NCBI GenBank assembly: GCA_029260495.1
Contig: JAJDDD010000009.1
Coordinates: 248,001 to 312,000, forward strand
Origin: Phycisphaerales bacterium
GTDB taxonomy: Bacteria > Planctomycetota > Phycisphaerae > Phycisphaerales > UBA1924
DNA length: 64,000 bases
Reading direction: 5' to 3'
In this document: positions 1-64,000 of the stretch, piece by piece
Layout of the letters: every line of letters begins with the position of its first letter
Position numbering within the stretch: the first letter of the stretch is position 1
Notes under the pieces: model-generated
What the model saw: the letters and a program-made list of their open reading frames with translations, nothing else
Database searches by the model: none
Told to the model about the DNA's origin: nothing
Program-made: the position numbers and the translations under genes

Positions 1-743
1 CGATCCTCATTAAACCGTCGCCACACCGCGCCCTTCTCAATCAACAACACAAACTTCGCCTTGTGCTTCTGAAACTTGATCACCTCGCCTTCAACAATCG
101 ACGGGATCGCATAACCACCCGAGCCCATCCGCGAAAGATCAATCACGTCCCCCTTGTCGACGATCGTCATCGGCCCGACCATCGCCCCCTTCGGCTCAGC
201 AAACAAACCCAGCTCCTCCCGCAATGAAGCCAGCGCAACTTCCAGGTCTTCGATAATCGTGTCCGATTCATCCTGCTCGTCGAAGGTATTTTCCTTCGTT
301 CCCTCGATCGTATGTTTGCAGTGATAAAAAAGATCACGAATAGAAGTTGTCTTCTCCTGATCGAGAAGCTCAGAGCATCCCGAAGCGATCAGCATTGTCT
401 GCATGAACTTCTTCGCTTGGCTCAAATTGAAAAACGACCGCCGCTGCGTATTGTCCCCCATCTCAATGATCCGGCTCTTTTCATTAAATGCCACATTCGA
501 GAGCGCCCGGGTTGGAATATCAACGAACGGGTCATCAACCTGCGCCGCCATCTCCGCAACTTCATGCGCAAGGGTGACAATCCGCTCCCGCGCAGCAAGC
601 TTCATCGCCGGTCGCCGCTTGCCGCCAGCATTCTTCTGACTCGATGTCTTCTTTTTCGTTCCCGTTTTCTTGGTCTGCGCAGTGATCGCCTTCTTCCGCA
701 CGACCTTCTTGACAACCTTTCGAACGACTTTCTTCTTCGCCAT
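1..743 (-). CDS. top6A: DNA topoisomerase VI subunit A (Spo11-like), C-terminus beyond the left edge
   Basis: Type IIB topoisomerase strand-cleaving subunit; with subunit B it makes and reseals transient double-strand breaks. 247 codons are visible from the ATG at 743, and the C-terminal Toprim part lies outside the window. The winged-helix/5Y-CAP region carries the expected active-site context around SIRDLFYHCKHT, with Tyr140 as the probable catalytic tyrosine. The first ~45 residues are an unusual Lys/Arg-rich tail (MAKKKVVRKVVKK and so on) not found in the short archaeal proteins as I know them. It lies 84 nt downstream of top6B on the same strand, so the two are probably one operon. Family assignment is confident from the tyrosine motif and the neighbour; the function of the tail is unknown. 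Confidence 0.9.
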   Translation of the reverse strand, partial: MAKKKVVRKVVKKVVRKKAITAQTKKTGTKKKTSSQKNAGGKRRPAMKLAARERIVTLAHEVAEMAAQVDDPFVDIPTRALSNVAFNEKSRIIEMGDNTQRRSFFNLSQAKKFMQTMLIASGCSELLDQEKTTSIRDLFYHCKHTIEGTKENTFDEQDESDTIIEDLEVALASLREELGLFAEPKGAMVGPMTIVDKGDVIDLSRMGSGGYAIPSIVEGEVIKFQKHKAKFVLLIEKGAVWRRFNED

Positions 744-827
744 TTCAACTCACAAACATTGTTATTTCGCTCTTTCTCTCTACCCCACAGTGTCGCCAGC
801 CGCCCCAACCCAGTTACCCAAACCCAG

Positions 828-2792
828 TCATTCAAATAATGACCCGTCATCGCTCGCGCTACTCTGCTTGCTCCTCTTCGACTTCTTTTTTCGCATCTTC
901 TGATCGGTGTTCAGTTCATCATCGCGAGGTTCCAATTGGAACTCCCCGCCTTCACAGTCGCTATCCAGAATCACCGTATGCTCATCTCGCGCAAGCGCTC
1001 CCAGCGCATCCATGTCCCCATTCTCCGCCGCCATCTCGTCAGCAAGCTCCGTCCGATGCCGCGCCACAACTTTCAAATCATCACGCACCCGCGCCGCGTC
1101 CAGCGTCGGATCAATCACATGCAGCGCCCGCGCCACCTCCCCGATATATCGCGTGAAAATATCCCGCTTTTGCGATTCGCGCTTGATCCTTGCCCGCTTG
1201 CGCACATACGAAGCAAGCTTCCGCCCGCACTCCTTCAACGCAAGCCGAATCTCTTTCCCGATCTCATCGTAATCCGCGATCGCTTCCTTCGATTCACTCG
1301 TAAATGGCGCCCACACGCTCGCCATATGAATCATGATGACCATCGGCGCCTCCGGCCCCGCGGACTTCCCCTGTGAAACCCCGTAGTTTCGCCACTTCGT
1401 TTCAACCACCGCCTTATAAAGTGCGCACGCAGACTGCTGATACAGCAGCGGCACACGGTTCGCAAAACGAATCACCCGCGCCGCAGAATCGTTCGGCAGC
1501 TCACCACCGAATGCCAGCCCAACCTCTATCTGAAATGGATTCCCCCGATACACCGCCGGCGGACGCATCGAAGCAGTGAAAAACTCCGCTCGAACGCCCT
1601 TCAAAAGCCCCGCCAAAATCTGCTTCGGCCCGATCGGCGCCAGACAATCCAAGGGCGGCGCCATGATCTTCGCTCTTTGAATCGACTGGTACAGCCGCTC
1701 CGCCTCATCATGCCCAACCGTCTTGAGCCACGTCTGCGTCGTCAGCCCCGCTCCTTCAACAATTGCCTTCGCCACGCCCGGCCCCACCCGACAAAACTCA
1801 TTTCGCAAAAATCCCCCAAGCTTGGCGTGCTCAGATCGCTTCATCATCTGCATTAACGAACCAAGCTCAACCCCCTTCGGGTGCGGCTTAATTTCAACCG
1901 GCTCCGGCGGTAACTCGTCAACCGTCCGCGGAAACACCAGCACCTCGCCAACCTTCGTCGTCCGCGACTCTTGCTGCGCCCGCGCCACCGCCGCCTGCCG
2001 ATCCTCTGCTGGAAGCAGCGTCACTTCCCCGTTCTCATCCTCATCATTCCTCTTCGCCGGCGCTCGGAACGTGATCCGCGCGTGCGGATTCGCTATCGCT
2101 GTCTGCTCCAGATATTCATCAACACTCGTCCGCCCGCGCGTGTACCGCCCCTCCATCTCGATCGAAACGCGCGTCCCCGTGTGCTCCGGAAAGTCATCCG
2201 TTTCGACATCCACAGTCACTTCCGGCTTGTTCTTCCGCGTATCCATCGCCAGCTCAACGTGGTGAGCCGGTTTGTTCTTCCGTGATCGCGATGTAATCAC
2301 CATCGGCTTGCCCGTCGTCATCAGCCCGTACATGCCCGCCGCCGAAATCCCGATCCCTTGCTGCCCACGCGACATTTTCATTTGATGAAACTTCGACCCG
2401 TACAGCAGCTTGCCAAAAATATTGTCAATTTGCTTGCGCACAATCCCCGGACCGTTGTCCTGAATCGTCACCCGATATCGAGTTTCATTGACTTCGCTGA
2501 GCTGCTCAATCTCAACGTGAATCTCCGGCAGAATCCCCGCCTCTTCGCAGGCGTCCAGCGCGTTGTCAACAGCCTCCTTGACCGTCGTCAGCACTGCCTT
2601 GCGCGGATTGTCAAACCCCAGCAAATGTCGATTCTTTGCGAAAAACTCTGAGACTGAAATCTCGCGCTGCTTCTCAGCGAGCGTCTCCGCCGTGGGCGAT
2701 GGCGCCGCGCTCTTCTTCCGCGGCTTAGCCGCCGACGCTCCGCGCGCAGATTTGGCTGGCCTCTTCTTCGTCATCCGTGACAGCGTAGGCAT
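828..2792 (-). CDS. top6B: DNA topoisomerase VI subunit B (GHKL ATPase)
   Basis: ATPase subunit that dimerises on ATP binding and drives strand passage. 654 aa. The GHKL fold is seen in order: N-box VKEAVDNALDACEEAG (about 71-86), DNGPGI (about 112-117), and the glycine-rich lid RGQQGIGIS (about 143-151). A helix-two-turn-helix-like segment (FCRVGPGVAKAIVEGAG) and the transducer domain follow. Both ends are basic: N-terminal Lys/Arg/Ala-rich about 40 residues, C-terminal KMRKKKSKRSK. The start at 2792 is chosen for the longest frame; Met7 (2774) is also possible. Topoisomerase VI is mainly archaeal and plant but occurs in scattered bacteria, planctomycetes among them. It precedes top6A in the same direction. 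Confidence 0.93.
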   Translation of the reverse strand: MPTLSRMTKKRPAKSARGASAAKPRKKSAAPSPTAETLAEKQREISVSEFFAKNRHLLGFDNPRKAVLTTVKEAVDNALDACEEAGILPEIHVEIEQLSEVNETRYRVTIQDNGPGIVRKQIDNIFGKLLYGSKFHQMKMSRGQQGIGISAAGMYGLMTTGKPMVITSRSRKNKPAHHVELAMDTRKNKPEVTVDVETDDFPEHTGTRVSIEMEGRYTRGRTSVDEYLEQTAIANPHARITFRAPAKRNDEDENGEVTLLPAEDRQAAVARAQQESRTTKVGEVLVFPRTVDELPPEPVEIKPHPKGVELGSLMQMMKRSEHAKLGGFLRNEFCRVGPGVAKAIVEGAGLTTQTWLKTVGHDEAERLYQSIQRAKIMAPPLDCLAPIGPKQILAGLLKGVRAEFFTASMRPPAVYRGNPFQIEVGLAFGGELPNDSAARVIRFANRVPLLYQQSACALYKAVVETKWRNYGVSQGKSAGPEAPMVIMIHMASVWAPFTSESKEAIADYDEIGKEIRLALKECGRKLASYVRKRARIKRESQKRDIFTRYIGEVARALHVIDPTLDAARVRDDLKVVARHRTELADEMAAENGDMDALGALARDEHTVILDSDCEGGEFQLEPRDDELNTDQKMRKKKSKRSKQSSASDDGSLFE

Positions 2793-2826
2793 TCTGCCGA
2801 GAGTATCCGATCACGGACCCCCGCGC

Positions 2827-2860
2827 AATAAAAAAAGCTGCGCTTCAGAAAGCGCAGCTT
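2827..2860 (-). terminator. Rho-independent terminator after the four-dockerin protein
   Basis: A perfect 11-bp stem, AAGCTGCGCTT (2835-2845) with AAGCGCAGCTT (2850-2860), encloses a CAGA loop (TCTG in the transcript). Read on the minus strand it is followed by a T-rich run (2827-2836). It sits between the stop of the minus-strand gene at 2893 and the start of top6B, so it should separate the two transcripts. Confidence 0.9.
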
Positions 2861-2892
2861 GCTCAAAGGTTCGAAGCCCTACTCAGCCTTTT

Positions 2893-3915
2893 CTACCGCA
2901 GCCGCCCCAGCAGCTGCGCTAAATCAGCCGAGCCAATCACCCCATCCCCATCAAAATCATATCCGCTGTCAAAACGCTCCTGCCCCGACCTCGCCCCCCA
3001 GATTGAGAGCAGCGTCTTCAGGTCGCCCGCGTCAAAAGAAGGCCTCGGCCCGCTCGCCGTCTCACTGCCCTGCGGATTCACTCGCCCAAGCAGCTGCGCC
3101 AGGTCCGCCGATCCGATCTTTCCATCCCCATCAAGATCAAGACCCGCATCGAATCGCTCCTCACCTTCTTGTGCCCCAAATGCCTTGTAAATGTCAGCGA
3201 CCGTCGGCGCCTTCGCAGGCTCGGTCGCCACCGCCTGCTCCTGCGCCGCAAATGATCCCAGATGCTGCGCCAAATCCGCTGACCCGATCTTTCCATCCCC
3301 GTCAAGATCAAGGGCGGCGTCAAACCCTTCCTCCCCAGCCGATGTGCCCCAGGCTGCGCGGATCGCTTCAAGCGTCGGCGCCGTCGGCTCAGCCGTTCCA
3401 TCAGCCTCGCCAGTCCCATCGCTCGTCGGTGCCGCTGAGGCCGCAGTCGCCGCTTGCGCCGCAATGCTGCCAAGCACAAACGCAAGGTCCGCAGCCCCGA
3501 TCCGCCCGTCCCCATCCAGGTCATACGCTGGATCAAACCCTTCTTCACCTGCTCGCGTTCCCCAGACCCCGCGCAGCGTCTCCACATCTTTTCCGGTAAA
3601 CACCCGATCGCCACCGCTCGCTGGCTGCGCAACATCCGCATCGGTCGGCGGTTTCTGCGCCCCGGGCAGCGAAACCTGCGCCTCAATCGCCTCCACCGGG
3701 CCGCGCAGCTGCACACGCGCCGACACCGCGTTTGACTCCGCCGTCCCCTTCCCCGCGGCGCCAAGGCGTTCAAACACATCTATTGAATCCCCGGCCCGCG
3801 CCGTTCCTCGCTCGCTCGCATTCGCATTCTGCGGCTTGGAGGCAGCGCCAATGTCGTTTATGACGTTTGGCGCGATGGTGCGGGTTGTATGGTCTGTAGC
3901 GGTAAGTGCAGACAT
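2893..3915 (-). CDS. Protein with four tandem dockerin-like (EF-hand) repeats
   Basis: 340 aa; the start at 3915 (MSALTATDH) is preferred because CAGGAG lies upstream, although the frame stays open to 3990. After about 120 low-complexity Ala/Thr/Glu-rich residues there are four repeats of about 37 residues plus linkers. Each has an x-WG/FG-x-x-x-GEE-x-FD entry, a Ca-binding loop (D-LDGDG-x-IG or D-FDGDG-VIG) and ADLA-x-x-LG. In Phycisphaerae such motifs usually occur as one C-terminal pair; four spaced copies are unusual. No cohesin partner and no clear signal peptide are visible. Function unknown. It is divergent from the secretion operon at 4.2 kb and ends at a strong terminator. Confidence 0.75.
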   Translation of the reverse strand: MSALTATDHTTRTIAPNVINDIGAASKPQNANASERGTARAGDSIDVFERLGAAGKGTAESNAVSARVQLRGPVEAIEAQVSLPGAQKPPTDADVAQPASGGDRVFTGKDVETLRGVWGTRAGEEGFDPAYDLDGDGRIGAADLAFVLGSIAAQAATAASAAPTSDGTGEADGTAEPTAPTLEAIRAAWGTSAGEEGFDAALDLDGDGKIGSADLAQHLGSFAAQEQAVATEPAKAPTVADIYKAFGAQEGEERFDAGLDLDGDGKIGSADLAQLLGRVNPQGSETASGPRPSFDAGDLKTLLSIWGARSGQERFDSGYDFDGDGVIGSADLAQLLGRLR

Positions 3916-4195
3916 GAGCTTGAACTCCTGACAGAGTGACGGGCGCGGTCGTGTCCGAAAAACACGCCGATCGCACACACATCGCTGCAACTTCCTTGCC
4001 GGTTATCGCGGACGTTGCCGCAACCATGGTTATGCGGACCCACAAGGGCTTCGCACCTGGGTGTCGCATTTCCCCTTGACGGGTCAACACGCGCCGCCAC
4101 CCGGCCGATTATCGCTTCTGCAAGACATTATCAAGCCCGCGCTTCTGTTTGGTTGCATTGCGCTGCCATAAGCGTGTGGCGAATGTTGGAGACCC

Positions 4196-4627
4196 ATGAT
4201 GGCCGGCGACAAACAAGGCTTGAGAGTCCGTTTCGCCAAGCGCCATGATGTCGCGCTCGAGTCCGAGCTCTGGATCGACTCGCATCATGTTGATCAGGTC
4301 CACTTCAGCCCAGCCGCCGGCGATCGCGCCCGCGCTGTCCTCGTTGATGTCAGCCACGGAGGCGTCGGAATTGTCTCCACCATGTTCGTTCCGCGCGGCT
4401 CGCTCCTGCACTTCCGCGCTCTTGATCCAATCGACGACAACAAGCCACCGCTCCTCGAAGCTCGATTCCGCGTCCGTCGTTCACGCATGACCGACCGCCG
4501 CCCGGGTTATCTGCTCGGCGGAACCTTCGAGGACGATCGCGCCGACTTTGATGAACGCCTTATGCGATTCCTCACACTCTTGGAAAACGTCGCCGACGTC
4601 ATCGACGGGGAGGGCCGTTGTGCTTGA
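4196..4627 (+). CDS. PilZ-domain-like protein at the head of the secretion/pilus operon
   Basis: 143 aa. An N-terminal KRHDV stretch, then VLVDVSHGGVGIVS (about 48-61), which matches the second PilZ signature (D-x-S-x-x-G-x-x), and a C-terminal GGTFEDDRADFDERLMRFL, typical of PilZ ends. The family often binds cyclic di-GMP; the full RxxxR plus DxSxxG pair is only partly conserved here, so ligand binding is uncertain. Its stop overlaps the proposed GTG start of gspE by 8 nt, implying translational coupling. The inferred role is second-messenger control of the machine encoded downstream. Confidence 0.7.
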   Translation: MMAGDKQGLRVRFAKRHDVALESELWIDSHHVDQVHFSPAAGDRARAVLVDVSHGGVGIVSTMFVPRGSLLHFRALDPIDDNKPPLLEARFRVRRSRMTDRRPGYLLGGTFEDDRADFDERLMRFLTLLENVADVIDGEGRCA

Positions 4628-6326
4628 CACCAGCGACTTCCTGATCCGCGATCTCCTCCAGCAGGGCGCCATCGACGAAGCCAGCGTCGAGCAGGCCCGC
4701 GCCCGCGCCGCCGAAACCAACACCACAGTCATCGAAGCCCTCGTCGAGGTCGGCTGCGTCACATCGCGCCAAGTTGCGATCGCGCGAGCCACCATCAGCG
4801 AATGCCCATTTGTCGATCTCAATCTCTACGAAGTCAACATCCGCAACGCTGAGCTCCTCTCACGAGGCGTCGCAGACAAAATCGGATGTTTTCCCCTCTT
4901 CGTCGTCGAAGGCGTCGCCACCGTCGGCATGGTCGATCCCATGAACCTGCGCGCCGTCGATCAGGTGCGACAGCTCATCAAGATGGAGATCGACCCTGTT
5001 CTCTGTGATTCCCAGGATCTTCGCTCGCTTATCACACGCGCTTACAGCCTCGCCTCCGCCGGCCACGCCCCCGACGCAGTCGTCGAACAAACCGACGACC
5101 TGACCACCGGCGAAGAGCCGATCGTCGCAGCCGTCAACCACATCATCGCCAGCGCCATCGACGAAGGCGCCAGCGACATCCACATCAACCCCGACGACCG
5201 CGACCTCCACCTCCGCTTTCGCATTGACGGCGTTCTCCAGGTTCGTCAGGGCCCTGCCCTCACCTCGCATCCCGCCATTGTTCAGCGAATCAAAGTGATG
5301 GCCCACATGGACCTCACCCAGTCCCGCCGCCCACAAGACGGCAAGATTCGCTTCGTCCATCACTCACAGGCCTACGACCTACGCATCAGCACACTCCCAA
5401 CCATCAACGGCGAAAATGTCGTTCTCCGCGTCCTCGCGCGCGGCAGCAAGATCCAGCCCTTCGAGCAACTCGGATTCAATGATGTCCACTGCGCCGGTTT
5501 CCGACGCCAGATCGCCCGGCCGCACGGCATGATCCTCGTCACCGGCCCGACAGGGTCCGGCAAGACCACAACACTCTACGCCGCCCTCTCTGAACTCAAC
5601 TCCCCCGATCGCAACATCATGACGATCGAGGATCCTGTTGAGATCCGCCTGCCTCTTGTGCGCCAGACACAGGTCCACGTCGAGGCCGGCCTCACATTCG
5701 CCGGCGCGCTCCGTTCCATGCTGCGACAAGACCCCGATGTCGTCCTCGTCGGTGAAATCCGCGACAAGGAAACGGCGCAAATCGCTGTCCAGGCATCCCT
5801 CACAGGCCACCTCGTCCTCTCGACCATGCACACAAATGATGCGGTCGGCGCCATTGCGCGTCTCAAGGACTTTGAAGTTCCACTCTTCGCGATCAACTCG
5901 TCGCTGCTCTGCGTCATCGCTCAAAGGCTGGTGCGCAAGGTCTGCAGCGAATGCTGTGAGCCCCACGAACTCACCGAACATGAAGCCAGCCTCTACGGTC
6001 TGACATTGGCAGAAACCAAGAGCTTTGTCCGAGCTGTCGGTTGCCCCTCTTGTCTTGACACCGGCTACCGCGGTCGGATCGGCGTCTACGAACTCATCGA
6101 AATCACACCCACACTTCAGGCCGTCATCGAAGCGGGGGGCTCACCCCTTGACCTGCGCAACGCCGCTTGCGCAGACGGCCTCACACTCATGTGGGGCGAT
6201 GGCCTCGAAAAAGCACAACGCGGCCTCACGACCCTTGATGAAATCACAAAGGTTCGCGCTCTCTTCCTCGACGATGATTCCTCTTCAGTCGCCGGTGATG
6301 CGGAAGAACTGAGGCTCAGCGCATGA
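4620..6326 (+). CDS. gspE: GspE/PilB-type secretion or pilus assembly ATPase
   Basis: Cytoplasmic hexameric ATPase that powers pseudopilin/pilin assembly. The start is the GTG at 4620, 568 aa, chosen because GGGGAGG lies 6-7 nt upstream; the open frame extends further into the PilZ gene but without support. The order is the N-terminal GspE/MshEN domain, Walker A GPTGSGKT (309-316), Asp and His boxes, Walker B VVLVGEIRD (about 371-379), STMHTNDA, and a zinc-binding pair CSECC (about 441) and CPSC (about 475). The length is normal for the family. It overlaps gspF by 4 nt (ATGA). Confidence 0.95.
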   Translation: MLDTSDFLIRDLLQQGAIDEASVEQARARAAETNTTVIEALVEVGCVTSRQVAIARATISECPFVDLNLYEVNIRNAELLSRGVADKIGCFPLFVVEGVATVGMVDPMNLRAVDQVRQLIKMEIDPVLCDSQDLRSLITRAYSLASAGHAPDAVVEQTDDLTTGEEPIVAAVNHIIASAIDEGASDIHINPDDRDLHLRFRIDGVLQVRQGPALTSHPAIVQRIKVMAHMDLTQSRRPQDGKIRFVHHSQAYDLRISTLPTINGENVVLRVLARGSKIQPFEQLGFNDVHCAGFRRQIARPHGMILVTGPTGSGKTTTLYAALSELNSPDRNIMTIEDPVEIRLPLVRQTQVHVEAGLTFAGALRSMLRQDPDVVLVGEIRDKETAQIAVQASLTGHLVLSTMHTNDAVGAIARLKDFEVPLFAINSSLLCVIAQRLVRKVCSECCEPHELTEHEASLYGLTLAETKSFVRAVGCPSCLDTGYRGRIGVYELIEITPTLQAVIEAGGSPLDLRNAACADGLTLMWGDGLEKAQRGLTTLDEITKVRALFLDDDSSSVAGDAEELRLSA

Positions 6327-7534
6327 CCACCGCCACCTTCGAATACGAGGCAGTCGATCGCGCCGGCGTCCAGCGCCGCGGCATGACCACCGCGCAATCA
6401 GAGCAAGACGCCTACCGCAAGGTCGCCGCCCAGGGCCTTACTCCCGTCAAGATGCGTGCCCGCAAAGGCACGAAGGAAGAGCGCCGCCGCGGACGCACAG
6501 GCAGAGTTTCGCAGCGCGATGTCACCCAGTTCACTCACCAACTCGGCGTCCTTCTCCAAGCAGGAATTCCCCTCTCAGAAGGCCTTCGCGGCATCGCTGA
6601 GCAGGAAACCCATCCCGCTCTTTCCGCCATGGTCCTCGACATCGCACGCAACATCGAAGCCGGCTCCTCCGTCAGCGACGCCCTCGAAGCCTATCGCCGC
6701 GTCTTCGGCGATGTCTTCGTCGAAACCATCCGCGCCGCAGAACGCTCCGGCACAATGGTCAAGTCTCTCGCCTATCTCAGCGAGCACATGGAATCGACCA
6801 TCGAAGCTCGTCAACAGGTCCGCCAGGCGCTCACCTACCCAGTCGTCGTCATCATCGCAATGACTGCCGCTATCATCTTCCTGCTCACCTTCGTCGTTCC
6901 ACGATTTGCAACCATGTTCGCTGAGCGCGGCGTCGAACTTCCATTCCTCACGCGCGCGCTGCAACTAATCGGCGAATCAATCCGCGCCTTCTGGTGGATA
7001 TATCTCGCCGGCGTCGCCGCACTCTTCTTCAGTCTCGTCACCACCTGGCGCCGACCCGCCGGCCGCCTCCTTATCGATCGCTTCCTTCACAAAATCCCCT
7101 ACCTCCGAGGCATCCTCACCAACGCCGCAATCGGCCGCTTCGCCACCGTCTTTGGCATGAGCCTCGACGCCGGCCTCGGCCTCATCGAATCACTTCACAT
7201 CAGCGGCGCCGCCACCGGACGCCCAATGCTCATCAAAGACTCCAAACGCATGCAGGAGCAAGTCCGTCTCGGCGGACGCCTCTCCGAATCTCTCCAGCGC
7301 TGCAGCTATTTCCCCGGCTTTGCAAAACGAATGATCACCGCCGGCGAAGAGTCCGCTGAACTTGGAAAGATGTGCAAAATCATTTCAAGGCACTACGACC
7401 GTGAAGTCTCCCATGCCATCAAGAATCTCGCGACCGTCCTTGAGCCTGTGCTTATCGCAGCCCTCACCGGCGTCGTCCTCATTATCGCCCTCGCTGTATT
7501 CATGCCAATGTGGAGCATGATCGAACTTGTCTGA
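6323..7534 (+). CDS. gspF: GspF/PilC-type inner-membrane platform protein
   Basis: 403 aa polytopic membrane protein that links the ATPase to pseudopilin assembly. Two repeated cytoplasmic T2SF domains are visible: the first starts at VTQFTHQLGVLLQAGIPL and the second at IGRFATVFGMSLDAGLGL, separated by hydrophobic segments near residues 170-190 and 220-240, with a last one at the C-terminus (VLIAALTGVVLIIALAVF). This is the standard family architecture and length. ATGA overlap with gspE. A hairpin follows the stop codon directly. Confidence 0.95.
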   Translation: MTTATFEYEAVDRAGVQRRGMTTAQSEQDAYRKVAAQGLTPVKMRARKGTKEERRRGRTGRVSQRDVTQFTHQLGVLLQAGIPLSEGLRGIAEQETHPALSAMVLDIARNIEAGSSVSDALEAYRRVFGDVFVETIRAAERSGTMVKSLAYLSEHMESTIEARQQVRQALTYPVVVIIAMTAAIIFLLTFVVPRFATMFAERGVELPFLTRALQLIGESIRAFWWIYLAGVAALFFSLVTTWRRPAGRLLIDRFLHKIPYLRGILTNAAIGRFATVFGMSLDAGLGLIESLHISGAATGRPMLIKDSKRMQEQVRLGGRLSESLQRCSYFPGFAKRMITAGEESAELGKMCKIISRHYDREVSHAIKNLATVLEPVLIAALTGVVLIIALAVFMPMWSMIELV

Positions 7535-7558
7535 ACATGTCGTACACATGTTGTTTTT
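7534..7558 (+). terminator. Hairpin plus T-run between gspF and the major pseudopilin gene
   Basis: AACATGT (7534-7540) and ACATGTT (7546-7552) form a 7-bp stem with loop CGTAC, followed by GTTTTT. The element begins within the gspF stop codon. It could be a partial terminator or a processing/stability hairpin that sets gspG expression apart from the upstream genes. The stem is A/T-rich, so termination may be weak. Confidence 0.5.
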
Positions 7559-7627
7559 CAGTGTCTCTGTGAGAACTATGTCTCGCCTCCCACGCCGTAG
7601 GCGCGATCAAATGGAGGAATCAAACCA

Positions 7628-8137
7628 ATGAAGCACTCAACGCACATCCAGAATGCTCAGCGACGGTCCTTCGCCCGCCGCGGGTTCACACTCGTCGAAC
7701 TCCTCGCCGTCATGGTGATCCTGGCGATCCTCGCCGGCGTCGCCATCCCGCGATACTTCGACTACACCGACCGCGCCACCAGCGCCGCGCTCGAAGGCAC
7801 ACTCGCCAACGTCCGCACCGGCGTCTCCACTTTCTACGCCAACGCCTCACTCGATAACGACGGCGTCTACCCCACCATCACCGAGCTTCGCCAGGCCGAC
7901 AACGTCCTCCAGGGTGAAGTCCCTCGCAATCCCTACTCGGGCATCAGCGAAATCCAGCGCATCACCGCGCGCGCAGACGCCGACAATCGCGTCGTTCGCA
8001 ATCCAACTCAGTTCGGCTGGAACTACTACTACGACAACAACGCCGACCCGCCGATAGCCATCTTCTGGGCCAACAGTGACGAGGACACCGAAGTCATGGA
8101 CCGAGCTGGCGCTCCCCGGGCCGCCAACGAACTCTAA
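7628..8137 (+). CDS. gspG: Major pseudopilin, GspG-like
   Basis: 169 aa. Type III prepilin leader of 19 residues ending RRG, with cleavage before FTLVELLAVMVILAILAGVA and Glu5 of the mature protein present. The rest is a short pilin domain containing ...GVYPTITELRQ and a poorly charged end. A strong GGAGG sits 9-10 nt before the ATG, after a 93-nt spacer, the longest gap in the run; that fits higher expression of a major subunit. The C-terminal region lacks the clear Ca-binding motif of classical GspG, so a planctomycete-type pilin-like protein (DUF1559-unrelated) is an alternative. Confidence 0.85.
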   Translation: MKHSTHIQNAQRRSFARRGFTLVELLAVMVILAILAGVAIPRYFDYTDRATSAALEGTLANVRTGVSTFYANASLDNDGVYPTITELRQADNVLQGEVPRNPYSGISEIQRITARADADNRVVRNPTQFGWNYYYDNNADPPIAIFWANSDEDTEVMDRAGAPRAANEL

Positions 8138-8165
8138 ACACGCTCCCATACCGAGGGACGCTTCG

Positions 8166-8708
8166 ATGATCAAACTATCGCGCCTTCACACTGCGCGCAG
8201 GACCTCCGGCTTCACGCTCGTCGAACTGCTCGGAACCATCACACTGATGGCCATCCTCGCAGTCGTCGCCGCGCCCTCTGTCACTTCGCTTTCAGACCTC
8301 CGCGAGAGCGGCCTCAAGGGGGAACTCCACCGCCGCCTCGTCCTCGCGCGCTCCTTCGCCATGGCGACCGGTGATCCCGTCGGTGTTCGCATCGACGCCA
8401 ACGCCGGCGTTATTGAGTCGCTCGAGATTCCCTTCCCAGGATTCCCCCCGCAAACCATGACCGACGCCAACAGCGCCGACGATGTCGAACTCGTCATCGC
8501 CTCCCAATACCCCGGCGTCACCATCACCCGGTTCATCAACGGCGCTCTCGGAGGCGATCAAACTGTCATCTGGTTCGATCGTTTCGGCTCTCCGCAAGTC
8601 CGCGATGCTGACGGCCTCAATGCCGCCCCCTTCACTTCCGATGCGGAAGTCGAAGTCGAAGGCGCCGGCGTCATCCGCATCTACCGCCTGTCGGGGCTCA
8701 TCGAATGA
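8166..8708 (+). CDS. gspH: Minor pseudopilin, GspH-like
   Basis: 180 aa from the ATG at 8166, preceded by GAGGGA; the frame is open further upstream but overlaps gspG. The leader is MIKLSRLHTARRTSG, cleaved before FTLVELLGTITLMAILAVVA with Glu5 present. The following region (LRESGLKGELHRRLVLARSFAMATGDPVGVRI) matches the GspH/FimT pattern of a long helix then a beta domain. The stop overlaps gspI (ATGA). Confidence 0.85.
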   Translation: MIKLSRLHTARRTSGFTLVELLGTITLMAILAVVAAPSVTSLSDLRESGLKGELHRRLVLARSFAMATGDPVGVRIDANAGVIESLEIPFPGFPPQTMTDANSADDVELVIASQYPGVTITRFINGALGGDQTVIWFDRFGSPQVRDADGLNAAPFTSDAEVEVEGAGVIRIYRLSGLIE

Positions 8709-9202
8709 CGCCGCTCCAACTACTGACCCAAGCCAGTCGCTCCCGCGCCTTCACCCTCCTCGAAGCAATTGCCACCATGCTCCTGCTCTCGATTGCGGTT
8801 CCACCGGCGCTCATGATGCTCTCGCGCGCCAATGACAGCCGCCAGGAGTCCGTCGCTGCCGACCGCGCCGCGTGGCTCGCCACCGGAGTCCTCGAGCACA
8901 TCCTCGCCGATGTCGCCAGCAATGCTCCAGAACGCGGCTTTGACGCACTTGCAGACGCCAACGCCTATCTCGACACAGCAAACACAGGCCTGCGAGATCG
9001 CATCCTACCTCTCGAAGATCATTATTCACTCTACAACATGACCTACGCTGTCGCCATCGGTGAGCTGGTCGCATACGACGGCGCCGCAACAGGCGACGCC
9101 GCACGCGACCTCTACCGCTACATCACTGTCGATGTCTCCTGGCCTTCAACGCGCGGCGGTCAGCACACGCTCTCCGTTGGCGCTCTGGTGACCGACCTGT
9201 GA
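8705..9202 (+). CDS. gspI: Minor pseudopilin, GspI-like
   Basis: 165 aa. Leader ending SRA, then FTLLEAIATMLLLSIAVPPAL; Glu5 is present, but the residue before the cleavage site is Ala rather than the usual Gly. This type of processing site is tolerated by some prepilin peptidases. Its position between the GspH- and GspJ-like genes supports GspI. Overlaps its neighbours at both ends by 4 nt. Confidence 0.8.
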   Translation: MTPLQLLTQASRSRAFTLLEAIATMLLLSIAVPPALMMLSRANDSRQESVAADRAAWLATGVLEHILADVASNAPERGFDALADANAYLDTANTGLRDRILPLEDHYSLYNMTYAVAIGELVAYDGAATGDAARDLYRYITVDVSWPSTRGGQHTLSVGALVTDL

Positions 9203-9726
9203 TCCCCACCTCACCAAACCATCACGCCGCTCGCTCGCATCATTGCACTGCATTTACACTCGTTGAAATGCTCGCTGTGATTGCAATTCTCAGCGCCCTC
9301 TCCGTCGTCTCCGTCGGCCTCATCTCAAGCGCTTCAAGCGCGTACGCCAGCGCCTCAAGCCAGCGCGAAAGCGTCGATCGCCTCAGCTTCGCTATGGAGC
9401 GCGTTGTCAACTCACTCCGTGAAGCCCCCCCTGGCGCACAAAACGGCCAGCCCGGCATCACACTCGCCGCCACATTCGAAATTCGCTTCAATGACAACTC
9501 CGGCTTCTTCATCCGCGACAACGACCTCTGGATGGTCGCCGCAGACTCGACCGAAGCGCCGCTTTGTCGTGACATCGACATCTTCGCGCTTTCCTACTTC
9601 GGTGATGACGGCGTCACAGACACCATCGCTACTCCCGAACAAACCCAACGCATCCAAATCCGTCTCGGCGCCGACGGTCTTGAGCTTCGCACCGCTGTCT
9701 TCCTTCGTGTGGCGCTGGGATCGTGA
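9199..9726 (+). CDS. gspJ: Minor pseudopilin, GspJ-like
   Basis: 175 aa from a GTG start at 9199 that overlaps the gspI stop (GTGA). The leader ends CTA before FTLVEMLAVIAILSALSVVSV; again Ala precedes the cleavage site. The long amphipathic helix with SFAMERVVNSLREA followed by beta-rich sequence resembles GspJ/PulJ. Overlap with the following GTG start continues the coupled operon. Confidence 0.8.
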   Translation: MIPTSPNHHAARSHHCTAFTLVEMLAVIAILSALSVVSVGLISSASSAYASASSQRESVDRLSFAMERVVNSLREAPPGAQNGQPGITLAATFEIRFNDNSGFFIRDNDLWMVAADSTEAPLCRDIDIFALSYFGDDGVTDTIATPEQTQRIQIRLGADGLELRTAVFLRVALGS

Positions 9727-10103
9727 GAAAACACATGCCTGTCAACATCCTGCAAAAAACTTGCCGCCGCGGAACAACCCTCATCGCCACTCTCATCGTG
9801 ATCACCATGGTCTCTCTCGCCGTCGTCAGCGCCATCAAGGCTTCTGCCGATGACGTGCGCATCGGTCTCACGCGCCTCGACTCCGCCCGCGCCCTCTACG
9901 CCGCCGAAAGCGGCCTGCGCATTCTCATTCGTGAAGACGGCCGCGACGCTGCTGACCAACTTCCGAGCGTCCTCTACCTTCCGCTCGGCGAGCGCATCAA
10001 CTTCATCCAACTCTTTGAAGATGGCGACGCAGACCCCAATCAGGCCTTGGTCGCGGGAGCAAACGGATTATCGGAACGAATACTTTTCATTAGCGCGGAA
10101 TGA
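9723..10103 (+). CDS. gspK: GspK/PilX-like minor pseudopilin (short)
   Basis: 126 aa from the GTG at 9723 (GTGA overlap with gspJ). The leader CRRG is followed by TTLIATLIVITMVSLAVVSA; there is no Glu at mature position 5, the usual sign of a GspK-type tip subunit. The helix continues into SARALYAAESGLR, the motif common in GspK/PilX. The protein stops far earlier than a typical GspK (about 300 aa), so the large alpha domain is missing. It may be a reduced form or a 3' truncation; the 86 nt after the stop show no obvious continuation. Confidence 0.7.
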   Translation: MRKHMPVNILQKTCRRGTTLIATLIVITMVSLAVVSAIKASADDVRIGLTRLDSARALYAAESGLRILIREDGRDAADQLPSVLYLPLGERINFIQLFEDGDADPNQALVAGANGLSERILFISAE

Positions 10104-10189
10104 CACCCTGCCGGGCCAACCGCAAGCAAGAGAGGTCTCACAATCGCCGATAGGCAACAACGAGAAGATGCGTGCTCAGGAGGGTCGCT

Positions 10190-11836
10190 TTGCGCAAGCC
10201 ATCAGTCATAATTGGTTTTTCACGCGGCAGACTTGAGGCCACGCGCATCTCCCGCGGACGTGTCGCTGCTCGCCACGTCGAAGTCATCCCCGATCAACTC
10301 TGGGAGATGGCCTGGGACCAGGCACTCATCCCTCTCGATGACGCCCTCGCGCGCTGTGTCAACGCTATCGAAGCGCGCAACGCCGTCGCGGAAGTTCACC
10401 ATCGCGGTCCCGACGTGCTCGCGGAAATTTTCAGCTTCCCCGTTCCCCCTTCCAAAGCTGCAGAAGCAGCCCGCATGGCCCTCGCCGACGCCGTCTCTTA
10501 CCCGCTCACGCAAAATATCTGCGCCCTCGAAATCGTCGGCCGCGACAAATCCGGCGACACGCCCCAAACACACGTCCTCGCCGCCGCAGACACAACACGC
10601 AGCGCAGAGGCGATCCGCCGCTGGGTTCAGCGCGCCGGAATGACCTGCGCCCGCATGGCCCCATTGCACGCCCCCGCCCTGCGCAATCTCGTCAACGCCG
10701 GCCTCGCCTGCGCAGACCAAACCCCAAACGCCATCCTCCACTTCGGACGCCGCTGCTCTGCAATCGTCGGCGCTTCGGGCAGCGCCATCAACTTCCTGCG
10801 CACCATCGAAATCGGCTCCGACGCTCTTGTCGACGCAATGTGCCAGCCAATCATCCGTCGCCACGAACCCGAGCCACTCATCCTCGACCGCAACCACGCC
10901 GAAGGAATCCTTGAACGCTTTGGCATACCCGCTTTCGACGACGTCATCGACGAAGCCAGGCAACTCAAAGGCGCTGAAGTCCTCCCACAGATGCAGCCCG
11001 TCCTTCAGCGACTCGTCGTTGAAACAAAACAATCCCTCCGCTTCGGCTTTGACCCCCGCGAGGCTGCCAGCGCACACATCAAAATCATCGGCCCCGGCGC
11101 CGCAACCAAAGGGCTCGAGGACATCCTCGCCGTTGAACTCGAAACACCTATCGAGTTCGCGCCCGTCTCCGACCACAAACCAACCGATCACGCGGCCGCG
11201 ATGAGCGACACCCCCACACAGCTCGCCCGCGCCGCTGACAAAATCAATCTTCTCCCTCACTCCGCGCTCATGGAGCTCGGCTGGGCCAAGGCCCGTCGCG
11301 GCCTCTGGACAGGCGCCGCCGCCGCCCTTTTCATCGTCGCCGCTGACGCCGGCTGGACATGGATGACTCTCGAGGAAACTCGCAACGAACTCCGCATCGT
11401 CGAGCCTCGCGCCGCAGAAGCCCGTCAGGCCCTCGACAACCAGCGCACCACCGCCAACCTCGCGCGCGGCGTCGCTCGAGCACATCGACAAATTCGCGAC
11501 CATCTCGGCGAATCACCCTCCTGGTCCGCATTTCTCCTCGATCTCGCCCACCGCACTCCCGAAGAAATAAACCTCACCGATATCTCCAGCGGACGCGAAC
11601 AATCAGGCCACGTCGCCAACCTCCGCGGCTTCGCCCACGCCCGCAACGCCGACGAACCCCGCGCTGTCCTCCAACAGTTCATCACCGAACTCGAAACCTG
11701 CCCCCTCGTCGCGAGCGTCCAGCTCGGCTCAACACAACGCCTTGATGTCGATGGCCACTCCGTCCAGGACTTCTCCCTCGCCGTCACCCTCGTCGGCCTT
11801 CCGCCAAGGCCCGCGTCACCGGAGGGACAATCATGA
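10190..11836 (+). CDS. PilM-PilN fusion (GspL-like) assembly platform protein
   Basis: 548 aa from a TTG start at 10190, chosen because CAGGAGGG ends 5 nt upstream; a GTG at 10172 in the same frame lies before that site. Residues ~1-340 resemble the actin-like PilM ATPase (VIIGFSRGRLEATRI at the start; AILHFGRRCSAIVG and the IIGPGAATKGLEDIL nucleotide-binding-like segment). At ~355 a PilN-like module begins with INLLPHSALMEL, a single TM helix (AAAALFIVAADAGWTWM), a coiled coil and a ferredoxin-like C-terminus. GspL has this same overall order (actin-like, TM, ferredoxin-like). It couples the cytoplasmic ATPase to the periplasmic PilO/PilP part. Confidence 0.8.
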   Translation: MRKPSVIIGFSRGRLEATRISRGRVAARHVEVIPDQLWEMAWDQALIPLDDALARCVNAIEARNAVAEVHHRGPDVLAEIFSFPVPPSKAAEAARMALADAVSYPLTQNICALEIVGRDKSGDTPQTHVLAAADTTRSAEAIRRWVQRAGMTCARMAPLHAPALRNLVNAGLACADQTPNAILHFGRRCSAIVGASGSAINFLRTIEIGSDALVDAMCQPIIRRHEPEPLILDRNHAEGILERFGIPAFDDVIDEARQLKGAEVLPQMQPVLQRLVVETKQSLRFGFDPREAASAHIKIIGPGAATKGLEDILAVELETPIEFAPVSDHKPTDHAAAMSDTPTQLARAADKINLLPHSALMELGWAKARRGLWTGAAAALFIVAADAGWTWMTLEETRNELRIVEPRAAEARQALDNQRTTANLARGVARAHRQIRDHLGESPSWSAFLLDLAHRTPEEINLTDISSGREQSGHVANLRGFAHARNADEPRAVLQQFITELETCPLVASVQLGSTQRLDVDGHSVQDFSLAVTLVGLPPRPASPEGQS

Positions 11837-12411
11837 ACAGCGAATCCATCCGTGACTTCCTCGCCCAGGTCATCATTGTCGGCGCCGTCTGCGCAGGGCT
11901 CCCATTACTTGCGCTCGCGCCAATGAAGGAATCCGCCGCCGTCGCACAAGCAGAGCTCGCCGCCGCACGCACAGAAGCAACCGAAACATACACTTCCCCT
12001 CAGGAAATCCCCAAAAAACTCCGCAACCGCGTCGACTGGATCTCCAATATGAGCGCCGTCTCCGGCGACCCCTCTGAGGTCTACAACCGAATCGCAAAGC
12101 TTGCTTCAACCAACGACGTCCGCGTCGATCGCATCACACCCTCCCGCTCAGGCGCAGGCCGCCTCCGTGAGGTTGGCATGAACGCCCCCCTCCGCCACAC
12201 CATCGACGCGATCGGCGCCTTCGCCGACGTCGCCCGCTTCATCAACGCCCTCGAATCGGACACCGGATTCTGCGCCATCGACTCCATGCGCATCTCCCCC
12301 CTCCAGGGCCAGGGCGAACACCAGGTCCGCGCCACCGTCCAGGTGCTCCACTACGCCTTCGATCCATACGTCGTCGAAGTCGTCGCCAACGCCGAGGAGG
12401 ATGACCAATGA
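11833..12411 (+). CDS. PilO/GspM-like inner-membrane protein
   Basis: 192 aa with one N-terminal TM helix (FLAQVIIVGAVCAGLPLLALA), a short coiled coil, and a ferredoxin-like periplasmic domain (LRHTIDAIGAFADVARFINALE). This architecture and the place after a PilM-N/GspL gene identify the PilO/GspM family, whose members dimerise with PilN/GspL. 4-nt overlaps at both ends. Confidence 0.75.
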   Translation: MNSESIRDFLAQVIIVGAVCAGLPLLALAPMKESAAVAQAELAAARTEATETYTSPQEIPKKLRNRVDWISNMSAVSGDPSEVYNRIAKLASTNDVRVDRITPSRSGAGRLREVGMNAPLRHTIDAIGAFADVARFINALESDTGFCAIDSMRISPLQGQGEHQVRATVQVLHYAFDPYVVEVVANAEEDDQ

Positions 12412-12950
12412 AGCTCGCCACGATGAACCACGTCAAAATCATCGGCCTCTTCGCCAGCGTCGCCCCCGTCGCAGCCGCCTTCGTCACGCTCAGCATCCTC
12501 GCCTCGCGCCCGGCCCCCGCATTCAGCGCCCACGCAGGCGCCTACGACCCCGCAGACTTCCACGTCCGCTCAATCAAACTCTCACCAACCCAACTCGCCG
12601 CCGCCGACTTCGCCGCGCTCGCCATCAACACACCCCTCGATGGCTCACCCTTCCTCTACACCGAAGCCCCCGCCCTCCCCATCGACATGGACGGCATCCC
12701 CGGCGTCGACATCGACACAGACCCCAACAAGCCCGACCTTCTCCTCACAGGCATCATCTCAAGCGCCGGCATGCAACGCGCCGTCATCAACGGCCATCTC
12801 GCCTCCGTAGGTGACGAACCATCCCCAGGCTGGCGCGTCACCGCCATCGACGCCGACAAACGCGCCGTCACACTGACCAACGCCGAAGAAGGCCGCACCG
12901 TCACCATCGAAATCCAGGCCGCAATCAGCCGACCCCCGCGCATGCCCTGA
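12408..12950 (+). CDS. PilP/GspC-like periplasmic protein
   Basis: 180 aa: an N-terminal membrane anchor (IIGLFASVAPVAAAFVTLSIL), a Pro/Ala-rich linker, then a small beta domain with LLLTGIISSAGMQRAVINGHLASVGDE, the pattern of the PilP/GspC homology region (L-x-G-I-x-...-A-x-I-...-G). These proteins contact the outer-membrane secretin. It is the last gene of the coupled run; no secretin gene follows in this window. Confidence 0.7.
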   Translation: MKLATMNHVKIIGLFASVAPVAAAFVTLSILASRPAPAFSAHAGAYDPADFHVRSIKLSPTQLAAADFAALAINTPLDGSPFLYTEAPALPIDMDGIPGVDIDTDPNKPDLLLTGIISSAGMQRAVINGHLASVGDEPSPGWRVTAIDADKRAVTLTNAEEGRTVTIEIQAAISRPPRMP

Positions 12951-13095
12951 TTGCTTGTCAGCCGACCCCTCTCAAACTTATTCGCCGCCCCAGCGCCCTC
13001 CCGCGTGATCCAGCCCGGGCCCGCCGCTATCCTGCTCCACCACTTTCGCGCCATCAACCGCTGTAGCTATTTAGCTAAAAACCAGGAGCCAACCC

Positions 13096-13566
13096 ATGCA
13101 AACCACACTCATCATCCTCAAGCCCGACGCCGTCCAGCGCGGCTTCGCCGGCGAAATCATCACGCGCTTCGAAAAGAAAGGCCTCCAGATCGTCGCCTGC
13201 AAAATGATGCAAATCTCCGACGACCTCGCCGCCCGCCACTACGAAGCCCACAAAGAGCGCCCCTTCTACCCCGGCCTCGTCAAATTCATGACCAGCTCCC
13301 CCGTCGTCGTCCTCGCCCTCCGCGGCGTCGGCGCCATCGACATCTCTCGCAAACTCATGGGCGCCACCTTCGGCTCAAACGCCGACCCTGGAACCATCCG
13401 CGGCGACTTCGGCCTCTCAAACTCCTTCAACCTCATCCACGGCTCCGACAGCCCCGAAGCAGCAGAACGCGAACTCACACTCTTCTTCTCACAAAGCGAA
13501 ATCCTCAACTGGGACCGCGCCATCAACAACTGGGTCTACGACATGACCCAGGGCGACCCGGAGTAA
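13096..13566 (+). CDS. ndk: Nucleoside diphosphate kinase
   Basis: 156 aa. Transfers the gamma phosphate between nucleoside tri- and diphosphates through a phosphohistidine. The start TTLIILKPDAVQRG is the family signature, and the active-site His115 is in SFNLIHGSDS. The C-terminus is about 12 residues longer than the shortest bacterial NDKs but within the normal range. RBS CAGGAG lies 7-9 nt before the ATG. An A/T-rich repeat TAGCTATTTAGCTA at 13061-13074 lies in the leader. Stands alone after the secretion operon. Confidence 0.97.
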   Translation: MQTTLIILKPDAVQRGFAGEIITRFEKKGLQIVACKMMQISDDLAARHYEAHKERPFYPGLVKFMTSSPVVVLALRGVGAIDISRKLMGATFGSNADPGTIRGDFGLSNSFNLIHGSDSPEAAERELTLFFSQSEILNWDRAINNWVYDMTQGDPE

Positions 13567-13710
13567 GAAGTAGGTTGTGATCTGACTTGCGATTAAGCCC
13601 GAATCCTCACCCAGCAGCAGGCCACAGAACCGGGTACATGCGCACGAATCAGAAGGATCGCACTATATGACTCGATGCGAAGACTTCGTGGAGTTTTGCG
13701 AGGTTTGATA

Positions 13711-14553
13711 ATGGCTGAAAAGCACATGCTCTACCACTACACAACACCAGCAGGGTTGCAGGGGATAATCAAAACTCGCAGTCTCTGGGCAACAAGCGCT
13801 TATTACCTAAACGACGCTCACGAATTGCGCCATGGGATAGAGTTAGGCAGAAATCGTCTTGAGGCACTACTCAAGACAGAAGAAGCGACGTCTCAAAGCG
13901 CTGGTCGTATAAAATGGCTGCTACATGACATACGCCACGCCGGCACCGCTGCGACGAAACCGGTGTTCGTGTGTTCGTTCTCCGAAGAATCTGATTCCTT
14001 GAGTCAATGGCGAGCCTATTGCCACGGCGGCGGGTTTGCTGTTGGCTTTCCACTTAGCCTCTTAGAAGCCACCGTTGCAGATCAACAGTTTGTTTTGCAA
14101 AAATGTATCTATAAGGACCATGAACAACAGCAGTGTATAAGTGAAGTAATAGAAAGAATCACTGCAGAATGGATAAATGGTAATTCTGGCCGGGTGGAGC
14201 AAGACGACCGACGATTTTTGATCGGGCCCGAACTGTTCTGGGAATTAACTCGTGCTGCGTCGAGTTTAAAAAACGAGTCGTTCGCTGAAGAGCGCGAGTA
14301 TCGAATCGTGTCGAAGATGGAGCAGAAGTATGACAAAGATAAAAGATTCTTCAGAGCTGGCAGGGGCATGCTGATTCCGTACACGGAAATTGTCTTGCCT
14401 AATGACAAAGAGTTCTGGCGTCAGGTCCATGTAATCGTGGGGCCAACACCACATCAGACCGAATCAGCGCGAAGTGTCTACGATCTTTTCGTTCGAGAGT
14501 GGGGTACCAGTATCGCGATCACGAACACCCAAGTTCCGTTCCGCGACTGGTAG
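13711..14553 (+). CDS. DUF2971 family protein
   Basis: 280 aa from the ATG at 13711 (GAGG 8 nt upstream); an in-frame ATG at 13675 is possible. DUF2971 hallmarks are present: N-terminal YHYTTPAGLQGIIKTRSLW with YYLNDAHELRHG, the middle CSFSEESDSLSQWRAYCHGGGFAVGF, and late FAEEREYRIV. The family has no settled biochemical function. The opening HYT-x-...-I-x-x-x-x-LW is reminiscent of ADP-ribosyltransferase-fold proteins, which is my inference only. The gene is visibly richer in A/T and in A/T-ending codons than ndk upstream, suggesting a recently acquired single gene. Confidence 0.8.
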   Translation: MAEKHMLYHYTTPAGLQGIIKTRSLWATSAYYLNDAHELRHGIELGRNRLEALLKTEEATSQSAGRIKWLLHDIRHAGTAATKPVFVCSFSEESDSLSQWRAYCHGGGFAVGFPLSLLEATVADQQFVLQKCIYKDHEQQQCISEVIERITAEWINGNSGRVEQDDRRFLIGPELFWELTRAASSLKNESFAEEREYRIVSKMEQKYDKDKRFFRAGRGMLIPYTEIVLPNDKEFWRQVHVIVGPTPHQTESARSVYDLFVREWGTSIAITNTQVPFRDW

Positions 14554-14630
14554 CATGGAAGTTGTGACATCACCCAACAACCGCCAACACCAAACCCCGC
14601 CTTCGCCTCATTCCCGTCGGACGTCTCTCA

Positions 14631-15158
14631 TCACTGATTCTCAGGCGCCCCCTGTTGAGCGCCGAACTTTGCCGTGAACTTCTCAACATAATGGTCGAAC
14701 TTTTCTTGCCACACATCCCATGCGAACTTGGCGACAGCGCCGCCCTCAAGAAGCACATCCATATTCTCAAGGCACATTTCCCAGCCAGCCGCGCTGCGGG
14801 CGCCTGTAGATGGATCATCAAACGTGTCAGAGAAGAGAAACTTGCACCCATTCTCCTCCGCGATCAGCTCGCATCGAATGAAATTCTTGCCCCAACGAAA
14901 CTCCAACAGACGCGGCGGCTCGACTGATAAGACTTCACCCCGGAGTTCGTCGTCCGACAACCCATCGCCTTCGCCGTTTAGAAAAACGAATTGCAGCTCA
15001 GCCCCGGTTTCCCACTCTCCCACCACATCGCAAGGAAACCATTGCTTCAAAAGTTCCCGTTCGGTGAGAACCCGCCACACCTTCTCGGGCGAGTGAGCGA
15101 GTCGGCGTTCAAAACTCAGCGTGTACCGCGAGCCACTCTTCCTGAACGCAGCCTCCAT
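14631..15158 (-). CDS. SRPBCC (AHSA1-like) domain protein
   Basis: 175 aa. START/Bet v1-like fold of the activator of Hsp90 ATPase homologue 1 family: YTLSFERRLAHSPEKVWRVLTERELLKQWFP is the classic opening. The start at 15158 is preferred because GGAG lies 7 nt upstream; the ATG at 15164 is almost on top of it. Such proteins usually bind a small hydrophobic ligand and often pair with an ArsR regulator, but none is adjacent here. Substrate unknown. The next gene upstream, the malic enzyme, diverges from it. Confidence 0.85.
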   Translation of the reverse strand: MEAAFRKSGSRYTLSFERRLAHSPEKVWRVLTERELLKQWFPCDVVGEWETGAELQFVFLNGEGDGLSDDELRGEVLSVEPPRLLEFRWGKNFIRCELIAEENGCKFLFSDTFDDPSTGARSAAGWEMCLENMDVLLEGGAVAKFAWDVWQEKFDHYVEKFTAKFGAQQGAPENQ

Positions 15159-15325
15159 ATTCATTCTCCAATTGTTTCCCGTGTCCTTTCCATCGCATTG
15201 AGCCGTTAGCCTGGCGGGGCGCGGGCCCATCGGCGCCATCAAAGATCACTGGACAATCGGCTGACGACCGAAAGTGAACCAAGCGTGATCCCCTGCCAGT
15301 CTATGAATGCCCAAGGAAATCAACA

Positions 15326-16612
15326 ATGAAAATCCCCGAGGTCTATCTCATCGAAGTTGTCCACGCCCCCGGCAACTTGTCAAAAGTGCTCCAGGTCGTC
15401 GGGAACGAAGGGCTGACGATCGAGGGGTTGCAGATCATCGAGCGGACTCAGCAGAAAACAATCTGGGAACTCACGCTCGAATTCGATGAACAGGTGAACG
15501 ACCACCTCTTCGATGGGATCAACGAGTTAGGCATCGCGCATGTGATCGGTCGATCAGATCGCGTGATGAACAGGCACCATGGGGGAAAAATTCACACCGT
15601 GTCGAAGACACCCATCGGGTCATGGCAGGCGCTGCGCGATGTGTACACACCGGGCGTTGCGCGGGTTTGCCTCGCGATTCAGGATGCGCCGGCAATGGCG
15701 CGCCAATACACCAACATCTACAACACCGTCGCGATCGTGACCGATGGGACCGCGATCCTCGGACTTGGCGACATCGGCGCCCTCGCCGGAATGCCCGTGA
15801 TGGAGGGCAAGTCTGCGCTCTTCTCGCAACTGGCCGACATTTCAGGAATCCCCATCCTGCTCCAACCGAGCACACCCGACGAGATCGTCGAAACCGTACA
15901 GCGAATCGCAATGGGCTTCGGCGCGATTCAGCTCGAAGACATCGCGGCGCCCGGATGCTTCGAAATCGAAAAGCGCCTCTGCGAAGCGCTCGATATCCCC
16001 GTGCTCCACGATGACCAACACGGCACCGCAGTCGTCACGCTCGCCGCCCTGTGCAGCGCGACGGAGCAAGTCGGCGTCAGCCTGAACGACAGCGTCGTAG
16101 GCCATATTGGTCTGGGCGCCGCCGGCATCGGAATCACCCGATTGCTCATCAAGTATGGCGTGAAGCGGATGCTCGGCTCGGACCTCTCCGAACAGGCGCT
16201 GAAACGATTCGTATCTCAGGGCGGCGAACGAGCCACGCTCGACGAACTGATGAAAACTTGCGACATCGTTGTTGCAACCACTGGCGTGCGGGGATTGATC
16301 AAACCGGAGATGGTGCGCGAGGGGCAGATGATCTTCGCCCTGACCAACCCGGATCCCGAGATCGAGCCGACCGTCGCGCTCCAGCACGGCGCCCGCTTCG
16401 CCGCCGACGGGAAGAACGTCAACAACGTCCTCGCTTTCCCGGGACTTTTCCGAGGCGCGCTCGATGCGAGAGCGAAGGAGTTCACCGATGCGATGCTCAT
16501 CGCGGCGGCTGAACGCTTATCTGCACTAGCCAAGGGAGAACACCTGATTCCGGACGCCCTGGACCGTGAGGTCCACAACGAAGTGGCCAAGGCTGTGGCG
16601 AACGCGGTTTGA
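15326..16612 (+). CDS. NAD(P)-dependent malic enzyme with N-terminal ACT domain
   Basis: 428 aa. Oxidative decarboxylation of malate to pyruvate. Residues ~1-75 form an ACT-like regulatory domain (VYLIEVVHAPGNLSKVLQVV), the rest the catalytic part: DVYTPGVARVC, the NAD-binding GLGAAGIGITRLL (about 255-267), the metal/catalytic region LHDDQHGTAVV, and ALTNPDPEI near the end. ACT-malic fusions suggest allosteric control by an amino acid or similar ligand. The length fits the short bacterial (MaeB-like) form without the phosphotransacetylase extension. AAGGAA lies 8-10 nt before the ATG. Cofactor preference cannot be read with certainty. Confidence 0.93.
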   Translation: MKIPEVYLIEVVHAPGNLSKVLQVVGNEGLTIEGLQIIERTQQKTIWELTLEFDEQVNDHLFDGINELGIAHVIGRSDRVMNRHHGGKIHTVSKTPIGSWQALRDVYTPGVARVCLAIQDAPAMARQYTNIYNTVAIVTDGTAILGLGDIGALAGMPVMEGKSALFSQLADISGIPILLQPSTPDEIVETVQRIAMGFGAIQLEDIAAPGCFEIEKRLCEALDIPVLHDDQHGTAVVTLAALCSATEQVGVSLNDSVVGHIGLGAAGIGITRLLIKYGVKRMLGSDLSEQALKRFVSQGGERATLDELMKTCDIVVATTGVRGLIKPEMVREGQMIFALTNPDPEIEPTVALQHGARFAADGKNVNNVLAFPGLFRGALDARAKEFTDAMLIAAAERLSALAKGEHLIPDALDREVHNEVAKAVANAV

Positions 16613-16960
16613 GCAGCGGATTCAGGGATTGATTCTCGGTTGATACAGTCGGGTGTTGTATGTTCCCATCGGTGACTTCGCCATGAATCGCGCCTTGTTG
16701 ATTGCATTGATAATTTCGATTGGCATGTGGAATGCGCTTGCCAGCTCGCTGGAGTTCGACCCGAAAAAGGCGATTGTCGGGGTCTGATTGCCTGACTGGC
16801 GCACGCATTGAAACAATCACCGTTGGACTCCAACGGAGTGTGAATCAATCGTTTGTGTTGTACACAGGAATGGCGATGCAGTTGACCGTGTCGATTGAGG
16901 TGGTTGGGTCATTGTTCAGAGGCTCCACACGAGCGACCGGGATAATCCATCAAACAGAGC
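16613..16960 (+). other. Intergenic region between the malic enzyme and ctaA genes, with a small broken reading frame
   Basis: 348 nt between converging genes. At 16683-16787 an ATG opens a 34-codon frame with a convincing signal peptide (MNRALLIALIISIGMWNALA), which then stops after SSLEFDPKKAIVGV. Another frame continues as open sequence downstream (LTGARIETITVGLQRSVNQ). This could be the remains of a secreted protein broken by a frameshift, or a genuine short secreted peptide. No terminator hairpin is evident for either flanking gene. Confidence 0.35.
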
Positions 16961-18331
16961 CTAATACGACGTCACAAAATCCTCCGGCGCCCCATCGCCC
17001 AACAACCGCCAACTCCAAACTGCCGCCAGCGCCGCCAAACCCATCAGCGCCGCCCCGACCAACTGATGCGCCGTCGCGACCGCCACTTCTCCAAATGGGT
17101 CGCTCGTCTTGTACATCAACACCAGCGCCAGCGCCGCGACGCCTAGTCCCATCTGCAAATTCACCGAGTGCAAGAGCCCCGTCCCGATCCGCCGAAACAG
17201 CGTCCGCTTCGGACCGATCGCGCGCAGCCGAAACGCAACGATCAGCGTCATGGTCATCGCGACCAATGAGAACCCAACGTGCGCAGCCATCGCGTGCATG
17301 CTCGGCGCCCCGTCCGTGTGCATATGCCGAAGCACCGCTCCAAATGAAACTTGAACCAACAATACAGCGAAAAGCGCAACCGTTAACTTACGGGTAGCGG
17401 CTTCCCCCGTGCGCACAGTTGTTCCGCCAGCCCGCACAACTTGGTCGCCGTTTCGCCAACTTTCAGTCAGGAACGCCGCCCATGCGCACAAAAAAGCGAA
17501 AAAAAGCTGACCCGTCACCCCATGAACAACTCCCAGCGCGCGCACATCAAGCTCCACCCGCTGCCCCCCCAAAACACCCTGCGCGACAACGAACACAATC
17601 CCAGCCGCCGCATAGATGCGCACCCAGCCCCTCTTCTGCGTCGTGACGGTCACGATCGCCAGCGCCACCGTCATCAACCCAATTAACGCCCCGAACAATC
17701 TGTGAGCATGCTCATAAAAAACCCCCCCAGTCATCCGTGAGAGGGGCAAAAGGAACATGTTGTACCCCGCGCTGGTCGGCCAGTCCTCCACCGCCATCCC
17801 CGACTCCGTGCTCGTCACCGTCCCGCCAACCATCAGCAAGACCAACGTCGCCAGCGCCGTCACCACCGCAAAACGCACTGGCCAGTTGGGTCTAAAGCCC
17901 GCCATGCCCGCGCCCTGCTCCTTCCAGATCAACTCAGCAATGATTCCAACAATTGCCCCAGCGATCACAGTAAACGCCAGCCAACCGATGACAATCATTG
18001 TTGCGTCGCCGCGTGTTTGTCCGCTGGCGGGGTCAATCAGGAGGGCGCCGAGGACCAGCAGGTTAACCATTCCCGCGACAAACCCGGTCAAACTGCCTGC
18101 CAGCGTGCGCCGACCGCGCGTCGCAGTGCGCGCGCCGCAGACCAGTCCAGCTGCCAGAACAAGAAGCAGTCCGACCGCGAGCAGTGGCGCCGGGGCGTCA
18201 ACCCCAGGAAATCGCAATACAAATCCGAGCGTCCACATCACAGCGGCTGTCCCGAAGCCGACGGTGAGCGCCCCGAGGAGCAGGGGAGCAAACGAGTGAG
18301 ATTTGGAATCTTGTTGGGCTACTTCAGGCAT
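16961..18331 (-). CDS. ctaA: Heme A synthase (COX15/CtaA)
   Basis: 456 aa integral membrane monooxygenase converting heme O to heme A for the cytochrome oxidase encoded next door. The core shows paired His motifs: YEHAHRLFGALIG and GVVHGVTGQLFFA in one bundle, MHAMAAHVGFSLVA and ATAHQLVGAALMG in the other, plus VGGTVTSTESGMAVEDWPT, typical of the family. The N-terminal ~145 residues add about four hydrophobic segments not present in minimal CtaA, making the protein longer than usual. Transcribed divergently from the ACIII/oxidase cluster. No heme O synthase (ctaB) is in the window. Confidence 0.92.
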   Translation of the reverse strand: MPEVAQQDSKSHSFAPLLLGALTVGFGTAAVMWTLGFVLRFPGVDAPAPLLAVGLLLVLAAGLVCGARTATRGRRTLAGSLTGFVAGMVNLLVLGALLIDPASGQTRGDATMIVIGWLAFTVIAGAIVGIIAELIWKEQGAGMAGFRPNWPVRFAVVTALATLVLLMVGGTVTSTESGMAVEDWPTSAGYNMFLLPLSRMTGGVFYEHAHRLFGALIGLMTVALAIVTVTTQKRGWVRIYAAAGIVFVVAQGVLGGQRVELDVRALGVVHGVTGQLFFAFLCAWAAFLTESWRNGDQVVRAGGTTVRTGEAATRKLTVALFAVLLVQVSFGAVLRHMHTDGAPSMHAMAAHVGFSLVAMTMTLIVAFRLRAIGPKRTLFRRIGTGLLHSVNLQMGLGVAALALVLMYKTSDPFGEVAVATAHQLVGAALMGLAALAAVWSWRLLGDGAPEDFVTSY

Positions 18332-18674
18332 GGCCGACGAATCCCCATTGGTGTGCGCCTTGAATCATCACAAGTCGCTTACTATCCTACCGGAATGATT
18401 CTTGCCACGCGATAAATAAGATGTTCAGGTCCGAAACCCACCCGTTTTCACACAGCAACTCCATATCTCTCTCCGCGACCCCGTGTGAAGACCCCTCCAG
18501 TTGACAGAATGAGTGATCTCCGTAAGAAATACTGCCTCGCAGCATAGACCCAGCGGGGTGTTTGGGGGTCTCTTGGAATTTTGAGTCGAGTTTTCATCGC
18601 GAATGGCGAGGCGCCTTTCGCTCCAACCTGGAGACTGCAACCAGGATCGCCGCAACGACAGAGGAACGGCATTC
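18332..18674. promoter_or_regulatory. Divergent promoter region of ctaA and the act-cox cluster
   Basis: 343 nt without a gene, between two outward-facing respiratory genes, so promoters for both must lie here. A good -35-like TTGACA occurs at 18501-18506 but only a poor -10 follows (A-rich 18524-18531), so I do not assign it firmly. AGACCC...GGGTCT near 18546-18572 could form a leader hairpin in the act transcript. Confidence 0.4.
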
Positions 18675-19433
18675 GTGACCCACACCGCGCTCTTTCCGAA
18701 ATGGACCAACTCGATTCCCACCGTCGGCGCCGTCGGCGGGGTGAGCACTTTGATCGTTGTTGTCGCAGTGGTGTGGTATTGGTTCACGCCGAGCTTCTGG
18801 GAGGTTGGCTACATGCCGACGCAGCCGGTCGCGTTCAGCCATCAGCTGCACGCGGGCACGCTCGCGATGGACTGTCGGTACTGCCATACGAACGTTGAGG
18901 AATCCAAGCACGCCAATATTCCTGCGACTTCTACGTGCATGAACTGCCACACAGTGGTGAATGAAACCACGGGGTATCTTGCGAAGGCGGTGAGTCTGGA
19001 CGGTGTTTCGCCTTCTGTGCACTGGGCCAATGAAGGATTAGCGATTCTTCGCGAGAGCCACGCTGCGGAGTTGCCTGTGCCCTGGCGTCGTGTTCACAAG
19101 CTGCCTGACTATGTGCAGTTCAATCACGCGGCGCACCTGAATGCTGGCGTGAGTTGCTATTCGTGCCACCAGCGCATCGACACGATGCCGGTTGTCTTTC
19201 AGTCACAGAGTCTGGCGATGGGTTGGTGCCTTGAGTGTCACCGAGCGCCGGAGAAGCATCTTGTTGACACGAAAGGCCTTCTTGCGGGAGGTGAAACGGT
19301 GCGCATCACCGATCTTCCAACGATTGAGAAACTCCTGACGGATTCATCTGCGCAGCTTGAGCGCGGGGAGGAACTTGTTGACAAGCGACTCTGGAACGAC
19401 CCGCCGCAAAACTGCAGCGCATGCCATTATTGA
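18675..19433 (+). CDS. actA: Alternative complex III pentaheme cytochrome c subunit ActA
   Basis: 252 aa from the GTG at 18675, which has GAGGA about 9-10 nt upstream; the open frame reaches back to 18603 without an RBS. Five CxxCH heme-binding motifs are visible: CRYCH, CMNCH, CYSCH, CLECH and CSACH, the last three residues from the end. One N-terminal TM anchor (STLIVVVAVVWYWF) places the hemes on the periplasmic side. ActA passes electrons from the iron-sulfur/quinol modules to the acceptor cytochrome. First gene of the act operon. Confidence 0.92.
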   Translation: MTHTALFPKWTNSIPTVGAVGGVSTLIVVVAVVWYWFTPSFWEVGYMPTQPVAFSHQLHAGTLAMDCRYCHTNVEESKHANIPATSTCMNCHTVVNETTGYLAKAVSLDGVSPSVHWANEGLAILRESHAAELPVPWRRVHKLPDYVQFNHAAHLNAGVSCYSCHQRIDTMPVVFQSQSLAMGWCLECHRAPEKHLVDTKGLLAGGETVRITDLPTIEKLLTDSSAQLERGEELVDKRLWNDPPQNCSACHY

Positions 19434-19502
19434 ACGACCCACGAAACGGATCACCGAAGCACACAGGCTGCTTCCAATGAATGACGGAATAGAGCCCGGC
19501 AC

Positions 19503-22500
19503 ATGAGCAAGGCGAAGCAATGTCCATCCTCGGTGGGGAACGAACCCGCCACGAAAGAGCGTGAGCCGCTTGACCGGAGCGCTGCGACCGGCCGCGCGTA
19601 TTGGCGCAGTCTGGATGAGATTGCGGACACACCAGAGTTCCGCGAGTTCCTCGAGCGCGAGTTCCCTGCGTCGGCGTCAGAGCTTGCGGGCGAATCGCGG
19701 CGAGACTTTCTGCGCGTGATGGCAGCTTCGATCGCGTTGGTTGGAGCTGCGAGCGTGCCGGGATGCCGGCGATCGGATCACAAGATTCTTCCCTATAACC
19801 GCGATCCGGAAGATGTGATTCATGGCAAGCCGCTCTTCTACGGGACTGCGATGCTCCTGCCTGGTGGAGGTGCGGAGGGGCTCCTGGCCGAAGCGCACGA
19901 GGGTCGTCCGACGAAGCTCGAAGGGAACCCGCTGCATCCAATTAATCGCGGGAAGTCCGGCGTGTTTGCGCAGGCGGCCGCGCTGGATCTGTACGATCCT
20001 GACCGGCTGGTTCAGCCGACACGCCTGGCAAAGGGCGAGCCTGTTCCCGTCACATGGCGGCAAATCGACGGCATCGCTCGTTCGCATTTCCGTCAGTTTG
20101 ATTTGACGAATGGTCGTGGGTTGGCTTTTCTTGTCAGCAAAGTTTCGAGCCCGACGCGCGACGCGATGCGCAATCGCATTCTTGAGCGGTGGCCGGAGGC
20201 GAAGTGGCTGCCGTATGAGCCGATCGACAATGAGGCGGAGCTTGACGGAACGCGCATTGCGTTTGGGCGCCCGTGTCGCACGGTTCATGCGATTGAAAAA
20301 GCGCGTCGGATTCTTTCGATCGAGAGCGATTGGCTTTCGGGATATGGTGATGGCGCGTCGATTGCGGACCAGCGCGGGTTTGGCGCTGGCCGGACAGTGA
20401 CAGATACACACGACGACATGAGCCGTTTGTATGCGGTTGAGTCGATGATGACGCTTGCGGGCGCGTCTGCGGACAATCGGCTGGCGCTCAAACCGAGCGA
20501 GATTCCAGCGTATGTGGCGAAGCTGGCTGGGCGGATTGCACCGGATGCGGTTGCGGGCTCTGATCTTGCGGGCGCCGAGCTGGATATTGACTCGGCGTGG
20601 ATTGAATCTGTGGCGGCTGATCTTCTTGCGCATCGCGGCGCGAGCGTTGTGATTGTTGGCGCATCGCAGCCGGCGGAAGTTCATGGGTTGGTCGCTGCGA
20701 TTAATAGCGCCCTGGGCGCGATTGGCGAGACTGTTCACTATGTTTCGGTGGAGGGGGACGAGGCGGCGTCATCGCTGGAATCCATTCGCACACTCTCGCG
20801 CGACATGAAAGCTGGTCGTGTTGAAACTCTGGTGACGATCGACACGAATCCCGTTTATGACGCGCCGGTCGAGCTGGACTTTGCGGAGCGTCACGCGAAG
20901 GTGAAGACGACGATGCACCTCTCGTTGCATTTCAATGAGACGGCGGCGGCGTCAACATATCGCTTGAATAAAGCGCACTTCCTCGAATCCTGGGGCGATG
21001 CGGTTGCGGCAGATGGGGCGCGATCGGTCATCCAGCCGATGGTCGAGCCGCTGGGCTATGTCAATGCGGAGCATTCCGACGAGGAAGTTCAGCACGGGCG
21101 CACTGACCTTGAGTTTCTCGCGATGATTGTGGATGACGAACTGCGTGATCCATTTGAAATCGTTCGGCGGACATGGGGGAATGCATCAAGCTTGTCGGGA
21201 GAGGCGTTTGAGAAGCGCTGGCGGCAGACGCTTCACGATGGATTTGAGCCTGGGTCAGCGGGGTCTGCCCTTCGCGGCAACCGAGCTCGCGTTCGGACGA
21301 ATGAGGTTGTGCAGGCGATGGGTCGCTTGCGCGCGCCGGCGGCGCGTTCAGCGATTGATTTGAGTGATGTGGAAGTTCTTTTCCGGCCGAGCGCGACACT
21401 CTTTGATGGTCGGTATGCGAATAACGGATGGCTGCAGGAGCTGCCGGATCCGATGTCGAAAGTGACATGGGACAACCCTGCGATTGTCAGCCCGGCGACG
21501 GCGAAAGCGATGGGGCTCGTCGAGGGGGCGATGATCGATGTGACGGTTGATGGGCGAACGCTTACGTTGCCGATCTGGCGGCAGCCGGGCTTGCCTGATG
21601 GGTTGGTCGTGCTGGAGTTGGGGTACGGCAGGGAGCGAGTTGGTCGGGTCGGCGATGGTGTTGGGTTCAACACTTACAAACTGCGCACGGGCGGGGCACT
21701 GCGGCGCGGGACGGGCAAGATTGCGGCGGCGGTGGGGGAGTTCACCATTGCGTGTGTACAGACGCACTGGGCGATGGAGGGGCGGGCGCTGGTGCGCGAG
21801 GCTGATCTTGTTGCGTGGCAGAAGCACGGGGATGAGGTCATTGTTGATCAAGATCATTACGGCAGAGAGCGCCGGCTTGATTTTGGGGATCGTTTTGGTG
21901 TTGAATCGCACTCGCCAGCGATCGTTGACATTTATGAAGACGATCAGGAGCATCACTACACGAATCGTTTGCAGTGGGCGATGTCGATTGATTTGAATAA
22001 GTGCATTGGGTGCGCCGCGTGTACGATTGCGTGCCAGGCGGAGAACAATATTCCGGTTGTGGGGAAGGATCAGGTCAATCGCGGGCGCGAAATGCACTGG
22101 ATTCGCATTGATCGCTATTACGCTTCGCAGGTTTCTGATCCGTCGGAGGCGGGCTTTGAGGGCGATTTTGGAGATGCGGGGCCGTACACCGGCGGGCGGA
22201 CTGGTGACGATGTTGACGTATTGATGATGCCGGTGCCTTGCCAGCAGTGTGAGAATGCGCCGTGCGAGACAGTGTGTCCAGTGAATGCGACGGTTCATAG
22301 TCCTGAGGGCTTGAACGATATGGCGTACAACCGCTGTATTGGCACGCGTTATTGTGCGAATAACTGTCCTTACAAGGTTCGTCGGTTTAACTTTTTCGAT
22401 TACGCGACGAAGCGGCTTGATGGGGATTATGTCGGCAAGGAAGCTCTTGATGGAGTTGTGCCAAGCGCTGATTACATTCCGCCGCGACTGAGGCAGAAGA

Positions 22501-22994
22501 TTGACGAGGGGAAGGATGAGCTGCAAACGATGCAGTACAACCCTGATGTGACGGTTCGCGAGCGCGGGGTGATGGAGAAATGCACATATTGCGTGCAGCG
22601 GATCAATGAGGCGCGTGTTGAAGTGAAGACGCGCGGGCTTGAGGGGATGCCCGACGGATTCTTTGAGACGGCGTGTCAGCAGGCGTGTCCGACGGAGGCA
22701 ATCGTCTTCGGCAATAAGTCAGATGAGAACAGCCGGGTGAGCCAGCAGCGTGAGAATCATCGTTCCTATGGGATGCTTTCCTATCTGTCCACGAAGCCTC
22801 GGACGACGTATATGGTGAAGCTGCGGAATCCGAATCCTGCGATCCGGGCGACACATGAGGATCCGTTCCATCATGGTGGCGGGCACGAAACGCATAGCGA
22901 CGAAACGCACACGGGGAATCACGATGATGGGCACGCTGACGCGGGCGTTATTCTTCGTCTTCCGGTGCTTACCTCGACGGGAGGCTTGGCATGA
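19503..22994 (+). CDS. actB: Alternative complex III molybdopterin-oxidoreductase-like/Fe-S subunit ActB
   Basis: 1163 aa fusion. A Tat-type motif SRRDFLRVM (65-73) and a lipobox-like AASVPGC (Cys88) sit behind an N-terminal extension, as in other ActB proteins. Residues ~90-740 form a molybdopterin-oxidoreductase-like domain, thought in this family to be without cofactor. A C-terminal ferredoxin-like domain (from ~830) holds four Fe-S cysteine clusters: [35 protein letters not shown] and CTYC with CQQAC. The tail (about 1125-1150) is rich in His and Asp/Glu. Stop overlaps actC by 4 nt. Confidence 0.93.
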
Positions 22995-24547
22995 GCCCGG
23001 TTGATCCCGACGCTTACGGCGCCCAGAACCTGGGCAAGGCTTCTGATCCGGCGGCTGTCGATGTTGTGCGCGATCCGGAGACGATTGACGGCACGCTTGT
23101 TGATGATCCGTCGGTTCGGGCGCCGCTTGTTCTGGGTGGTCGTGATTTTCATTCCGTGACAGAAACGATTTGCGGCTGGAGTGAGAACAAGGCGCCGGGA
23201 TGGTGGCTGCCTGCGTTTATGTTCTCTGCGGCGACGGCGGGCGTTGCCGGATTGATGATTCTGTACCTGGTGACGACGGGTGTGGGTGTGTGGGGTTTGA
23301 ATAATCCCGTCGCGTGGGGTTGGGCGATTGTGAACTTTGTCTGGTGGGTGGGCATTGGGCACGCGGGCACGTTGATCTCCGCGATTCTGTGCATATTCAA
23401 GCAGAAGTGGCGCACGAGCATTAACCGTTTTGCAGAGGCGATGACGATTTTCGCGGTCATCTGCGCCGGCACTTTCCCGGGGATTCATGTTGGGCGCATC
23501 TGGTTTGCCTGGTTTCTCTTTCCTATTCCCAACTCAAACTCGATCTGGCCGAACTTTAAGAGTCCGTTGCTTTGGGATGTCTTCGCGGTCGGCACTTACT
23601 TCACGGTGTCGCTTCTGTTCTGGTACATGGGGATGATTCCTGACATCGCGACGTTCCGCGATCGCGCCATCAAGCGCATGGACCTGAGGAAGACGATTGG
23701 GCCGTTCCAACTGGCTGTCGGAAAGATTGCAGCGTTCGGCTACGGTGTCGCTTCACTTGGGTGGCGATTCAGCCATCGTCACTGGCAGAACTATGAGAAG
23801 GCGTACATTCTTCTGGCGGGCATCGCGACGCCTCTTGTGCTTTCGGTTCACTCAGTGGTTTCTTTCGACTTTGCTGTGGCGGTTGTTCCCGGTTGGCATA
23901 CGACGATTTTCCCGCCGTACTTTGTCGCGGGCGCCATCTTCTCCGGCTTTGCGATGGTGCTGACGCTTCTGATCCCCGCCCGGGCTCTTTATCCCGGCAT
24001 GAAGGACTTCGTCACTGCGCGCACGATCGAGAACATGTGCAAGATTATTACGGTGACGGGCTCGATGGTCGGCTTTGCATACATCATGGAGTTTTTCATT
24101 GCGTGGTACAGCGCCAGCTCTTATGAGAGTGAAGCGTTTATCATCCGCGCGCTCGGCCCCTACTGGTGGGCGTACTTCATCATGTTCTTTTGCAACGTTC
24201 TCAGCCCGCAGGTTTTCTGGTTGAAGTGGGCGCGGTCTACGCCGTGGTTCATCTTCATTGTGACAATCTTTGTCAATATCGGCATGTGGTTTGAGCGGTT
24301 CGTCATTGTGACGACGCTGTCCTCTGACTTCATGCCTTCGAGTTGGGGCTACTACGCTCCGACGTATGTTGACGTCCTCACCTTTGTGGGGAGTCTGGGC
24401 ATCTTCATGACGCTGTTCCTGCTCTTTATGCGATTCCTTCCGATGCTTGCTATTAGCGAAGTGAAGAACGTCTTGCCTCAGGCGAATCCGCACGCGGCAC
24501 CACCGCCGCCGGCCGGTGCGCCCGCAACGAATGGGGAGGCCCGCTGA
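22991..24547 (+). CDS. actC: Alternative complex III quinol-binding membrane subunit ActC (NrfD-like)
   Basis: 518 aa with about ten TM helices of the NrfD/polysulfide reductase family. Landmarks are [15 protein letters not shown] and [14 protein letters not shown]-like segments ([16 protein letters not shown]), which belong to the quinol site near the periplasmic face. The ATG overlaps the actB stop. ActC and ActF are paralogous halves of the membrane core. The Pro/Ala-rich C-terminal tail is cytoplasmic or disordered. Confidence 0.93.
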
Positions 24548-24548
24548 T

Positions 24549-25112
24549 ATGGCAACCCATACGGAGTACACCTCTGAGAGCGGCGAGCCGATCTGGGGCA
24601 TCTTTGGCGAGTTCAAGGATCCATCTGCGATCTATCACGGCGCGGAGATTGTTCGTGACGCTGGGGTCAAGAAGTGGGATGTCCATTCGCCATTCCCGAT
24701 TCACGGGATGGATGAAGCGATGGGTTTGTCGGGGCCGAAGGTTGGCTATCTCGTCGCTTTCGGCGGGATGCTGGGCGCGTCGGGCGCGATGCTGATGCAG
24801 TGGTACATGAACGCCTATGACTACAAGTTCATCGTCGCTGACAAGCCGTTTTTCGCATGGGAACAGTTCCTTCCGGTCACGTTTGAGCTGGGCGTGCTTA
24901 TTAGCGCTTTCTTTGCGATCTTTGGCATGCTTGCGCTGAACAAACTTCCGATGTTTTACCATCCACTCTTTAAGAAAGAGCGGTTCCTGCGAGCCAGTGA
25001 TGATGGATTTTTCATCGCGATCGAAGCTCGTGATTCCACGTTCAATCCTGAAAAATCGCGCGAGCTGCTTGAGCGCGCCGGCGCATTCAACATTGAGTTG
25101 GTAGAGGAGTAA
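24549..25112 (+). CDS. actD: Alternative complex III subunit ActD (DUF3341)
   Basis: 187 aa from the ATG at 24549, preceded by GGGGAGG; the open frame starts earlier but inside actC. The N-terminal half is soluble (WGIFGEFKDPSAIYHGAEIVRDAGVKKWDVHSPFPIHGMDEAMGL is split by the GMD motif typical of DUF3341), followed by two TM helices (VGYLVAFGGMLGASGAMLMQW and LGVLISAFFAIFGMLAL). The C-terminal DGFFIAIEARD segment is also conserved in the family. A structural subunit. Confidence 0.9.
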   Translation: MATHTEYTSESGEPIWGIFGEFKDPSAIYHGAEIVRDAGVKKWDVHSPFPIHGMDEAMGLSGPKVGYLVAFGGMLGASGAMLMQWYMNAYDYKFIVADKPFFAWEQFLPVTFELGVLISAFFAIFGMLALNKLPMFYHPLFKKERFLRASDDGFFIAIEARDSTFNPEKSRELLERAGAFNIELVEE

Positions 25113-25120
25113 ATAGGCCG

Positions 25121-25945
25121 ATGTTCGCTCGCCAACATAGTCTGGTTCCCAAACTTTTCTGCGCTATCCTTGGGTTTGTTGTCTTTGTGGCGGCGGGCTG
25201 TCGTGGCGATCGCACAGATGAGCCGCCGCGCCAGTTTTTCCCCGGTCTTGACGATCAGCCCAAGTTCAAGGTTCAGGGAGAGACCGACTTCTTTCCTGAC
25301 GGCAGAACCATGCGCAAGCCGCCGGCCCACGTTGTGGCTTTCGGGCGTTCGCCGGTTCTTTCTTATGGGTCAACGGCTGCGGAGCGTGCGATATTCGATC
25401 GTATTGCTGCACGTTCACGCGCGGATCTCTTGCGCGGGGATGATCGTGTGTATCGGGGGCTGAATCCGGACGGCTCTTTCGTTGAGCGCATTCCATTGCG
25501 TGAGGTTTTGAGCTATGGGCCAGATGAGGCGATTGATGCGGAAGAGCTGCGCGAGTTCATCGCGCTTGGCGCCGAGCGATACAACATCTTTTGTGCTGCC
25601 TGTCATGGTGGTTTGGGTGATGGTCAGGGTGCGGTTGGCAAGCTTTGGTCGGCGCCGCTTCCTTCATACCACCAGGAGCAGTATCGACCTGGCGGTGAGA
25701 AGGGGCAGGACGGTCTTATCTTCTCGAGGATTCGCAATGGCGTTGCGAATACTCCGGGTCAGCTTCCTGAGCTCAAGATGCCGAGCTATGCGCGTCAGTT
25801 GAACGAGTATGAATCATGGGCGATCGTTGCGTATTTTCGGGTGCTTCAGAAATCACAGAATGGGAGCATTGATGATGTTCCCGCTGCCCAGCGTGAATCG
25901 CTCATGCGTACGCAGCCGGCGCCAACGCAGGGAGGGGGCGTCTGA
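25121..25945 (+). CDS. actE: Alternative complex III monoheme cytochrome c lipoprotein ActE
   Basis: 274 aa. Lipoprotein signal with lipobox VAAGC (Cys27). One c-type heme motif CAACHGGLGDGQG in the C-terminal half, with a candidate distal Met in LKMPSYA. The order before actF and the N-terminal FFPGLDDQPKFKVQ (usually M-x-x-Q-P-K) match ActE. It carries electrons towards the oxidase, possibly directly to the heme domain of CoxB. The stop overlaps the actF ATG by 1 nt. Confidence 0.9.
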   Translation: MFARQHSLVPKLFCAILGFVVFVAAGCRGDRTDEPPRQFFPGLDDQPKFKVQGETDFFPDGRTMRKPPAHVVAFGRSPVLSYGSTAAERAIFDRIAARSRADLLRGDDRVYRGLNPDGSFVERIPLREVLSYGPDEAIDAEELREFIALGAERYNIFCAACHGGLGDGQGAVGKLWSAPLPSYHQEQYRPGGEKGQDGLIFSRIRNGVANTPGQLPELKMPSYARQLNEYESWAIVAYFRVLQKSQNGSIDDVPAAQRESLMRTQPAPTQGGGV

Positions 25946-27207
25946 TGGGTCATATTGTCGATCCTGACCGTGCGATTTCTGAGAGCAAGGTTCGCCTGGC
26001 TCCCGGCGCGGCGCGCATGGTTGGCGCGCTGCTGATGGCGGTGGGCGCGGTCGCGCTTGTCATTACAGTCGTCATGATGGCGACGGCGAAGGATGCAGCG
26101 ACGCAGTATCAGGCGCTGGCGGCGTATCACGTTGGCTTTATGACGGTGATGGCGCCGACGCTTGGGGCGCTTGTTTTTGTCATGATCTTTCAGCAGGTGA
26201 ACGCGGGGTGGGCAGCTCTCCTGCGGCGACAGTTTGAGAATGTTCTTTCGATGGTCGTTCCGTGTCTCTTCCTCTTCGTGGGGCTTGGGCTGCTCTCGAC
26301 TTTTTTCGGGCCGCTCTGGAAATGGATGGATCCTGAGTTTGTTTCAGGGGACGTTATGTATGAGGTGAAGAAGCCGTTCCTGAACACGACATTTTTCTAT
26401 GTTCGGGCCGGCGTGTACTTCACGATCTGGACTGTGCTCGCGACGATGCTCCGCCGGTATTCCATTCAACAGGACGAGACCGGCGATCCCTGGCTGACGG
26501 CGAAGGCGCGGCGGATGTCGAGCTATGGATTGCTTCTCTTTGCGCTGACTACGGGTTTTGCCTCCTTTGACTGGTTGATGAGTCTGGATCATCACTGGTT
26601 TTCAACGATGTTCGGCGTGTATTACTTTGCTGAGACTGCGGGCTCTTCGCTTGCGTTGTGCACGCTTATTTTCCTTGTTCTGCGTCAGCGCGGGTATTTG
26701 CAAGACCTCGTGACGGTCGAGCATTTTCATGATCTGGGCAAGTTGCTCTTTGGGTTTACCGTCTTTTGGGCGTATATCGGGTTTAGTCAGTATTTCCTGA
26801 TCTGGTATGCGAATATCCCTGAAGAGACGGCGTGGTTTGCGCTGCGCAAGAACGGCGGCTGGGAGGCGTATACGTTCTGGCTGGTGGTTGGGCGTTTTGT
26901 TGTTCCGTTCTTCATATTGATGCCTCGGCCGTTCCGGCGGAACAAGCTCATTCTTGGATTTGCGTGCGCATGGATTTTGTTCTTCCACGGCTTGGATATG
27001 TTCTGGCTGGTGCGACCGGAGGCGACGGTTGAAGTGGGGGCCCATATCTTTGAGCGCATGCCCTTTAGCTGGCTCGACATCACGGGGATTCTTGGGCCTG
27101 TTGGTATTTATCTTGGTCTGCTCATGTTTCGTATAGCGTCGGGGCCGCTTGTACCTCTTAAGGATCCGCGATTGCCTGAATCACTGGCCCACAAGAACTA
27201 CGTTTAG
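25945..27207 (+). CDS. actF: Alternative complex III membrane subunit ActF
   Basis: 420 aa polytopic protein, about ten TM helices, paralogous to ActC. Family landmarks include YHVGFMTVMAPTLGALVFVMI near the N-terminus, GFASFDWLMSLDHHWFSTMFGVYYFA in the middle and IWYANIPEE later. With ActC it forms the membrane core that takes part in quinol oxidation and possibly proton translocation. No separate ActG-named gene is obvious; the next small gene is a candidate for an accessory subunit. Confidence 0.92.
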   Translation: MGHIVDPDRAISESKVRLAPGAARMVGALLMAVGAVALVITVVMMATAKDAATQYQALAAYHVGFMTVMAPTLGALVFVMIFQQVNAGWAALLRRQFENVLSMVVPCLFLFVGLGLLSTFFGPLWKWMDPEFVSGDVMYEVKKPFLNTTFFYVRAGVYFTIWTVLATMLRRYSIQQDETGDPWLTAKARRMSSYGLLLFALTTGFASFDWLMSLDHHWFSTMFGVYYFAETAGSSLALCTLIFLVLRQRGYLQDLVTVEHFHDLGKLLFGFTVFWAYIGFSQYFLIWYANIPEETAWFALRKNGGWEAYTFWLVVGRFVVPFFILMPRPFRRNKLILGFACAWILFFHGLDMFWLVRPEATVEVGAHIFERMPFSWLDITGILGPVGIYLGLLMFRIASGPLVPLKDPRLPESLAHKNYV

Positions 27208-27234
27208 ACACTCGGAGGCGCTGTTGACCGGCGC

Positions 27235-27642
27235 ATGGTTGGAATGACTCACGAAGATTTGAATCAGGACGAAAACCCATGGGTTGACGCTGACCACTCG
27301 GGTGAGGCTGACGATGCGTGGCATCAACATGCTGGGGAAGAGGCGCCGCAGCATGCGCATGGTGAAACAACACCCGGCGCAATTGCGCTGTTCGGCGTTA
27401 TTAGTTTTGCCGTGTTGCTTGTGACCATTGTTCTTGTTGGGTTTTACTTCTTCCAGGTCAACAAGTGGAAGCGGGCGGAGCGGATTGAAGTCTTTCTCGG
27501 TGAAGACACGCGGCAGATGATGGAGGGCTGGGAATCAACATTGACCACTTACGGCTGGGCGGATGTAGCTGACGGCGAGGCTGTTCACATTCCACTTGAT
27601 CAAGCTGTTGATCTTTTTATTGAGGAGAACGCTACACGCTGA
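27235..27642 (+). CDS. Small His-rich single-TM protein in the respiratory cluster
   Basis: 135 aa; the first ATG is at 27235 and a second at 27244, neither with a well-spaced RBS (GGAGG lies 16 nt before the first). Residues ~1-45 are acidic and rich in His (HQHAGEEAPQHAHGE), then one TM helix (IALFGVISFAVLLVTIVLVGFYFF), then a soluble domain of about 65 residues ending DQAVDLFIEE. No family recognised. Its position between actF and the SCO gene suggests an accessory subunit or an assembly factor; the His cluster could bind metal. Inference only. Confidence 0.65.
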   Translation: MVGMTHEDLNQDENPWVDADHSGEADDAWHQHAGEEAPQHAHGETTPGAIALFGVISFAVLLVTIVLVGFYFFQVNKWKRAERIEVFLGEDTRQMMEGWESTLTTYGWADVADGEAVHIPLDQAVDLFIEENATR

Positions 27643-27662
27643 GTCGTGAGCTTTGGCCGACC

Positions 27663-28604
27663 GTGACCAACCATCACTACAACTTGTTTTCTGCAACTTT
27701 ACGGTTTGCGTGCGGTGGCGCGCGTATAGCGGGTTTTGTTGTTGTATTGGCGATGCTCTTTGCGCACTCACCCGGGGCGCGGGCCCAACTTCTTCTGGAT
27801 GAATCTCCCGCCAAGACGCTTGGCGCTGACATTGTTGAACGGCGAGGTCAGTTCGTTCCCCAGAATCTCACGTTCACTGACGCTGCCGGGCGGTCTGTGA
27901 CACTGGGTGATTACATTGATGGTGAAATGCCTGTCATTCTTGTGCTTGGCTATTACGACTGTCCATTGTTGTGCACGCTTGTTTTTAATGGTGTGCAGGA
28001 CGCGGTGAATGGCATTCCCTTTGATCTTGGCGATGATTTCCGCATAGTGACGGTCAGCTTCGATCATACGAATACGACGGATATGGCTCGCGCGAAGCAG
28101 GATGCCTTCCTGGCTGGCTACAAGGATGAGATCCCTGATGAGAAGAATGGCTGGGTCTTTTTGACGGCTGACGCTTCCAACGCGCGTGCGCTGGCGGAAT
28201 CCGTGGGGTACGCGTACGCCTATCTGCCCGAGTCTGGAGAGTTCGCCCATGCTGCGTGCATTACGCTGCTCACCGACAAGGGGAAAGTTTCAAGCTATCT
28301 TTACGGCACAACCTTCCCACCACAACAGCTTCGGCTTGCTCTCGTCGACGCAGCTGACGGCAAGATCGGTGGTTTCTTTGATAGTGTTTTTCTTCACTAT
28401 TGCTACATCTACGACCCAAACGCCAACAGCTACGTCATCAGCGCGATGGCGATGATGCGCATCGCAGGCGCTCTTACGGTTCTTGCGATCGGTTCATCGC
28501 TGACATTTCTCTTCTGGAGTTCCTCGCGCGTTCGACGCCGCGCCGCTCACACGCATTCGCCCACATCCACGCTCACGACTCCAGCATCAGGTTTGAGTTC
28601 ATGA
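27663..28604 (+). CDS. SCO1/SenC-like copper chaperone for CuA
   Basis: 313 aa from a GTG at 27663. A signal/anchor segment (GFVVVLAMLFAHSPGARA) leads to a thioredoxin-like domain with the copper-binding YYDCPLLC (CxxxC) and a later FAHAAC that supplies the His. SCO proteins deliver copper to the CuA centre of subunit II, encoded directly downstream. Unlike most SCO proteins it has a second, C-terminal TM helix (MMRIAGALTVLAIGSSLTFLF). The start lacks a clear RBS. ATGA overlap with coxB. Confidence 0.88.
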   Translation: MTNHHYNLFSATLRFACGGARIAGFVVVLAMLFAHSPGARAQLLLDESPAKTLGADIVERRGQFVPQNLTFTDAAGRSVTLGDYIDGEMPVILVLGYYDCPLLCTLVFNGVQDAVNGIPFDLGDDFRIVTVSFDHTNTTDMARAKQDAFLAGYKDEIPDEKNGWVFLTADASNARALAESVGYAYAYLPESGEFAHAACITLLTDKGKVSSYLYGTTFPPQQLRLALVDAADGKIGGFFDSVFLHYCYIYDPNANSYVISAMAMMRIAGALTVLAIGSSLTFLFWSSSRVRRRAAHTHSPTSTLTTPASGLSS

Positions 28605-29707
28605 TTTCAACTCTCGCGTATATTCCGGAATTGCTGCTCGCCTCTGCTGCGCCTCAGACAATCAAGCTGGGCGTTGGTCTTTCGCGACAAAGCTCCACGC
28701 TTGCAGCCAACCATGATTTGCTTTTCTGGTTTATCACATGGCTGTGCGTATTCTTTTTCGTTCTTCTGATGGGGCTTGGCATTTTCTTTACGATCAAGTA
28801 TCGCCGCCGGCCAGGCGTGCCTCAGCAGCGCTGCGTAGCGCACAATACGCCGCTTGAGCTTCTCTGGTCCCTTGGGCCCCTTGTGATTCTCATCGGAATT
28901 TTCTTTTGGGCTTTTGATTTGTATATGGATGCGCATGTCGCGCCGGCAGGCGCTGAAGAAGTGACAGTTGTCGCTCAGAAGTGGAACTGGTCCTGGACGT
29001 ATGACAATGGCGCCGCGACACGAGAGTTCGCCAATGTCGCAAATACGGATGTTCCCGTCTTTGCTGTTCCTGCGGGCAAACCTGTGAAACTGATTATGAC
29101 GAGCCGTGATGTTATTCACGCTCTCTATGTGCCAGATTTTCGCACGAAGATCGATGTTTTCCCAGGCCGCTACACGACGTTGTGGTTTGAGGCGATGGAG
29201 GCGGGAGAAGAACACTACCTCTTCTGCGCCGAGTATTGCGGCGATCAGCATTCGCAAATGGCTGCGGTCATTAAGGTTCTTGAACCTGGCGTGACAGCGG
29301 GCGGCCCGCCGGCAAACATACCCTGGCAGGATGAACTCTACGGCGATTGGAAGTCGCGCATGGCGTTTGATGATCGGCCGCTCAAGGAAGTTGGCGCGAC
29401 ACTCTACATCACCAAGGCGTGCAATTCATGTCATTCCATTGATGGCTCGGTGGGCACCGGTCCTTCGTGGCTGAACGTGTACGGCTCTGAAGAAAAGATC
29501 ACCGGCGGCACGACAGTGACAGTTGATGAAAACTACATTCGCGAATCCATCCTTGTTCCTGCAGCGAAGATTGTTGAGGGTTTTTCTAATCAGATGAATA
29601 GTTTTCAGGGGCAACTCACTGAGCGAGAAATTATGGCCCTCATCACATATATCAAGAGTCTTAGCGAGGAGGGTCGCGTTGAGCTCGAAGCTGCGCCAGC
29701 CGAATAG
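28601..29707 (+). CDS. coxB: Cytochrome c oxidase subunit II with fused cytochrome c domain (caa3-type)
   Basis: 368 aa from the ATG at 28601, which overlaps the SCO stop. Two N-terminal TM helices follow a hydrophobic leader; the CuA domain has HALYVPDFR and CAEYCGDQHSQM, giving the two Cys, His and Met ligands. After ~265 a class I cytochrome c domain is fused, with CNSCHSIDGSVGTGP and the Met ligand in FSNQMNSFQG. This makes the oxidase caa3-type, able to take electrons from ActE or ActA without a separate soluble cytochrome. Confidence 0.95.
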   Translation: MISTLAYIPELLLASAAPQTIKLGVGLSRQSSTLAANHDLLFWFITWLCVFFFVLLMGLGIFFTIKYRRRPGVPQQRCVAHNTPLELLWSLGPLVILIGIFFWAFDLYMDAHVAPAGAEEVTVVAQKWNWSWTYDNGAATREFANVANTDVPVFAVPAGKPVKLIMTSRDVIHALYVPDFRTKIDVFPGRYTTLWFEAMEAGEEHYLFCAEYCGDQHSQMAAVIKVLEPGVTAGGPPANIPWQDELYGDWKSRMAFDDRPLKEVGATLYITKACNSCHSIDGSVGTGPSWLNVYGSEEKITGGTTVTVDENYIRESILVPAAKIVEGFSNQMNSFQGQLTEREIMALITYIKSLSEEGRVELEAAPAE

Positions 29708-29794
29708 CCCTCTGAAACTCAGAAATAGCCGGAGCATTCTGATCCGTCCCATCTCCCAAACCAACCGCCGCTCCGTTTGTTAGGTAAGAACACC

Positions 29795-31543
29795 ATGACG
29801 ACGACGACAGCACATGACAACGGCCACCACGGTCATCATGACGTGAGTTATCTTAAACCCAAGGGCGGCGCGCTCGTCACTATTTGGGACTGGATGACGA
29901 CGATCGATCACAAAAAGATCGGCGTAATGTACCTTTTTGCAACGCTGCTCGCGTTTTTCGTCGGAGGGGTCTTCGCGCTGCTTGTGCGGGCTGAACTTCT
30001 CTTTCCAACCGTCACGAACGCTGCCGGCGATGTGACAGGGCAAATATTCGATCCGAGCACCTACAACCGGCTGTTCACACTTCATGGCGCCGTGATGGTG
30101 TTTCTGTTCATCATTCCATCAACCCCCGCGGCGCTGGGCAACTTCCTGCTGCCTCTGATGATTGGCGCCAAGGATGTTGCTTTCCCACGGTTGAATCTTC
30201 TGAGTTGGTACGTTTACGTCTTTGGCTCCGTCGTCGCACTCATTGCGATCGGACTCTCGGGCGTCGATACGGGCTGGACTTTTTATACGCCTTACAGCAC
30301 CTCCACTGAAGGGGAGCACTGGCAGGTTGTCTTTATGACGCTTGGCGTTTTCATTCTCGGCTTTAGCTCAATTTTCACCGGAATGAACTTTGTCGTCACC
30401 GTTCACAAACTTCGTGCGCCGGGCATGGGGTGGTTTGATATGCCGCTCTTTGTTTGGGCGATCTACGCGACCGCGATTATTCAGGTGCTCGCGACGCCGG
30501 TTCTTGGGGTGACTGTTCTCTTGCTGACGCTTGAGCGGGTTTTCCAGATCGGCTTTTTCGATCCCGCGCTCGGGGGCGATCCCGTTCTCTATCAGCACTT
30601 CTTCTGGTTCTATTCACACCCTGCGGTGTACATCATGATTCTCCCAGGCATGGGCATCATGAGCGAGCTTGTCGGCGTGCATGCGCGCAAGAAAATCTTC
30701 GGCTATCGGGCGGTTGCGTTTTCCAGTATGGGAATTGCGGCGATCAGCTTTATTGTTTGGGGACATCACCTGTTCACCTCCGAGGGTGAGCTGGTCAGCG
30801 CTATTTTCTCTTTTCTGACGTTCCTTGTTGCGATCCCGTCGGCTATCAAAGTGTTCAACTGGGTCGCCACGCTTTACAAGGGATCCATCGCGATCAATAC
30901 GCCGATGTGCTACGCCCTTGCGTTTCTCTTTACGTTTTCCATCGGTGGACTGACGGGCATCTACCTTGGGGCGCTGGCTGTCGATCTTCACCTGCACGAC
31001 ACCTACTTCATCGTGGCGCATTTTCATTATGTCATGATGGGTGGCGCGGTCATTGCGTTCCTCGGGGGTATTCACCACTGGTGGCCGAAGATGTTCGGGA
31101 AAATGTATGACGAGCGGGCAGGCTTGCTTGGTTTTACGCTTGTTTTTATAGGATTCAATCTGACATTCTTCCCTCAGTTTCTGATGGGCGCCAATGGCAT
31201 GCCGCGCCGGTATGCGACGTATGTGGCGGACTACGAGCCGTTCCATCAGGCGAGCACGATTGGCTCGTGGATTTTGCTCGCTGGTTTCCTTGTGCATCTT
31301 GGAGCGTTCATCCACTCGCTCGTTGCAGGGAAGCCCGCTCCGGCGAATCCGTGGGGTGGTCTCTCACTTGAATGGGAGGCTGAGAGTCCGCCGATTGAGC
31401 ACAACTTTGCGCATGAGCCTGTTATTCATCATGGTCCGTATGACTTTGATGATGTTGTTCCGCCGCACTGTGACCCAGCGGATTATCCGCTTCCGGAACC
31501 GATAGAGTCCGATTCTGTTGCACCCGGGAAACACGCCCACTAA
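29795..31543 (+). CDS. coxA: Cytochrome c oxidase subunit I (A2-type heme-copper oxidase)
   Basis: 582 aa from the ATG at 29795; the open frame starts slightly earlier. Twelve-plus TM helices with the heme and CuB ligands: [10 protein letters not shown] (heme a His), [26 protein letters not shown], and [14 protein letters not shown]. The usual HPEVY glutamate is absent and replaced by the YSHPAVY form, which classifies the D-channel as A2-type, as in Thermus caa3. The His/Asp-rich N-terminus and C-terminus (residues 1-20 and 540-582) are cytoplasmic. Confidence 0.96.
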
Positions 31544-31584
31544 CCCGCACGTCTCCTTGCACGTTTGAACAGGATGAGCACACG

Positions 31585-32283
31585 ATGACTACCATCCCGG
31601 CGCATGACAATGAGAACGCCGGCGCTGCGAACTGGGAGCGCTACAGGCACCAGCCGCACTGGCGCAATAACCAGGATGAGTATGACGCTGCCAAGTTTGG
31701 CATGTGGCTCTTCCTCTCCACCGAACTTTTGCTTTTTAGCGGGATGTTCGTCGCCTACACCATTTTTCGAATTATGCATACGGAAACATGGGGCAACGCT
31801 TCTCATCATTACCTCGACTGGCGCATCGGAGCGATCAATACAGTTGTTCTGCTGATAAGCAGCTGGACGATGGTGATGGCGATTCGGTCTGCTCAGGTGA
31901 ATCATCAGCGGGCGCTCAGGTTTCATCTCGTTGTGACCATCCTGTGCGGGCTTTTCTTTCTTGGCGCCAAGGTGGGGTTTGAATATCTACCCAAACTCGC
32001 GAAGGGAGAAGTCCCGGGCAGCGCCTTCGATTACATCGGAAGCCATGGATATGTTCCGAGCGACTATGACCCGCTTTTCCTGGGTCTTTACTGGGTGGCG
32101 ACGGCAATTCATGGCTCGCATGTTCTCATCGGTGTTGGATTGCTGACGTGGTGTTTGCTTCGTGCTGGGAAGAAGCACTTTGGCCCGAAGCACTTCACTG
32201 CGCTCGAAAACGTCGGGCTGTTCTGGCACCTTGTGGATCTCATCTGGATCTTCCTGTTTCCACTTTTGTACCTCGTCGGCTAA
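31585..32283 (+). CDS. coxC: Cytochrome c oxidase subunit III
   Basis: 232 aa with five TM helices, the short bacterial form. Family motifs: KFGMWLFLSTELLLFSGMF (helix with the conserved Glu), ATAIHGSHVLIGVGLLTW, and NVGLFWHLVDLIWIFLFPLLYL at the C-terminus. It follows coxA after a 41-nt spacer and is followed by coxD after 17 nt. Confidence 0.95.
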   Translation: MTTIPAHDNENAGAANWERYRHQPHWRNNQDEYDAAKFGMWLFLSTELLLFSGMFVAYTIFRIMHTETWGNASHHYLDWRIGAINTVVLLISSWTMVMAIRSAQVNHQRALRFHLVVTILCGLFFLGAKVGFEYLPKLAKGEVPGSAFDYIGSHGYVPSDYDPLFLGLYWVATAIHGSHVLIGVGLLTWCLLRAGKKHFGPKHFTALENVGLFWHLVDLIWIFLFPLLYLVG

Positions 32284-32300
32284 CCGGAGCAAGCATCACC

Positions 32301-32786
32301 ATGGCCCACGAACATCACATTCCATCAGCCCGGTTCATGACGATCATTCTTGGGCTGCTTCTTACCGCTACGGCGCTGACTGTGTACACGGCGCTCAAGA
32401 TTGACCTTGGGCAGGTCGGCAATCTGATTATCGCTCTGCTCATCGCGGCCTTTAAGGCGGCGCTTGTTGTTGGATTTTTTATGCATTTACACTGGGACAA
32501 CCGGTTCAATGCCTGTGTGCTGCTGTATTGTCTGATCGCCGCCGGGACGTTTCTCCTCTTTACAACCATCGATATGACCTCGCGGGGTGCGGTTGATCCG
32601 TGGCGCGCCGTCACAACGCCTCCGCCTCTTGTAGACAACGCCCGCGAGCGCGCGATTGCAGACGGCCGGCTCGATGAACATGGCAACCCTGTGGACGAGC
32701 ACGCTGAGGATCATGGCCATAGCGCGGAGAGTGACGGAACTGATCATGGGGCCGATCATGGCGCCGATGAAAACGTGTCTCACTGA
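32301..32786 (+). CDS. coxD: Cytochrome c oxidase subunit IV (CtaF-like)
   Basis: 161 aa from the ATG at 32301 (CGGAGC 11-16 nt upstream). Three TM helices and the family stretch LIIALLIAAFKAALVVGFFMHLHWD are visible. The C-terminal ~50 residues are an added His/Asp/Glu-rich tail (DEHAEDHGHSAESDG and so on), longer than in Bacillus CtaF. Structural subunit of the oxidase. Confidence 0.88.
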   Translation: MAHEHHIPSARFMTIILGLLLTATALTVYTALKIDLGQVGNLIIALLIAAFKAALVVGFFMHLHWDNRFNACVLLYCLIAAGTFLLFTTIDMTSRGAVDPWRAVTTPPPLVDNARERAIADGRLDEHGNPVDEHAEDHGHSAESDGTDHGADHGADENVSH

Positions 32787-32872
32787 CTTCACATCCTGCC
32801 CGTCCTTCTGAGGGAAAGAGCTGAGATGAGATCACTTTTCCCTTCCTAAATGCACAGCTTTGACTCAACACC

Positions 32873-33610
32873 ATGTCCGACCGCACACTTAAACGTTTCG
32901 GCATCACGCTCGCGCTGCTGGGTGCGGCGATGGTTCTCATTTCGGCGCCCGAGCTGGTTCGTCGTTTGCGCAGCCGCTCTGAGAGTTTGGAACAAGTCCG
33001 CTGGAGTGCGCGCAAGATCACCAGCGATACTTTCGATTTTCGTGAGCAACCGGTGCGCCTGGAGACAGTGTCTCGCGATGCCCAGAGCTTTGTGGACATT
33101 CACTGGGCCGGTGAGATCGCATCTTTGCCCGTTACGGGTCGGGACAACGCTGCGCTTCCTTCACTTACTCGTCATGACGACTGGCTTGGCGTCTTCGAGC
33201 TTCTGGCGGTGCGGGGCAATGAAACTGTTGAAGAAGCCCTCGCCTTGGACAACGAGTACAAGCTGGTCGTTGTTTCGCGCGCCATGGCGCCGGGGTACGA
33301 CCCCAAAACGTGGGGCGCTGTGCGTCGCAAAGAGTGGGTATATACATACATTGAACTTGCGCCTGAAGGCTTCGAGCAGTCAACCAGGCAACAGGATGAT
33401 CTTGAACAGAAGACTTGGCGCTACATTGCGGCAATGCAGGTGACGCCCGGCGCCCAGCGCCCGAAGGCACAACTCGAAAACGATGGCTTCGAAGAGCTCG
33501 GTTGGGCGTGGGATGGCGCCGCGATTGGTTTCTCAATCTTTGCAGCCGGACTTGTTCTCATTGGCGCATCGAGAGTGACACGAGAAAAAACAGTAAGAAG
33601 CGCTATCTGA
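32873..33610 (+). CDS. Two-TM protein with SURF1-like topology, last gene of the respiratory cluster
   Basis: 245 aa. One TM helix at each end (FGITLALLGAAMVLISAPELV and GAAIGFSIFAAGLVLIGASRV) flanks about 180 periplasmic residues. The topology and length match SURF1/Shy1, an oxidase assembly factor, but I do not see the SURF1 sequence signatures, so this is a structural analogy, not an identification. The middle part has LGVFELLAVRGNETVEEA and YKLVVVSRAMAPGYDPK. Same strand, 86 nt after coxD. Its stop is 9 nt from the stop of the converging kinase gene. Confidence 0.7.
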   Translation: MSDRTLKRFGITLALLGAAMVLISAPELVRRLRSRSESLEQVRWSARKITSDTFDFREQPVRLETVSRDAQSFVDIHWAGEIASLPVTGRDNAALPSLTRHDDWLGVFELLAVRGNETVEEALALDNEYKLVVVSRAMAPGYDPKTWGAVRRKEWVYTYIELAPEGFEQSTRQQDDLEQKTWRYIAAMQVTPGAQRPKAQLENDGFEELGWAWDGAAIGFSIFAAGLVLIGASRVTREKTVRSAI

Positions 33611-33619
33611 GCAATCTGA

Positions 33620-35824
33620 TTACTTTGCAGCTACTTTTGCCTGAATGTGATTGAGGAGTATGCGGGATTTCTCAAGCGACTCACTCTGTTCTCGCAGTTG
33701 CTGGACGCGCATGGCTTCGATGCACTGCTCGCGAGCTTCGGCGGGTTTGTCCAGGAGCAGGAGGGCTCGCGCCAGGTAGTAACGGGTGAGGGCGACGCTG
33801 GCGGAATCTTCACCACGCCATTTAATCTTGATCACGAGCGATTCACGCAGCGTTGGCTCAGCTTCTTCGGGGCGGCCGACTTCGAGCAGACATCTTCCCT
33901 GATTACTCAGTGTGACTCCGACGCCCCAGTTGTCATCCTCATTGCGCGAGCGTAGATCTGCTCGAAGAATGTCGAGTGAAAAACGAAAACGTTCGAAAGC
34001 TTCCTCGTAGCGTTGCGCATTGAGAAGGTGTAGACCCAGATTGTTGGCGCATTGGGCAATGTCCGGATGTCCGGAAGGGAGCAGGCGCTCGTGCATTGTG
34101 AGGGCCTCCTCGTCGAGCTCGATTGCCTCATCGTGACGTTCCTGCCGGCTCAGTACGGAGGCGAGATGGAGCGTGCTGGTAGCGGCGGCAAGTGTTTCAC
34201 TTTCACCAAGCTCTGAGCGCATTTTAATCGACGCGCGGTAATGTGATTCAGCGGCCTGGTAGTACTTTGCTGCGTATTCCGCGCGGGCGAGATTGTGAAG
34301 CGTCTCTGCGATTTCGGCGTGGGCCCCATTGTGCAGGTCTTGCAGGATCCGCAGAGCCGCGCGAAGATTCTCGATTGCTTTCTCATATGGGGGTTCATCG
34401 ACAAATGCGAGCCCCAGCGCTCCGCGAAGGCGGGCTTCAAGTTCAGGGTGCTGGCCGATCGCTGCGAGCGCCTTCTCATCAATTTCAAGCAAATATTCCT
34501 CGATCGAGCGCAGCCGGGGGCGATTTGATTGACGAGCGTCTATTTCGAACAGCGGCTCGACGAGCGCCTGGAGCGCACTTTCTGCCTGTTCACGCAACCG
34601 CTCAGCTCGATTGTACAGAATGGGCATTGTGATCATGTACCCGATGAGCAGAAGAATGAGCGAACTAGCGAGCGTGATGGGGAGTTTTCTGCGCCCGGCA
34701 TACTTGCGTAGCACATAGAGGAGGCTGTCTCGTTTGGCGCTGATGGGTTTTCCTGTGAGGAAATGTTCGACGTCCTCCGCGAGGGCGCCGGCCGATTGGT
34801 ATCGACGCGCCGGGTCTTTGGCGATGGCGCGCAGCACGATGGCGTCGATTTCATCGTTGAGCTTGCTGTTTAGTTTTGAGGGGAGGGCTGGCGCTGCGTT
34901 GGTGATCGTCTGCACGACGTTTGCAAGTGAGCCAGTGAGTTCATAGGGCCGGCGCTGCGTGAGCAGCTCGTAGAGAATCACGCCAAGTGCATAGACGTCC
35001 GTTCTGGTGTCGATTGCGTCGGGTTCGCCGGTGACTTGTTCAGGAGCTGCGTACGCGAAGGAGCCGACGAACTCACCAGCGAGTGTGACGCTGTCTCGAT
35101 CTTCGGGCGTTGTTTCAACTGCTTTGGCGACGCCGAAATCGAGAATGTGAGGTTCGTCGGCGATGTCAACGATGATGTTGGCAGGTTTGAGATCACGATG
35201 GATGACCCCGCGCTGGTGGGCGTATGCGATTGCATCGCACATCTTTTGAAAGAGTCGCAACGCGTCGCGCAGCTCATGGTGGCGCTGATCCATTGCTTCA
35301 TCGAGGCGTTCACCTTCGACGAGCTCCATGACGAGAAAATGGTCGCCGGAGGGCGCGACGCCGCTGTCGTGGAGTGTGACGATGTTGGGGTGTTTGAGTG
35401 AGGCGACGAGTTCGATCTCGCGCTCAAATCGGTGGAGTTGTTTGCTGGTGGCGAAAGCGCCCTGAAGAAGCAGCTTCACCGCCACGATGCGCTTGGTGGC
35501 AAGTTGGCGAGCGCTGTAAACGACTCCCTGCCCGCCGCGATAGAGTTCCTCGAGCAGTTCGTAGCCGGGGAGGCGGTCAGCGTGGGAGGAAGTTTGGACA
35601 CCAAGCTCGCCGGAGTTGGCGCTGATGAACTCGTGGAGAAGATCGTTGGCCTCGCGCATCTGTTTGATCGCGGCGGCGCAGACGGAGCATCGGGTGATGT
35701 GCTCGGCGATATCGTCCCCGTCCGATGGATGAAGCGAGAACTGCTCCAGCGCCTGGACGGGGGGGCATGTCTGCGCGGCGGGTGTGGGTGTGGCGCCCTG
35801 GCTTGATTCATCGGGTTTGGTCAC
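33620..35824 (-). CDS. Membrane Ser/Thr protein kinase with N-terminal zinc-finger-like motif and TPR repeats
   Basis: 734 aa. An N-terminal HITRCSVC (H-x3-C-x2-C, about residues 42-49) resembles the zinc-binding anti-sigma motif (ZAS/zf-HC2). A Hanks kinase domain (about 88-355) shows GGQGVVY, AVKLL, HRDLKPANI and LDFGVAKA. One TM helix follows (LPITLASSLILLLIGYMITM, about 390), then an extracytoplasmic region with several TPR units (for example ETLHNLARAEYAAKYYQAAE). It starts 3 nt after the stop of the ECF sigma gene, so the pair is co-transcribed; the kinase may control that sigma factor by binding, phosphorylation or both. Confidence 0.93.
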   Translation of the reverse strand: MTKPDESSQGATPTPAAQTCPPVQALEQFSLHPSDGDDIAEHITRCSVCAAAIKQMREANDLLHEFISANSGELGVQTSSHADRLPGYELLEELYRGGQGVVYSARQLATKRIVAVKLLLQGAFATSKQLHRFEREIELVASLKHPNIVTLHDSGVAPSGDHFLVMELVEGERLDEAMDQRHHELRDALRLFQKMCDAIAYAHQRGVIHRDLKPANIIVDIADEPHILDFGVAKAVETTPEDRDSVTLAGEFVGSFAYAAPEQVTGEPDAIDTRTDVYALGVILYELLTQRRPYELTGSLANVVQTITNAAPALPSKLNSKLNDEIDAIVLRAIAKDPARRYQSAGALAEDVEHFLTGKPISAKRDSLLYVLRKYAGRRKLPITLASSLILLLIGYMITMPILYNRAERLREQAESALQALVEPLFEIDARQSNRPRLRSIEEYLLEIDEKALAAIGQHPELEARLRGALGLAFVDEPPYEKAIENLRAALRILQDLHNGAHAEIAETLHNLARAEYAAKYYQAAESHYRASIKMRSELGESETLAAATSTLHLASVLSRQERHDEAIELDEEALTMHERLLPSGHPDIAQCANNLGLHLLNAQRYEEAFERFRFSLDILRADLRSRNEDDNWGVGVTLSNQGRCLLEVGRPEEAEPTLRESLVIKIKWRGEDSASVALTRYYLARALLLLDKPAEAREQCIEAMRVQQLREQSESLEKSRILLNHIQAKVAAK

Positions 35825-35827
35825 GGG

Positions 35828-36430
35828 TTATGCCTCTTCGTCGTAGGCGCGATTGAGGTTCGCCAGGATGTCGCGCAGCTTTGTTGCGACGCGATTCTTC
35901 GCGAGGTAGACATCGTGCGTGCTCATCCCAAGGGCTTCAGCGACTGCGGGCGCCGGTTGCTGCTGGACCATGAGCATCTCGAAAGCTTCGATGGTCTTTT
36001 CGGATGTTTTGGATGAATCGCGCAGCGCCGTGAGCGCTTCTCGCAGCATGGCGAGGCGGCGCTCTGCGTTCCACGCCTGAGTCAGCGTGGCGTCATCGGA
36101 GAGATCGACAAAGGCGGACTCGCCACGCCATTCGCGTTTGGTGGCGCGTTTGCGGCGCATTTGGGCGATTCGAGATCGCGCGATGCCAACGAGCCAGGAG
36201 CGGAGCCGGCCGCGCTCGCGGTTGTATTTGTTGTCGCGGTGCTCAGTGAGGAAGCGCGTCAGCGTTTCCTGGGCGACATCGGCGGCGTCTACGTCGGAGA
36301 GGCCGAGGCGTTTGGCAAATCCGATGACGATGGGGCGATAGCGGCGGTCAAAGAGTTCCCATACCTCCGCGTTGGCTTCGTCATGCAGGCCATCGAGCAG
36401 GGCGGTGGTTGTTCTTGTGCTGTCGAGCAT
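35828..36430 (-). CDS. ECF-family RNA polymerase sigma factor (planctomycete type)
   Basis: 200 aa from the ATG at 36430 (GGGGA 9-10 nt upstream); the frame is open to 36478. Region 2 is seen in VWELFDRRYRPIVIGFAKRLGLSDVDAADVAQETLTRFL (split by the D-x-ADVAQET core), and the -10-binding RGRLRSWLVGIARSRI. Region 4 has ALGMSTHDVYLAKNRVATKLR. This form, adjacent to Ser/Thr kinases, is abundant in planctomycetes. It probably responds to its kinase partner immediately downstream. Confidence 0.9.
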   Translation of the reverse strand: MLDSTRTTTALLDGLHDEANAEVWELFDRRYRPIVIGFAKRLGLSDVDAADVAQETLTRFLTEHRDNKYNRERGRLRSWLVGIARSRIAQMRRKRATKREWRGESAFVDLSDDATLTQAWNAERRLAMLREALTALRDSSKTSEKTIEAFEMLMVQQQPAPAVAEALGMSTHDVYLAKNRVATKLRDILANLNRAYDEEA

Positions 36431-36651
36431 TCGAGAAAATCCCCATATCGCCCCTTTCCTGCGATCAGGATACCTCACCTATGGGCGATCAGAGCGATCT
36501 GAGAGCCATTCCATGGTCTTCTCGGTTTTTTTTCAACTTCATCTGAGAGATTTGGACCCCTCGGAGCGGACTCCTGATGAACACGGGCCATGTCAGCGGT
36601 GAGGGCCGCTCGCCCGGCGAAGACGAGGAAAAACATTTGGGAGTGCAAGCC

Positions 36652-37779
36652 ATGATGAACAAGACAACCGCTATTACGATCGCAACCCTGGCAGGCCTGT
36701 CAGTCGGCGCTCCGTATGCTTCGGCGCAGGGGCAGTGGAACCGGAAGGTTGAAGCAGTCCGCGTGCTGCCAACTCCGGGCGGGCCGGCGGGAGCTTTTGA
36801 AGTTCAGCCGTTCTTTTCGGTTGAGGCATTGGACATTTTGACGGAGACGGATCTGGGGACGGATTTGCTGCTTACCGGCGGGAGTACGAATCAGCAACAG
36901 TACCTCTTCGATATCCTGTTCGAGCCGCCCGGCCCGCAGCCCTTTGGATGCAACTGCCCACCACCGTTGAAGTGCCTTGTGCTTGAGGGTTTTGCGATCG
37001 GGTGCGTGAACGATTGGCTGATCTGCGATCCACCGACGCCGTTCAATCTTATGACCGGCGACGTTGTTGAAGTGCTGCTTCGCCCGACGCCCGGCGCTCT
37101 GCCTGATTCGGACTCCTCGGATGATTCATTAAGCATTGCATTTAATGGCGATCCGATCTTCTGGGATCGGCGCGTCGTCGATGTCAGCGCGACGCCGTCT
37201 CCCGCCGGCGACAGTTTCTTCGACATCGATGTCGAGATTGGGGTGCAGGCGAACTATGACGGGCCGCTCAATCTGGCGATGGAACTGGACGTCCTCGTCG
37301 AAGGTGTGCTGGTGCAGACGGTCCCGGTGCCGCAACTGGATTTGCCGTTGCTTTGGAATCAGTGCGCCGGCGCGTGTGGGTCGCCATGTGTGACCCAGCT
37401 TGACGGCTCGCCTGTTCCGGGGCTGTGCGTGCTCGACAACGGCGACGGTGTGTGCAAGTGCGAGTATTCCATCATCACGCCGATCCCTGCGGTCCCTGTG
37501 GATCCCGGTGATGAGATCGTTGTGATCTTGCGGCCAGCGCCCGGCGCGCTGCCCGAGCTTCCTGGATTTCCGGAGGAGAATGATGAAGGCTCGACGCGTC
37601 CCGGCGCCTGCCCGGCGGACTTTGATGGTGACGGCTTTGTCGGAGCAGCAGACCTTGCGCAGCTTCTTGGCGCGTGGAACTCCGCCAATCCTATCTTTGA
37701 CCTGAACAACGACGGCTTTGTGGGCGCCCCCGATCTGGCGTTCCTGCTCGGCTCCTGGGGAGCGTGCTTCCCGGTCTGA
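36652..37779 (+). CDS. Secreted protein with C-terminal dockerin-like domain
   Basis: 375 aa from the ATG at 36652 (GGGAG 8-9 nt upstream; a second ATG follows at once). Signal peptide TAITIATLAGLSVGAPYASA. The body is Cys-containing and beta-rich, with two related segments VVEVLLRPTPGALPD and EIVVILRPAPGALPE, suggesting an internal duplication. The C-terminus has a paired Ca-binding module: CPADFDGDGFVGAADLAQLLG and FDLNNDGFVGAPDLAFLLGSWG. This GC-rich dockerin-like form is typical of Phycisphaerae surface proteins. Substrate unknown. Confidence 0.8.
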   Translation: MMNKTTAITIATLAGLSVGAPYASAQGQWNRKVEAVRVLPTPGGPAGAFEVQPFFSVEALDILTETDLGTDLLLTGGSTNQQQYLFDILFEPPGPQPFGCNCPPPLKCLVLEGFAIGCVNDWLICDPPTPFNLMTGDVVEVLLRPTPGALPDSDSSDDSLSIAFNGDPIFWDRRVVDVSATPSPAGDSFFDIDVEIGVQANYDGPLNLAMELDVLVEGVLVQTVPVPQLDLPLLWNQCAGACGSPCVTQLDGSPVPGLCVLDNGDGVCKCEYSIITPIPAVPVDPGDEIVVILRPAPGALPELPGFPEENDEGSTRPGACPADFDGDGFVGAADLAQLLGAWNSANPIFDLNNDGFVGAPDLAFLLGSWGACFPV

Positions 37780-37832
37780 CTCTTAGAACACCTCCTGTGA
37801 GAAAGTCCTTTCTCGCGTGTTTGCTTGGAATG

Positions 37833-37868
37833 CCCCGTGTGCGACCGCCCCTCGCACGCGGGGTTTTT
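37833..37868 (+). terminator. Rho-independent terminator after the dockerin-like protein
   Basis: CCCCGTGTGCGA (37833-37844) pairs with TCGCACGCGGGG (37852-37863), 12 bp with one G-T pair, loop of 7, followed by TTTTT. It lies 54 nt after the stop codon. Confidence 0.9.
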
Positions 37869-38000
37869 CGTGTGCGTCGGTCAGTGCGCTCCGTTGATAC
37901 TGATCAAAGGGTGCGGGCGTGCAGCTTGGGATTCGGTGGCGGGGTGGTACACTCGCGCGAGCAATGCTCTGCAGCGGAGTCTGTGAGCTATCAAAAAGGA

Positions 38001-38540
38001 ATGTCAACTCATATCTGGTCGCTCATGGATCACAAAAAAATCTACGACTATCTCACCCTGGCCCGTCAGCGGATCTTCAACCAGGCCCGTTCGCTCACCC
38101 CTGAGCAATACACGCGCGAGTACCCGATCGGCCCTGGGACGCTTGCGAAAGTTCTGACTCACACATACATCGCTGAGTATTACTACATCGAGCGCCTCGA
38201 GCTGCGCGATCTCCTTTCATACGACCAATGGCCAATCAGGGACGACAATCCGCCGTCCTTCGCCACACTCGAAGCAGTTTGGACCCGCCAAGCTGAAACC
38301 ACCCGCGCGGCCTTGGCCTGCGAGCGCAACTGGGCCGCTCCGATCACATACCGCGTCACGACCGATGAGGGCCGCGAGGAAATCATCACCGCCCTGCCCA
38401 CTGACATCGTCACCCAACTCATCCTGCACGAAACCCACCATCGCGCCCAGGCGATCAACATCCTGCGCCATCTGGGATTCGCTGCTGAAGAGCTTGATTA
38501 CAACACGATGATGTACGATCGCCGGGAGGCAACAGCGTAG
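38001..38540 (+). CDS. DinB-family protein
   Basis: 179 aa four-helix-bundle protein, putative metal-dependent hydrolase or thiol transferase. The family's three metal ligands can be placed: His in VLTHTYIAEYYYIERL, and the HETHH pair in QLILHETHHRAQAINIL. The start at 38001 follows AAAGGA directly; Met9 (38025) is an alternative. The gene stands alone between the terminator above and a tRNA gene. Function is not predictable from the fold. Confidence 0.85.
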   Translation: MSTHIWSLMDHKKIYDYLTLARQRIFNQARSLTPEQYTREYPIGPGTLAKVLTHTYIAEYYYIERLELRDLLSYDQWPIRDDNPPSFATLEAVWTRQAETTRAALACERNWAAPITYRVTTDEGREEIITALPTDIVTQLILHETHHRAQAINILRHLGFAAEELDYNTMMYDRREATA

Positions 38541-38756
38541 TTCGAGTCCTGTGGTGCAGATTGGGCGCCCCTTGCTCATGGGCGCCGGAAAATCGCGCCT
38601 CACGACCGCGGGCGCCTTTCCCTGACGATGTGTGACTTCAGGGCCGGCGCTCGGGGCACCGTGTCCTCAAGAATCATGTAGGCACGGGGCGGTGGATCGC
38701 CATAGAATGGCGTCCAGACAATCGGTGGCGGTCAACGCCGCTCGCCGCCTGTTTTT

Positions 38757-38828
38757 GCGGGCGTAGTTCAGTGGTAGAACGTCAGCCTTCCAAGCTGAAT
38801 GTCGCCGGTTCGAGTCCGGTCGCCCGCT
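38757..38828 (+). tRNA. tRNA-Gly(UCC)
   Basis: Acceptor stem GCGGGCG (38757-38763) pairs with CGCCCGC (38821-38827). D-arm TAGTTCAGTGGTAGAAC. The anticodon stem TCAGC/GCTGA has loop CTTCCAA, giving anticodon TCC at 38789-38791. T-arm GCCGG-TTCGAGT-CCGGT. No encoded CCA. It forms the left border of the accessory region; a related 3' fragment occurs at 52593. Confidence 0.97.
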
Positions 38829-38837
38829 TTGTGTCTG

Positions 38838-38859
38838 ACGGCCCGTAAGGGCCGTTTTT
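38838..38859 (+). terminator. Rho-independent terminator of the tRNA-Gly transcript
   Basis: ACGGCCC (38838-38844), loop GTAA, GGGCCGT (38849-38855), then TTTT. It begins 10 nt after the tRNA. Confidence 0.9.
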
Positions 38860-39482
38860 CATTGGGTTTGCGCTCGTCGTGTTGGTTGCCGCAACGAGAG
38901 AGTTCTCGCTACCCGTCGCCTCGAATCGCCGGGATTCGCGCTGCAACTGCCGTGGGTATAGCTGGGGGTTCGAGTCAATCTCATTACGCGCGTTGACGTC
39001 CGTGGTTCCCGTCGCCCGAGCATCCTCCCGCGCGCAGTCTGTTCGGATGCGGGGGAGGGCGTAAGTGTGGTTTGGTAGTCGCCATGCCGCATGATCCTCT
39101 GGGCAATTTGCGGAGCAACACGGGCATAGGGCGAGCTGTGTTCCCAGCACAGGGCGGAGCGCGTGAAGGTTGATTACTCGTCCATTCCCGTTCTCGGTCA
39201 CGATGCAGAACTTGAGACGTATTCAGTCGGTCACGTTCTCGGAGAACATTTGGGCACTTTCGAGCGCCGGCGACAAAGTCCTTCGCCGACAGGCGCGGAC
39301 GATGAGGGATTTTTCAAGGTACTGCCAGGATCACGAGTTTGGCGAGGCCGGTCCGATCGCGACTTATTAAGGATCGCTGAATCCAGGTCGCCGCTCTATG
39401 CGAAGTTCAGGCCGATCAGTCCGCCCACGCTCTGCGAAATCTCGCGATTAACCACCAACCATCTGTCCTGGAGCCACCACCG
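38860..39482. other. Gene-poor stretch after tRNA-Gly
   Basis: About 620 nt with only short frames. One + strand frame (about 39170-39370) ends in a protein-like RDFSRYCQDHEFGEAGPIATY, but it has no RBS and no known family; it may be the tail of a decayed gene. Expected content for the proximal end of an integrated region: promoter of the fasciclin operon and decayed DNA. I see no recombinase. Confidence 0.4.
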
Positions 39483-41207
39483 ATGAAGATCCGACTTGTG
39501 ATGCTGATGCTGACCGCTTCGCTGATCGTCCTGACTGCGACGGAAAGCGCTGCCGGCTCCCCTGAATCGAATTTTGCCGCAGGGGCCAATTCATGGCGCA
39601 CCGTTGTCGACGGCGTGATGGGAGGCCGCTCGTCAGGTCGCGTCCGCCAGACCGATTCAGGCAACCTCCTCTTCACCGGGAATCTCTCGCTTGAGAACAA
39701 CGGAGGGTTTTCCCAGATCCGGACTGCGATTTCCGACTCCGCATTCGCAGGCGCCGAAGGGATTGAAATCAGGATTCGCGGCGACGGTCGGGTGTACAAC
39801 TTCGATGTGCGAGCCTCCAACGCGCGGATGATGGCCGGCGCCTTTCAGCAGGAGTTTCAGACACTGGAAGGGCAATGGTTGACCATCAAGATCCCGTTCG
39901 ATGAATTCCGTCTCTACTCATTCGGGCGACTTGTCGCTAACGCGGTCGCGCTCGATCCCGTCAGGATCGAGTCGGTCGGTGTCACGCTCTCGGATAAGGT
40001 CGAGGGTAAGTTTCGGCTCGAAATCAGCACGATTCAGTTTTACGGGAACAATGGCGCTGCCCCTCGCTCCGACGAAAACGACCTCGCGTCAGTCGCTGGC
40101 AGGTCTGGCCTGGGCACACTATTGCAACTGATCGAGGCCGCTGATCTACAGCTCCCGAAGGGTGTGCAACTGACGATTCTCGCGCCCATTGACGCCGCTT
40201 TTGCCAAGATTCCTGCGGCGACGCTCGAGCACCTGCTTCGACCTGAAAACCGCGAAATGTTGCGGGCCGTGCTGAACTATCACATCATCACACCAAGCCT
40301 TACGTCAAGAGATCTTTTTTCGCGCCGAACTGTTGAGACGCTCAATGGTCAGCGCCTCAAGATTGATGACGCCGGCGCTCTTTCCACAATCAACGGTTCA
40401 GGTCTGATTGCCGTCAACGTTCGATTCAATGGAGGCATCATCCATGTGATCGATGAGGTCCTGATGCCGCAGTTGTTTTCTATCGCTGAGATTGGCCCGG
40501 AATCAGACCAGCTCAGCACGCTTACGACCGCTGTGATTGCCGCTAGTCTCGGCGATCAACTCGGTGCGGAGAACGGTCCCTGGACGGTTTTCGCTCCGGT
40601 CAACTCTGCGTTTTCCGACCTTCCGGATGGCGTCCTCGATGGCTTGCTCCGCGCGGAGAATCGAGCGAGGCTCACCGACATCCTTGGTCTTCACATCGTC
40701 CCCGGCCGTCTCTATTCCTCCGATCTTCTTGCAACAAAGAGCGTGCAGACGCTGTTCGGCGAGACGGTTAAGTTCGCCATCAAGGATGGAACACTCAGCG
40801 TCGGCGGTGCGACGTTGATTGGCGAAGAGATCGATGCGAGCAACGGTGTGATCCATCTCATCGATTCCGTGCTCCTTCCCTCAGAATCCGAACCTTCCTC
40901 TGTTGAACTCAACATTGAGGCAGCTCGGCTTTGCGAACTTGCGATCAGCCGAGGGACACCACTTTTCAACTCTGGGCAAACCGAGGCGTGTGCCGCGATC
41001 TATGAAATCGCAATCGAATCCATGATTCTCCTCGGTGCGGATAAACTGGACCGCAACACTGTTCAGAGACTCGAGCTTGGAATTGCAGAAGCCAAGACAA
41101 AGCTTTCTGCAACAGACCGCGCGTGGACGTACCGCAGAGTTCTCGATGATGTATACGGTCGCCTGTCGCAGTCGGATGCTGGGGACAGGGCTGCGACCGC
41201 CCGCTGA
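39483..41207 (+). CDS. Secreted protein with CIA30 domain and two fasciclin domains
   Basis: 574 aa. Signal peptide (IRLVMLMLTASLIVLTATESAAG). Residues ~28-190 resemble the CIA30/NDUFAF1 beta-sandwich (WRTVVDGVMGGRSSGRV, FSQIRTAI and a DGRVYNFDVRAS region). Two FAS1 domains follow (about 205-325 and 335-465), each with the TILAP/TVFAP box, the YHI/LHI motif and the terminal GVIHLIDSVLLP-type H-box. A C-terminal helical region of ~100 residues has no recognised family. CIA30 joined to FAS1 is an uncommon order. It sits head-to-tail with the DCC-family gene and faces the anti-sigma operon. Confidence 0.85.
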   Translation: MKIRLVMLMLTASLIVLTATESAAGSPESNFAAGANSWRTVVDGVMGGRSSGRVRQTDSGNLLFTGNLSLENNGGFSQIRTAISDSAFAGAEGIEIRIRGDGRVYNFDVRASNARMMAGAFQQEFQTLEGQWLTIKIPFDEFRLYSFGRLVANAVALDPVRIESVGVTLSDKVEGKFRLEISTIQFYGNNGAAPRSDENDLASVAGRSGLGTLLQLIEAADLQLPKGVQLTILAPIDAAFAKIPAATLEHLLRPENREMLRAVLNYHIITPSLTSRDLFSRRTVETLNGQRLKIDDAGALSTINGSGLIAVNVRFNGGIIHVIDEVLMPQLFSIAEIGPESDQLSTLTTAVIAASLGDQLGAENGPWTVFAPVNSAFSDLPDGVLDGLLRAENRARLTDILGLHIVPGRLYSSDLLATKSVQTLFGETVKFAIKDGTLSVGGATLIGEEIDASNGVIHLIDSVLLPSESEPSSVELNIEAARLCELAISRGTPLFNSGQTEACAAIYEIAIESMILLGADKLDRNTVQRLELGIAEAKTKLSATDRAWTYRRVLDDVYGRLSQSDAGDRAATAR

Positions 41208-41228
41208 TCGGAACCCACAGACCACAAC

Positions 41229-41633
41229 ATGAGAAATCAGCACTTTGAAATATTCATTGACGGCGGCTGCGGAACGTGCAGCCGAGAAGCATCCTGGCTT
41301 AGGCGTCTTGATCAGGGACGCGGCGCGTTGAAGCTCCACGACATCGCGGATCCGGATTTCAATCCTTCAGAGTTTGGGATCGATCTGAACGCTGCGATGC
41401 ACACCATCCATGGTCGCTACCCGGACGGGCGAGTGATTACTGGCTTGGAAGTATTTCGCGCCGCATACGCTGCGGTAGGTTATGGATGGGTCTGGGCGCC
41501 GACCGGCTGGCCGCTCATCAGACCGGTAGCCGACGCTGTGTATCACAAATTCGCGCGACGGCGCCTGCGACGCCGGATCCGCAGTTGCAAGACCGGGATA
41601 TTGCAAAATTCACCGGTCTCAGAACAGGGTTGA
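41229..41633 (+). CDS. DCC-family (DUF393) thiol-disulfide oxidoreductase-like protein
   Basis: 134 aa. The family signature is the N-terminal FIDGGCGTCSREASWLRR (normally YDG-x-C-x-x-C), followed by LHDIADPDFNPSEFG and GLEVFRAAYAAVG, all conserved in DUF393. Predicted thioredoxin-like fold acting on an unknown partner. It follows the CIA30-fasciclin gene by 21 nt, so is probably co-transcribed, and overlaps the end of the converging gene on the minus strand by 15 nt. Confidence 0.88.
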   Translation: MRNQHFEIFIDGGCGTCSREASWLRRLDQGRGALKLHDIADPDFNPSEFGIDLNAAMHTIHGRYPDGRVITGLEVFRAAYAAVGYGWVWAPTGWPLIRPVADAVYHKFARRRLRRRIRSCKTGILQNSPVSEQG

Positions 41634-42080
41634 GGTCAGAAGCAGCGCCCGACCAGACCACGCGACTGTGCGCACCCAGTTCGTCGTCACCAGGCGCCGT
41701 AACAAGCGGGCATCGTGAAATTTCGAGAGCGACCTGTGCAATCTGACCTGCACCGCGAACGTCGAGAGCCACACAAGCGCGAGCAGCGCTGTGGAGATCC
41801 AAACGACAACCGACGTTCGCGCAGGGACGAGCCCGTCAGCGGCGCCTTCAAGGATCAGTGTCAGAAGCAACCCCGCCGAGAGCAACTCGATCAGCATCAC
41901 CGGCGCGACAATCCAGGTCGTTCTCCGCTGGTGTTCGCGTTCGTAGACCGGCCAGTCCGCTGCGCCGACGCGCAACATCAACGGGTAATGCACGAGTTGC
42001 ACAAACCAGATCAAGCCGGCCATGAACCAGGTTGATGCGAGTTGGATCATCAGGATCTCCCGAAACCACTCACCGGTCAT
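41619..42080 (-). CDS. Four-TM membrane protein (DUF1772-like)
   Basis: 153 aa from the ATG at 42080, which forms an ATGA overlap with the small gene upstream. Four hydrophobic helices are visible: STWFMAGLIWFVQLVHYPLM, IVAPVMLIELLSAGLLLTLIL, VVVWISTALLALVWLSTFAV, and a weaker one near the C-terminus. WFVQLVHYPLM plus YEREHQRRTTWIVAPVMLIE is the pattern of small DUF1772-like membrane proteins often found with ECF/fasciclin/photolyase genes. Function unknown. Confidence 0.7.
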   Translation of the reverse strand: MTGEWFREILMIQLASTWFMAGLIWFVQLVHYPLMLRVGAADWPVYEREHQRRTTWIVAPVMLIELLSAGLLLTLILEGAADGLVPARTSVVVWISTALLALVWLSTFAVQVRLHRSLSKFHDARLLRRLVTTNWVRTVAWSGRALLLTSTLF

Positions 42081-42271
42081 TGCCGGGTCTCGCAAAGGAT
42101 CGCGACGTAATCGGCGCCTGATGCAGTGCGCAAATACCCAATTTCATGGACGCCAATAATCATCCCAACGCTCTGCCAGACGTGAAAATAGCGCATGGAC
42201 GCCATTCCGGTCCCTTTGAATATCACCTTCGGAAGGGTGATCACATGCGCACCCCAAAGCAGATTGTGCAT
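42077..42271 (-). CDS. Small unknown protein coupled to the DUF1772-like gene
   Basis: 64 aa from the ATG at 42271, with GGAAAC 4-9 nt upstream; the frame is open to 42334. No family recognised. The segments FHVWQSVGMIIGVHEIGYL and ASGADYVAILCETRQ look protein-like rather than random. The main support is the exact ATGA junction with the downstream gene, as expected of a translated, coupled pair. It may be a shortened remnant of a larger protein. Confidence 0.5.
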   Translation of the reverse strand: MHNLLWGAHVITLPKVIFKGTGMASMRYFHVWQSVGMIIGVHEIGYLRTASGADYVAILCETRQ

Positions 42272-42436
42272 ACTTGTTTCCAGGAGCCACAGGCTTGGCC
42301 AACTTGCTCTTGATGAAACCGGCGGTCTTTGCAAAGCATTCTGCCGCTCAGTGATGGATTATCGCCGACCATCCGAATGTAAGCCGGGGATCCGCTTCAT
42401 GATGAAAGCAAACCTCAAGCCTCCAATAAATAGCGC

Positions 42437-43264
42437 CTAAATCTGTTCTACCGGCGCCAGCGTTGCAATACGATTCTGTGTGGAAACCACAACACCGCCC
42501 GGCTCTTCAATCGTGACAGCAAACGCCGTAGCGTTGCGGACCGCGATCGCGGGCCGGATAGGAACGATGACGCGTCCAGTGGAATCCACATCGAAGACGC
42601 CGCCATCAACGGGCGGGGAGTCGCCGCGTGTGGAATCAAAGATCCAGAGCTGGAACTGTTCCGCGCCAGGGTCGTTGGGTGGCAGACCATCAAAGACCAT
42701 GTAGCCCTGCTGTGCAGAGCCGCTCCAAACGACTTCACCAGAGAAATCGTCGCTCGGAATGTCGTAGTTCTTCGCAACCACCTGCCATTCGACGCGGACG
42801 AGATCCGCTGGCGCCGAGTTCAGAAATGTGTCGTAGGCTACCGCGACCGGAACGGGCTGAGCGCTTCGTGAAGTGGCGCCTGTGATCCAGACGAACGTTG
42901 CGATCGTCAGGCTGGCCGCGGCGACAAACCACGGCATCCAACTGATCCGAGCGAGCACGGCCGGCGCTTCGGCGGGTTCCTCTAGAGCTCCACTATCAGC
43001 AGGAGCGCCTGTGGCGATCCATTCATGTGCTGCAGATGCCAGATTCTTTCGGACATCGGAGGGTAGCGGCTCGGCATTGGCGCCTGCCGCGATTGCCTGA
43101 TCAAGCGCAGCGGCGGCGCGTTCGAATGCCTCGACGTCAACCGCAGGCTCAGCCACAAGCAGCGCATCGAGTTCGCGCGCCGCGTCCTCGTTGAGCCCTT
43201 GCAACGCTTGATCAGCGAGCAGCTCATGCAGACGTTCTGGATTGGAGTTCGACGCCGAACTCAT
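42437..43264 (-). CDS. Anti-sigma factor, RskA-like
   Basis: 275 aa. N-terminal cytoplasmic anti-sigma domain (LHELLADQALQGLNEDAARELDALL is the usual RskA opening), one TM helix (WFVAAASLTIATFVWITGA, about 110-128), and a C-terminal RskA domain containing GYMVFDGLPPNDPGAEQFQLWIFD and AVTIEEPGGVVVSTQNRIATL. RskA proteins hold their ECF sigma factor at the membrane and release it on regulated proteolysis. It overlaps the sigma gene by ATGA, so the two are coupled. Confidence 0.9.
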   Translation of the reverse strand: MSSASNSNPERLHELLADQALQGLNEDAARELDALLVAEPAVDVEAFERAAAALDQAIAAGANAEPLPSDVRKNLASAAHEWIATGAPADSGALEEPAEAPAVLARISWMPWFVAAASLTIATFVWITGATSRSAQPVPVAVAYDTFLNSAPADLVRVEWQVVAKNYDIPSDDFSGEVVWSGSAQQGYMVFDGLPPNDPGAEQFQLWIFDSTRGDSPPVDGGVFDVDSTGRVIVPIRPAIAVRNATAFAVTIEEPGGVVVSTQNRIATLAPVEQI

Positions 43265-43845
43265 GCCATGACTCCTGATTCAGAATCCGAGGTATCGTGT
43301 CTCGTCATCAGTTCACGCAAGCGGATTAATCCCCTTCGGGCGTGTGTCTTCACGGTGCCAAGAGGGAGGCTTAGCGCCGTCGCAATCTGCTCGTGAGATG
43401 AGCCGCTGTAGATGGCCAGGCGAAGCACACGCTGCTGATCTTGAGAGAGCGCCTTGAACGCAAGCTCGGCAGCTTTCAATTCGTCGCTCATTTCCGTCCG
43501 ATCCGCCTCCATCGGGGCTGCCTTCGAGTCAGGAAGCTCTGCGGGAGACGGCCGGCGACTTTGCCTACGGAGACGGTCGATCAACCGGCGGCGCGCGATC
43601 ATTGCGACGAACGTGGTTTCAGAGGCTATCTGAGGATCGTACCGATGGGAGCTGCGCCATATCGCTACGAAGATGTCCTGCACTGCATCCTCGGCATCTG
43701 CGCGAGTGGGACACATCCGCTGCGCCAATGACCACACAAGCGCTCCGAACTGGTCCATCGTCTCGTGAACCGCAGTCTCGTCACCCTGAGCGACACGCCG
43801 AAGCAAGCCGACATCAGACTTGGGAGTTTGTTGTGCCTGAGTCAT
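43261..43845 (-). CDS. ECF RNA polymerase sigma factor (SigK-like)
   Basis: 194 aa from the ATG at 43845 (MTQAQQTPKSD); the frame is open to 44016 but the upstream part is not sigma-like. Region 2: FGALVWSLAQRMCPTRADAEDAVQDIFVAIWRSSHRYD, split here by its DAEDAVQDIF core. Region 4: LALSLPLGTVKTHARRGLIRLRELM (ATALSLPLGTVKTHARRGLIR). Partner of the RskA-like protein directly downstream. Likely targets, by analogy with other RskA/fasciclin/photolyase clusters, are the neighbouring fasciclin, SDR and photolyase genes and its own operon. Confidence 0.9.
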   Translation of the reverse strand: MTQAQQTPKSDVGLLRRVAQGDETAVHETMDQFGALVWSLAQRMCPTRADAEDAVQDIFVAIWRSSHRYDPQIASETTFVAMIARRRLIDRLRRQSRRPSPAELPDSKAAPMEADRTEMSDELKAAELAFKALSQDQQRVLRLAIYSGSSHEQIATALSLPLGTVKTHARRGLIRLRELMTRHDTSDSESGVMA

Positions 43846-44235
43846 GCTTCTTGCGCAGTCGAAGGACGAAGAGGGTGGGCGTGTTCTCCAAACTTGTCTA
43901 TTCCGAACAACGCCGATTTTCAGGCGGTGACGCGGAGTGATCGTGGCTTGGCACATCATATTGAACTGGTGGACGGTTTGCATTGTGTTCTCACGGGTAG
44001 GTCCACCACGGCTCATTTCGGTGAAATGCTTTCGGTGGATTCAGAAGACTGAATAACACCGCTAAAGGGGGTTTTTGTGTTCCCATTGATGATCTGCCAA
44101 CAGAAAAAAATGCCAGAATCTGAATCCGTGCTCTTCTTGCACTCGAAGTACCACGAGAAAACTGCGTCGTGCTTAGCAAGGCGACTCACCCGTCTCGTCA
44201 CCCATCACCTGAAATCACCAACACCGGAGATACTC
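43846..44235. promoter_or_regulatory. Divergent promoter region of the sigma/anti-sigma and fasciclin genes
   Basis: 390 nt between outward-facing genes. Both promoters should lie here and may share the ECF sigma factor encoded alongside, but I could not pick a repeated -35/-10 pair with confidence. The fasciclin gene has an RBS-like CCGGAG 6-11 nt before its ATG. Confidence 0.35.
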
Positions 44236-45198
44236 ATGTTCATCAAGTCCCTCACCACACTCACCATTGCATGCGCCACATCGGCCGCTTCCGCAGGTTC
44301 CTGCCAGTCTCAGGTCACCGCCGCAGCTTCCTCGGACGAGCAACAGTCTCAGTGGATCAACGCGAGAGATGTTTCCAGCAAGCCGGACATCATCGACACG
44401 GCAGTCAGCGCTGGTTCTTTCAAAACGCTCGCTGCGGCCCTTGCTGCGGCGGATCTCGTTGACGCGCTCAAGGGTGATGGCCCGTTCACCGTTTTCGCTC
44501 CGACCGACGCCGCCTTCGCGAAACTGCCCGCCGGCACAGTCGAGGCGCTGCTCATGCCGGAAAATCGGGATACGCTCGTCGCGATCCTGACCTACCACGT
44601 CGTCCCGGGCGACGTCCGCGCTGATCAGGTCGTCAAGCTCAACGGCGCCAAGTCACTCAATGGTCAGCGCATTGATATTCAGGCGCGGAAGGGCAAGGTT
44701 ATGGTCGATGGCGCCACTGTTACGCAAACGGACATTGTCTGCGGCAATGGTGTGATCCACGTCATCGATGAAGTCATCCTCCCAACCAGCGAGAATATTG
44801 TTGAAGTCGCTTACGAAGCCGGCGCGTTCGGCACGCTCATTGCCGCCGCCAAGGCCGCGGGGCTGGCCGACACACTCGCCAATGGCGGCGATTTCACCGT
44901 TTTCGCCCCGACTGATGCGGCGTTTGCCAAGCTGCCAGCGGGCACGCTCGAGTCCCTGCTTAAGCCTGAGAACCGAGAGCAACTCGCGGCGATCCTGAAA
45001 TACCACATCGTCGAGGGCCGCGTGTACTCCGAGACCGCGCTGAAAGTCCGCCGGGCCGAGACACTCCAGGGCGGAACGGTTGATATTCGCATCAAGCGCG
45101 GCGCTGCGATGGTGAACGATGCGAAGCTGATCACCACTGACATCGACGCATCAAATGGCGTGATTCATGTCATCGACACCGTGCTCCTTCCCGAGTGA
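44236..45198 (+). CDS. Secreted protein with two fasciclin (FAS1) domains
   Basis: 320 aa from the ATG at 44236; the open frame extends upstream without an RBS. Signal peptide [20 protein letters not shown]. Two FAS1 domains, ~50-180 and ~187-319, are close copies of each other: both have [18 protein letters not shown], a LLMPENR/LLKPENR helix, a YHVV/YHIV motif and a final [13 protein letters not shown] / [13 protein letters not shown] strand. FAS1 proteins act at the surface, in adhesion or pigment/lipid binding. Divergent from the ECF sigma gene. Confidence 0.93.
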
Positions 45199-45556
45199 TT
45201 CCCACATAGCAAGGTCCACGACGCTGGCCCAGGGCTGCTGCCTTCGGGTCGGTGTCTCTTTTTGTATTCGACAAATAGCGCGGCCGCGCACTTTCCCGCA
45301 CCCGACATGGGCGCATCCACGGCGTCGCATCTTCGTACTTCTCATTATGATTCGGAAACCGCGCCGCACCGAAGTGGGAATATGGCTTGCGCGAGAACCT
45401 GTCCTGATTTTGGATCGGATGTCTGATTTTTCCCATTGTGGTCAGCGATAGTTTAAAATCGCTCGCGCTCTCGGGTTCAAGTAGGCACGGATTTCCGGTG
45501 TAATACACATCTGCTTCAGAAACTGAAGGAGAAGTATTGCAGCAAGAAAGATACGC
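45199..45556. other. Intergenic region before the SDR-photolyase operon
   Basis: 358 nt, no supported gene. A short inverted repeat AGCGAT-N8-ATCGCT (45446-45465) lies about 90 nt before the SDR gene and could be an operator. TGTAATAC at 45499-45506 is -10-like but lacks a convincing -35. Confidence 0.35.
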
Positions 45557-47092
45557 ATGACTGATCACAAGCCGCAATCCTGCGGAGAACGAGGAACCGT
45601 TCTCGTCACTGGCACAACCGGCTATATTGGCGGTCGTCTTGTGTCCCACCTGCTCGATCGGGGCTGGCGTGTTCGCTGCCTCGTCCGTTCAGCGCGAAAG
45701 CTTCATCGGCGTCATTGGGCATCTCGTCAGCAAGTCGAAGTGATCGAAGGTGATGCATCCGACGAGACAGCTGCCCGCAATGCAATGGATGGCTGTGTTG
45801 CGGCCTACTACCTGATTCACTCAATGATGGTGGCGGGTTCTGAATATCACGAGCGTGATCTGCATATCGCACGCGTCTTTGCGAACGCAGCCGAGGCCGC
45901 CAACCTCAGACAGATCATCTATCTCGGCGGTTTGGGAGAGACTGGTCAACAACTCAGCGAGCATCTGCGTTCTCGTCGCGAGGTCGAACGCGTGCTCTGC
46001 GAAGGGAAGGTTCCCGTCACAGTGCTTCGCGCCGCGATGATCATCGGGGCCGGTTCGGCGTCCTTTGAAATCCTGCGCTACCTCGTCGAACGGCTCCCGA
46101 TCATGGTCACGCCGAAGTGGGTCTCGACGCAGAGCCAGCCAATCGCTATCCAAAACGTGATCCATTATCTCGTGCAAAGCCTCGAGACGCCAGAAACGCT
46201 TGGGAGAACGCTCGATATTGGTGGCCCAGATGTGATGACATACAACGAGATCATGCGTTCCATGGCAACCGAGCGTCGTCTTCAACGTCGCCTTGTCATC
46301 CCCGTGCCCGTGCTGACACCAAGGCTCAGCTCGCTCTGGATCCACCTCATTACGCCGTTGAGTGCCCAGATCGCTCGCCCGCTTGCGGAAGGGTTGCGCA
46401 ACAAAGTTATCTGCGGCGACAATGAAGCCAACCTCCTCATGCCGCAGAGGCTGCTGACCGTGCAAGAGTCAATCGCGGATGCACTTGGTCAGTTGGTTGC
46501 ACACGATGTTGAAACTTCCTGGTCGGACGCCGGGCCGATACCTGGTGATCCGGATTGGGCGGGCGGCACGGTTTTTACCGACAGCCGAGCGATGAAGATC
46601 GCCGCGTCGCCAGCCCATGTATATGCCGCAGCCTGTCGCATCGGTGGCAGCGAGGGCTACTTCAGTGCATCGTGGCTGTGGCGTCTCCGAGGGATCGTGG
46701 ACCGACTCGTCGGAGGCCCTGGACTGCGGCGAGGCCGTCGTGATCCGGAATCTCTTGGATTCGGCGACGCGTTGGACTTCTGGCGGGTTACGGGCATTGA
46801 ACCAGAACGTCGACTTGAACTTCGCGCCGAAATGAAGCTTCCCGGTGTTGCAACGCTGACATTTGAGATCGAACCGGTGGGGGGAGCGTCTTCAAAGCTC
46901 ACCCAGACCGCTCGCTTCAAGCCCAAAGGGCTGCTCGGCCTCTTGTATTGGTGCGCCGTTCTCCCCCTCCACAGCATTGTCTTCAGAGGCATGTTGCGAG
47001 GGCTCGCACGGTCGGCGGAGGCTCGGCATCGCGAGATCGTCAATCAATCCACCGGCGCGACTGGTTCAGGATCCGAGTCGATCGCACAGTAA
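45557..47092 (+). CDS. NAD(P)-binding SDR-type protein with C-terminal DUF2867
   Basis: 511 aa. Residues ~12-310 are an atypical SDR: TVLVTGTTGYIGGRLVSHLL (GxxGxxG nucleotide site), IYLGGLGE, and TVLRAAMIIGAGS. After a linker, residues ~340-495 match DUF2867 (SRAMKIAASPAHVYAAACRIGG...FWRVTGIEPERRLELRAEMKLPGVATL region). This SDR-DUF2867 protein commonly accompanies photolyase and ECF genes in many bacteria. Substrate unknown. Ten nt before the photolyase gene, whose RBS begins at its stop codon. Confidence 0.9.
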   Translation: MTDHKPQSCGERGTVLVTGTTGYIGGRLVSHLLDRGWRVRCLVRSARKLHRRHWASRQQVEVIEGDASDETAARNAMDGCVAAYYLIHSMMVAGSEYHERDLHIARVFANAAEAANLRQIIYLGGLGETGQQLSEHLRSRREVERVLCEGKVPVTVLRAAMIIGAGSASFEILRYLVERLPIMVTPKWVSTQSQPIAIQNVIHYLVQSLETPETLGRTLDIGGPDVMTYNEIMRSMATERRLQRRLVIPVPVLTPRLSSLWIHLITPLSAQIARPLAEGLRNKVICGDNEANLLMPQRLLTVQESIADALGQLVAHDVETSWSDAGPIPGDPDWAGGTVFTDSRAMKIAASPAHVYAAACRIGGSEGYFSASWLWRLRGIVDRLVGGPGLRRGRRDPESLGFGDALDFWRVTGIEPERRLELRAEMKLPGVATLTFEIEPVGGASSKLTQTARFKPKGLLGLLYWCAVLPLHSIVFRGMLRGLARSAEARHREIVNQSTGATGSGSESIAQ

Positions 47093-47102
47093 GGAGGCAG
47101 GT

Positions 47103-48539
47103 GTGGTTCGTCCGTTGATGTGGTTCCGAACCGATCTTCGTGCGAGCGACAACCCGGCGCTCCATGCAGCTGCCCGATGCGCTGACCGCGGCGTCGTCGC
47201 GGTCTACACAATCTGCCCGAAACAGTGGCGGAGCCACGATATGGCGCCGATCAAGGTGGACTTCATCTTGCGCAATCTGAAGGCTCTGTCTGCAGAACTT
47301 GAAAAAAAGAACATCGCCCTAAGAATCATCGAGACCGCTACATACAAAGGCGTTGCACGATCACTTCGAGGGATTGCGCGGGATCTCGATTGCAACGCGC
47401 TCTTCTTCAATCGTGAATACGAGGTGAACGAGCAGCAGCGCGATGAAGCCGTGACCGAGGCGTTCGAGACGGCGGGGGCAGAAGTTCGCACGTTTACCGA
47501 TCAATGTCTATTCGAGCCAGGCGAGTTGCGCACGAGCACCGACCGCTTTTATTCCGTGTACACGCCCTTCAAACGGGCATGGCTTCGAGCGTTGGAGGCA
47601 GATTGCGATCGGAGCACACCGCTCGGTTGCCCGAAGAAGCAGCCGGAAATGATTGGCAAGCCGGATGCGATGCCAGTTGGCGTCAACGGATTCGATCTCG
47701 ACTCGCCGCGCACAGATTTATGGGCTGCGGGCGAGAAAGTCGCACAAGGGATGCTCACCAAATTCATTCATCGCCGGCTTGACTCCTACAAAGCCGACAG
47801 GGACACCCCCTCGATCTGTGGAACGAGCACCCTGTCACCATATCTCACCAGTGGTGTGATCTCACTCCGTCAGTGCGTGCAAGGAGCGATTGATGCGAAC
47901 AATGGCCGACTCAGCGAGGGTTCGGTCGGCGCCGTCCACTGGATCAGCGAACTCATCTGGCGCGAGTTCTACAAGCACATTCTGGTCGGCTTTCCACGCG
48001 TGAGCAGGCGCCGAGCGTTCCGGCTGGAAACCGAGAGGATCGTCTGGAATGAAAACAGCGAGCATTTTCTGGCGTGGCGCCAGGGGCAAACGGGATACCC
48101 GATTGTGGATGCTGCGATGCGACAACTCCTGCAAACTGGATGGATGCACAATCGATTGCGAATGATCGTCGCGATGTTTTTTTCGAAAAATCTCTTGCTG
48201 GATTGGCGCAGGGGTGAGAGACATTTCATGCGGAATCTGATCGATGGGGATCTGGCTGCAAACAACGGCGGCTGGCAATGGGCGGCATCGACCGGGACGG
48301 ATGCCGCACCGTATTTTCGGATTTTCAACCCGTGCTCGCAGTCAAAGAAATGCGATCCTGATGGAGCCTTCATTCGGCGATTCGTGCCGGAGTTGGCCGG
48401 CATTGAAGGGCCTGCGATCCACGAGCCTTCAGCAATGCCCGCTCTGCAGCGCAGTGCGCTCGACTATCCCGATCCCATCATCGACCACGCCGCGACGCGC
48501 CGCCACGCGATCGAGGTATTCAAGGCGCTGAACCGGTAA
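47103..48539 (+). CDS. phrB: Deoxyribodipyrimidine photolyase (class I, CPD type)
   Basis: 478 aa from the GTG at 47103; AAGGAGG lies 5 nt upstream, deciding the start. An N-terminal antenna-binding domain opens LMWFRTDLRASDNPALHAA. The C-terminal FAD domain has TSTLSPYLTSGVIS, WISELIWREFYKHIL, QTGYPIVDAAMRQL, TGWMHNRLRMIVAMFFSKNL and the NNGGWQWAASTGTDAAPYFRIFNP region (FAD, Trp chain). All landmarks of class I CPD photolyases are present. Light-driven repair of pyrimidine dimers. Co-transcribed with the SDR upstream. Confidence 0.96.
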   Translation: MVRPLMWFRTDLRASDNPALHAAARCADRGVVAVYTICPKQWRSHDMAPIKVDFILRNLKALSAELEKKNIALRIIETATYKGVARSLRGIARDLDCNALFFNREYEVNEQQRDEAVTEAFETAGAEVRTFTDQCLFEPGELRTSTDRFYSVYTPFKRAWLRALEADCDRSTPLGCPKKQPEMIGKPDAMPVGVNGFDLDSPRTDLWAAGEKVAQGMLTKFIHRRLDSYKADRDTPSICGTSTLSPYLTSGVISLRQCVQGAIDANNGRLSEGSVGAVHWISELIWREFYKHILVGFPRVSRRRAFRLETERIVWNENSEHFLAWRQGQTGYPIVDAAMRQLLQTGWMHNRLRMIVAMFFSKNLLLDWRRGERHFMRNLIDGDLAANNGGWQWAASTGTDAAPYFRIFNPCSQSKKCDPDGAFIRRFVPELAGIEGPAIHEPSAMPALQRSALDYPDPIIDHAATRRHAIEVFKALNR

Positions 48540-48706
48540 GTGATTAAAACTCCTTATATGCCGTGCTCGCACATTCTCACGCCTCATAAGTGGATCAAGA
48601 AATGAGCTAAAAGCGCCCAGCCAAGACCGGTCAAGAGATCACCGAGTGCCTGCGGACTACAGCGGACTCACAAGACTCCAAACTGAACCACGTCCAGGAG
48701 AATACT

Positions 48707-48985
48707 GTGAAGATCCACTACCTCGAAATCGTGACCCCCAACGTCGACGAAGCATGCGGAGCATTGGAGAAAGCACACTGTGTTACATTCGGCGAGCCCA
48801 TTGCTGAACTCGGCGATGCTCGTACGACAGATCTAAGTGAAGGAGGGCGTAATGGCGTGCAACCACCGATGCGTAAAACCGAATCGCCCGTCGTTCGGCC
48901 CTATTTATTAGTGAATAATTTTGAAGCCTCTGTCAAGGCAGCAGAGTCGGCCGGCGGCAACGGCGCCGGCAGTGATGAGCAATGA
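48707..48985 (+). pseudogene. Truncated VOC/glyoxalase-like copy
   Basis: 92 codons from a GTG at 48707, with CAGGAG 6-11 nt upstream. The product (HYLEIVTPNVDEACGALEK and VVRPYLLVNNFEASVKAAES) is clearly related to the secreted VOC protein at 50179, but it lacks the last ~30 residues (PLKIPGQGTFSIYILGG...), its sequence changing abruptly after SAGG. The Gly/His-rich metal and fold elements at the C-terminus are gone, so it is probably not functional. It is part of a duplicated, decaying segment. Confidence 0.7.
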
Positions 48986-49453
48986 TGGTCGCATGCGATC
49001 AGCTCCTCGGGCGGCCATTCTACCGGCGGGAGGACGACACCGCGCAATTCGCTGCAATAAACATGAGCGAGGACTCCAAACCGCTCGGCGAGGTGTTCGA
49101 CAAGCCGCGAAATGACAACACAAGAACGACGCGCTTGCGGCGACTGGAACTCAACGCGCAGCGCCATGCGCTGCGCGATGAGGACAGGTTTGGGCTTCGG
49201 CTGGCATCACGCGACGTTGATGCAACCGAACCCTCACTTGCGGACGAGGCGACGTCGCCGAAATCGCAAATCCTTGATGTTGCAGGACAAGACGGGCCCA
49301 GGCACACACAGTCACATCTTGACGGGGGCCCGGACTCGAATCGGGGTGATGGGACACCAGTTGAACTTTTTGCAGCCCGGATCAGCCTTTGGGGGCTGGA
49401 AACACGGTCGCTGTGAGCTCCATGACTTGCGGCAGCGGTCCGTTGTATGCGGC
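48986..49453 (+). other. Decayed interval between the VOC remnant and the arsR-like gene
   Basis: About 470 nt with no intact gene. At 49352-49407 the sequence (frame: TPVELFAARISLWGLETR) matches 50760-50815 (frame: TPVELFSIQIGLWSLETR), showing that both the VOC copy and this tail belong to a duplication of the 50.3-50.8 kb segment. In both places only the C-terminal end of this second protein survives. Confidence 0.55.
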
Positions 49454-49483
49454 TTGACATGCAAGCGTCAGCTTGCATATACT
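49454..49483 (+). promoter_or_regulatory. Sigma70-type promoter with overlapping operator for the ArsR-like gene
   Basis: A perfect -35 TTGACA (49454-49459), an 18-nt spacer, and -10 TATACT (49478-49483). The spacer is almost entirely a perfect inverted repeat ATGCAAGC-GTCA-GCTTGCAT (49459-49478). A dimeric repressor bound there would block RNA polymerase, the usual autoregulation by ArsR-type proteins. The ATG is only 16 nt past the -10, so the transcript is leaderless or nearly so. Confidence 0.85.
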
Positions 49484-49498
49484 CCGCCGAGTTGCTGC

Positions 49499-49768
49499 AT
49501 GGATGACCTATACCGAGCCATCGCCGACCCGACTAGACGGACGATTTTGGATGAACTGGTGAAGCGAGATGGACAGTCACTGTTCGAACTCTGCGGCAGA
49601 TTGACAATGAACCACGGCATCGGCTCATCTCGTCAGGCAATCTCTCAGCACCTTGAGGTTCTGGAGTCCGCCGGATTAGTCAAGGTGAAACGAGAAGGCA
49701 GGTACAAGTTCCACTGGTTCAACGGCGAACCGCTGAAGTCGATTTCCAAGCGATGGCCTGCGAACTGA
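49499..49768 (+). CDS. ArsR-family winged-helix repressor
   Basis: 89 aa from the ATG at 49499. A compact ArsR fold: MDDLYRAIADPTRRTILDELV, then the recognition helix region SSRQAISQHLEVLESAGLVKVKREGRYKFHWFN with the wing (KREGRYKFHW). It has the DPTRR-TIL opening of the subgroup usually paired with SRPBCC or VOC proteins and lacks the Cys/His metal-sensing motifs of SmtB/ArsR, so the signal is probably organic. It is slightly short at the C-terminus. It very likely binds the inverted repeat in its own promoter. The VOC gene follows 18 nt downstream. Confidence 0.88.
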   Translation: MDDLYRAIADPTRRTILDELVKRDGQSLFELCGRLTMNHGIGSSRQAISQHLEVLESAGLVKVKREGRYKFHWFNGEPLKSISKRWPAN

Positions 49769-49786
49769 AGGAGGAGATAAGAGCCG

Positions 49787-50182
49787 ATGAAACTCAACGG
49801 TTACAGCGTAATGGTTGACGACCAAGCGAAAGCGCTCCGCTTCTACACGGAGATTCTGGGCTTTCAGAAGAAGCATGACATCCCCTTGGGCGAGCACAAC
49901 TGGATCACAGTTGTCTCCCCGGAAGATCCTGATGGGACTGAACTCGGGCTAGAGCCCGATGCACACCCGGCAGCCAAGACATTCAAGGCCGCGATGGTAG
50001 AGGACGGGATTCCGTTCACTTCGTTCGCCGTCCAAAACATCGCTGCCGAACACGAGCGGCTTGAGTCATTGGGTGTGCGATTCACACAGCCCCCCGTCGA
50101 TTACGGCACAGTGATTACTGCTGTTTTCGATGACACATGCGGAAACCTAATCCAGATTGCACAGGAGACACCAGAATCATGA
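49787..50182 (+). CDS. VOC-family (glyoxalase/bleomycin-resistance-like) protein
   Basis: 131 aa, one pair of beta-alpha-beta-beta-beta modules. Typical elements: YSVMVDDQAKALRFYTEILGF, WITVVSPEDPDGTELGLEPD, and the terminal VFDDTCGNLIQIAQE, where the metal ligands of the family sit. RBS AAGGAGG about 9-10 nt before the ATG. Part of the arsR-like operon; the stop overlaps the next gene's ATG (ATGA). Substrate unknown; related proteins act on metabolites or bind antibiotics. Confidence 0.9.
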   Translation: MKLNGYSVMVDDQAKALRFYTEILGFQKKHDIPLGEHNWITVVSPEDPDGTELGLEPDAHPAAKTFKAAMVEDGIPFTSFAVQNIAAEHERLESLGVRFTQPPVDYGTVITAVFDDTCGNLIQIAQETPES

Positions 50183-50673
50183 TTTCATCACCACTCCGTT
50201 TGAGCGTTCTTTGCCTCGCGCCGTTGCTGCTCGTAGGCGCTGCTACAAGTGATCAAGTCACAACGGCTCGGGGACAAACGGACGCCGAGTCAGGGATTCG
50301 CGCTGAGAATCGAGTCGAGGGGGTAGCCTTGAAAGTGCAGTACCTTGAAATCGTCACGCCCTTGGTGAATGAAACGTGCGATGCCCTGGCGAAGGCGCAC
50401 GGTGTCGTCTTCAGCGAACCGATCGCGGAGTTCGGCAACGCCCGCACAGCCGAGCTCACGGATGGAGGGCTCATAGGCGTGCGTGCACCGATGCGCGATA
50501 CGGAAGAGCCGGTCGTGCGGCCTTATGTCTTGGTGGATGACATCGAAGCTGCGGTCAAAGCTGCCGAGACGGCCGGCGCAACCGTGGCCATACCGCCTCT
50601 CAAGATTCCCGGTCAGGGCACATTTTCGATCTACATTCTCGGCGGCATCGAGCATGGCCTCTGGCAACTCTGA
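50179..50673 (+). CDS. Exported VOC-like protein
   Basis: 164 aa from the ATG at 50179, coupled to the gene before (ATGA). A signal peptide (PLRLSVLCLAPLLLVGAATS), a short linker, and a single VOC-type domain from ~51: LKVQYLEIVTPLVNETCDAL, VVRPYVLVDDIEAAVKAAE, KIPGQGTFSIYILGGIEHGLW. A truncated copy lies at 48707. Export of a VOC protein is uncommon; the leader is clear. Confidence 0.75.
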   Translation: MISSPLRLSVLCLAPLLLVGAATSDQVTTARGQTDAESGIRAENRVEGVALKVQYLEIVTPLVNETCDALAKAHGVVFSEPIAEFGNARTAELTDGGLIGVRAPMRDTEEPVVRPYVLVDDIEAAVKAAETAGATVAIPPLKIPGQGTFSIYILGGIEHGLWQL

Positions 50674-50862
50674 GCGTACAGGGTAGAACCAAGCTACAAA
50701 CAATCAATGATGGCCAACTCGCATGCCCTGACCATCGTTGTTTACCAAACGAGGTGAAAGGACGCCAGTTGAACTCTTCTCGATTCAGATTGGACTCTGG
50801 AGCCTGGAAACACGAGTTCTGGTTTCATTGCGACAGTACTCACAGTGCGATATCCGTCCGCC
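50674..50862 (+). other. Interval with a C-terminal gene fragment
   Basis: Contains the second copy (50760-50815, frame TPVELFSIQIGLWSLETR) of the fragment seen at 49352. No start, RBS or complete frame remains. No clear promoter for the following SDR gene. Confidence 0.45.
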
Positions 50863-51891
50863 ATGATGCTGCAAGGTAGGATTGCGCTCGTTGCCGGTGC
50901 CACGCGTGGAGCGGGCCGCGGCATCGCCCGAGCACTCGGGGAGGCGGGCGCCACCGTGTACTGCACGGGTCGCAGTAGCCGCGATGGAACGCGAAATCCC
51001 ATACGACCGGAGACGATCGAAGAGACCGCCGAGCAGGTCACCACCGCCGGCGGCACGGGCATCGCCGTGTGCGTTGATCACTCCGAGGAGTCCGCGGTCG
51101 CCCAACTGTTTGAACGGGTGCGCGCCGACCACGGCAAGCTCGACATCCTCATTAACGATATCTGGGGCGGCGACCCCCTCACCGAATGGGGCAAGACCTT
51201 CTGGGATGTCGATGTCCAACAGGGCTTCACAATGATGAAGCACGCGATCCATACGCACATCATCACAAGCCGTCACGGCGTCCCACTCATGCTCGACGGC
51301 GGCGGTGGGCTCATTGTCGAGCTCACGGACGGAGCCTTCTACGGCTATCGTGGACAGCTCTTCTACGATCTCTGCAAGATGTCCGTCATTCGACTCGCGT
51401 ACGCAATGTCTGTGGAACTCGCCGACCATCCCGTATCCGCCGTAGCCATCACGCCAGGCTTTCTGCGCTCTGAGGCCGTGCTCGATCACTTCGGAGTCAC
51501 CGAGGAGAATTGGCGCGACGCCATCGAAAAGGACGCCCACTTCGCCCATTCCGAAACACCGCTGCTCGTCGGACGCACGATCGCCGCACTCGCGGCGGAT
51601 CCCGGCGTACACCGCTACACGGGCCAGGTGCTCACCTGCTGGGACCTCGCGCGGCACTATGACATTAAGGACACCGATGGCAGGCAGCCTCATTGGGACG
51701 AGCACATCGACGCCACTGTTGATGAGATCATCGATAGCACTTCGCCGAGCCCGGAGGATGTCTTCCTGCTGACGTTGCGCAAGTCCCAACTCGACTTCGA
51801 CGATGCACGAGCCGAACAACGGAACCGTATCGAGATTTTCCTCAAGCAGCACGCCGGCCGAGTCGGTCTTAATCCAGATGCGCACGACTAA
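50863..51891 (+). CDS. Short-chain dehydrogenase/reductase
   Basis: 342 aa from the ATG at 50863 (GTG at 50845 also in frame; neither has a good RBS). The NAD(P)-binding site is ALVAGATRGAGRGIARALG, with a charged CTGRSSRD after strand 2 that suggests NADP(H). The catalytic YxxxK is seen as FYDLCK. The NDIWGG replaces the usual NNAG, a feature of a subgroup of long SDRs annotated as oxidoreductases of unknown substrate. The C-terminal ~100 residues extend beyond a minimal SDR. Confidence 0.88.
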   Translation: MMLQGRIALVAGATRGAGRGIARALGEAGATVYCTGRSSRDGTRNPIRPETIEETAEQVTTAGGTGIAVCVDHSEESAVAQLFERVRADHGKLDILINDIWGGDPLTEWGKTFWDVDVQQGFTMMKHAIHTHIITSRHGVPLMLDGGGGLIVELTDGAFYGYRGQLFYDLCKMSVIRLAYAMSVELADHPVSAVAITPGFLRSEAVLDHFGVTEENWRDAIEKDAHFAHSETPLLVGRTIAALAADPGVHRYTGQVLTCWDLARHYDIKDTDGRQPHWDEHIDATVDEIIDSTSPSPEDVFLLTLRKSQLDFDDARAEQRNRIEIFLKQHAGRVGLNPDAHD

Positions 51892-52305
51892 GCTCGATCA
51901 CCTGGAAGAGTTGCCGCTGCTGCTCCAAAACCATCTCGGCTCCTTTCACGGATCGCACCAACACTACCTCATTTGAATTATCACGCGGAAACGTGCGCCC
52001 GAACTCGATCTTGCCATCCAATCACGGTGTGGCAACACCGGCCAGACCTGAGCGCTGCCCTTGCTGTACGGGTGCGATCTGGATCGCGAGTCGACTTCAA
52101 ACGAATGTGTATGGCCTTTCGTCGCCGCTGCGATGCCCGTCCGCTGGACTGACGGGAGCTCCGGTAACGAGCCCTTGCTCGGGAGGTGTTGCCGGGAGCA
52201 CAGGATTCGACACGACCTGTGAATGCCCAAATTGGCAAGACGATGTCAAAAAAACTGTAAATGCCTGCAACCTCGACACTTGTAGAGGCCATCTTCCTCA
52301 CAAGT
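51892..52305. other. Gene-free, apparently decayed region
   Basis: About 410 nt with only short, unconvincing frames on both strands. Part of an 880-nt gap between the SDR and recQ genes that also contains two tRNA 3' fragments, which is what the distal end of an integration hot spot often looks like. No insertion-sequence ends recognised. Confidence 0.4.
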
Positions 52306-52330
52306 TCGGGGTGAGAGGATTTGAACCTGG
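52306..52330 (-). repeat. 3' tRNA fragment, tRNA-Pro-like (attachment-site candidate)
   Basis: Read on the minus strand, AGGTTCAAATCCTCT is followed by CACCCCG-A: a complete T-loop, the 3' side of the T-stem and a 3' acceptor strand with discriminator A. CACCCCGA is the usual 3' end of bacterial tRNA-Pro. The 5' part of a tRNA is absent. Such fragments are left by elements that integrate into tRNA 3' ends. Confidence 0.55.
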
Positions 52331-52592
52331 GATATCCACTCAATCTCGTCAGATGTTCATTTGATTCGCTCCTCGCTACAGCCAAGGTGCGAGCCGGGCT
52401 TTCGTTGCTCGTTCCACGGCGACGACTGCTGCTCGTACGCCTTCCGGCAGGTTCGGCCACGATTCGATGAGGCGCGCGAGACGCGGGGCTTCGGAGTGAA
52501 TCGCTGGTGAATCTCTGTGACTATCGCCGGAAGTCATTTTTCACCCTCATGAGTATCGGGCGCTCCAACTGGTTGCGATATGGGTTCACCGC

Positions 52593-52634
52593 TTCCCAAC
52601 CTGGATGTCGTCAGTTCGAGCCTGATCGCCCGCT
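52593..52634 (+). repeat. 3' half of a tRNA-Gly from the anticodon loop onward (attachment-site candidate)
   Basis: TTCCCAA (52593-52599) is a full tRNA-Gly(CCC)-type anticodon loop, followed by stem CCTGG, T-arm GTCAG-TTCGAGC-CTGAT and acceptor CGCCCGC-T. It matches the intact tRNA-Gly(UCC) (38791-38831) at 34 of 41 positions, including the flanking TTG. The T-stem differences are compensated in both strands, so it derives from a once-functional tRNA. The 5' half is missing. It lies about 13.8 kb from the intact gene in the same orientation. Confidence 0.75.
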
Positions 52635-52685
52635 TTGATGACTGTTGATGACGGGGAGGTCAACGGCGTCGCCAATCAACCCGTC

Positions 52686-52729
52686 AAAAAAATATTTCGG
52701 CTGTTCGTGTCAAAGAGCTTTCAACAGCC
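52686..52729 (-). terminator. Rho-independent terminator downstream of recQ
   Basis: On the minus strand GGCTGTT and AACAGCC (genomic 52723-52729 and 52699-52705) pair around a 17-nt loop, followed by a T-rich stretch (complement of 52686-52693). It is 45 nt past the recQ stop codon. Confidence 0.75.
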
Positions 52730-52773
52730 CCAGCGCAGCGAGTCGTTCACCGGCTTGCACAATGAAGCAGCGT

Positions 52774-54645
52774 TCACCCCCGTGCAACCGCTTCAAGAAA
52801 AACTTCGCCGAACATTTCGAGTTTGTGACGGCCTACACCCTTGACCTCCAGCATTTCATCAGCCGTCGCGGGACGTTCGCATGCGATATCGCAGAGTGTG
52901 GCGTCAGAAAAAACTATGTACGGAGGCACACCCCGCTCTTCAGCAAGGCACTTGCGAACAATGCGCAGACTCTCGAACAGTTCGCGTTGTTCGGGCGTGA
53001 GAGAGGAAGCCTCGCTTGTGTGTGAGCGACGGCGCTCTCGTTTCGCAGAGCGCGCGCCCATTGGCACGGCCAGCGCCACCTCTGATTCAGCCATCATAAC
53101 AGCCTTCCCCATCGGACCGAAGCGCAGTTCACGATGTTCGCCTCTCTCCAGCGCCCCCGCAGCAACGAGCTGGTCTAGCAGCGACATCAGCTCGCGCTGC
53201 GTTCTCCCTTTAAGAAGGCCAAAAACACTGAGTTTATCGTGTCCGCGCTCGAGCATTGCGTCGGTCGCGGCGCCGCGCATTACGTCGGCGACATACTTCG
53301 CACCAAAGCGCTCACCCGTGCGCGCCACAGCGGACATCAGAACCTGCCCAAGCCTTGCGCCGTCGGCCTCCGCGACGGTTTCACCCAGGCACACATCACA
53401 AGCGCCGCAGTCATCGACATCGTACGTCTGCCCAAAGTGCTCGCACAGGGCACGATGGCGGCAGCACATCGCGCCCGCCAGCCGGCTCATCTGATCAATC
53501 AAAACAAGTTGAGCGCCTGTAATGTCAGAGCCGCCGTTGCCCTCGGCGCCGCCGCGCTCGATCAACCGGCGCCAGCGGCCCGCATCACTGGGCGAATAAA
53601 GAAGCAAACATTCCGCTGGCAGACCATCGCGACCAGCCCGGCCCGCTTCCTGCTGGTACGCCTCAACCGACTTCGGCATCGTCGCATGAATAACCAAACG
53701 AACATTCGAGCGGTCAATGCCCATGCCAAACGCAACGGTTGCAACAACGACTTCCAAGCGCTCATTGGTGAAATCGCGCTCTACACGCTGCCGAATGCGT
53801 GGAGTCAGGCCGGCGTGGTACGCGCGGGCGTCGATCCCCGCGCTCCGGAGGCTGTCCGCCAGGCGCTCGGTGTCGGTTCGGCTCAGGCAGTACACAATCG
53901 TCCCGCCTCCCTCACCGCGATTTTGCATATTGCGGATAGCGGTTGCAGTCTGTTCAGCGCCATCACGACGCGCGCGCACACGGTAGGTCAGGTTGGGGCG
54001 ATCAAACGAACCAACCAGCACAACAGGTTGCTTCAGCCCAAGCTGGCTCACAATGTCGTCGCGCACGCCAGGCGTCGCGGTCGCGGTGAACGCCTGCATC
54101 CCAACATCCGGCGCCACTCGGCGCAGCTCAGCAATTTGCCGATACTCCGGGCGAAAGTCATGCCCCCATTGGCTGATGCAGTGCGCCTCATCGATCGCGA
54201 TCGCGCCGAGCCGGCCCGAATCGTGCAGCCTGGCGAGCAAAGATCCGAAACCCGACGAGAGAGCCCGCTCCGGCGAAGCGAACACAAGCAGCAACTCACC
54301 CGCAAGCAGTTGGCCCTCAATGGTGCGCGCCTCGTTGTATTCAACTCCCGAGTGCAACGCCGCCGCCGGATACCCATTCAGTGAAAGCCCGCGCACCTGA
54401 TCGCGCATAAGCGCAATAAGCGGCGAGATAACCGCCGTTACCCGTCCCGTCACCAGCGGCGGAACCTGATAGCAAAGACTCTTCCCCGCGCTGGTCGACA
54501 GCACAGTAAGGCAATCGCGACCTTCGATGCCCGCAGTTATCGCCTCAGCCTGCAAGGGCCGAAGCGATTCGTACCCCCACACGCGCCGCACCGCCGCAAG
54601 CGTCGCTGGGTCAACTGCTTCTCGTCCGTTCGTCTCGCCCGCCAT
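52774..54645 (-). CDS. recQ: RecQ-type ATP-dependent DNA helicase
   Basis: 623 aa from the ATG at 54645; the frame stays open upstream, but only by reading through the tRNA-Ile gene. Helicase motifs: 0 (YESLRPLQAEAI), Walker A STSAGKSLCYQ (50-60; the usual TGGGKS reads TSAGKS), DEAHCISQWGHDFRPEY, and motif VI YQQEAGRAGRDG. A zinc-binding set CCRHRALCEHF...CGACDVC follows, then winged-helix and a C-terminal HRDC domain (RIVRKCLAEERGVPPYIVF). Complete RecQ architecture. Unwinds 3'-overhang DNA in recombination and repair. Confidence 0.95.
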   Translation of the reverse strand: MAGETNGREAVDPATLAAVRRVWGYESLRPLQAEAITAGIEGRDCLTVLSTSAGKSLCYQVPPLVTGRVTAVISPLIALMRDQVRGLSLNGYPAAALHSGVEYNEARTIEGQLLAGELLLVFASPERALSSGFGSLLARLHDSGRLGAIAIDEAHCISQWGHDFRPEYRQIAELRRVAPDVGMQAFTATATPGVRDDIVSQLGLKQPVVLVGSFDRPNLTYRVRARRDGAEQTATAIRNMQNRGEGGGTIVYCLSRTDTERLADSLRSAGIDARAYHAGLTPRIRQRVERDFTNERLEVVVATVAFGMGIDRSNVRLVIHATMPKSVEAYQQEAGRAGRDGLPAECLLLYSPSDAGRWRRLIERGGAEGNGGSDITGAQLVLIDQMSRLAGAMCCRHRALCEHFGQTYDVDDCGACDVCLGETVAEADGARLGQVLMSAVARTGERFGAKYVADVMRGAATDAMLERGHDKLSVFGLLKGRTQRELMSLLDQLVAAGALERGEHRELRFGPMGKAVMMAESEVALAVPMGARSAKRERRRSHTSEASSLTPEQRELFESLRIVRKCLAEERGVPPYIVFSDATLCDIACERPATADEMLEVKGVGRHKLEMFGEVFLEAVARG

Positions 54646-54788
54646 TGAAGCCAATCGTATCACAGGCCCGCGACAACTGGCAGCATCCGGACCCTTCCGC
54701 CGCTGCGCACTTTGGCGCGTGCGCAGACCGCTCCGTTCCTCTCCGACTGGTATTCGCAAGGTGCGAAGACAGCGGAGGTTATGGCAAA

Positions 54789-54861
54789 TGGGCCCGGCTG
54801 GACTTGAACCGGCGACCTCACCCTTATCAGGGGTGCGCTCTACCAACTGAGCTACGAGCCC
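54789..54861 (-). tRNA. tRNA-Ile(GAU)
   Basis: On the minus strand: acceptor GGGCTCG paired with CGGGCCC, D-arm TAGCTCAGTTGGTAGAGC, anticodon stem-loop ACCCCTGATAAGGGT with GAT anticodon, T-arm CCGGTTCAAGTCCAG, discriminator A. No encoded CCA. It lies between trpS and recQ, in the same direction as both. Confidence 0.96.
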
Positions 54862-54946
54862 TTCTTCATTCGGCCCAGCAGGTTAGGCAGCTCCCAATGA
54901 GCCGTCAACGCCGCCAACTCGCCCGGCGCCTCCCACCGCGCTTGGC

Positions 54947-56035
54947 TCAACCCTCTGTGAGTTTGCGTGGGAAAAAGTCCAGCTTCATCGCCTCCTTGGC
55001 GAGCCATAAGGTTTCTTCCGCTACGGCATTCGCCCGCGCAGTCCCTTCGCGGATGACATCGATCACCGCGTCGTCACCGCCCGGCTTCTCGTAGTCCGCC
55101 CGCCGCTCCCGAATCGGATCCAGAAGTTCATTAATCGCCCCCGCCACCTCCTGCTTGATGTGCCCATCGCCGATGTCCTCCCCCGCAGCGTACTTCCGCT
55201 CCAGCTCGCTCACCCGATCAGCATCGCAAATAAACGCGCGCACATATTCAAACAGCGCATTAAAAGTGTCCCCCGGCTCGGTCGGCGATTGGCGCCCCGT
55301 GAAAATCTTGTTCACCTTCTTCTGCACCTGCTTCGGCGTATCAGAAAGGTAAATCGCGTTCCCCAGCGACTTGCTCATCTTCTGCTTCCCGTCATACCCA
55401 ACGAGACGCGCAATTCGCCCGACCTTCGCTTCGGGAATCGGGAAGACCCCGCCTGCTTCTACATAATCGCCGTCTTCCGCATGCGAATCAACGCCGCAAT
55501 AGATCTGGTCAAATCTTCGCGCCACCTCTCGGCACATCTCAATATGCGCCACCTGATCCTCGCCCACCGGCACATACGCAGGGCGAAAAACCAATATGTC
55601 CGCACACTGACCCACCGCGTACATCGGAAACCCGAACGAGTACTTATCGCCCAGTCCCTTCGACTCAATCTCAGTCTTCAGCGTCGGATTCCGCATCACA
55701 CGATTGAAAGGCAGCAGCATCGCGAAATACCAGGTGAGCTCCGCGATAGCAGGAACCTCCGTTTGCAGCACAACACACGAACGCTTCGGATCAATCCCGC
55801 ACGCGAGCCAATCCTTCACAATCTCAATCGTGTCTGCTCGAATCTCCTCCGGCGACTCGCTTCGCGTCGTAAACGCGTGCATGTTCGCCAGCAGGAAATA
55901 GCACTCGTTCTCCTCCTGCAACGCCAGGCGATTCTCAATGCTTCCGACCCAGTGCCCAAGGTGCAGCCGGCCCGTGGGCGTATCTCCGGTCAGGACGCGC
56001 GATCGATCGCCAGCAGCAGGGGGGTGGGGAGTCAT
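54947..56035 (-). CDS. trpS: Tryptophanyl-tRNA synthetase
   Basis: 362 aa from the ATG at 56035; a GTG at 56074 overlapping the stop of the upstream gene is also possible. Class I synthetase: HIGH box as TGRLHLGHW (HLGH 25-28), GEDQVAHIEM, and KMSKS in GKQKMSKSLGN. The nucleotide fold, the Trp-binding PMYAVGQCADIL region and the helical anticodon domain follow in normal order. Charges tRNA-Trp. Near-contiguous with the CPBP gene. Confidence 0.97.
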   Translation of the reverse strand: MTPHPPAAGDRSRVLTGDTPTGRLHLGHWVGSIENRLALQEENECYFLLANMHAFTTRSESPEEIRADTIEIVKDWLACGIDPKRSCVVLQTEVPAIAELTWYFAMLLPFNRVMRNPTLKTEIESKGLGDKYSFGFPMYAVGQCADILVFRPAYVPVGEDQVAHIEMCREVARRFDQIYCGVDSHAEDGDYVEAGGVFPIPEAKVGRIARLVGYDGKQKMSKSLGNAIYLSDTPKQVQKKVNKIFTGRQSPTEPGDTFNALFEYVRAFICDADRVSELERKYAAGEDIGDGHIKQEVAGAINELLDPIRERRADYEKPGGDDAVIDVIREGTARANAVAEETLWLAKEAMKLDFFPRKLTEG

Positions 56036-56070
56036 GGGGCGGGTCAGGCTACAGAGGCGCGGGCGATGCG

Positions 56071-57036
56071 TCACGTCCCCGCTGCGACAAACAGCGCGAG
56101 AATCACATTGGCAGCATTAAAACCCGCGTGCATCACGATGCTCGGCCCCAGCCGCCCGCTTCGCTCAAACGCAAACCCCAGGGCAATCGAAAACACAAAT
56201 AGCCCTGCGATCGCGTGTGGATCAGCCGACCCAACATGCTGCCCCGCAAACAAAACGCTCGTCGCCAGAATCGCAAGCACCGGTTTCCGCAAGAAACGCA
56301 CGAAAGCCGTCTGTAGCAGGCCTCGGTACATCACCTCCTCCAAAATCGGCGCCCCAATCACCACCCCCGCGATCAACAGCCACGCGATCGGCGAACCCGG
56401 ATCATCCAGAATCGTGCGAAGCGTCTCGTGTGCCAGACGATTCGGCGCCTCTCCAGAAAGCCACGTCGAAAGAGCAGCCCCCGCCATCGTCGTAAGCAAT
56501 ATCAACGGCCACACCGCCGCCAGCCCCAGCAGCCCGATCAAAATATCGCGTCTACGGATCGAAAACCCCGCCGCCGCAAACGGCTTCGCGTCCCACACCC
56601 GAACGCCCACCACCACGCCCAGCCCGACCACATAGTGTCCCAGCATCCAAACCAGACCCTGCGCGACCGCATCATCCGTTGCGAGGCCCCCCGTCGATAG
56701 CCCAAGCTGCACCGCCGCCGCAGCTCCCATGAGCGACACGACATGCAGCCCCACCGCCAGCCCCAGCCATTCCATCCAGCTCAGATGGGAAACATCCCGC
56801 CGGGCCCGCGCCAGACTCCCACGCCGCAAGAGCCCCATCGCGCGCAAAATCAGCACACTCACCGCCGCCCACGCCGCCATGACCGCAACGAGCACCACCT
56901 GCGCCATGCCGCCGCCCCGGCCTGCCGCCTCAATCGGCTCGCCCACCACCGCCGGAGTCTCTACAACTGTGGCCCGGGCCTCCGGGCACACCACCACCAG
57001 CCACCCCACCAGAGCCGATAGAACGACAAGCCGCAT
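56071..57036 (-). CDS. CPBP-family intramembrane metalloprotease
   Basis: 321 aa from the ATG at 57036. Signal-like leader (LVVLSALVGWLVVVCPEARA), six or more TM helices. The active-site motifs of the CPBP/Rce1 family are all present: EEVMYRGLLQTAF (EExxxR), FAGQHVG (FxxxH), and HAGFNAANVI (HxxxN/D). Predicted membrane protease; substrate unknown. It is divergent from trpC, with the two start codons sharing GCATGC. Confidence 0.9.
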   Translation of the reverse strand: MRLVVLSALVGWLVVVCPEARATVVETPAVVGEPIEAAGRGGGMAQVVLVAVMAAWAAVSVLILRAMGLLRRGSLARARRDVSHLSWMEWLGLAVGLHVVSLMGAAAAVQLGLSTGGLATDDAVAQGLVWMLGHYVVGLGVVVGVRVWDAKPFAAAGFSIRRRDILIGLLGLAAVWPLILLTTMAGAALSTWLSGEAPNRLAHETLRTILDDPGSPIAWLLIAGVVIGAPILEEVMYRGLLQTAFVRFLRKPVLAILATSVLFAGQHVGSADPHAIAGLFVFSIALGFAFERSGRLGPSIVMHAGFNAANVILALFVAAGT

Positions 57037-57883
57037 GCAAGATTCACCACGCCAACCCGCAACACCGATCACCCTCGCCGAGATCGTCGCCCACAAACGC
57101 GTCGAGGTCGACCGGGCCAAAGCCCGGACATCTATCGAGGAGTTCCAGGACCGCATCGCCGAGCTCAGCCGCCCGCGCAACTTCTTCGCAGCTGTCACAA
57201 AACACCCCTCAGCCAACCACACCGCGATCATCGCAGAGATCAAACGCCAAAGCCCCTCAGCCGGCCTCCTCCGCCCCGAGTATGCCGACGATTCCTTTGA
57301 TCCAGCCACCATCGCCAGACAGTATCACGCCGCAGGCGCCGCCGCGATTTCATGTCTCACCGATGAACGCTATTTCTCCGGCAAGCTCTCCTACATCCAC
57401 GCCATCCGTGATGCCGTCCCCCTCCCCGTCTTGCGCAAAGATTTCATCATCGACCCCTGGCAGCTCTGGGAATCCCGCGCCGCCGGCGCCGACGCCATCC
57501 TTCTTATCGCAGAGTGCCTCCGCGAAGCAGAACTCGTCGACCTTTCCATTCTCGCTCGGCAGCTCCAGCTCACCGCCCTCGTTGAGATTCACGAAATGGA
57601 CAACCTCCTCCGCATGCGCCCCTACGTCGGATTCCCCGCGCGCAGCTATATGCTTCTTGGCATCAATAACCGCGATCTCTCAACCATGACGGTGGATCTC
57701 AATCACACCTTTCGCCTCGCTGAGATGGTTGAAGACCCCCGCATTCTCGTCAGCGAGTCCGGCATCAAAACCCCCGACGATCTCAAGCGACTCCGCCAGC
57801 ATGGCGTCCACATCGCACTTGTCGGCGAATCGCTCATGCGCGAACCCGAACCCGGCGCCGCCCTCGAGCGCCTCCTCATGTAG
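57035..57883 (+). CDS. trpC: Indole-3-glycerol phosphate synthase
   Basis: 282 aa from the ATG at 57035. (beta-alpha)8 barrel with all catalytic stretches: AEIKRQSPSAGLL, VLRKDFIIDPWQLWESRAAGADAILLIA (catalytic Lys in LRKDF), LVEIHEMDNL, INNRDLSTM, and SESGIKTPDDL near the end. Converts CdRP to indole-3-glycerol phosphate in tryptophan synthesis. No other trp synthesis gene is next to it; trpS lies one gene away but divergently. No RBS of quality is seen before the ATG. Confidence 0.96.
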   Translation: MQDSPRQPATPITLAEIVAHKRVEVDRAKARTSIEEFQDRIAELSRPRNFFAAVTKHPSANHTAIIAEIKRQSPSAGLLRPEYADDSFDPATIARQYHAAGAAAISCLTDERYFSGKLSYIHAIRDAVPLPVLRKDFIIDPWQLWESRAAGADAILLIAECLREAELVDLSILARQLQLTALVEIHEMDNLLRMRPYVGFPARSYMLLGINNRDLSTMTVDLNHTFRLAEMVEDPRILVSESGIKTPDDLKRLRQHGVHIALVGESLMREPEPGAALERLLM

Positions 57884-57916
57884 ACCTCCTGCCGCATGCG
57901 CGCCTGTTCGCCTGCA

Positions 57917-57946
57917 TTGCACAATCGGAATGCATCGCGGTATTCT
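57917..57946 (+). promoter_or_regulatory. Sigma70-like promoter of the DUF3568-like lipoprotein gene
   Basis: -35 TTGCAC (57917-57922), 18-nt spacer, -10 TATTCT (57941-57946), followed 47 nt later by the ATG with CAGGAG as RBS. Confidence 0.6.
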
Positions 57947-57993
57947 GAAGTCTTCGCAAAGCCCGCCGACGCCCTACTCAGGAGCAGACCGCT

Positions 57994-58398
57994 ATGAAGC
58001 GACACATCCAATCAGCAGCCCTTGCGTTCGCAGCCAGCGCACTCACAGCCGCATTCACAGGCTGTTCTTCCTCCGGCGTCACTCCCTCCGGCGCTTCGTA
58101 CAGCTACAGTTTCGGCACGCTCACCGCCCGCGTCTCTCATTCTCTCGAACAAACATTCGCTGCGTCCCAGCAAGCGATTGAGAGCTTTGAGTTCGAAGTT
58201 ATCGAAGCCTCCAAAGACGCCTTCGAAGCGAAAGTCGTCGGCGAAGGTGCTGATGATGAATACACCATTGAGCTTCAACGCGAGGGTGATGAACTGACCA
58301 AAGTCGAAGTCTCAGTCGGCGCCTTCGGCGAGCGCGCCCGCGCAGAACAAATCATGGCCAGGCTCGAAACCCTTCTCGCCAAGCCTGGCGCCAGCTGA
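57994..58398 (+). CDS. DUF3568-like lipoprotein
   Basis: 134 aa. Lipoprotein signal with lipobox FTGC (Cys24). The mature part is one small alpha-beta domain: SYSFGTLTARVSHSLEQTFAASQQAIE and VSVGAFGERARAEQIMARLE, the layout of DUF3568 (C-terminal GDEARSxxIxxxI-type ending). Function unknown. RBS CAGGAG is 8-13 nt before the ATG. Confidence 0.8.
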   Translation: MKRHIQSAALAFAASALTAAFTGCSSSGVTPSGASYSYSFGTLTARVSHSLEQTFAASQQAIESFEFEVIEASKDAFEAKVVGEGADDEYTIELQREGDELTKVEVSVGAFGERARAEQIMARLETLLAKPGAS

Positions 58399-58431
58399 GG
58401 AAGCGATTGACTCTCGGCCATCGCCATTCAG

Positions 58432-59328
58432 TCAGGCCTGCTCTGCCCGCCGTTTAAGCTGCTCGCGCTGCACCAGATTCACATATCTGCAAATCCGATC
58501 CGCCACAAACTTTCGATGCAGCGGATTGTGGCTGAACTCAAAGCTCATGCCCGCATACGTTCGCTGTTCGCTGTCGATGTGTGTGTGCGCCAGTCGTGTC
58601 GTCACACCGAGCGGCGCCGGAACAAACGGCTCAAGATTAATCGCAAGCCACCACAGCCGATGATCGTCCAGCCCCACTGATTCTTCCGGCGTAAAGATTA
58701 ACCCCGCGCCGCCCCCGCCTACATTCACAAGTCGGGCTTCACGACACGGCCCCACCTCCGGCGTGACCAACTGCTCATCTGAATTGACCAGACTCGCGAC
58801 AATCGCAGATTCCTCAAACATCTGAATCCGTGTTTGCGACGCCGTCTCCGCGACAACGATCGTTTGGGGATCAAGCACCGGCCAGCATTGCACCTTCGGC
58901 AAAATCAAACCCGCTGTCGAAATGCGATAAAACGAACGTCGCTGACACCGCTCCACCTTGTCGGGCATGCTCAGACGCAGCGCCAAAACTTCACGTTTGT
59001 CATTCAGCCGCACCGGCGTCCGCCCAATGTTCTTCGTATGGAACATCCAGCGATTCTGCCCGATCGCCATAATCGCGACCAGCGCAATCTCATCCTCAAG
59101 CTTAATCGTGTGCCCCAGCGCCGACGGCTGTTCCACAAGAATCTCATTGTCACTGAGGCCCACAATCCGCACGCGCCAAATCAGATTCTGCCCGCGCTGA
59201 TTTTCGGCGCCAGACGGATCCCCATTGGCAAACAAACGAGGCAGCGTGATCTCAATCGCGCCGTTCCGCTCGTAGATCTGCCGGATGCTGTCTCGCCAAT
59301 GATCGGTTCTTGAACGTATCGCAGGCAC
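58432..59328 (-). CDS. YcgR-like protein with PilZ domain
   Basis: 298 aa from a GTG at 59328, with GAGGGGAG 6 nt upstream. Residues ~20-115 look like the YcgR N-domain (beta-rich; ILVEQPSALGHTIKLEDEIALVAIM). The RRSFYR motif (about 129-134) matches the c-di-GMP-binding RxxxR, and ARLVNVGGGGAGLIFTPEE is the DxSxxG counterpart with Asn in place of Asp. The PilZ domain is interrupted by an insertion of about 60 residues. A cyclic di-GMP receptor is likely; output unknown. Confidence 0.8.
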   Translation of the reverse strand: MPAIRSRTDHWRDSIRQIYERNGAIEITLPRLFANGDPSGAENQRGQNLIWRVRIVGLSDNEILVEQPSALGHTIKLEDEIALVAIMAIGQNRWMFHTKNIGRTPVRLNDKREVLALRLSMPDKVERCQRRSFYRISTAGLILPKVQCWPVLDPQTIVVAETASQTRIQMFEESAIVASLVNSDEQLVTPEVGPCREARLVNVGGGGAGLIFTPEESVGLDDHRLWWLAINLEPFVPAPLGVTTRLAHTHIDSEQRTYAGMSFEFSHNPLHRKFVADRICRYVNLVQREQLKRRAEQA

Positions 59329-59488
59329 GGGCGGCTCCCCTCTCTCAACGAACGAACCTTCCGTAGGTGCGTTCCTTCAAGCACAAATCGACCCGCTCGC
59401 TAGCGCGCTTGAATCTCCCTTCCGAACCCCCCGCGCCCAAGTGGCGCTCCGCCCGCGCAGACCAACCCCCCTCACCTTCTCCTCACAG
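59329..59488. other. Short intergenic gap
   Basis: No gene or hairpin seen. It must carry the promoter of the YcgR-like gene and the 3' end of the methyltransferase transcript. Confidence 0.5.
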
Positions 59489-60190
59489 TTATCGGTGCGT
59501 CCGAAAAATCAGCAGCGCCCCGCCAGCCGAAACTTCAGGCGCCGAGAACCCCGCCCCCGCCGCCAGGAGCCGCAACTCCCCCATCGACCACAGCCGCATC
59601 AGCAGGTCGTCCGGCTCGATGTCCCACTTCTCCGCATTCACCGCTGTCCCCCGCCGCAATGCAACAACATTGTCGTCATCGCGCCAGATCATCTGCCACT
59701 GCCCATCCTCGGATACCCCCGTCTGCCAGCGCCCCTCCGCAACGTCCCGCCACACCGCCTCGCAGAAGTTGTCGATCACCAAAAACCCGCCCGGCGCCAG
59801 TGCATCGCGCACCCGACCCATCAACCCCAACATCTTCTCCGGCTCATGCAACGTCAAAAACGTATGCCCCAAACACCACGCCCCTGCAGCCCGCTCCCCG
59901 CCAATCGTCAAGGGGGCTTTTTCATCAAACAAGTCTGCACACCGCCGAGTAATCAACGCTGACTCACAATGCCCAAGCGCCCTCTCATCACGATCAACCG
60001 CGAGCACCCGCCGCCCCGTCTGCGCAACCGGCAGCGCCATCCGCCCCGCCCCCGCGCCAAGATCAATGAAATAGTCACTCTCATCCCGAAACGGCGCAAT
60101 CAACCGAAAAACATCCGCCAACTGCGCAGCATGATCCTCGTCACTTAAGGGGAACCACTGTTCAACTTCTGATTGCCCGCCGGTTGTCAT
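59489..60190 (-). CDS. Class I SAM-dependent methyltransferase
   Basis: 233 aa. Rossmann-type methyltransferase: FIDLGAGAGRMALPVA (motif I), VLAVDRDERALGH (motif II, acidic loop), RDALAPGGFLVIDNF (motif III/post). Acceptor unknown. No RBS of note. Confidence 0.85.
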   Translation of the reverse strand: MTTGGQSEVEQWFPLSDEDHAAQLADVFRLIAPFRDESDYFIDLGAGAGRMALPVAQTGRRVLAVDRDERALGHCESALITRRCADLFDEKAPLTIGGERAAGAWCLGHTFLTLHEPEKMLGLMGRVRDALAPGGFLVIDNFCEAVWRDVAEGRWQTGVSEDGQWQMIWRDDDNVVALRRGTAVNAEKWDIEPDDLLMRLWSMGELRLLAAGAGFSAPEVSAGGALLIFRTHR

Positions 60191-60431
60191 ATGTCAAAAC
60201 TACGCGATTTTCACTGTCTACGCTGTCGTCGTGCGATCCGGATTCAGCGCGGCGTCTCCAGGCTGCTGCGCCAGAGTCAGGATCAAGCAGGTCATCATCA
60301 TTTCCAGAAACATGCGTTAGGAACTTGGGTATCCGCAGGCGGTACAATTAAGGTCGGTCATGCTCGGAAGAGCAATCGATACGAAGCTACGCGAAACCAA
60401 GTCTCTCCGGGGTCAAAAGAAGGAGTTGGAT
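60191..60431. other. Intergenic gap between divergent genes
   Basis: About 240 nt between the methyltransferase and the following membrane protein; no gene supported. Promoters for both should lie here. Confidence 0.45.
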
Positions 60432-60899
60432 ATGGTCAGGCCCATCCTCGCTGGAGTAGCAGGATACGTTGCGCTCGTCATCTTTCTCTTCACCGCGTTC
60501 AGCATCTTGTTTGTCACACTTGGCGCCGACGGCGCGTTCCAGGAAGGAACCTACGAAGTCAGCGGAACATGGCTTGCCATCACCTTCGCGGTGGGAATCA
60601 TCGCCTCGCTCGTCGGCGGTCTGGTCGCGTCAATGATCAGCCGCAACGCCAAACCCGCATTGATCACACTTGTTGCGATCATCCTGGTTCTTGGTTCCGC
60701 AGGCGTCGTGATGGGTGCCCTCGCCAGCCCGACCGATGTGCCAACAGAGCGAGGTCCGAAGGTGTCAAATACGGACGCCATGAAATATGCGCGAACGCCG
60801 CTCTGGGTCGCCGTGCTTAACCCACTCATCGGCGTCGCCGGCGCCATCACAGTCTTCAAGATCCGCAGTTCGAAATCTGCAACCACTGCAACTGTTTGA
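60432..60899 (+). CDS. Four-TM membrane protein of unknown function
   Basis: 155 aa from the ATG at 60432, selected for AAGGAG 7-9 nt upstream. Four hydrophobic segments: ILAGVAGYVALVIFLFTAFS, WLAITFAVGIIASLVGGLVA, LITLVAIILVLGSAGVVMGAL and LWVAVLNPLIGVAGAITVF. Small residues pack the helices. No known family. Ends 61 nt before the end of the converging cheB. Confidence 0.8.
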   Translation: MVRPILAGVAGYVALVIFLFTAFSILFVTLGADGAFQEGTYEVSGTWLAITFAVGIIASLVGGLVASMISRNAKPALITLVAIILVLGSAGVVMGALASPTDVPTERGPKVSNTDAMKYARTPLWVAVLNPLIGVAGAITVFKIRSSKSATTATV

Positions 60900-60960
60900 G
60901 AGGGGCGGTCTCGCCGCTCGAGCTAAGGCCTACGCGATATTCACCGCGTTGCGTATTGTT

Positions 60961-62067
60961 CTACGCCGAAGCCCGCTGCCTTCCAGCCTCTCCCGCTTTC
61001 TTCGCCGGCGGCGCGCTTCCAAGATGCCCAATCGCCGCCGCAATCTCTTCCGGCGTCAGGCTTGCCTTCGCTGCCCCCGCAGCCACAACTGCTTTCGGCA
61101 TCCCGTACACCACGCACGATCCCTCATCCTGCGCCAGCACCAGCCCGCCAGCGTCAGCCAGCGCCTTGGCGCCGATCGCGCCATCCCTTCCCATCCCAGT
61201 CAGCACAACGCCCAGGCACCGCTTGCCAACGGCCTTCGCCGCTGATTCCAGCAGCGCATCCACGCTCGGCTTGTAATACGCTTCCTTCGGTTCATCCGAC
61301 ACGCGCAGCGTCAATCGCCCCTTCACACCCGCGCGAATATGCACATGCTGCCCGCCCGGCGCGATGTACACCGTCCCCGGATGGAGCGGCATCCCCGTCA
61401 TCCCATGCACCACCGTCACCGCGCATTGCGTATCCAGTCGTTCCGCCATCGCCTTTGTAAAGACGACGGGCATGTGCTGCGCAATGACAACAGGCGCCGA
61501 CAAATCCGCAGGCAGGCTCGTCAATATCTTCTCAAGAACCGGCGGCCCCCCCGTCGAAGAGCCAATCGCAATCAAATCAAAATCACCCGCACGCAACTCA
61601 AGCTTCTTCACCCGCGATGAGTCATCACGCGAAACCTTCAGCACCTGTTCCGGCGCACGCACAAACCGCCGAACCTTCGATCCGCCGATCGCCTTGATCT
61701 TCGCCAAAAGATCATCACGAATCTCATCAATCTTCAAGCTGGTATGGCTCGCATCTTTCGCCACAAAATCGCGCGCCCCAAGCCGCAACGCGCGCAGCGC
61801 CTCCCGGCTGCCCTCCTTCGTCAAACTCGAACACATCAAAACCGGCGTCGGGCACTCAGCCATGATCTGCGCAAGCGCCGCCAGCCCGTCCATTACCGGC
61901 ATCTGGATATCCAGTGTCACGACATCCGGCTTGAGCTTTTTGACCTGTTCGACCGCCTCTTTGCCGTTGGCCGCTTCGCCGACGACTTCGAGATCGGGAT
62001 CGGATTCGATCATCCGGCGGATAGCCCGGCGCATAAACCCTGAATCATCAACGATTAACACGCGCAA
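60961..62067 (-). CDS. cheB: Chemotaxis protein methylesterase CheB (orphan)
   Basis: 368 aa from a TTG at 62067; AGGAGG is 9 nt upstream and LRVLIVDDSGFMRR begins the receiver domain. Receiver phospho-site Asp53 (VTLDIQMPVMDG). Linker, then methylesterase with catalytic Ser171 (IGSSTGGPP), His198 (IAQHMP) and Asp295 (TGMGRDGA). Complete CheB that removes methyl groups from chemoreceptors, or deamidates. No cheA, cheR, cheW or receptor gene is nearby, so the partners are elsewhere or the protein serves another system. Confidence 0.93.
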   Translation of the reverse strand: MRVLIVDDSGFMRRAIRRMIESDPDLEVVGEAANGKEAVEQVKKLKPDVVTLDIQMPVMDGLAALAQIMAECPTPVLMCSSLTKEGSREALRALRLGARDFVAKDASHTSLKIDEIRDDLLAKIKAIGGSKVRRFVRAPEQVLKVSRDDSSRVKKLELRAGDFDLIAIGSSTGGPPVLEKILTSLPADLSAPVVIAQHMPVVFTKAMAERLDTQCAVTVVHGMTGMPLHPGTVYIAPGGQHVHIRAGVKGRLTLRVSDEPKEAYYKPSVDALLESAAKAVGKRCLGVVLTGMGRDGAIGAKALADAGGLVLAQDEGSCVVYGMPKAVVAAGAAKASLTPEEIAAAIGHLGSAPPAKKAGEAGRQRASA

Positions 62068-62380
62068 CGGTCTCTGCCTCCTGCGGGGCCGGGGAAATGG
62101 GCCGGCTCGCTTGCTCACCATCGGCTCGCTGCTCGCGGTGATGCACCGGGCTCTGGAATGCGTTGTAAACGCTTTATGTGAAGATATTTGCGCTTCGGTA
62201 TCGCGGCGGGTGGATGGCTCTGACCTGTCGGGGTTATGGCCCCGATCTACGGGTCGTTTGGGGCGTTTGGGGCCGAATAATGGGGTTTATGACCCAAAAT
62301 GCCGGGTTTACCCAGATTGCCGGATCGGCGCCGCCGGGCATCCCCCGCTGGATTGATCTTGCCTCCCGCTGCGGTTCCGG
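62068..62380. other. Intergenic region upstream of cheB
   Basis: About 310 nt with no supported gene; it should hold the cheB promoter on the minus strand. Overlapping short frames exist on both strands but have no RBS or family. Confidence 0.4.
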
Positions 62381-62446
62381 TATACTTCCAGCGACGTGTT
62401 TCTTCCCTCCTACCCACCATGCTTCCCCCGGTATGGTGGGTTTTTT
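62381..62446 (+). ncRNA. Candidate short RNA or leader: promoter directly followed by a terminator
   Basis: A -35-like TTGCCT (62359-62364), 16-nt spacer and -10 TATACT (62381-62386) are followed, about 25 nt later, by a strong terminator (62412-62446). No reading frame fits between. The predicted transcript is about 50 nt. Confidence 0.4.
62412..62446 (+). terminator. Rho-independent terminator without an upstream gene
   Basis: ACCCACCAT (62412-62420) pairs with ATGGTGGGT (62433-62441) around a 12-nt loop, followed by T's to 62446. On this strand no gene lies upstream for more than 1.5 kb except in the opposite direction. Confidence 0.85.
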
Positions 62447-62783
62447 CATGCGCACACAGCGGGCGCATTGCGATTTTGATCGGACGTTCTCGCACGAACT
62501 GATCAAAGCACACCCGCAGGATTTGTGCGCATAAAAGCGACTTCGATTGACCACCTCTGTGCGCGATTTGCGACTTTGTGTGCGCACCACACATGGACCT
62601 GCGACACAAATTTGCGCAAATAGAGCGTTGATGTGAAAACGCAGTGGTCTTATCAAATTGGCGCCACTCCCGATTGGCGATAACGCTCGTCAGGGTTGAT
62701 AGGGCTACGGATTGGCGCCGCTCACCGCGACAGAACCGCCTGATATGATTGGCGTTGAAGCTCATTTGGAAAAAGGCAATAGA
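62447..62783. other. Gap before the unknown gene at 62784
   Basis: About 340 nt, lower in G+C near its right end. No gene supported. Repeated GTGCGCA/TTGCGCA-like hexamers (TTTGTGCGC, TTTGTGTGCGC, TTTGCGC) between 62520 and 62620 are noticeable but have no clear spacing. Confidence 0.4.
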
Positions 62784-63341
62784 ATGCGCCGTGCATTAAC
62801 GCGACATCTTTATACATGCTTTGAGCGTGTGCTTCGGGAGGAGTGTCCGGAGTACGAAATTAGCCGTTTAAAGGTTGAAGGCCCAATGACGCTCATGCTA
62901 AAACCTCAGTGTGAATGCGCACTCTGTTTTTTTGTATCACCAAGCCCGCGCAGGTATAGCGATGAGTTCACGATTGACATCGTGTGGAGCGCAGACGGGG
63001 AACTTCCTTTAGGCATGGCTTGCATAATGTCTCCATTTGTTGAAGAAACACGCCGATTTGAGTTGCCTTCTGATGGTCGTTTCGCCGGCCGGATCGGTGG
63101 TTTTACAGTTACAGAAAAGGAATGCGTGTGGACCATCTCGCCCGCTCCGGCAGATGTCGTTGACTGGGACAAGGTGCTGGAAAGTGATGTAGATAATGCT
63201 TGGGAGCAACTTAAGGCAGTAGAAGAACCCATATCAGTCTGCAAAGAACGGGTCGAACCTCTCGTGCGCGAGGCGATTCAGTTTTCACTTGTATATTTGC
63301 GGCCGTACTTTGAGTTTGTGAAAGAGGCGCACTGCAAATAG
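62784..63341 (+). CDS. Protein of unknown function
   Basis: 185 aa from the ATG at 62784 (AAAGGC 7-12 nt upstream); the frame is open to 62712. Predicted soluble and acidic, with Cys residues in CECALCFF and late SVCKERVEPLVREAI. No family recognised. A/T-richer than its neighbours, like the DUF2971 gene at 13.7 kb. It converges with the last gene; 29 nt separate the stops. Confidence 0.6.
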   Translation: MRRALTRHLYTCFERVLREECPEYEISRLKVEGPMTLMLKPQCECALCFFVSPSPRRYSDEFTIDIVWSADGELPLGMACIMSPFVEETRRFELPSDGRFAGRIGGFTVTEKECVWTISPAPADVVDWDKVLESDVDNAWEQLKAVEEPISVCKERVEPLVREAIQFSLVYLRPYFEFVKEAHCK

Positions 63342-63370
63342 GGAGATGCTTCGCCTTTGCTTGGCGCGTC

Positions 63371-64000
63371 TCATCGTTTCCTCCTTGTGAAATAAGAGAA
63401 TCCCACCATCATGATGGGGATCGTTCCGATTGACGGCACAGCCGCTGCAAGTCTGAGGCCCCAAATTGTGCGAACGCCGCCAGAGCGGCCGGAACCAACA
63501 ATGTCGTTTGGGAAGATCGGGTCGCCGAAGGTAGCATTGGTCCAGCGCGTGCCGTGAATCAGCCTGCGCTGTGGCCGCATTTTGCTGGATATAGTTTCTG
63601 ACCATTCACTCTCACCCCCCGCCAGATCAAAGAGCCCCCACGGACTCTGAATATCTGTAAATGAGCCCACGTCGAGCGGGAAGATTCCGCCACTTGGTCC
63701 TGCGTTTCGCTCGCCGCCCTCTTCCGGGAGAAGCCCGGGAATGCTCTCGGTGTCCGAACTGTTGGGGAAGAGCCAGTAGCCGCCTTTGCCATCGTCCTTA
63801 TTTGGATCCCAGTAGCCGGCTTTGATCCATTCATCTTGCGTTGGAATCCAGAGCCGCGCGTCGGATGCATGCGTCGCTTGATGATTGAATGTGCCATCGG
63901 GGTTTTCTGTGAAGGTGCTGGTGTCGTAGACGCCTGCGTCAAAGGCCCAGGCTTGATTCACCTTGTCGTTGTGGAGCCAGTTCACATAGCGGGCGGCGTA
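63371..64000 (-). CDS. Formylglycine-generating-enzyme-like (SUMF1) protein with sorting tail, N-terminus beyond the right edge
   Basis: C-terminal 209 residues. YAARYVNWLHN, ARLWIPTQDEWIKAGYWDPN, and SPWGLFDLAGGESEWSETI are the typical FGE/SUMF1 stretches (N-x-x-D-x-x-GN-V-x-E-W-type). The end, GLRLAAAVPSIGTIPIMMVGF with YFTRRKR, resembles a PEP-CTERM-type sorting signal: VP-x-x-G, a TM helix, basic tail. Planctomycetes carry many such surface proteins, often catalytically inactive. I cannot judge activity because the Cys pair would be elsewhere. Confidence 0.8.
   Translation of the reverse strand, partial: YAARYVNWLHNDKVNQAWAFDAGVYDTSTFTENPDGTFNHQATHASDARLWIPTQDEWIKAGYWDPNKDDGKGGYWLFPNSSDTESIPGLLPEEGGERNAGPSGGIFPLDVGSFTDIQSPWGLFDLAGGESEWSETISSKMRPQRRLIHGTRWTNATFGDPIFPNDIVGSGRSGGVRTIWGLRLAAAVPSIGTIPIMMVGFSYFTRRKR

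Follow-up and report, generated by a model that had tools for sequence, protein, structure and literature searches.

An ECF sigma factor and a receptor kinase with an anti-sigma-like N-terminus form a putative signalling unit in a Phycisphaerales bacterium

The window analysed here, i.e. a stretch of 64,000 nucleotides from contig JAJDDD010000009.1 of a Phycisphaerales bacterium whose genome comprises 3.2 Mb in 22 contigs, contains the genes for an ECF sigma factor and a receptor-type Ser/Thr kinase in tandem on the minus strand (Table 1). A preliminary description, made from the sequence alone, had proposed that the two are coupled and that the kinase domain is followed by a transmembrane (TM) helix and a TPR region; the reading frames indeed lie 3 nt apart at this place, and the order of the kinase's parts is as proposed. 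The GTG start of the kinase gene is the only ATG, GTG or TTG ahead of C20 when the frame is read from the sigma stop codon, and an alternative GTG start of the sigma gene at 36478 would yield a protein of 216 aa. The kinase carries the catalytic motifs GGQGVV (position 97), AVKL (115), HRDLKPAN (209), DFG (229) and APE (260). A hydropathy scan reveals one TM helix, with residues 385-403 being the most hydrophobic 19-mer, and the topology that follows from a single TM helix places the TPR region outside the membrane. As the flanking long open reading frames (ORFs; 32873-33610 and 36577-37779) are both located on the plus strand, the sigma and kinase genes appear to form a two-gene unit. The divergent ORF at 36577-37779 codes for 400 aa, looks secreted by eye, with two calcium-repeat-like stretches at the C-terminus, and might be a target of the sigma factor. 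The plus-strand ORFs within 29777-33610, which run towards the kinase gene, look, again by eye, like subunits of cytochrome c oxidase and an assembly factor, and a further match to sigma-70 region 2 is found in the window at 43552-43752 on the minus strand (291552-291752 of contig 9 of the genome).

Table 1. Features of the sigma factor and kinase genes in window coordinates
Feature	Position	Strand	Evidence
ECF sigma factor gene, 200 aa from ATG at 36430	35828..36430	minus	Sigma70_r2 E 8.7e-11 (Pfam); TIGR02937 sigma70-ECF E 2e-14, above cut-off; acidic D48/D51 in region 2.2
Receptor-type Ser/Thr kinase gene, 734 aa	33620..35824	minus	GTG start, 3 nt past sigma stop, same frame
Anti-sigma-type N-terminal domain (predicted), kinase residues 20-74 (helices 23-31, 37-45, 47-74)	35603..35767	minus	Profile against PDB sequences; AlphaFold2; VIA match 2z2s ChrR
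Zinc motif H42-x3-C46-x2-C49	35678..35701	minus	61/74 loci
C20, probable fourth zinc ligand	35765..35767	minus	Upstream Cys in 59/61 motif bearers, His in 2/61; couples with H42, C46, C49
Kinase E65, candidate charge-swap partner	35630..35632	minus	Covariation
Sigma R125, candidate charge-swap partner	36056..36058	minus	Covariation
Kinase domain, residues 88-348	34781..35563	minus	PF00069 E 2.7e-48; catalytic motifs
Transmembrane helix, residues ~381-403	34616..34684	minus	Hydropathy scan
TPR region, residues ~475-700, predicted outside membrane	33725..34402	minus	TPR_12 E 5.3e-32 and other TPR models (Pfam)

Residues 1-86 of the kinase harbour the H-x3-C-x2-C motif, just as the preliminary description had it, and additionally C20, which it did not mention and which behaves as a fourth ligand. 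A profile built from 67 N-termini (alignment A3, i.e. the window sequence and 66 of 74 relatives, with L153, L174, L183, L191, L192, L197, L203 and L208 left out) gave nine matches up to E 10 among 177,635 PDB sequences, and the best three are anti-sigma factors, namely RsiW (E 6.6e-4), 3hug chain B (7.7e-4) and DdvA (2.8e-3). The record of 3hug chain B bears the name 'probable conserved membrane protein'; we take the chain to be the anti-sigma factor RslA. The further matches are a CHAT-domain protein (0.085), ChrR (0.26 and 0.32) and three unrelated proteins at 0.33 or above, and hhalign against RseA alone resulted in a weak match (probability 8.6%, E 0.0039). AlphaFold2, run on the N-terminus with the 67 sequences, predicts a three-helix bundle (pLDDT 91-95 for the blocks within residues 21-70, pTM 0.57), the third helix of which extends close up to the kinase domain in the predicted models. 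With two chains aligned, the one entry listed by VIA is the SigE-ChrR complex 2z2s (Z 6.7, rmsd 7.4 over 67 residues, chain residues 2-74), a match that is weak by itself, and Foldseek found no match to the N-terminal model in the PDB at E ≤10. Thus, a resemblance of the kinase N-terminus to the helical domain of class I (ZAS-type) anti-sigma factors is supported by the profile, and the models weakly point to a likeness in fold as well.

Two characteristics of ASDI/ZAS domains are found here, i.e. the Hx3Cx2C motif together with an upstream fourth ligand, and similarity in sequence to class I anti-sigma factors already described. As in the zinc class I factors ChrR, RsiW, DdvA and 3hug chain B, a helical bundle with these ligands is predicted for a gene product encoded directly behind an ECF sigma factor (PMC7406223). 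Unlike in these proteins, however, the predicted domain constitutes the N-terminus of a receptor kinase, and the AlphaFold2 model of the N-terminus shows no separate fourth, sigma-2-binding helix but a long third one. Pfam detects no zinc-finger family in the full kinase, and the window N-terminus lacks a zf-HC2 match at E ≤1. That the segment might nevertheless be a generic zf-HC2-type domain without any special tie to sigma could be argued from the weak matches of this Pfam family to other members, i.e. 20 of the 67 N-termini at E ≤1 with a best value of 3e-4, but given that the best PDB matches are anti-sigma factors and that the domain co-occurs with one sigma family (see below) we regard this explanation as highly improbable.

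Several groups of relatives lack the ligands and keep the remaining helical pattern (L131/L132/L134, L135/L136/L138/L141, L139/L200, L321/L332 and L324/L333/L335/L338), and an alignment of the zinc-less N-terminus of L139 with E. coli RseA has 10/29 identities (E 0.003 as a single comparison). Within the domain, coupling is strongest among C20, H42, C46 and C49, the pattern expected of ligands that are lost together, so that C20 probably is the fourth zinc ligand. The zinc site is hence not an essential part of the domain, just as groups of class I anti-sigma factors mix zinc-bearing and zinc-less members (PMC7406223). The earlier proposal of an anti-sigma-like zinc domain therefore stands in part: the domain is of the anti-sigma type by profile and, weakly, by fold, and is tied to one sigma family, whereas zinc is dispensable in relatives that retain the helices. 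The same loss of ligands speaks against the idea that the domain serves the kinase itself as a zinc or redox switch and does not bind sigma. Redox sensing is known for zinc-binding anti-sigma domains (PMC8999054) and the third helix reaches close to the kinase domain, both in line with such a switch, but in the two genomes scanned the motif is also restricted to kinases behind this sigma family, and we consider a switch of this kind improbable. In L346, L347, L348 and L352 the bundle is lost and a stretch resembling the last helix remains; in these four as well as in L312, L319, L331, L334, L337 and L183 the N-termini are cut to the last helix or contain an insertion between the bundle and the last helix.

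How the domain is distributed was assessed with relatives that were gathered by sigma similarity (79 loci, mostly from Phycisphaerales, Phycisphaerae or other Planctomycetota). A kinase gene is located downstream of sigma in 74 of the 79, and in 61 of these 74 the kinase N-terminus contains Hx3Cx2C, preceded by a Cys 14-36 residues upstream in 59 cases and by a His in two. Given how often H and C occur in these N-termini, 0.002 motifs are expected per 90 aa, i.e. the zinc motif is not a product of chance. At locus L153, one of the 74, sigma is directly followed by a gene of ~483 aa; the kinase, which carries the zinc motif, comes later, and its domain begins 1.7 kb past sigma. In a larger set of 229 unique sigma loci 205 have a kinase, with the motif being present in 158, and, sorted by falling bit score of their sigma against that of the window (first class ≥200), the kinase-bearing loci carry it in 36/58, 80/91, 31/33, 7/9, 3/13 and 1/1 cases; as loci were collected by similarity, all these locus counts are biased as frequencies. 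Within the order, 143 of 400 genomes encode a sigma factor of this kind at E 1e-45, within the phylum 28 of 119 at E 1e-12. Of 30 loci inspected among the matches in the phylum, two of which belong to the window's own genome, 15 have a kinase within reach, and 14 of these kinases carry the motif.

The window's genome and a one-contig relative (G036) allow a comparison with other kinases. They contain 18 and 19 Pkinase places, respectively, of which two and three have the motif ahead of the kinase domain, i.e. 5/37 altogether. All five motif-bearing kinases are encoded directly behind close sigma homologues (100 and 49% identity to the window's sigma in its own genome, the 49% paralogue being located on contig 16; 48, 45 and 39% in G036), and the motif is absent from the other 32 places, including a G036 kinase behind a 32%-identical sigma factor, the boundary between close and distant sigma factors having been drawn after the data were seen. 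These observations support the notion that the kinase N-terminal domain goes with one sigma family. In place of the zinc domain, the kinases behind more distant sigma factors in L047, L048, L050 and L051 start with a short N-terminus of another type that includes a W-x-x-D...LL-x-E-like helix. Towards the C-terminus, a hydrophobic TM segment is present in 68/72 relatives and the sensor region is variable, with TPR repeats in four and WD40 repeats in three of seven kinases scanned. Close sigma homologues with neither a kinase nor a visible anti-sigma gene behind them occur in L323, L327, L351, L357, L386, L181, L198 and L204; more generally, no stand-alone anti-sigma gene was seen behind kinase-less sigma homologues in 16 of 24 loci when the two longest reading frames starting near the sigma stop were considered. 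A search for an upstream bipartite motif in the 74 loci gave a top count of 8, which shuffled sequence reaches as well.

The location of an ECF sigma gene next to that of a transmembrane Ser/Thr kinase is reminiscent of ECF43, i.e. of the pairs EcfP/PknT and EcfK/PknS. Sigma factors of ECF43, however, lack the acidic DAED motif, and EcfP, in which acidic positions of region 2.2 are missing, relies on a switch that restores the charge through phosphorylation (PMC8999054). The window's sigma factor keeps its acidic residues: region 2.2 reads DAAD, with D or E at position 51 in 71/71 aligned rows and at position 48 in 67/71. Judged from this motif, it would be an ordinary ECF sigma factor able to bind RNA polymerase alone, for which activation of the EcfP type is unnecessary, and phosphorylation would more plausibly release sigma than switch on core binding. 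A TTT motif at the sigma N-terminus is conserved (T7 in 70/70 rows); as a candidate phosphosite T7 was set back because it is kept in close homologues without a kinase. On a Pseudoalteromonas plasmid (L259:1795-3400) an ECF sigma factor without the acidic region 2.2 motif (by eye) is followed by a kinase, and the N-terminus of this ECF43-like kinase, a single sequence, has no detectable relation to the window's.

The main competing explanation is that the N-terminal domain merely docks sigma and that phosphorylation activates sigma instead of releasing it. ECF43-linked kinases do act by direct phosphorylation, and PknS, which shares the TPR repeats outside the membrane, likewise begins with a helical segment, which comprises 83 aa and has no known role (cited passages of PMC13147305). 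Yet the acidic positions that are missing in EcfP are retained here and the domain resembles inhibitors of ECF sigma factors, so that we rate activation after docking as rather unlikely, albeit as the strongest of the alternatives.

Contacts between the two proteins were approached by covariation in 199 paired rows obtained with a length and score filter from the 205 unique sigma-kinase loci (Meff 155); alignment A4 was built without L153, L203 and L208, and the sigma row of L199 was also left out. The top inter-protein coupling is that of sigma R125 and kinase E65, with the charges (sigma/kinase) being +/- in 82 rows, -/+ in 48, +/+ in four, -/- in one and neutral on one side in 64. On a tree built without the sigma 125 column the charge class switches at both positions on one and the same branch in 11 cases compared with 5.0 expected (P 0.0034, uncorrected, for a pair picked from 10,800), and the true sigma-kinase pairing outscored 12/12 random pairings. 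Other results weigh against a contact: when the charge-swap filter is loosened, a second pair involving the N-terminus and four involving the kinase domain pass as well, their minority counts being 10-13 versus 48, and an exhaustive count on the tree ranks four pairs, of which two involve the kinase domain, higher than sigma 125/kinase 65. Overall, complementary charge changes do not outnumber like ones (45 pairs at ≥4, 61 at ≤-4), the summed coupling of sigma with the N-terminus is no higher than that with blocks of the kinase domain, and known RpoE/RseA contacts mapped onto the alignment columns show no enrichment. An antiparallel register of sigma 113-139 and kinase 47-72 yields the line with the highest mean coupling, but was discarded with P 0.31 in a shuffle test. 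A joint sigma-kinase model reached a mean pLDDT of 86.6 and a pTM of 0.67, which are whole-model scores and silent on docking, and the VIA matches listed for it are kinases. Taken together, the covariation suggests sigma 125/kinase 65 as a good candidate for a contact between the two proteins, not as proof of one, and it fits mere docking equally well.

Based on our findings we propose that the pair is a two-gene signalling unit in which a single-pass receptor kinase holds sigma by its N-terminal anti-sigma domain and frees it by phosphorylation, a model that we consider somewhat more probable than all others combined. The cytoplasmic N-terminus, as a class I anti-sigma domain, would hold sigma at the membrane, probably mostly by the long third helix (47-74), which leads into the kinase domain. 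The outer TPR part would sense a signal, upon which the kinase may phosphorylate itself as well as the bound sigma, the holding domain or both, and phosphorylation would finally free sigma from the kinase. Inhibition, phosphorylation and release of sigma by the kinase are what we infer from the architecture. Arguments against the model are that Pfam and Foldseek do not recognise the window N-terminus and the VIA match is modest, that the overall covariation controls are negative, that a separate fourth helix is not seen in the predicted bundle, and that some relatives lack the bundle and some close sigma homologues a kinase. A sigma factor that can bind polymerase by itself needs an inhibitor, and its partner starts with an anti-sigma-type domain joined to a kinase, a hydrophobic segment and a variable sensor; holding, sensing, phosphorylating and releasing is thus the simplest reading.

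That a kinase frees an ECF sigma factor from a zinc anti-sigma factor is known from the mycobacterial SigH-RshA-PknB system (PMC8999054, PMC13147305), a precedent for release by phosphorylation in which the anti-sigma factor and the kinase are separate proteins. The window's sigma factor is a planctomycete ECF sigma, as are those of ECF59, ECF61, ECF62 and ECF217, which are linked to Ser/Thr kinases and tabled as regulated by phosphorylation in a 2022 review, the cited passages of which do not mention an anti-sigma domain for their kinases (PMC8999054). The review also states that ECF groups besides ECF43 may work differently (section 3.4). Among the literature matches listed, no title or abstract start deals with an anti-sigma domain of a sigma-linked kinase, and the ECF reclassification or a 2012 survey of planctomycetes may describe the architecture.

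The proposed unit addresses the question of what holds off kinase-linked ECF sigma factors with an acidic region 2.2. That one receptor kinase serves as anti-sigma factor and as its own release switch, and that this is a common form of ECF control in an order of Planctomycetota, with the zinc site lost in several groups and only the last helix kept as the sigma-holding element in some lineages, is a broader claim for which we see the balance as even. If true, an anti-sigma domain on the kinase would unite holding and release in one protein, and a kinase-borne domain of this type prompts a fresh look at the helical N-terminus of PknS.
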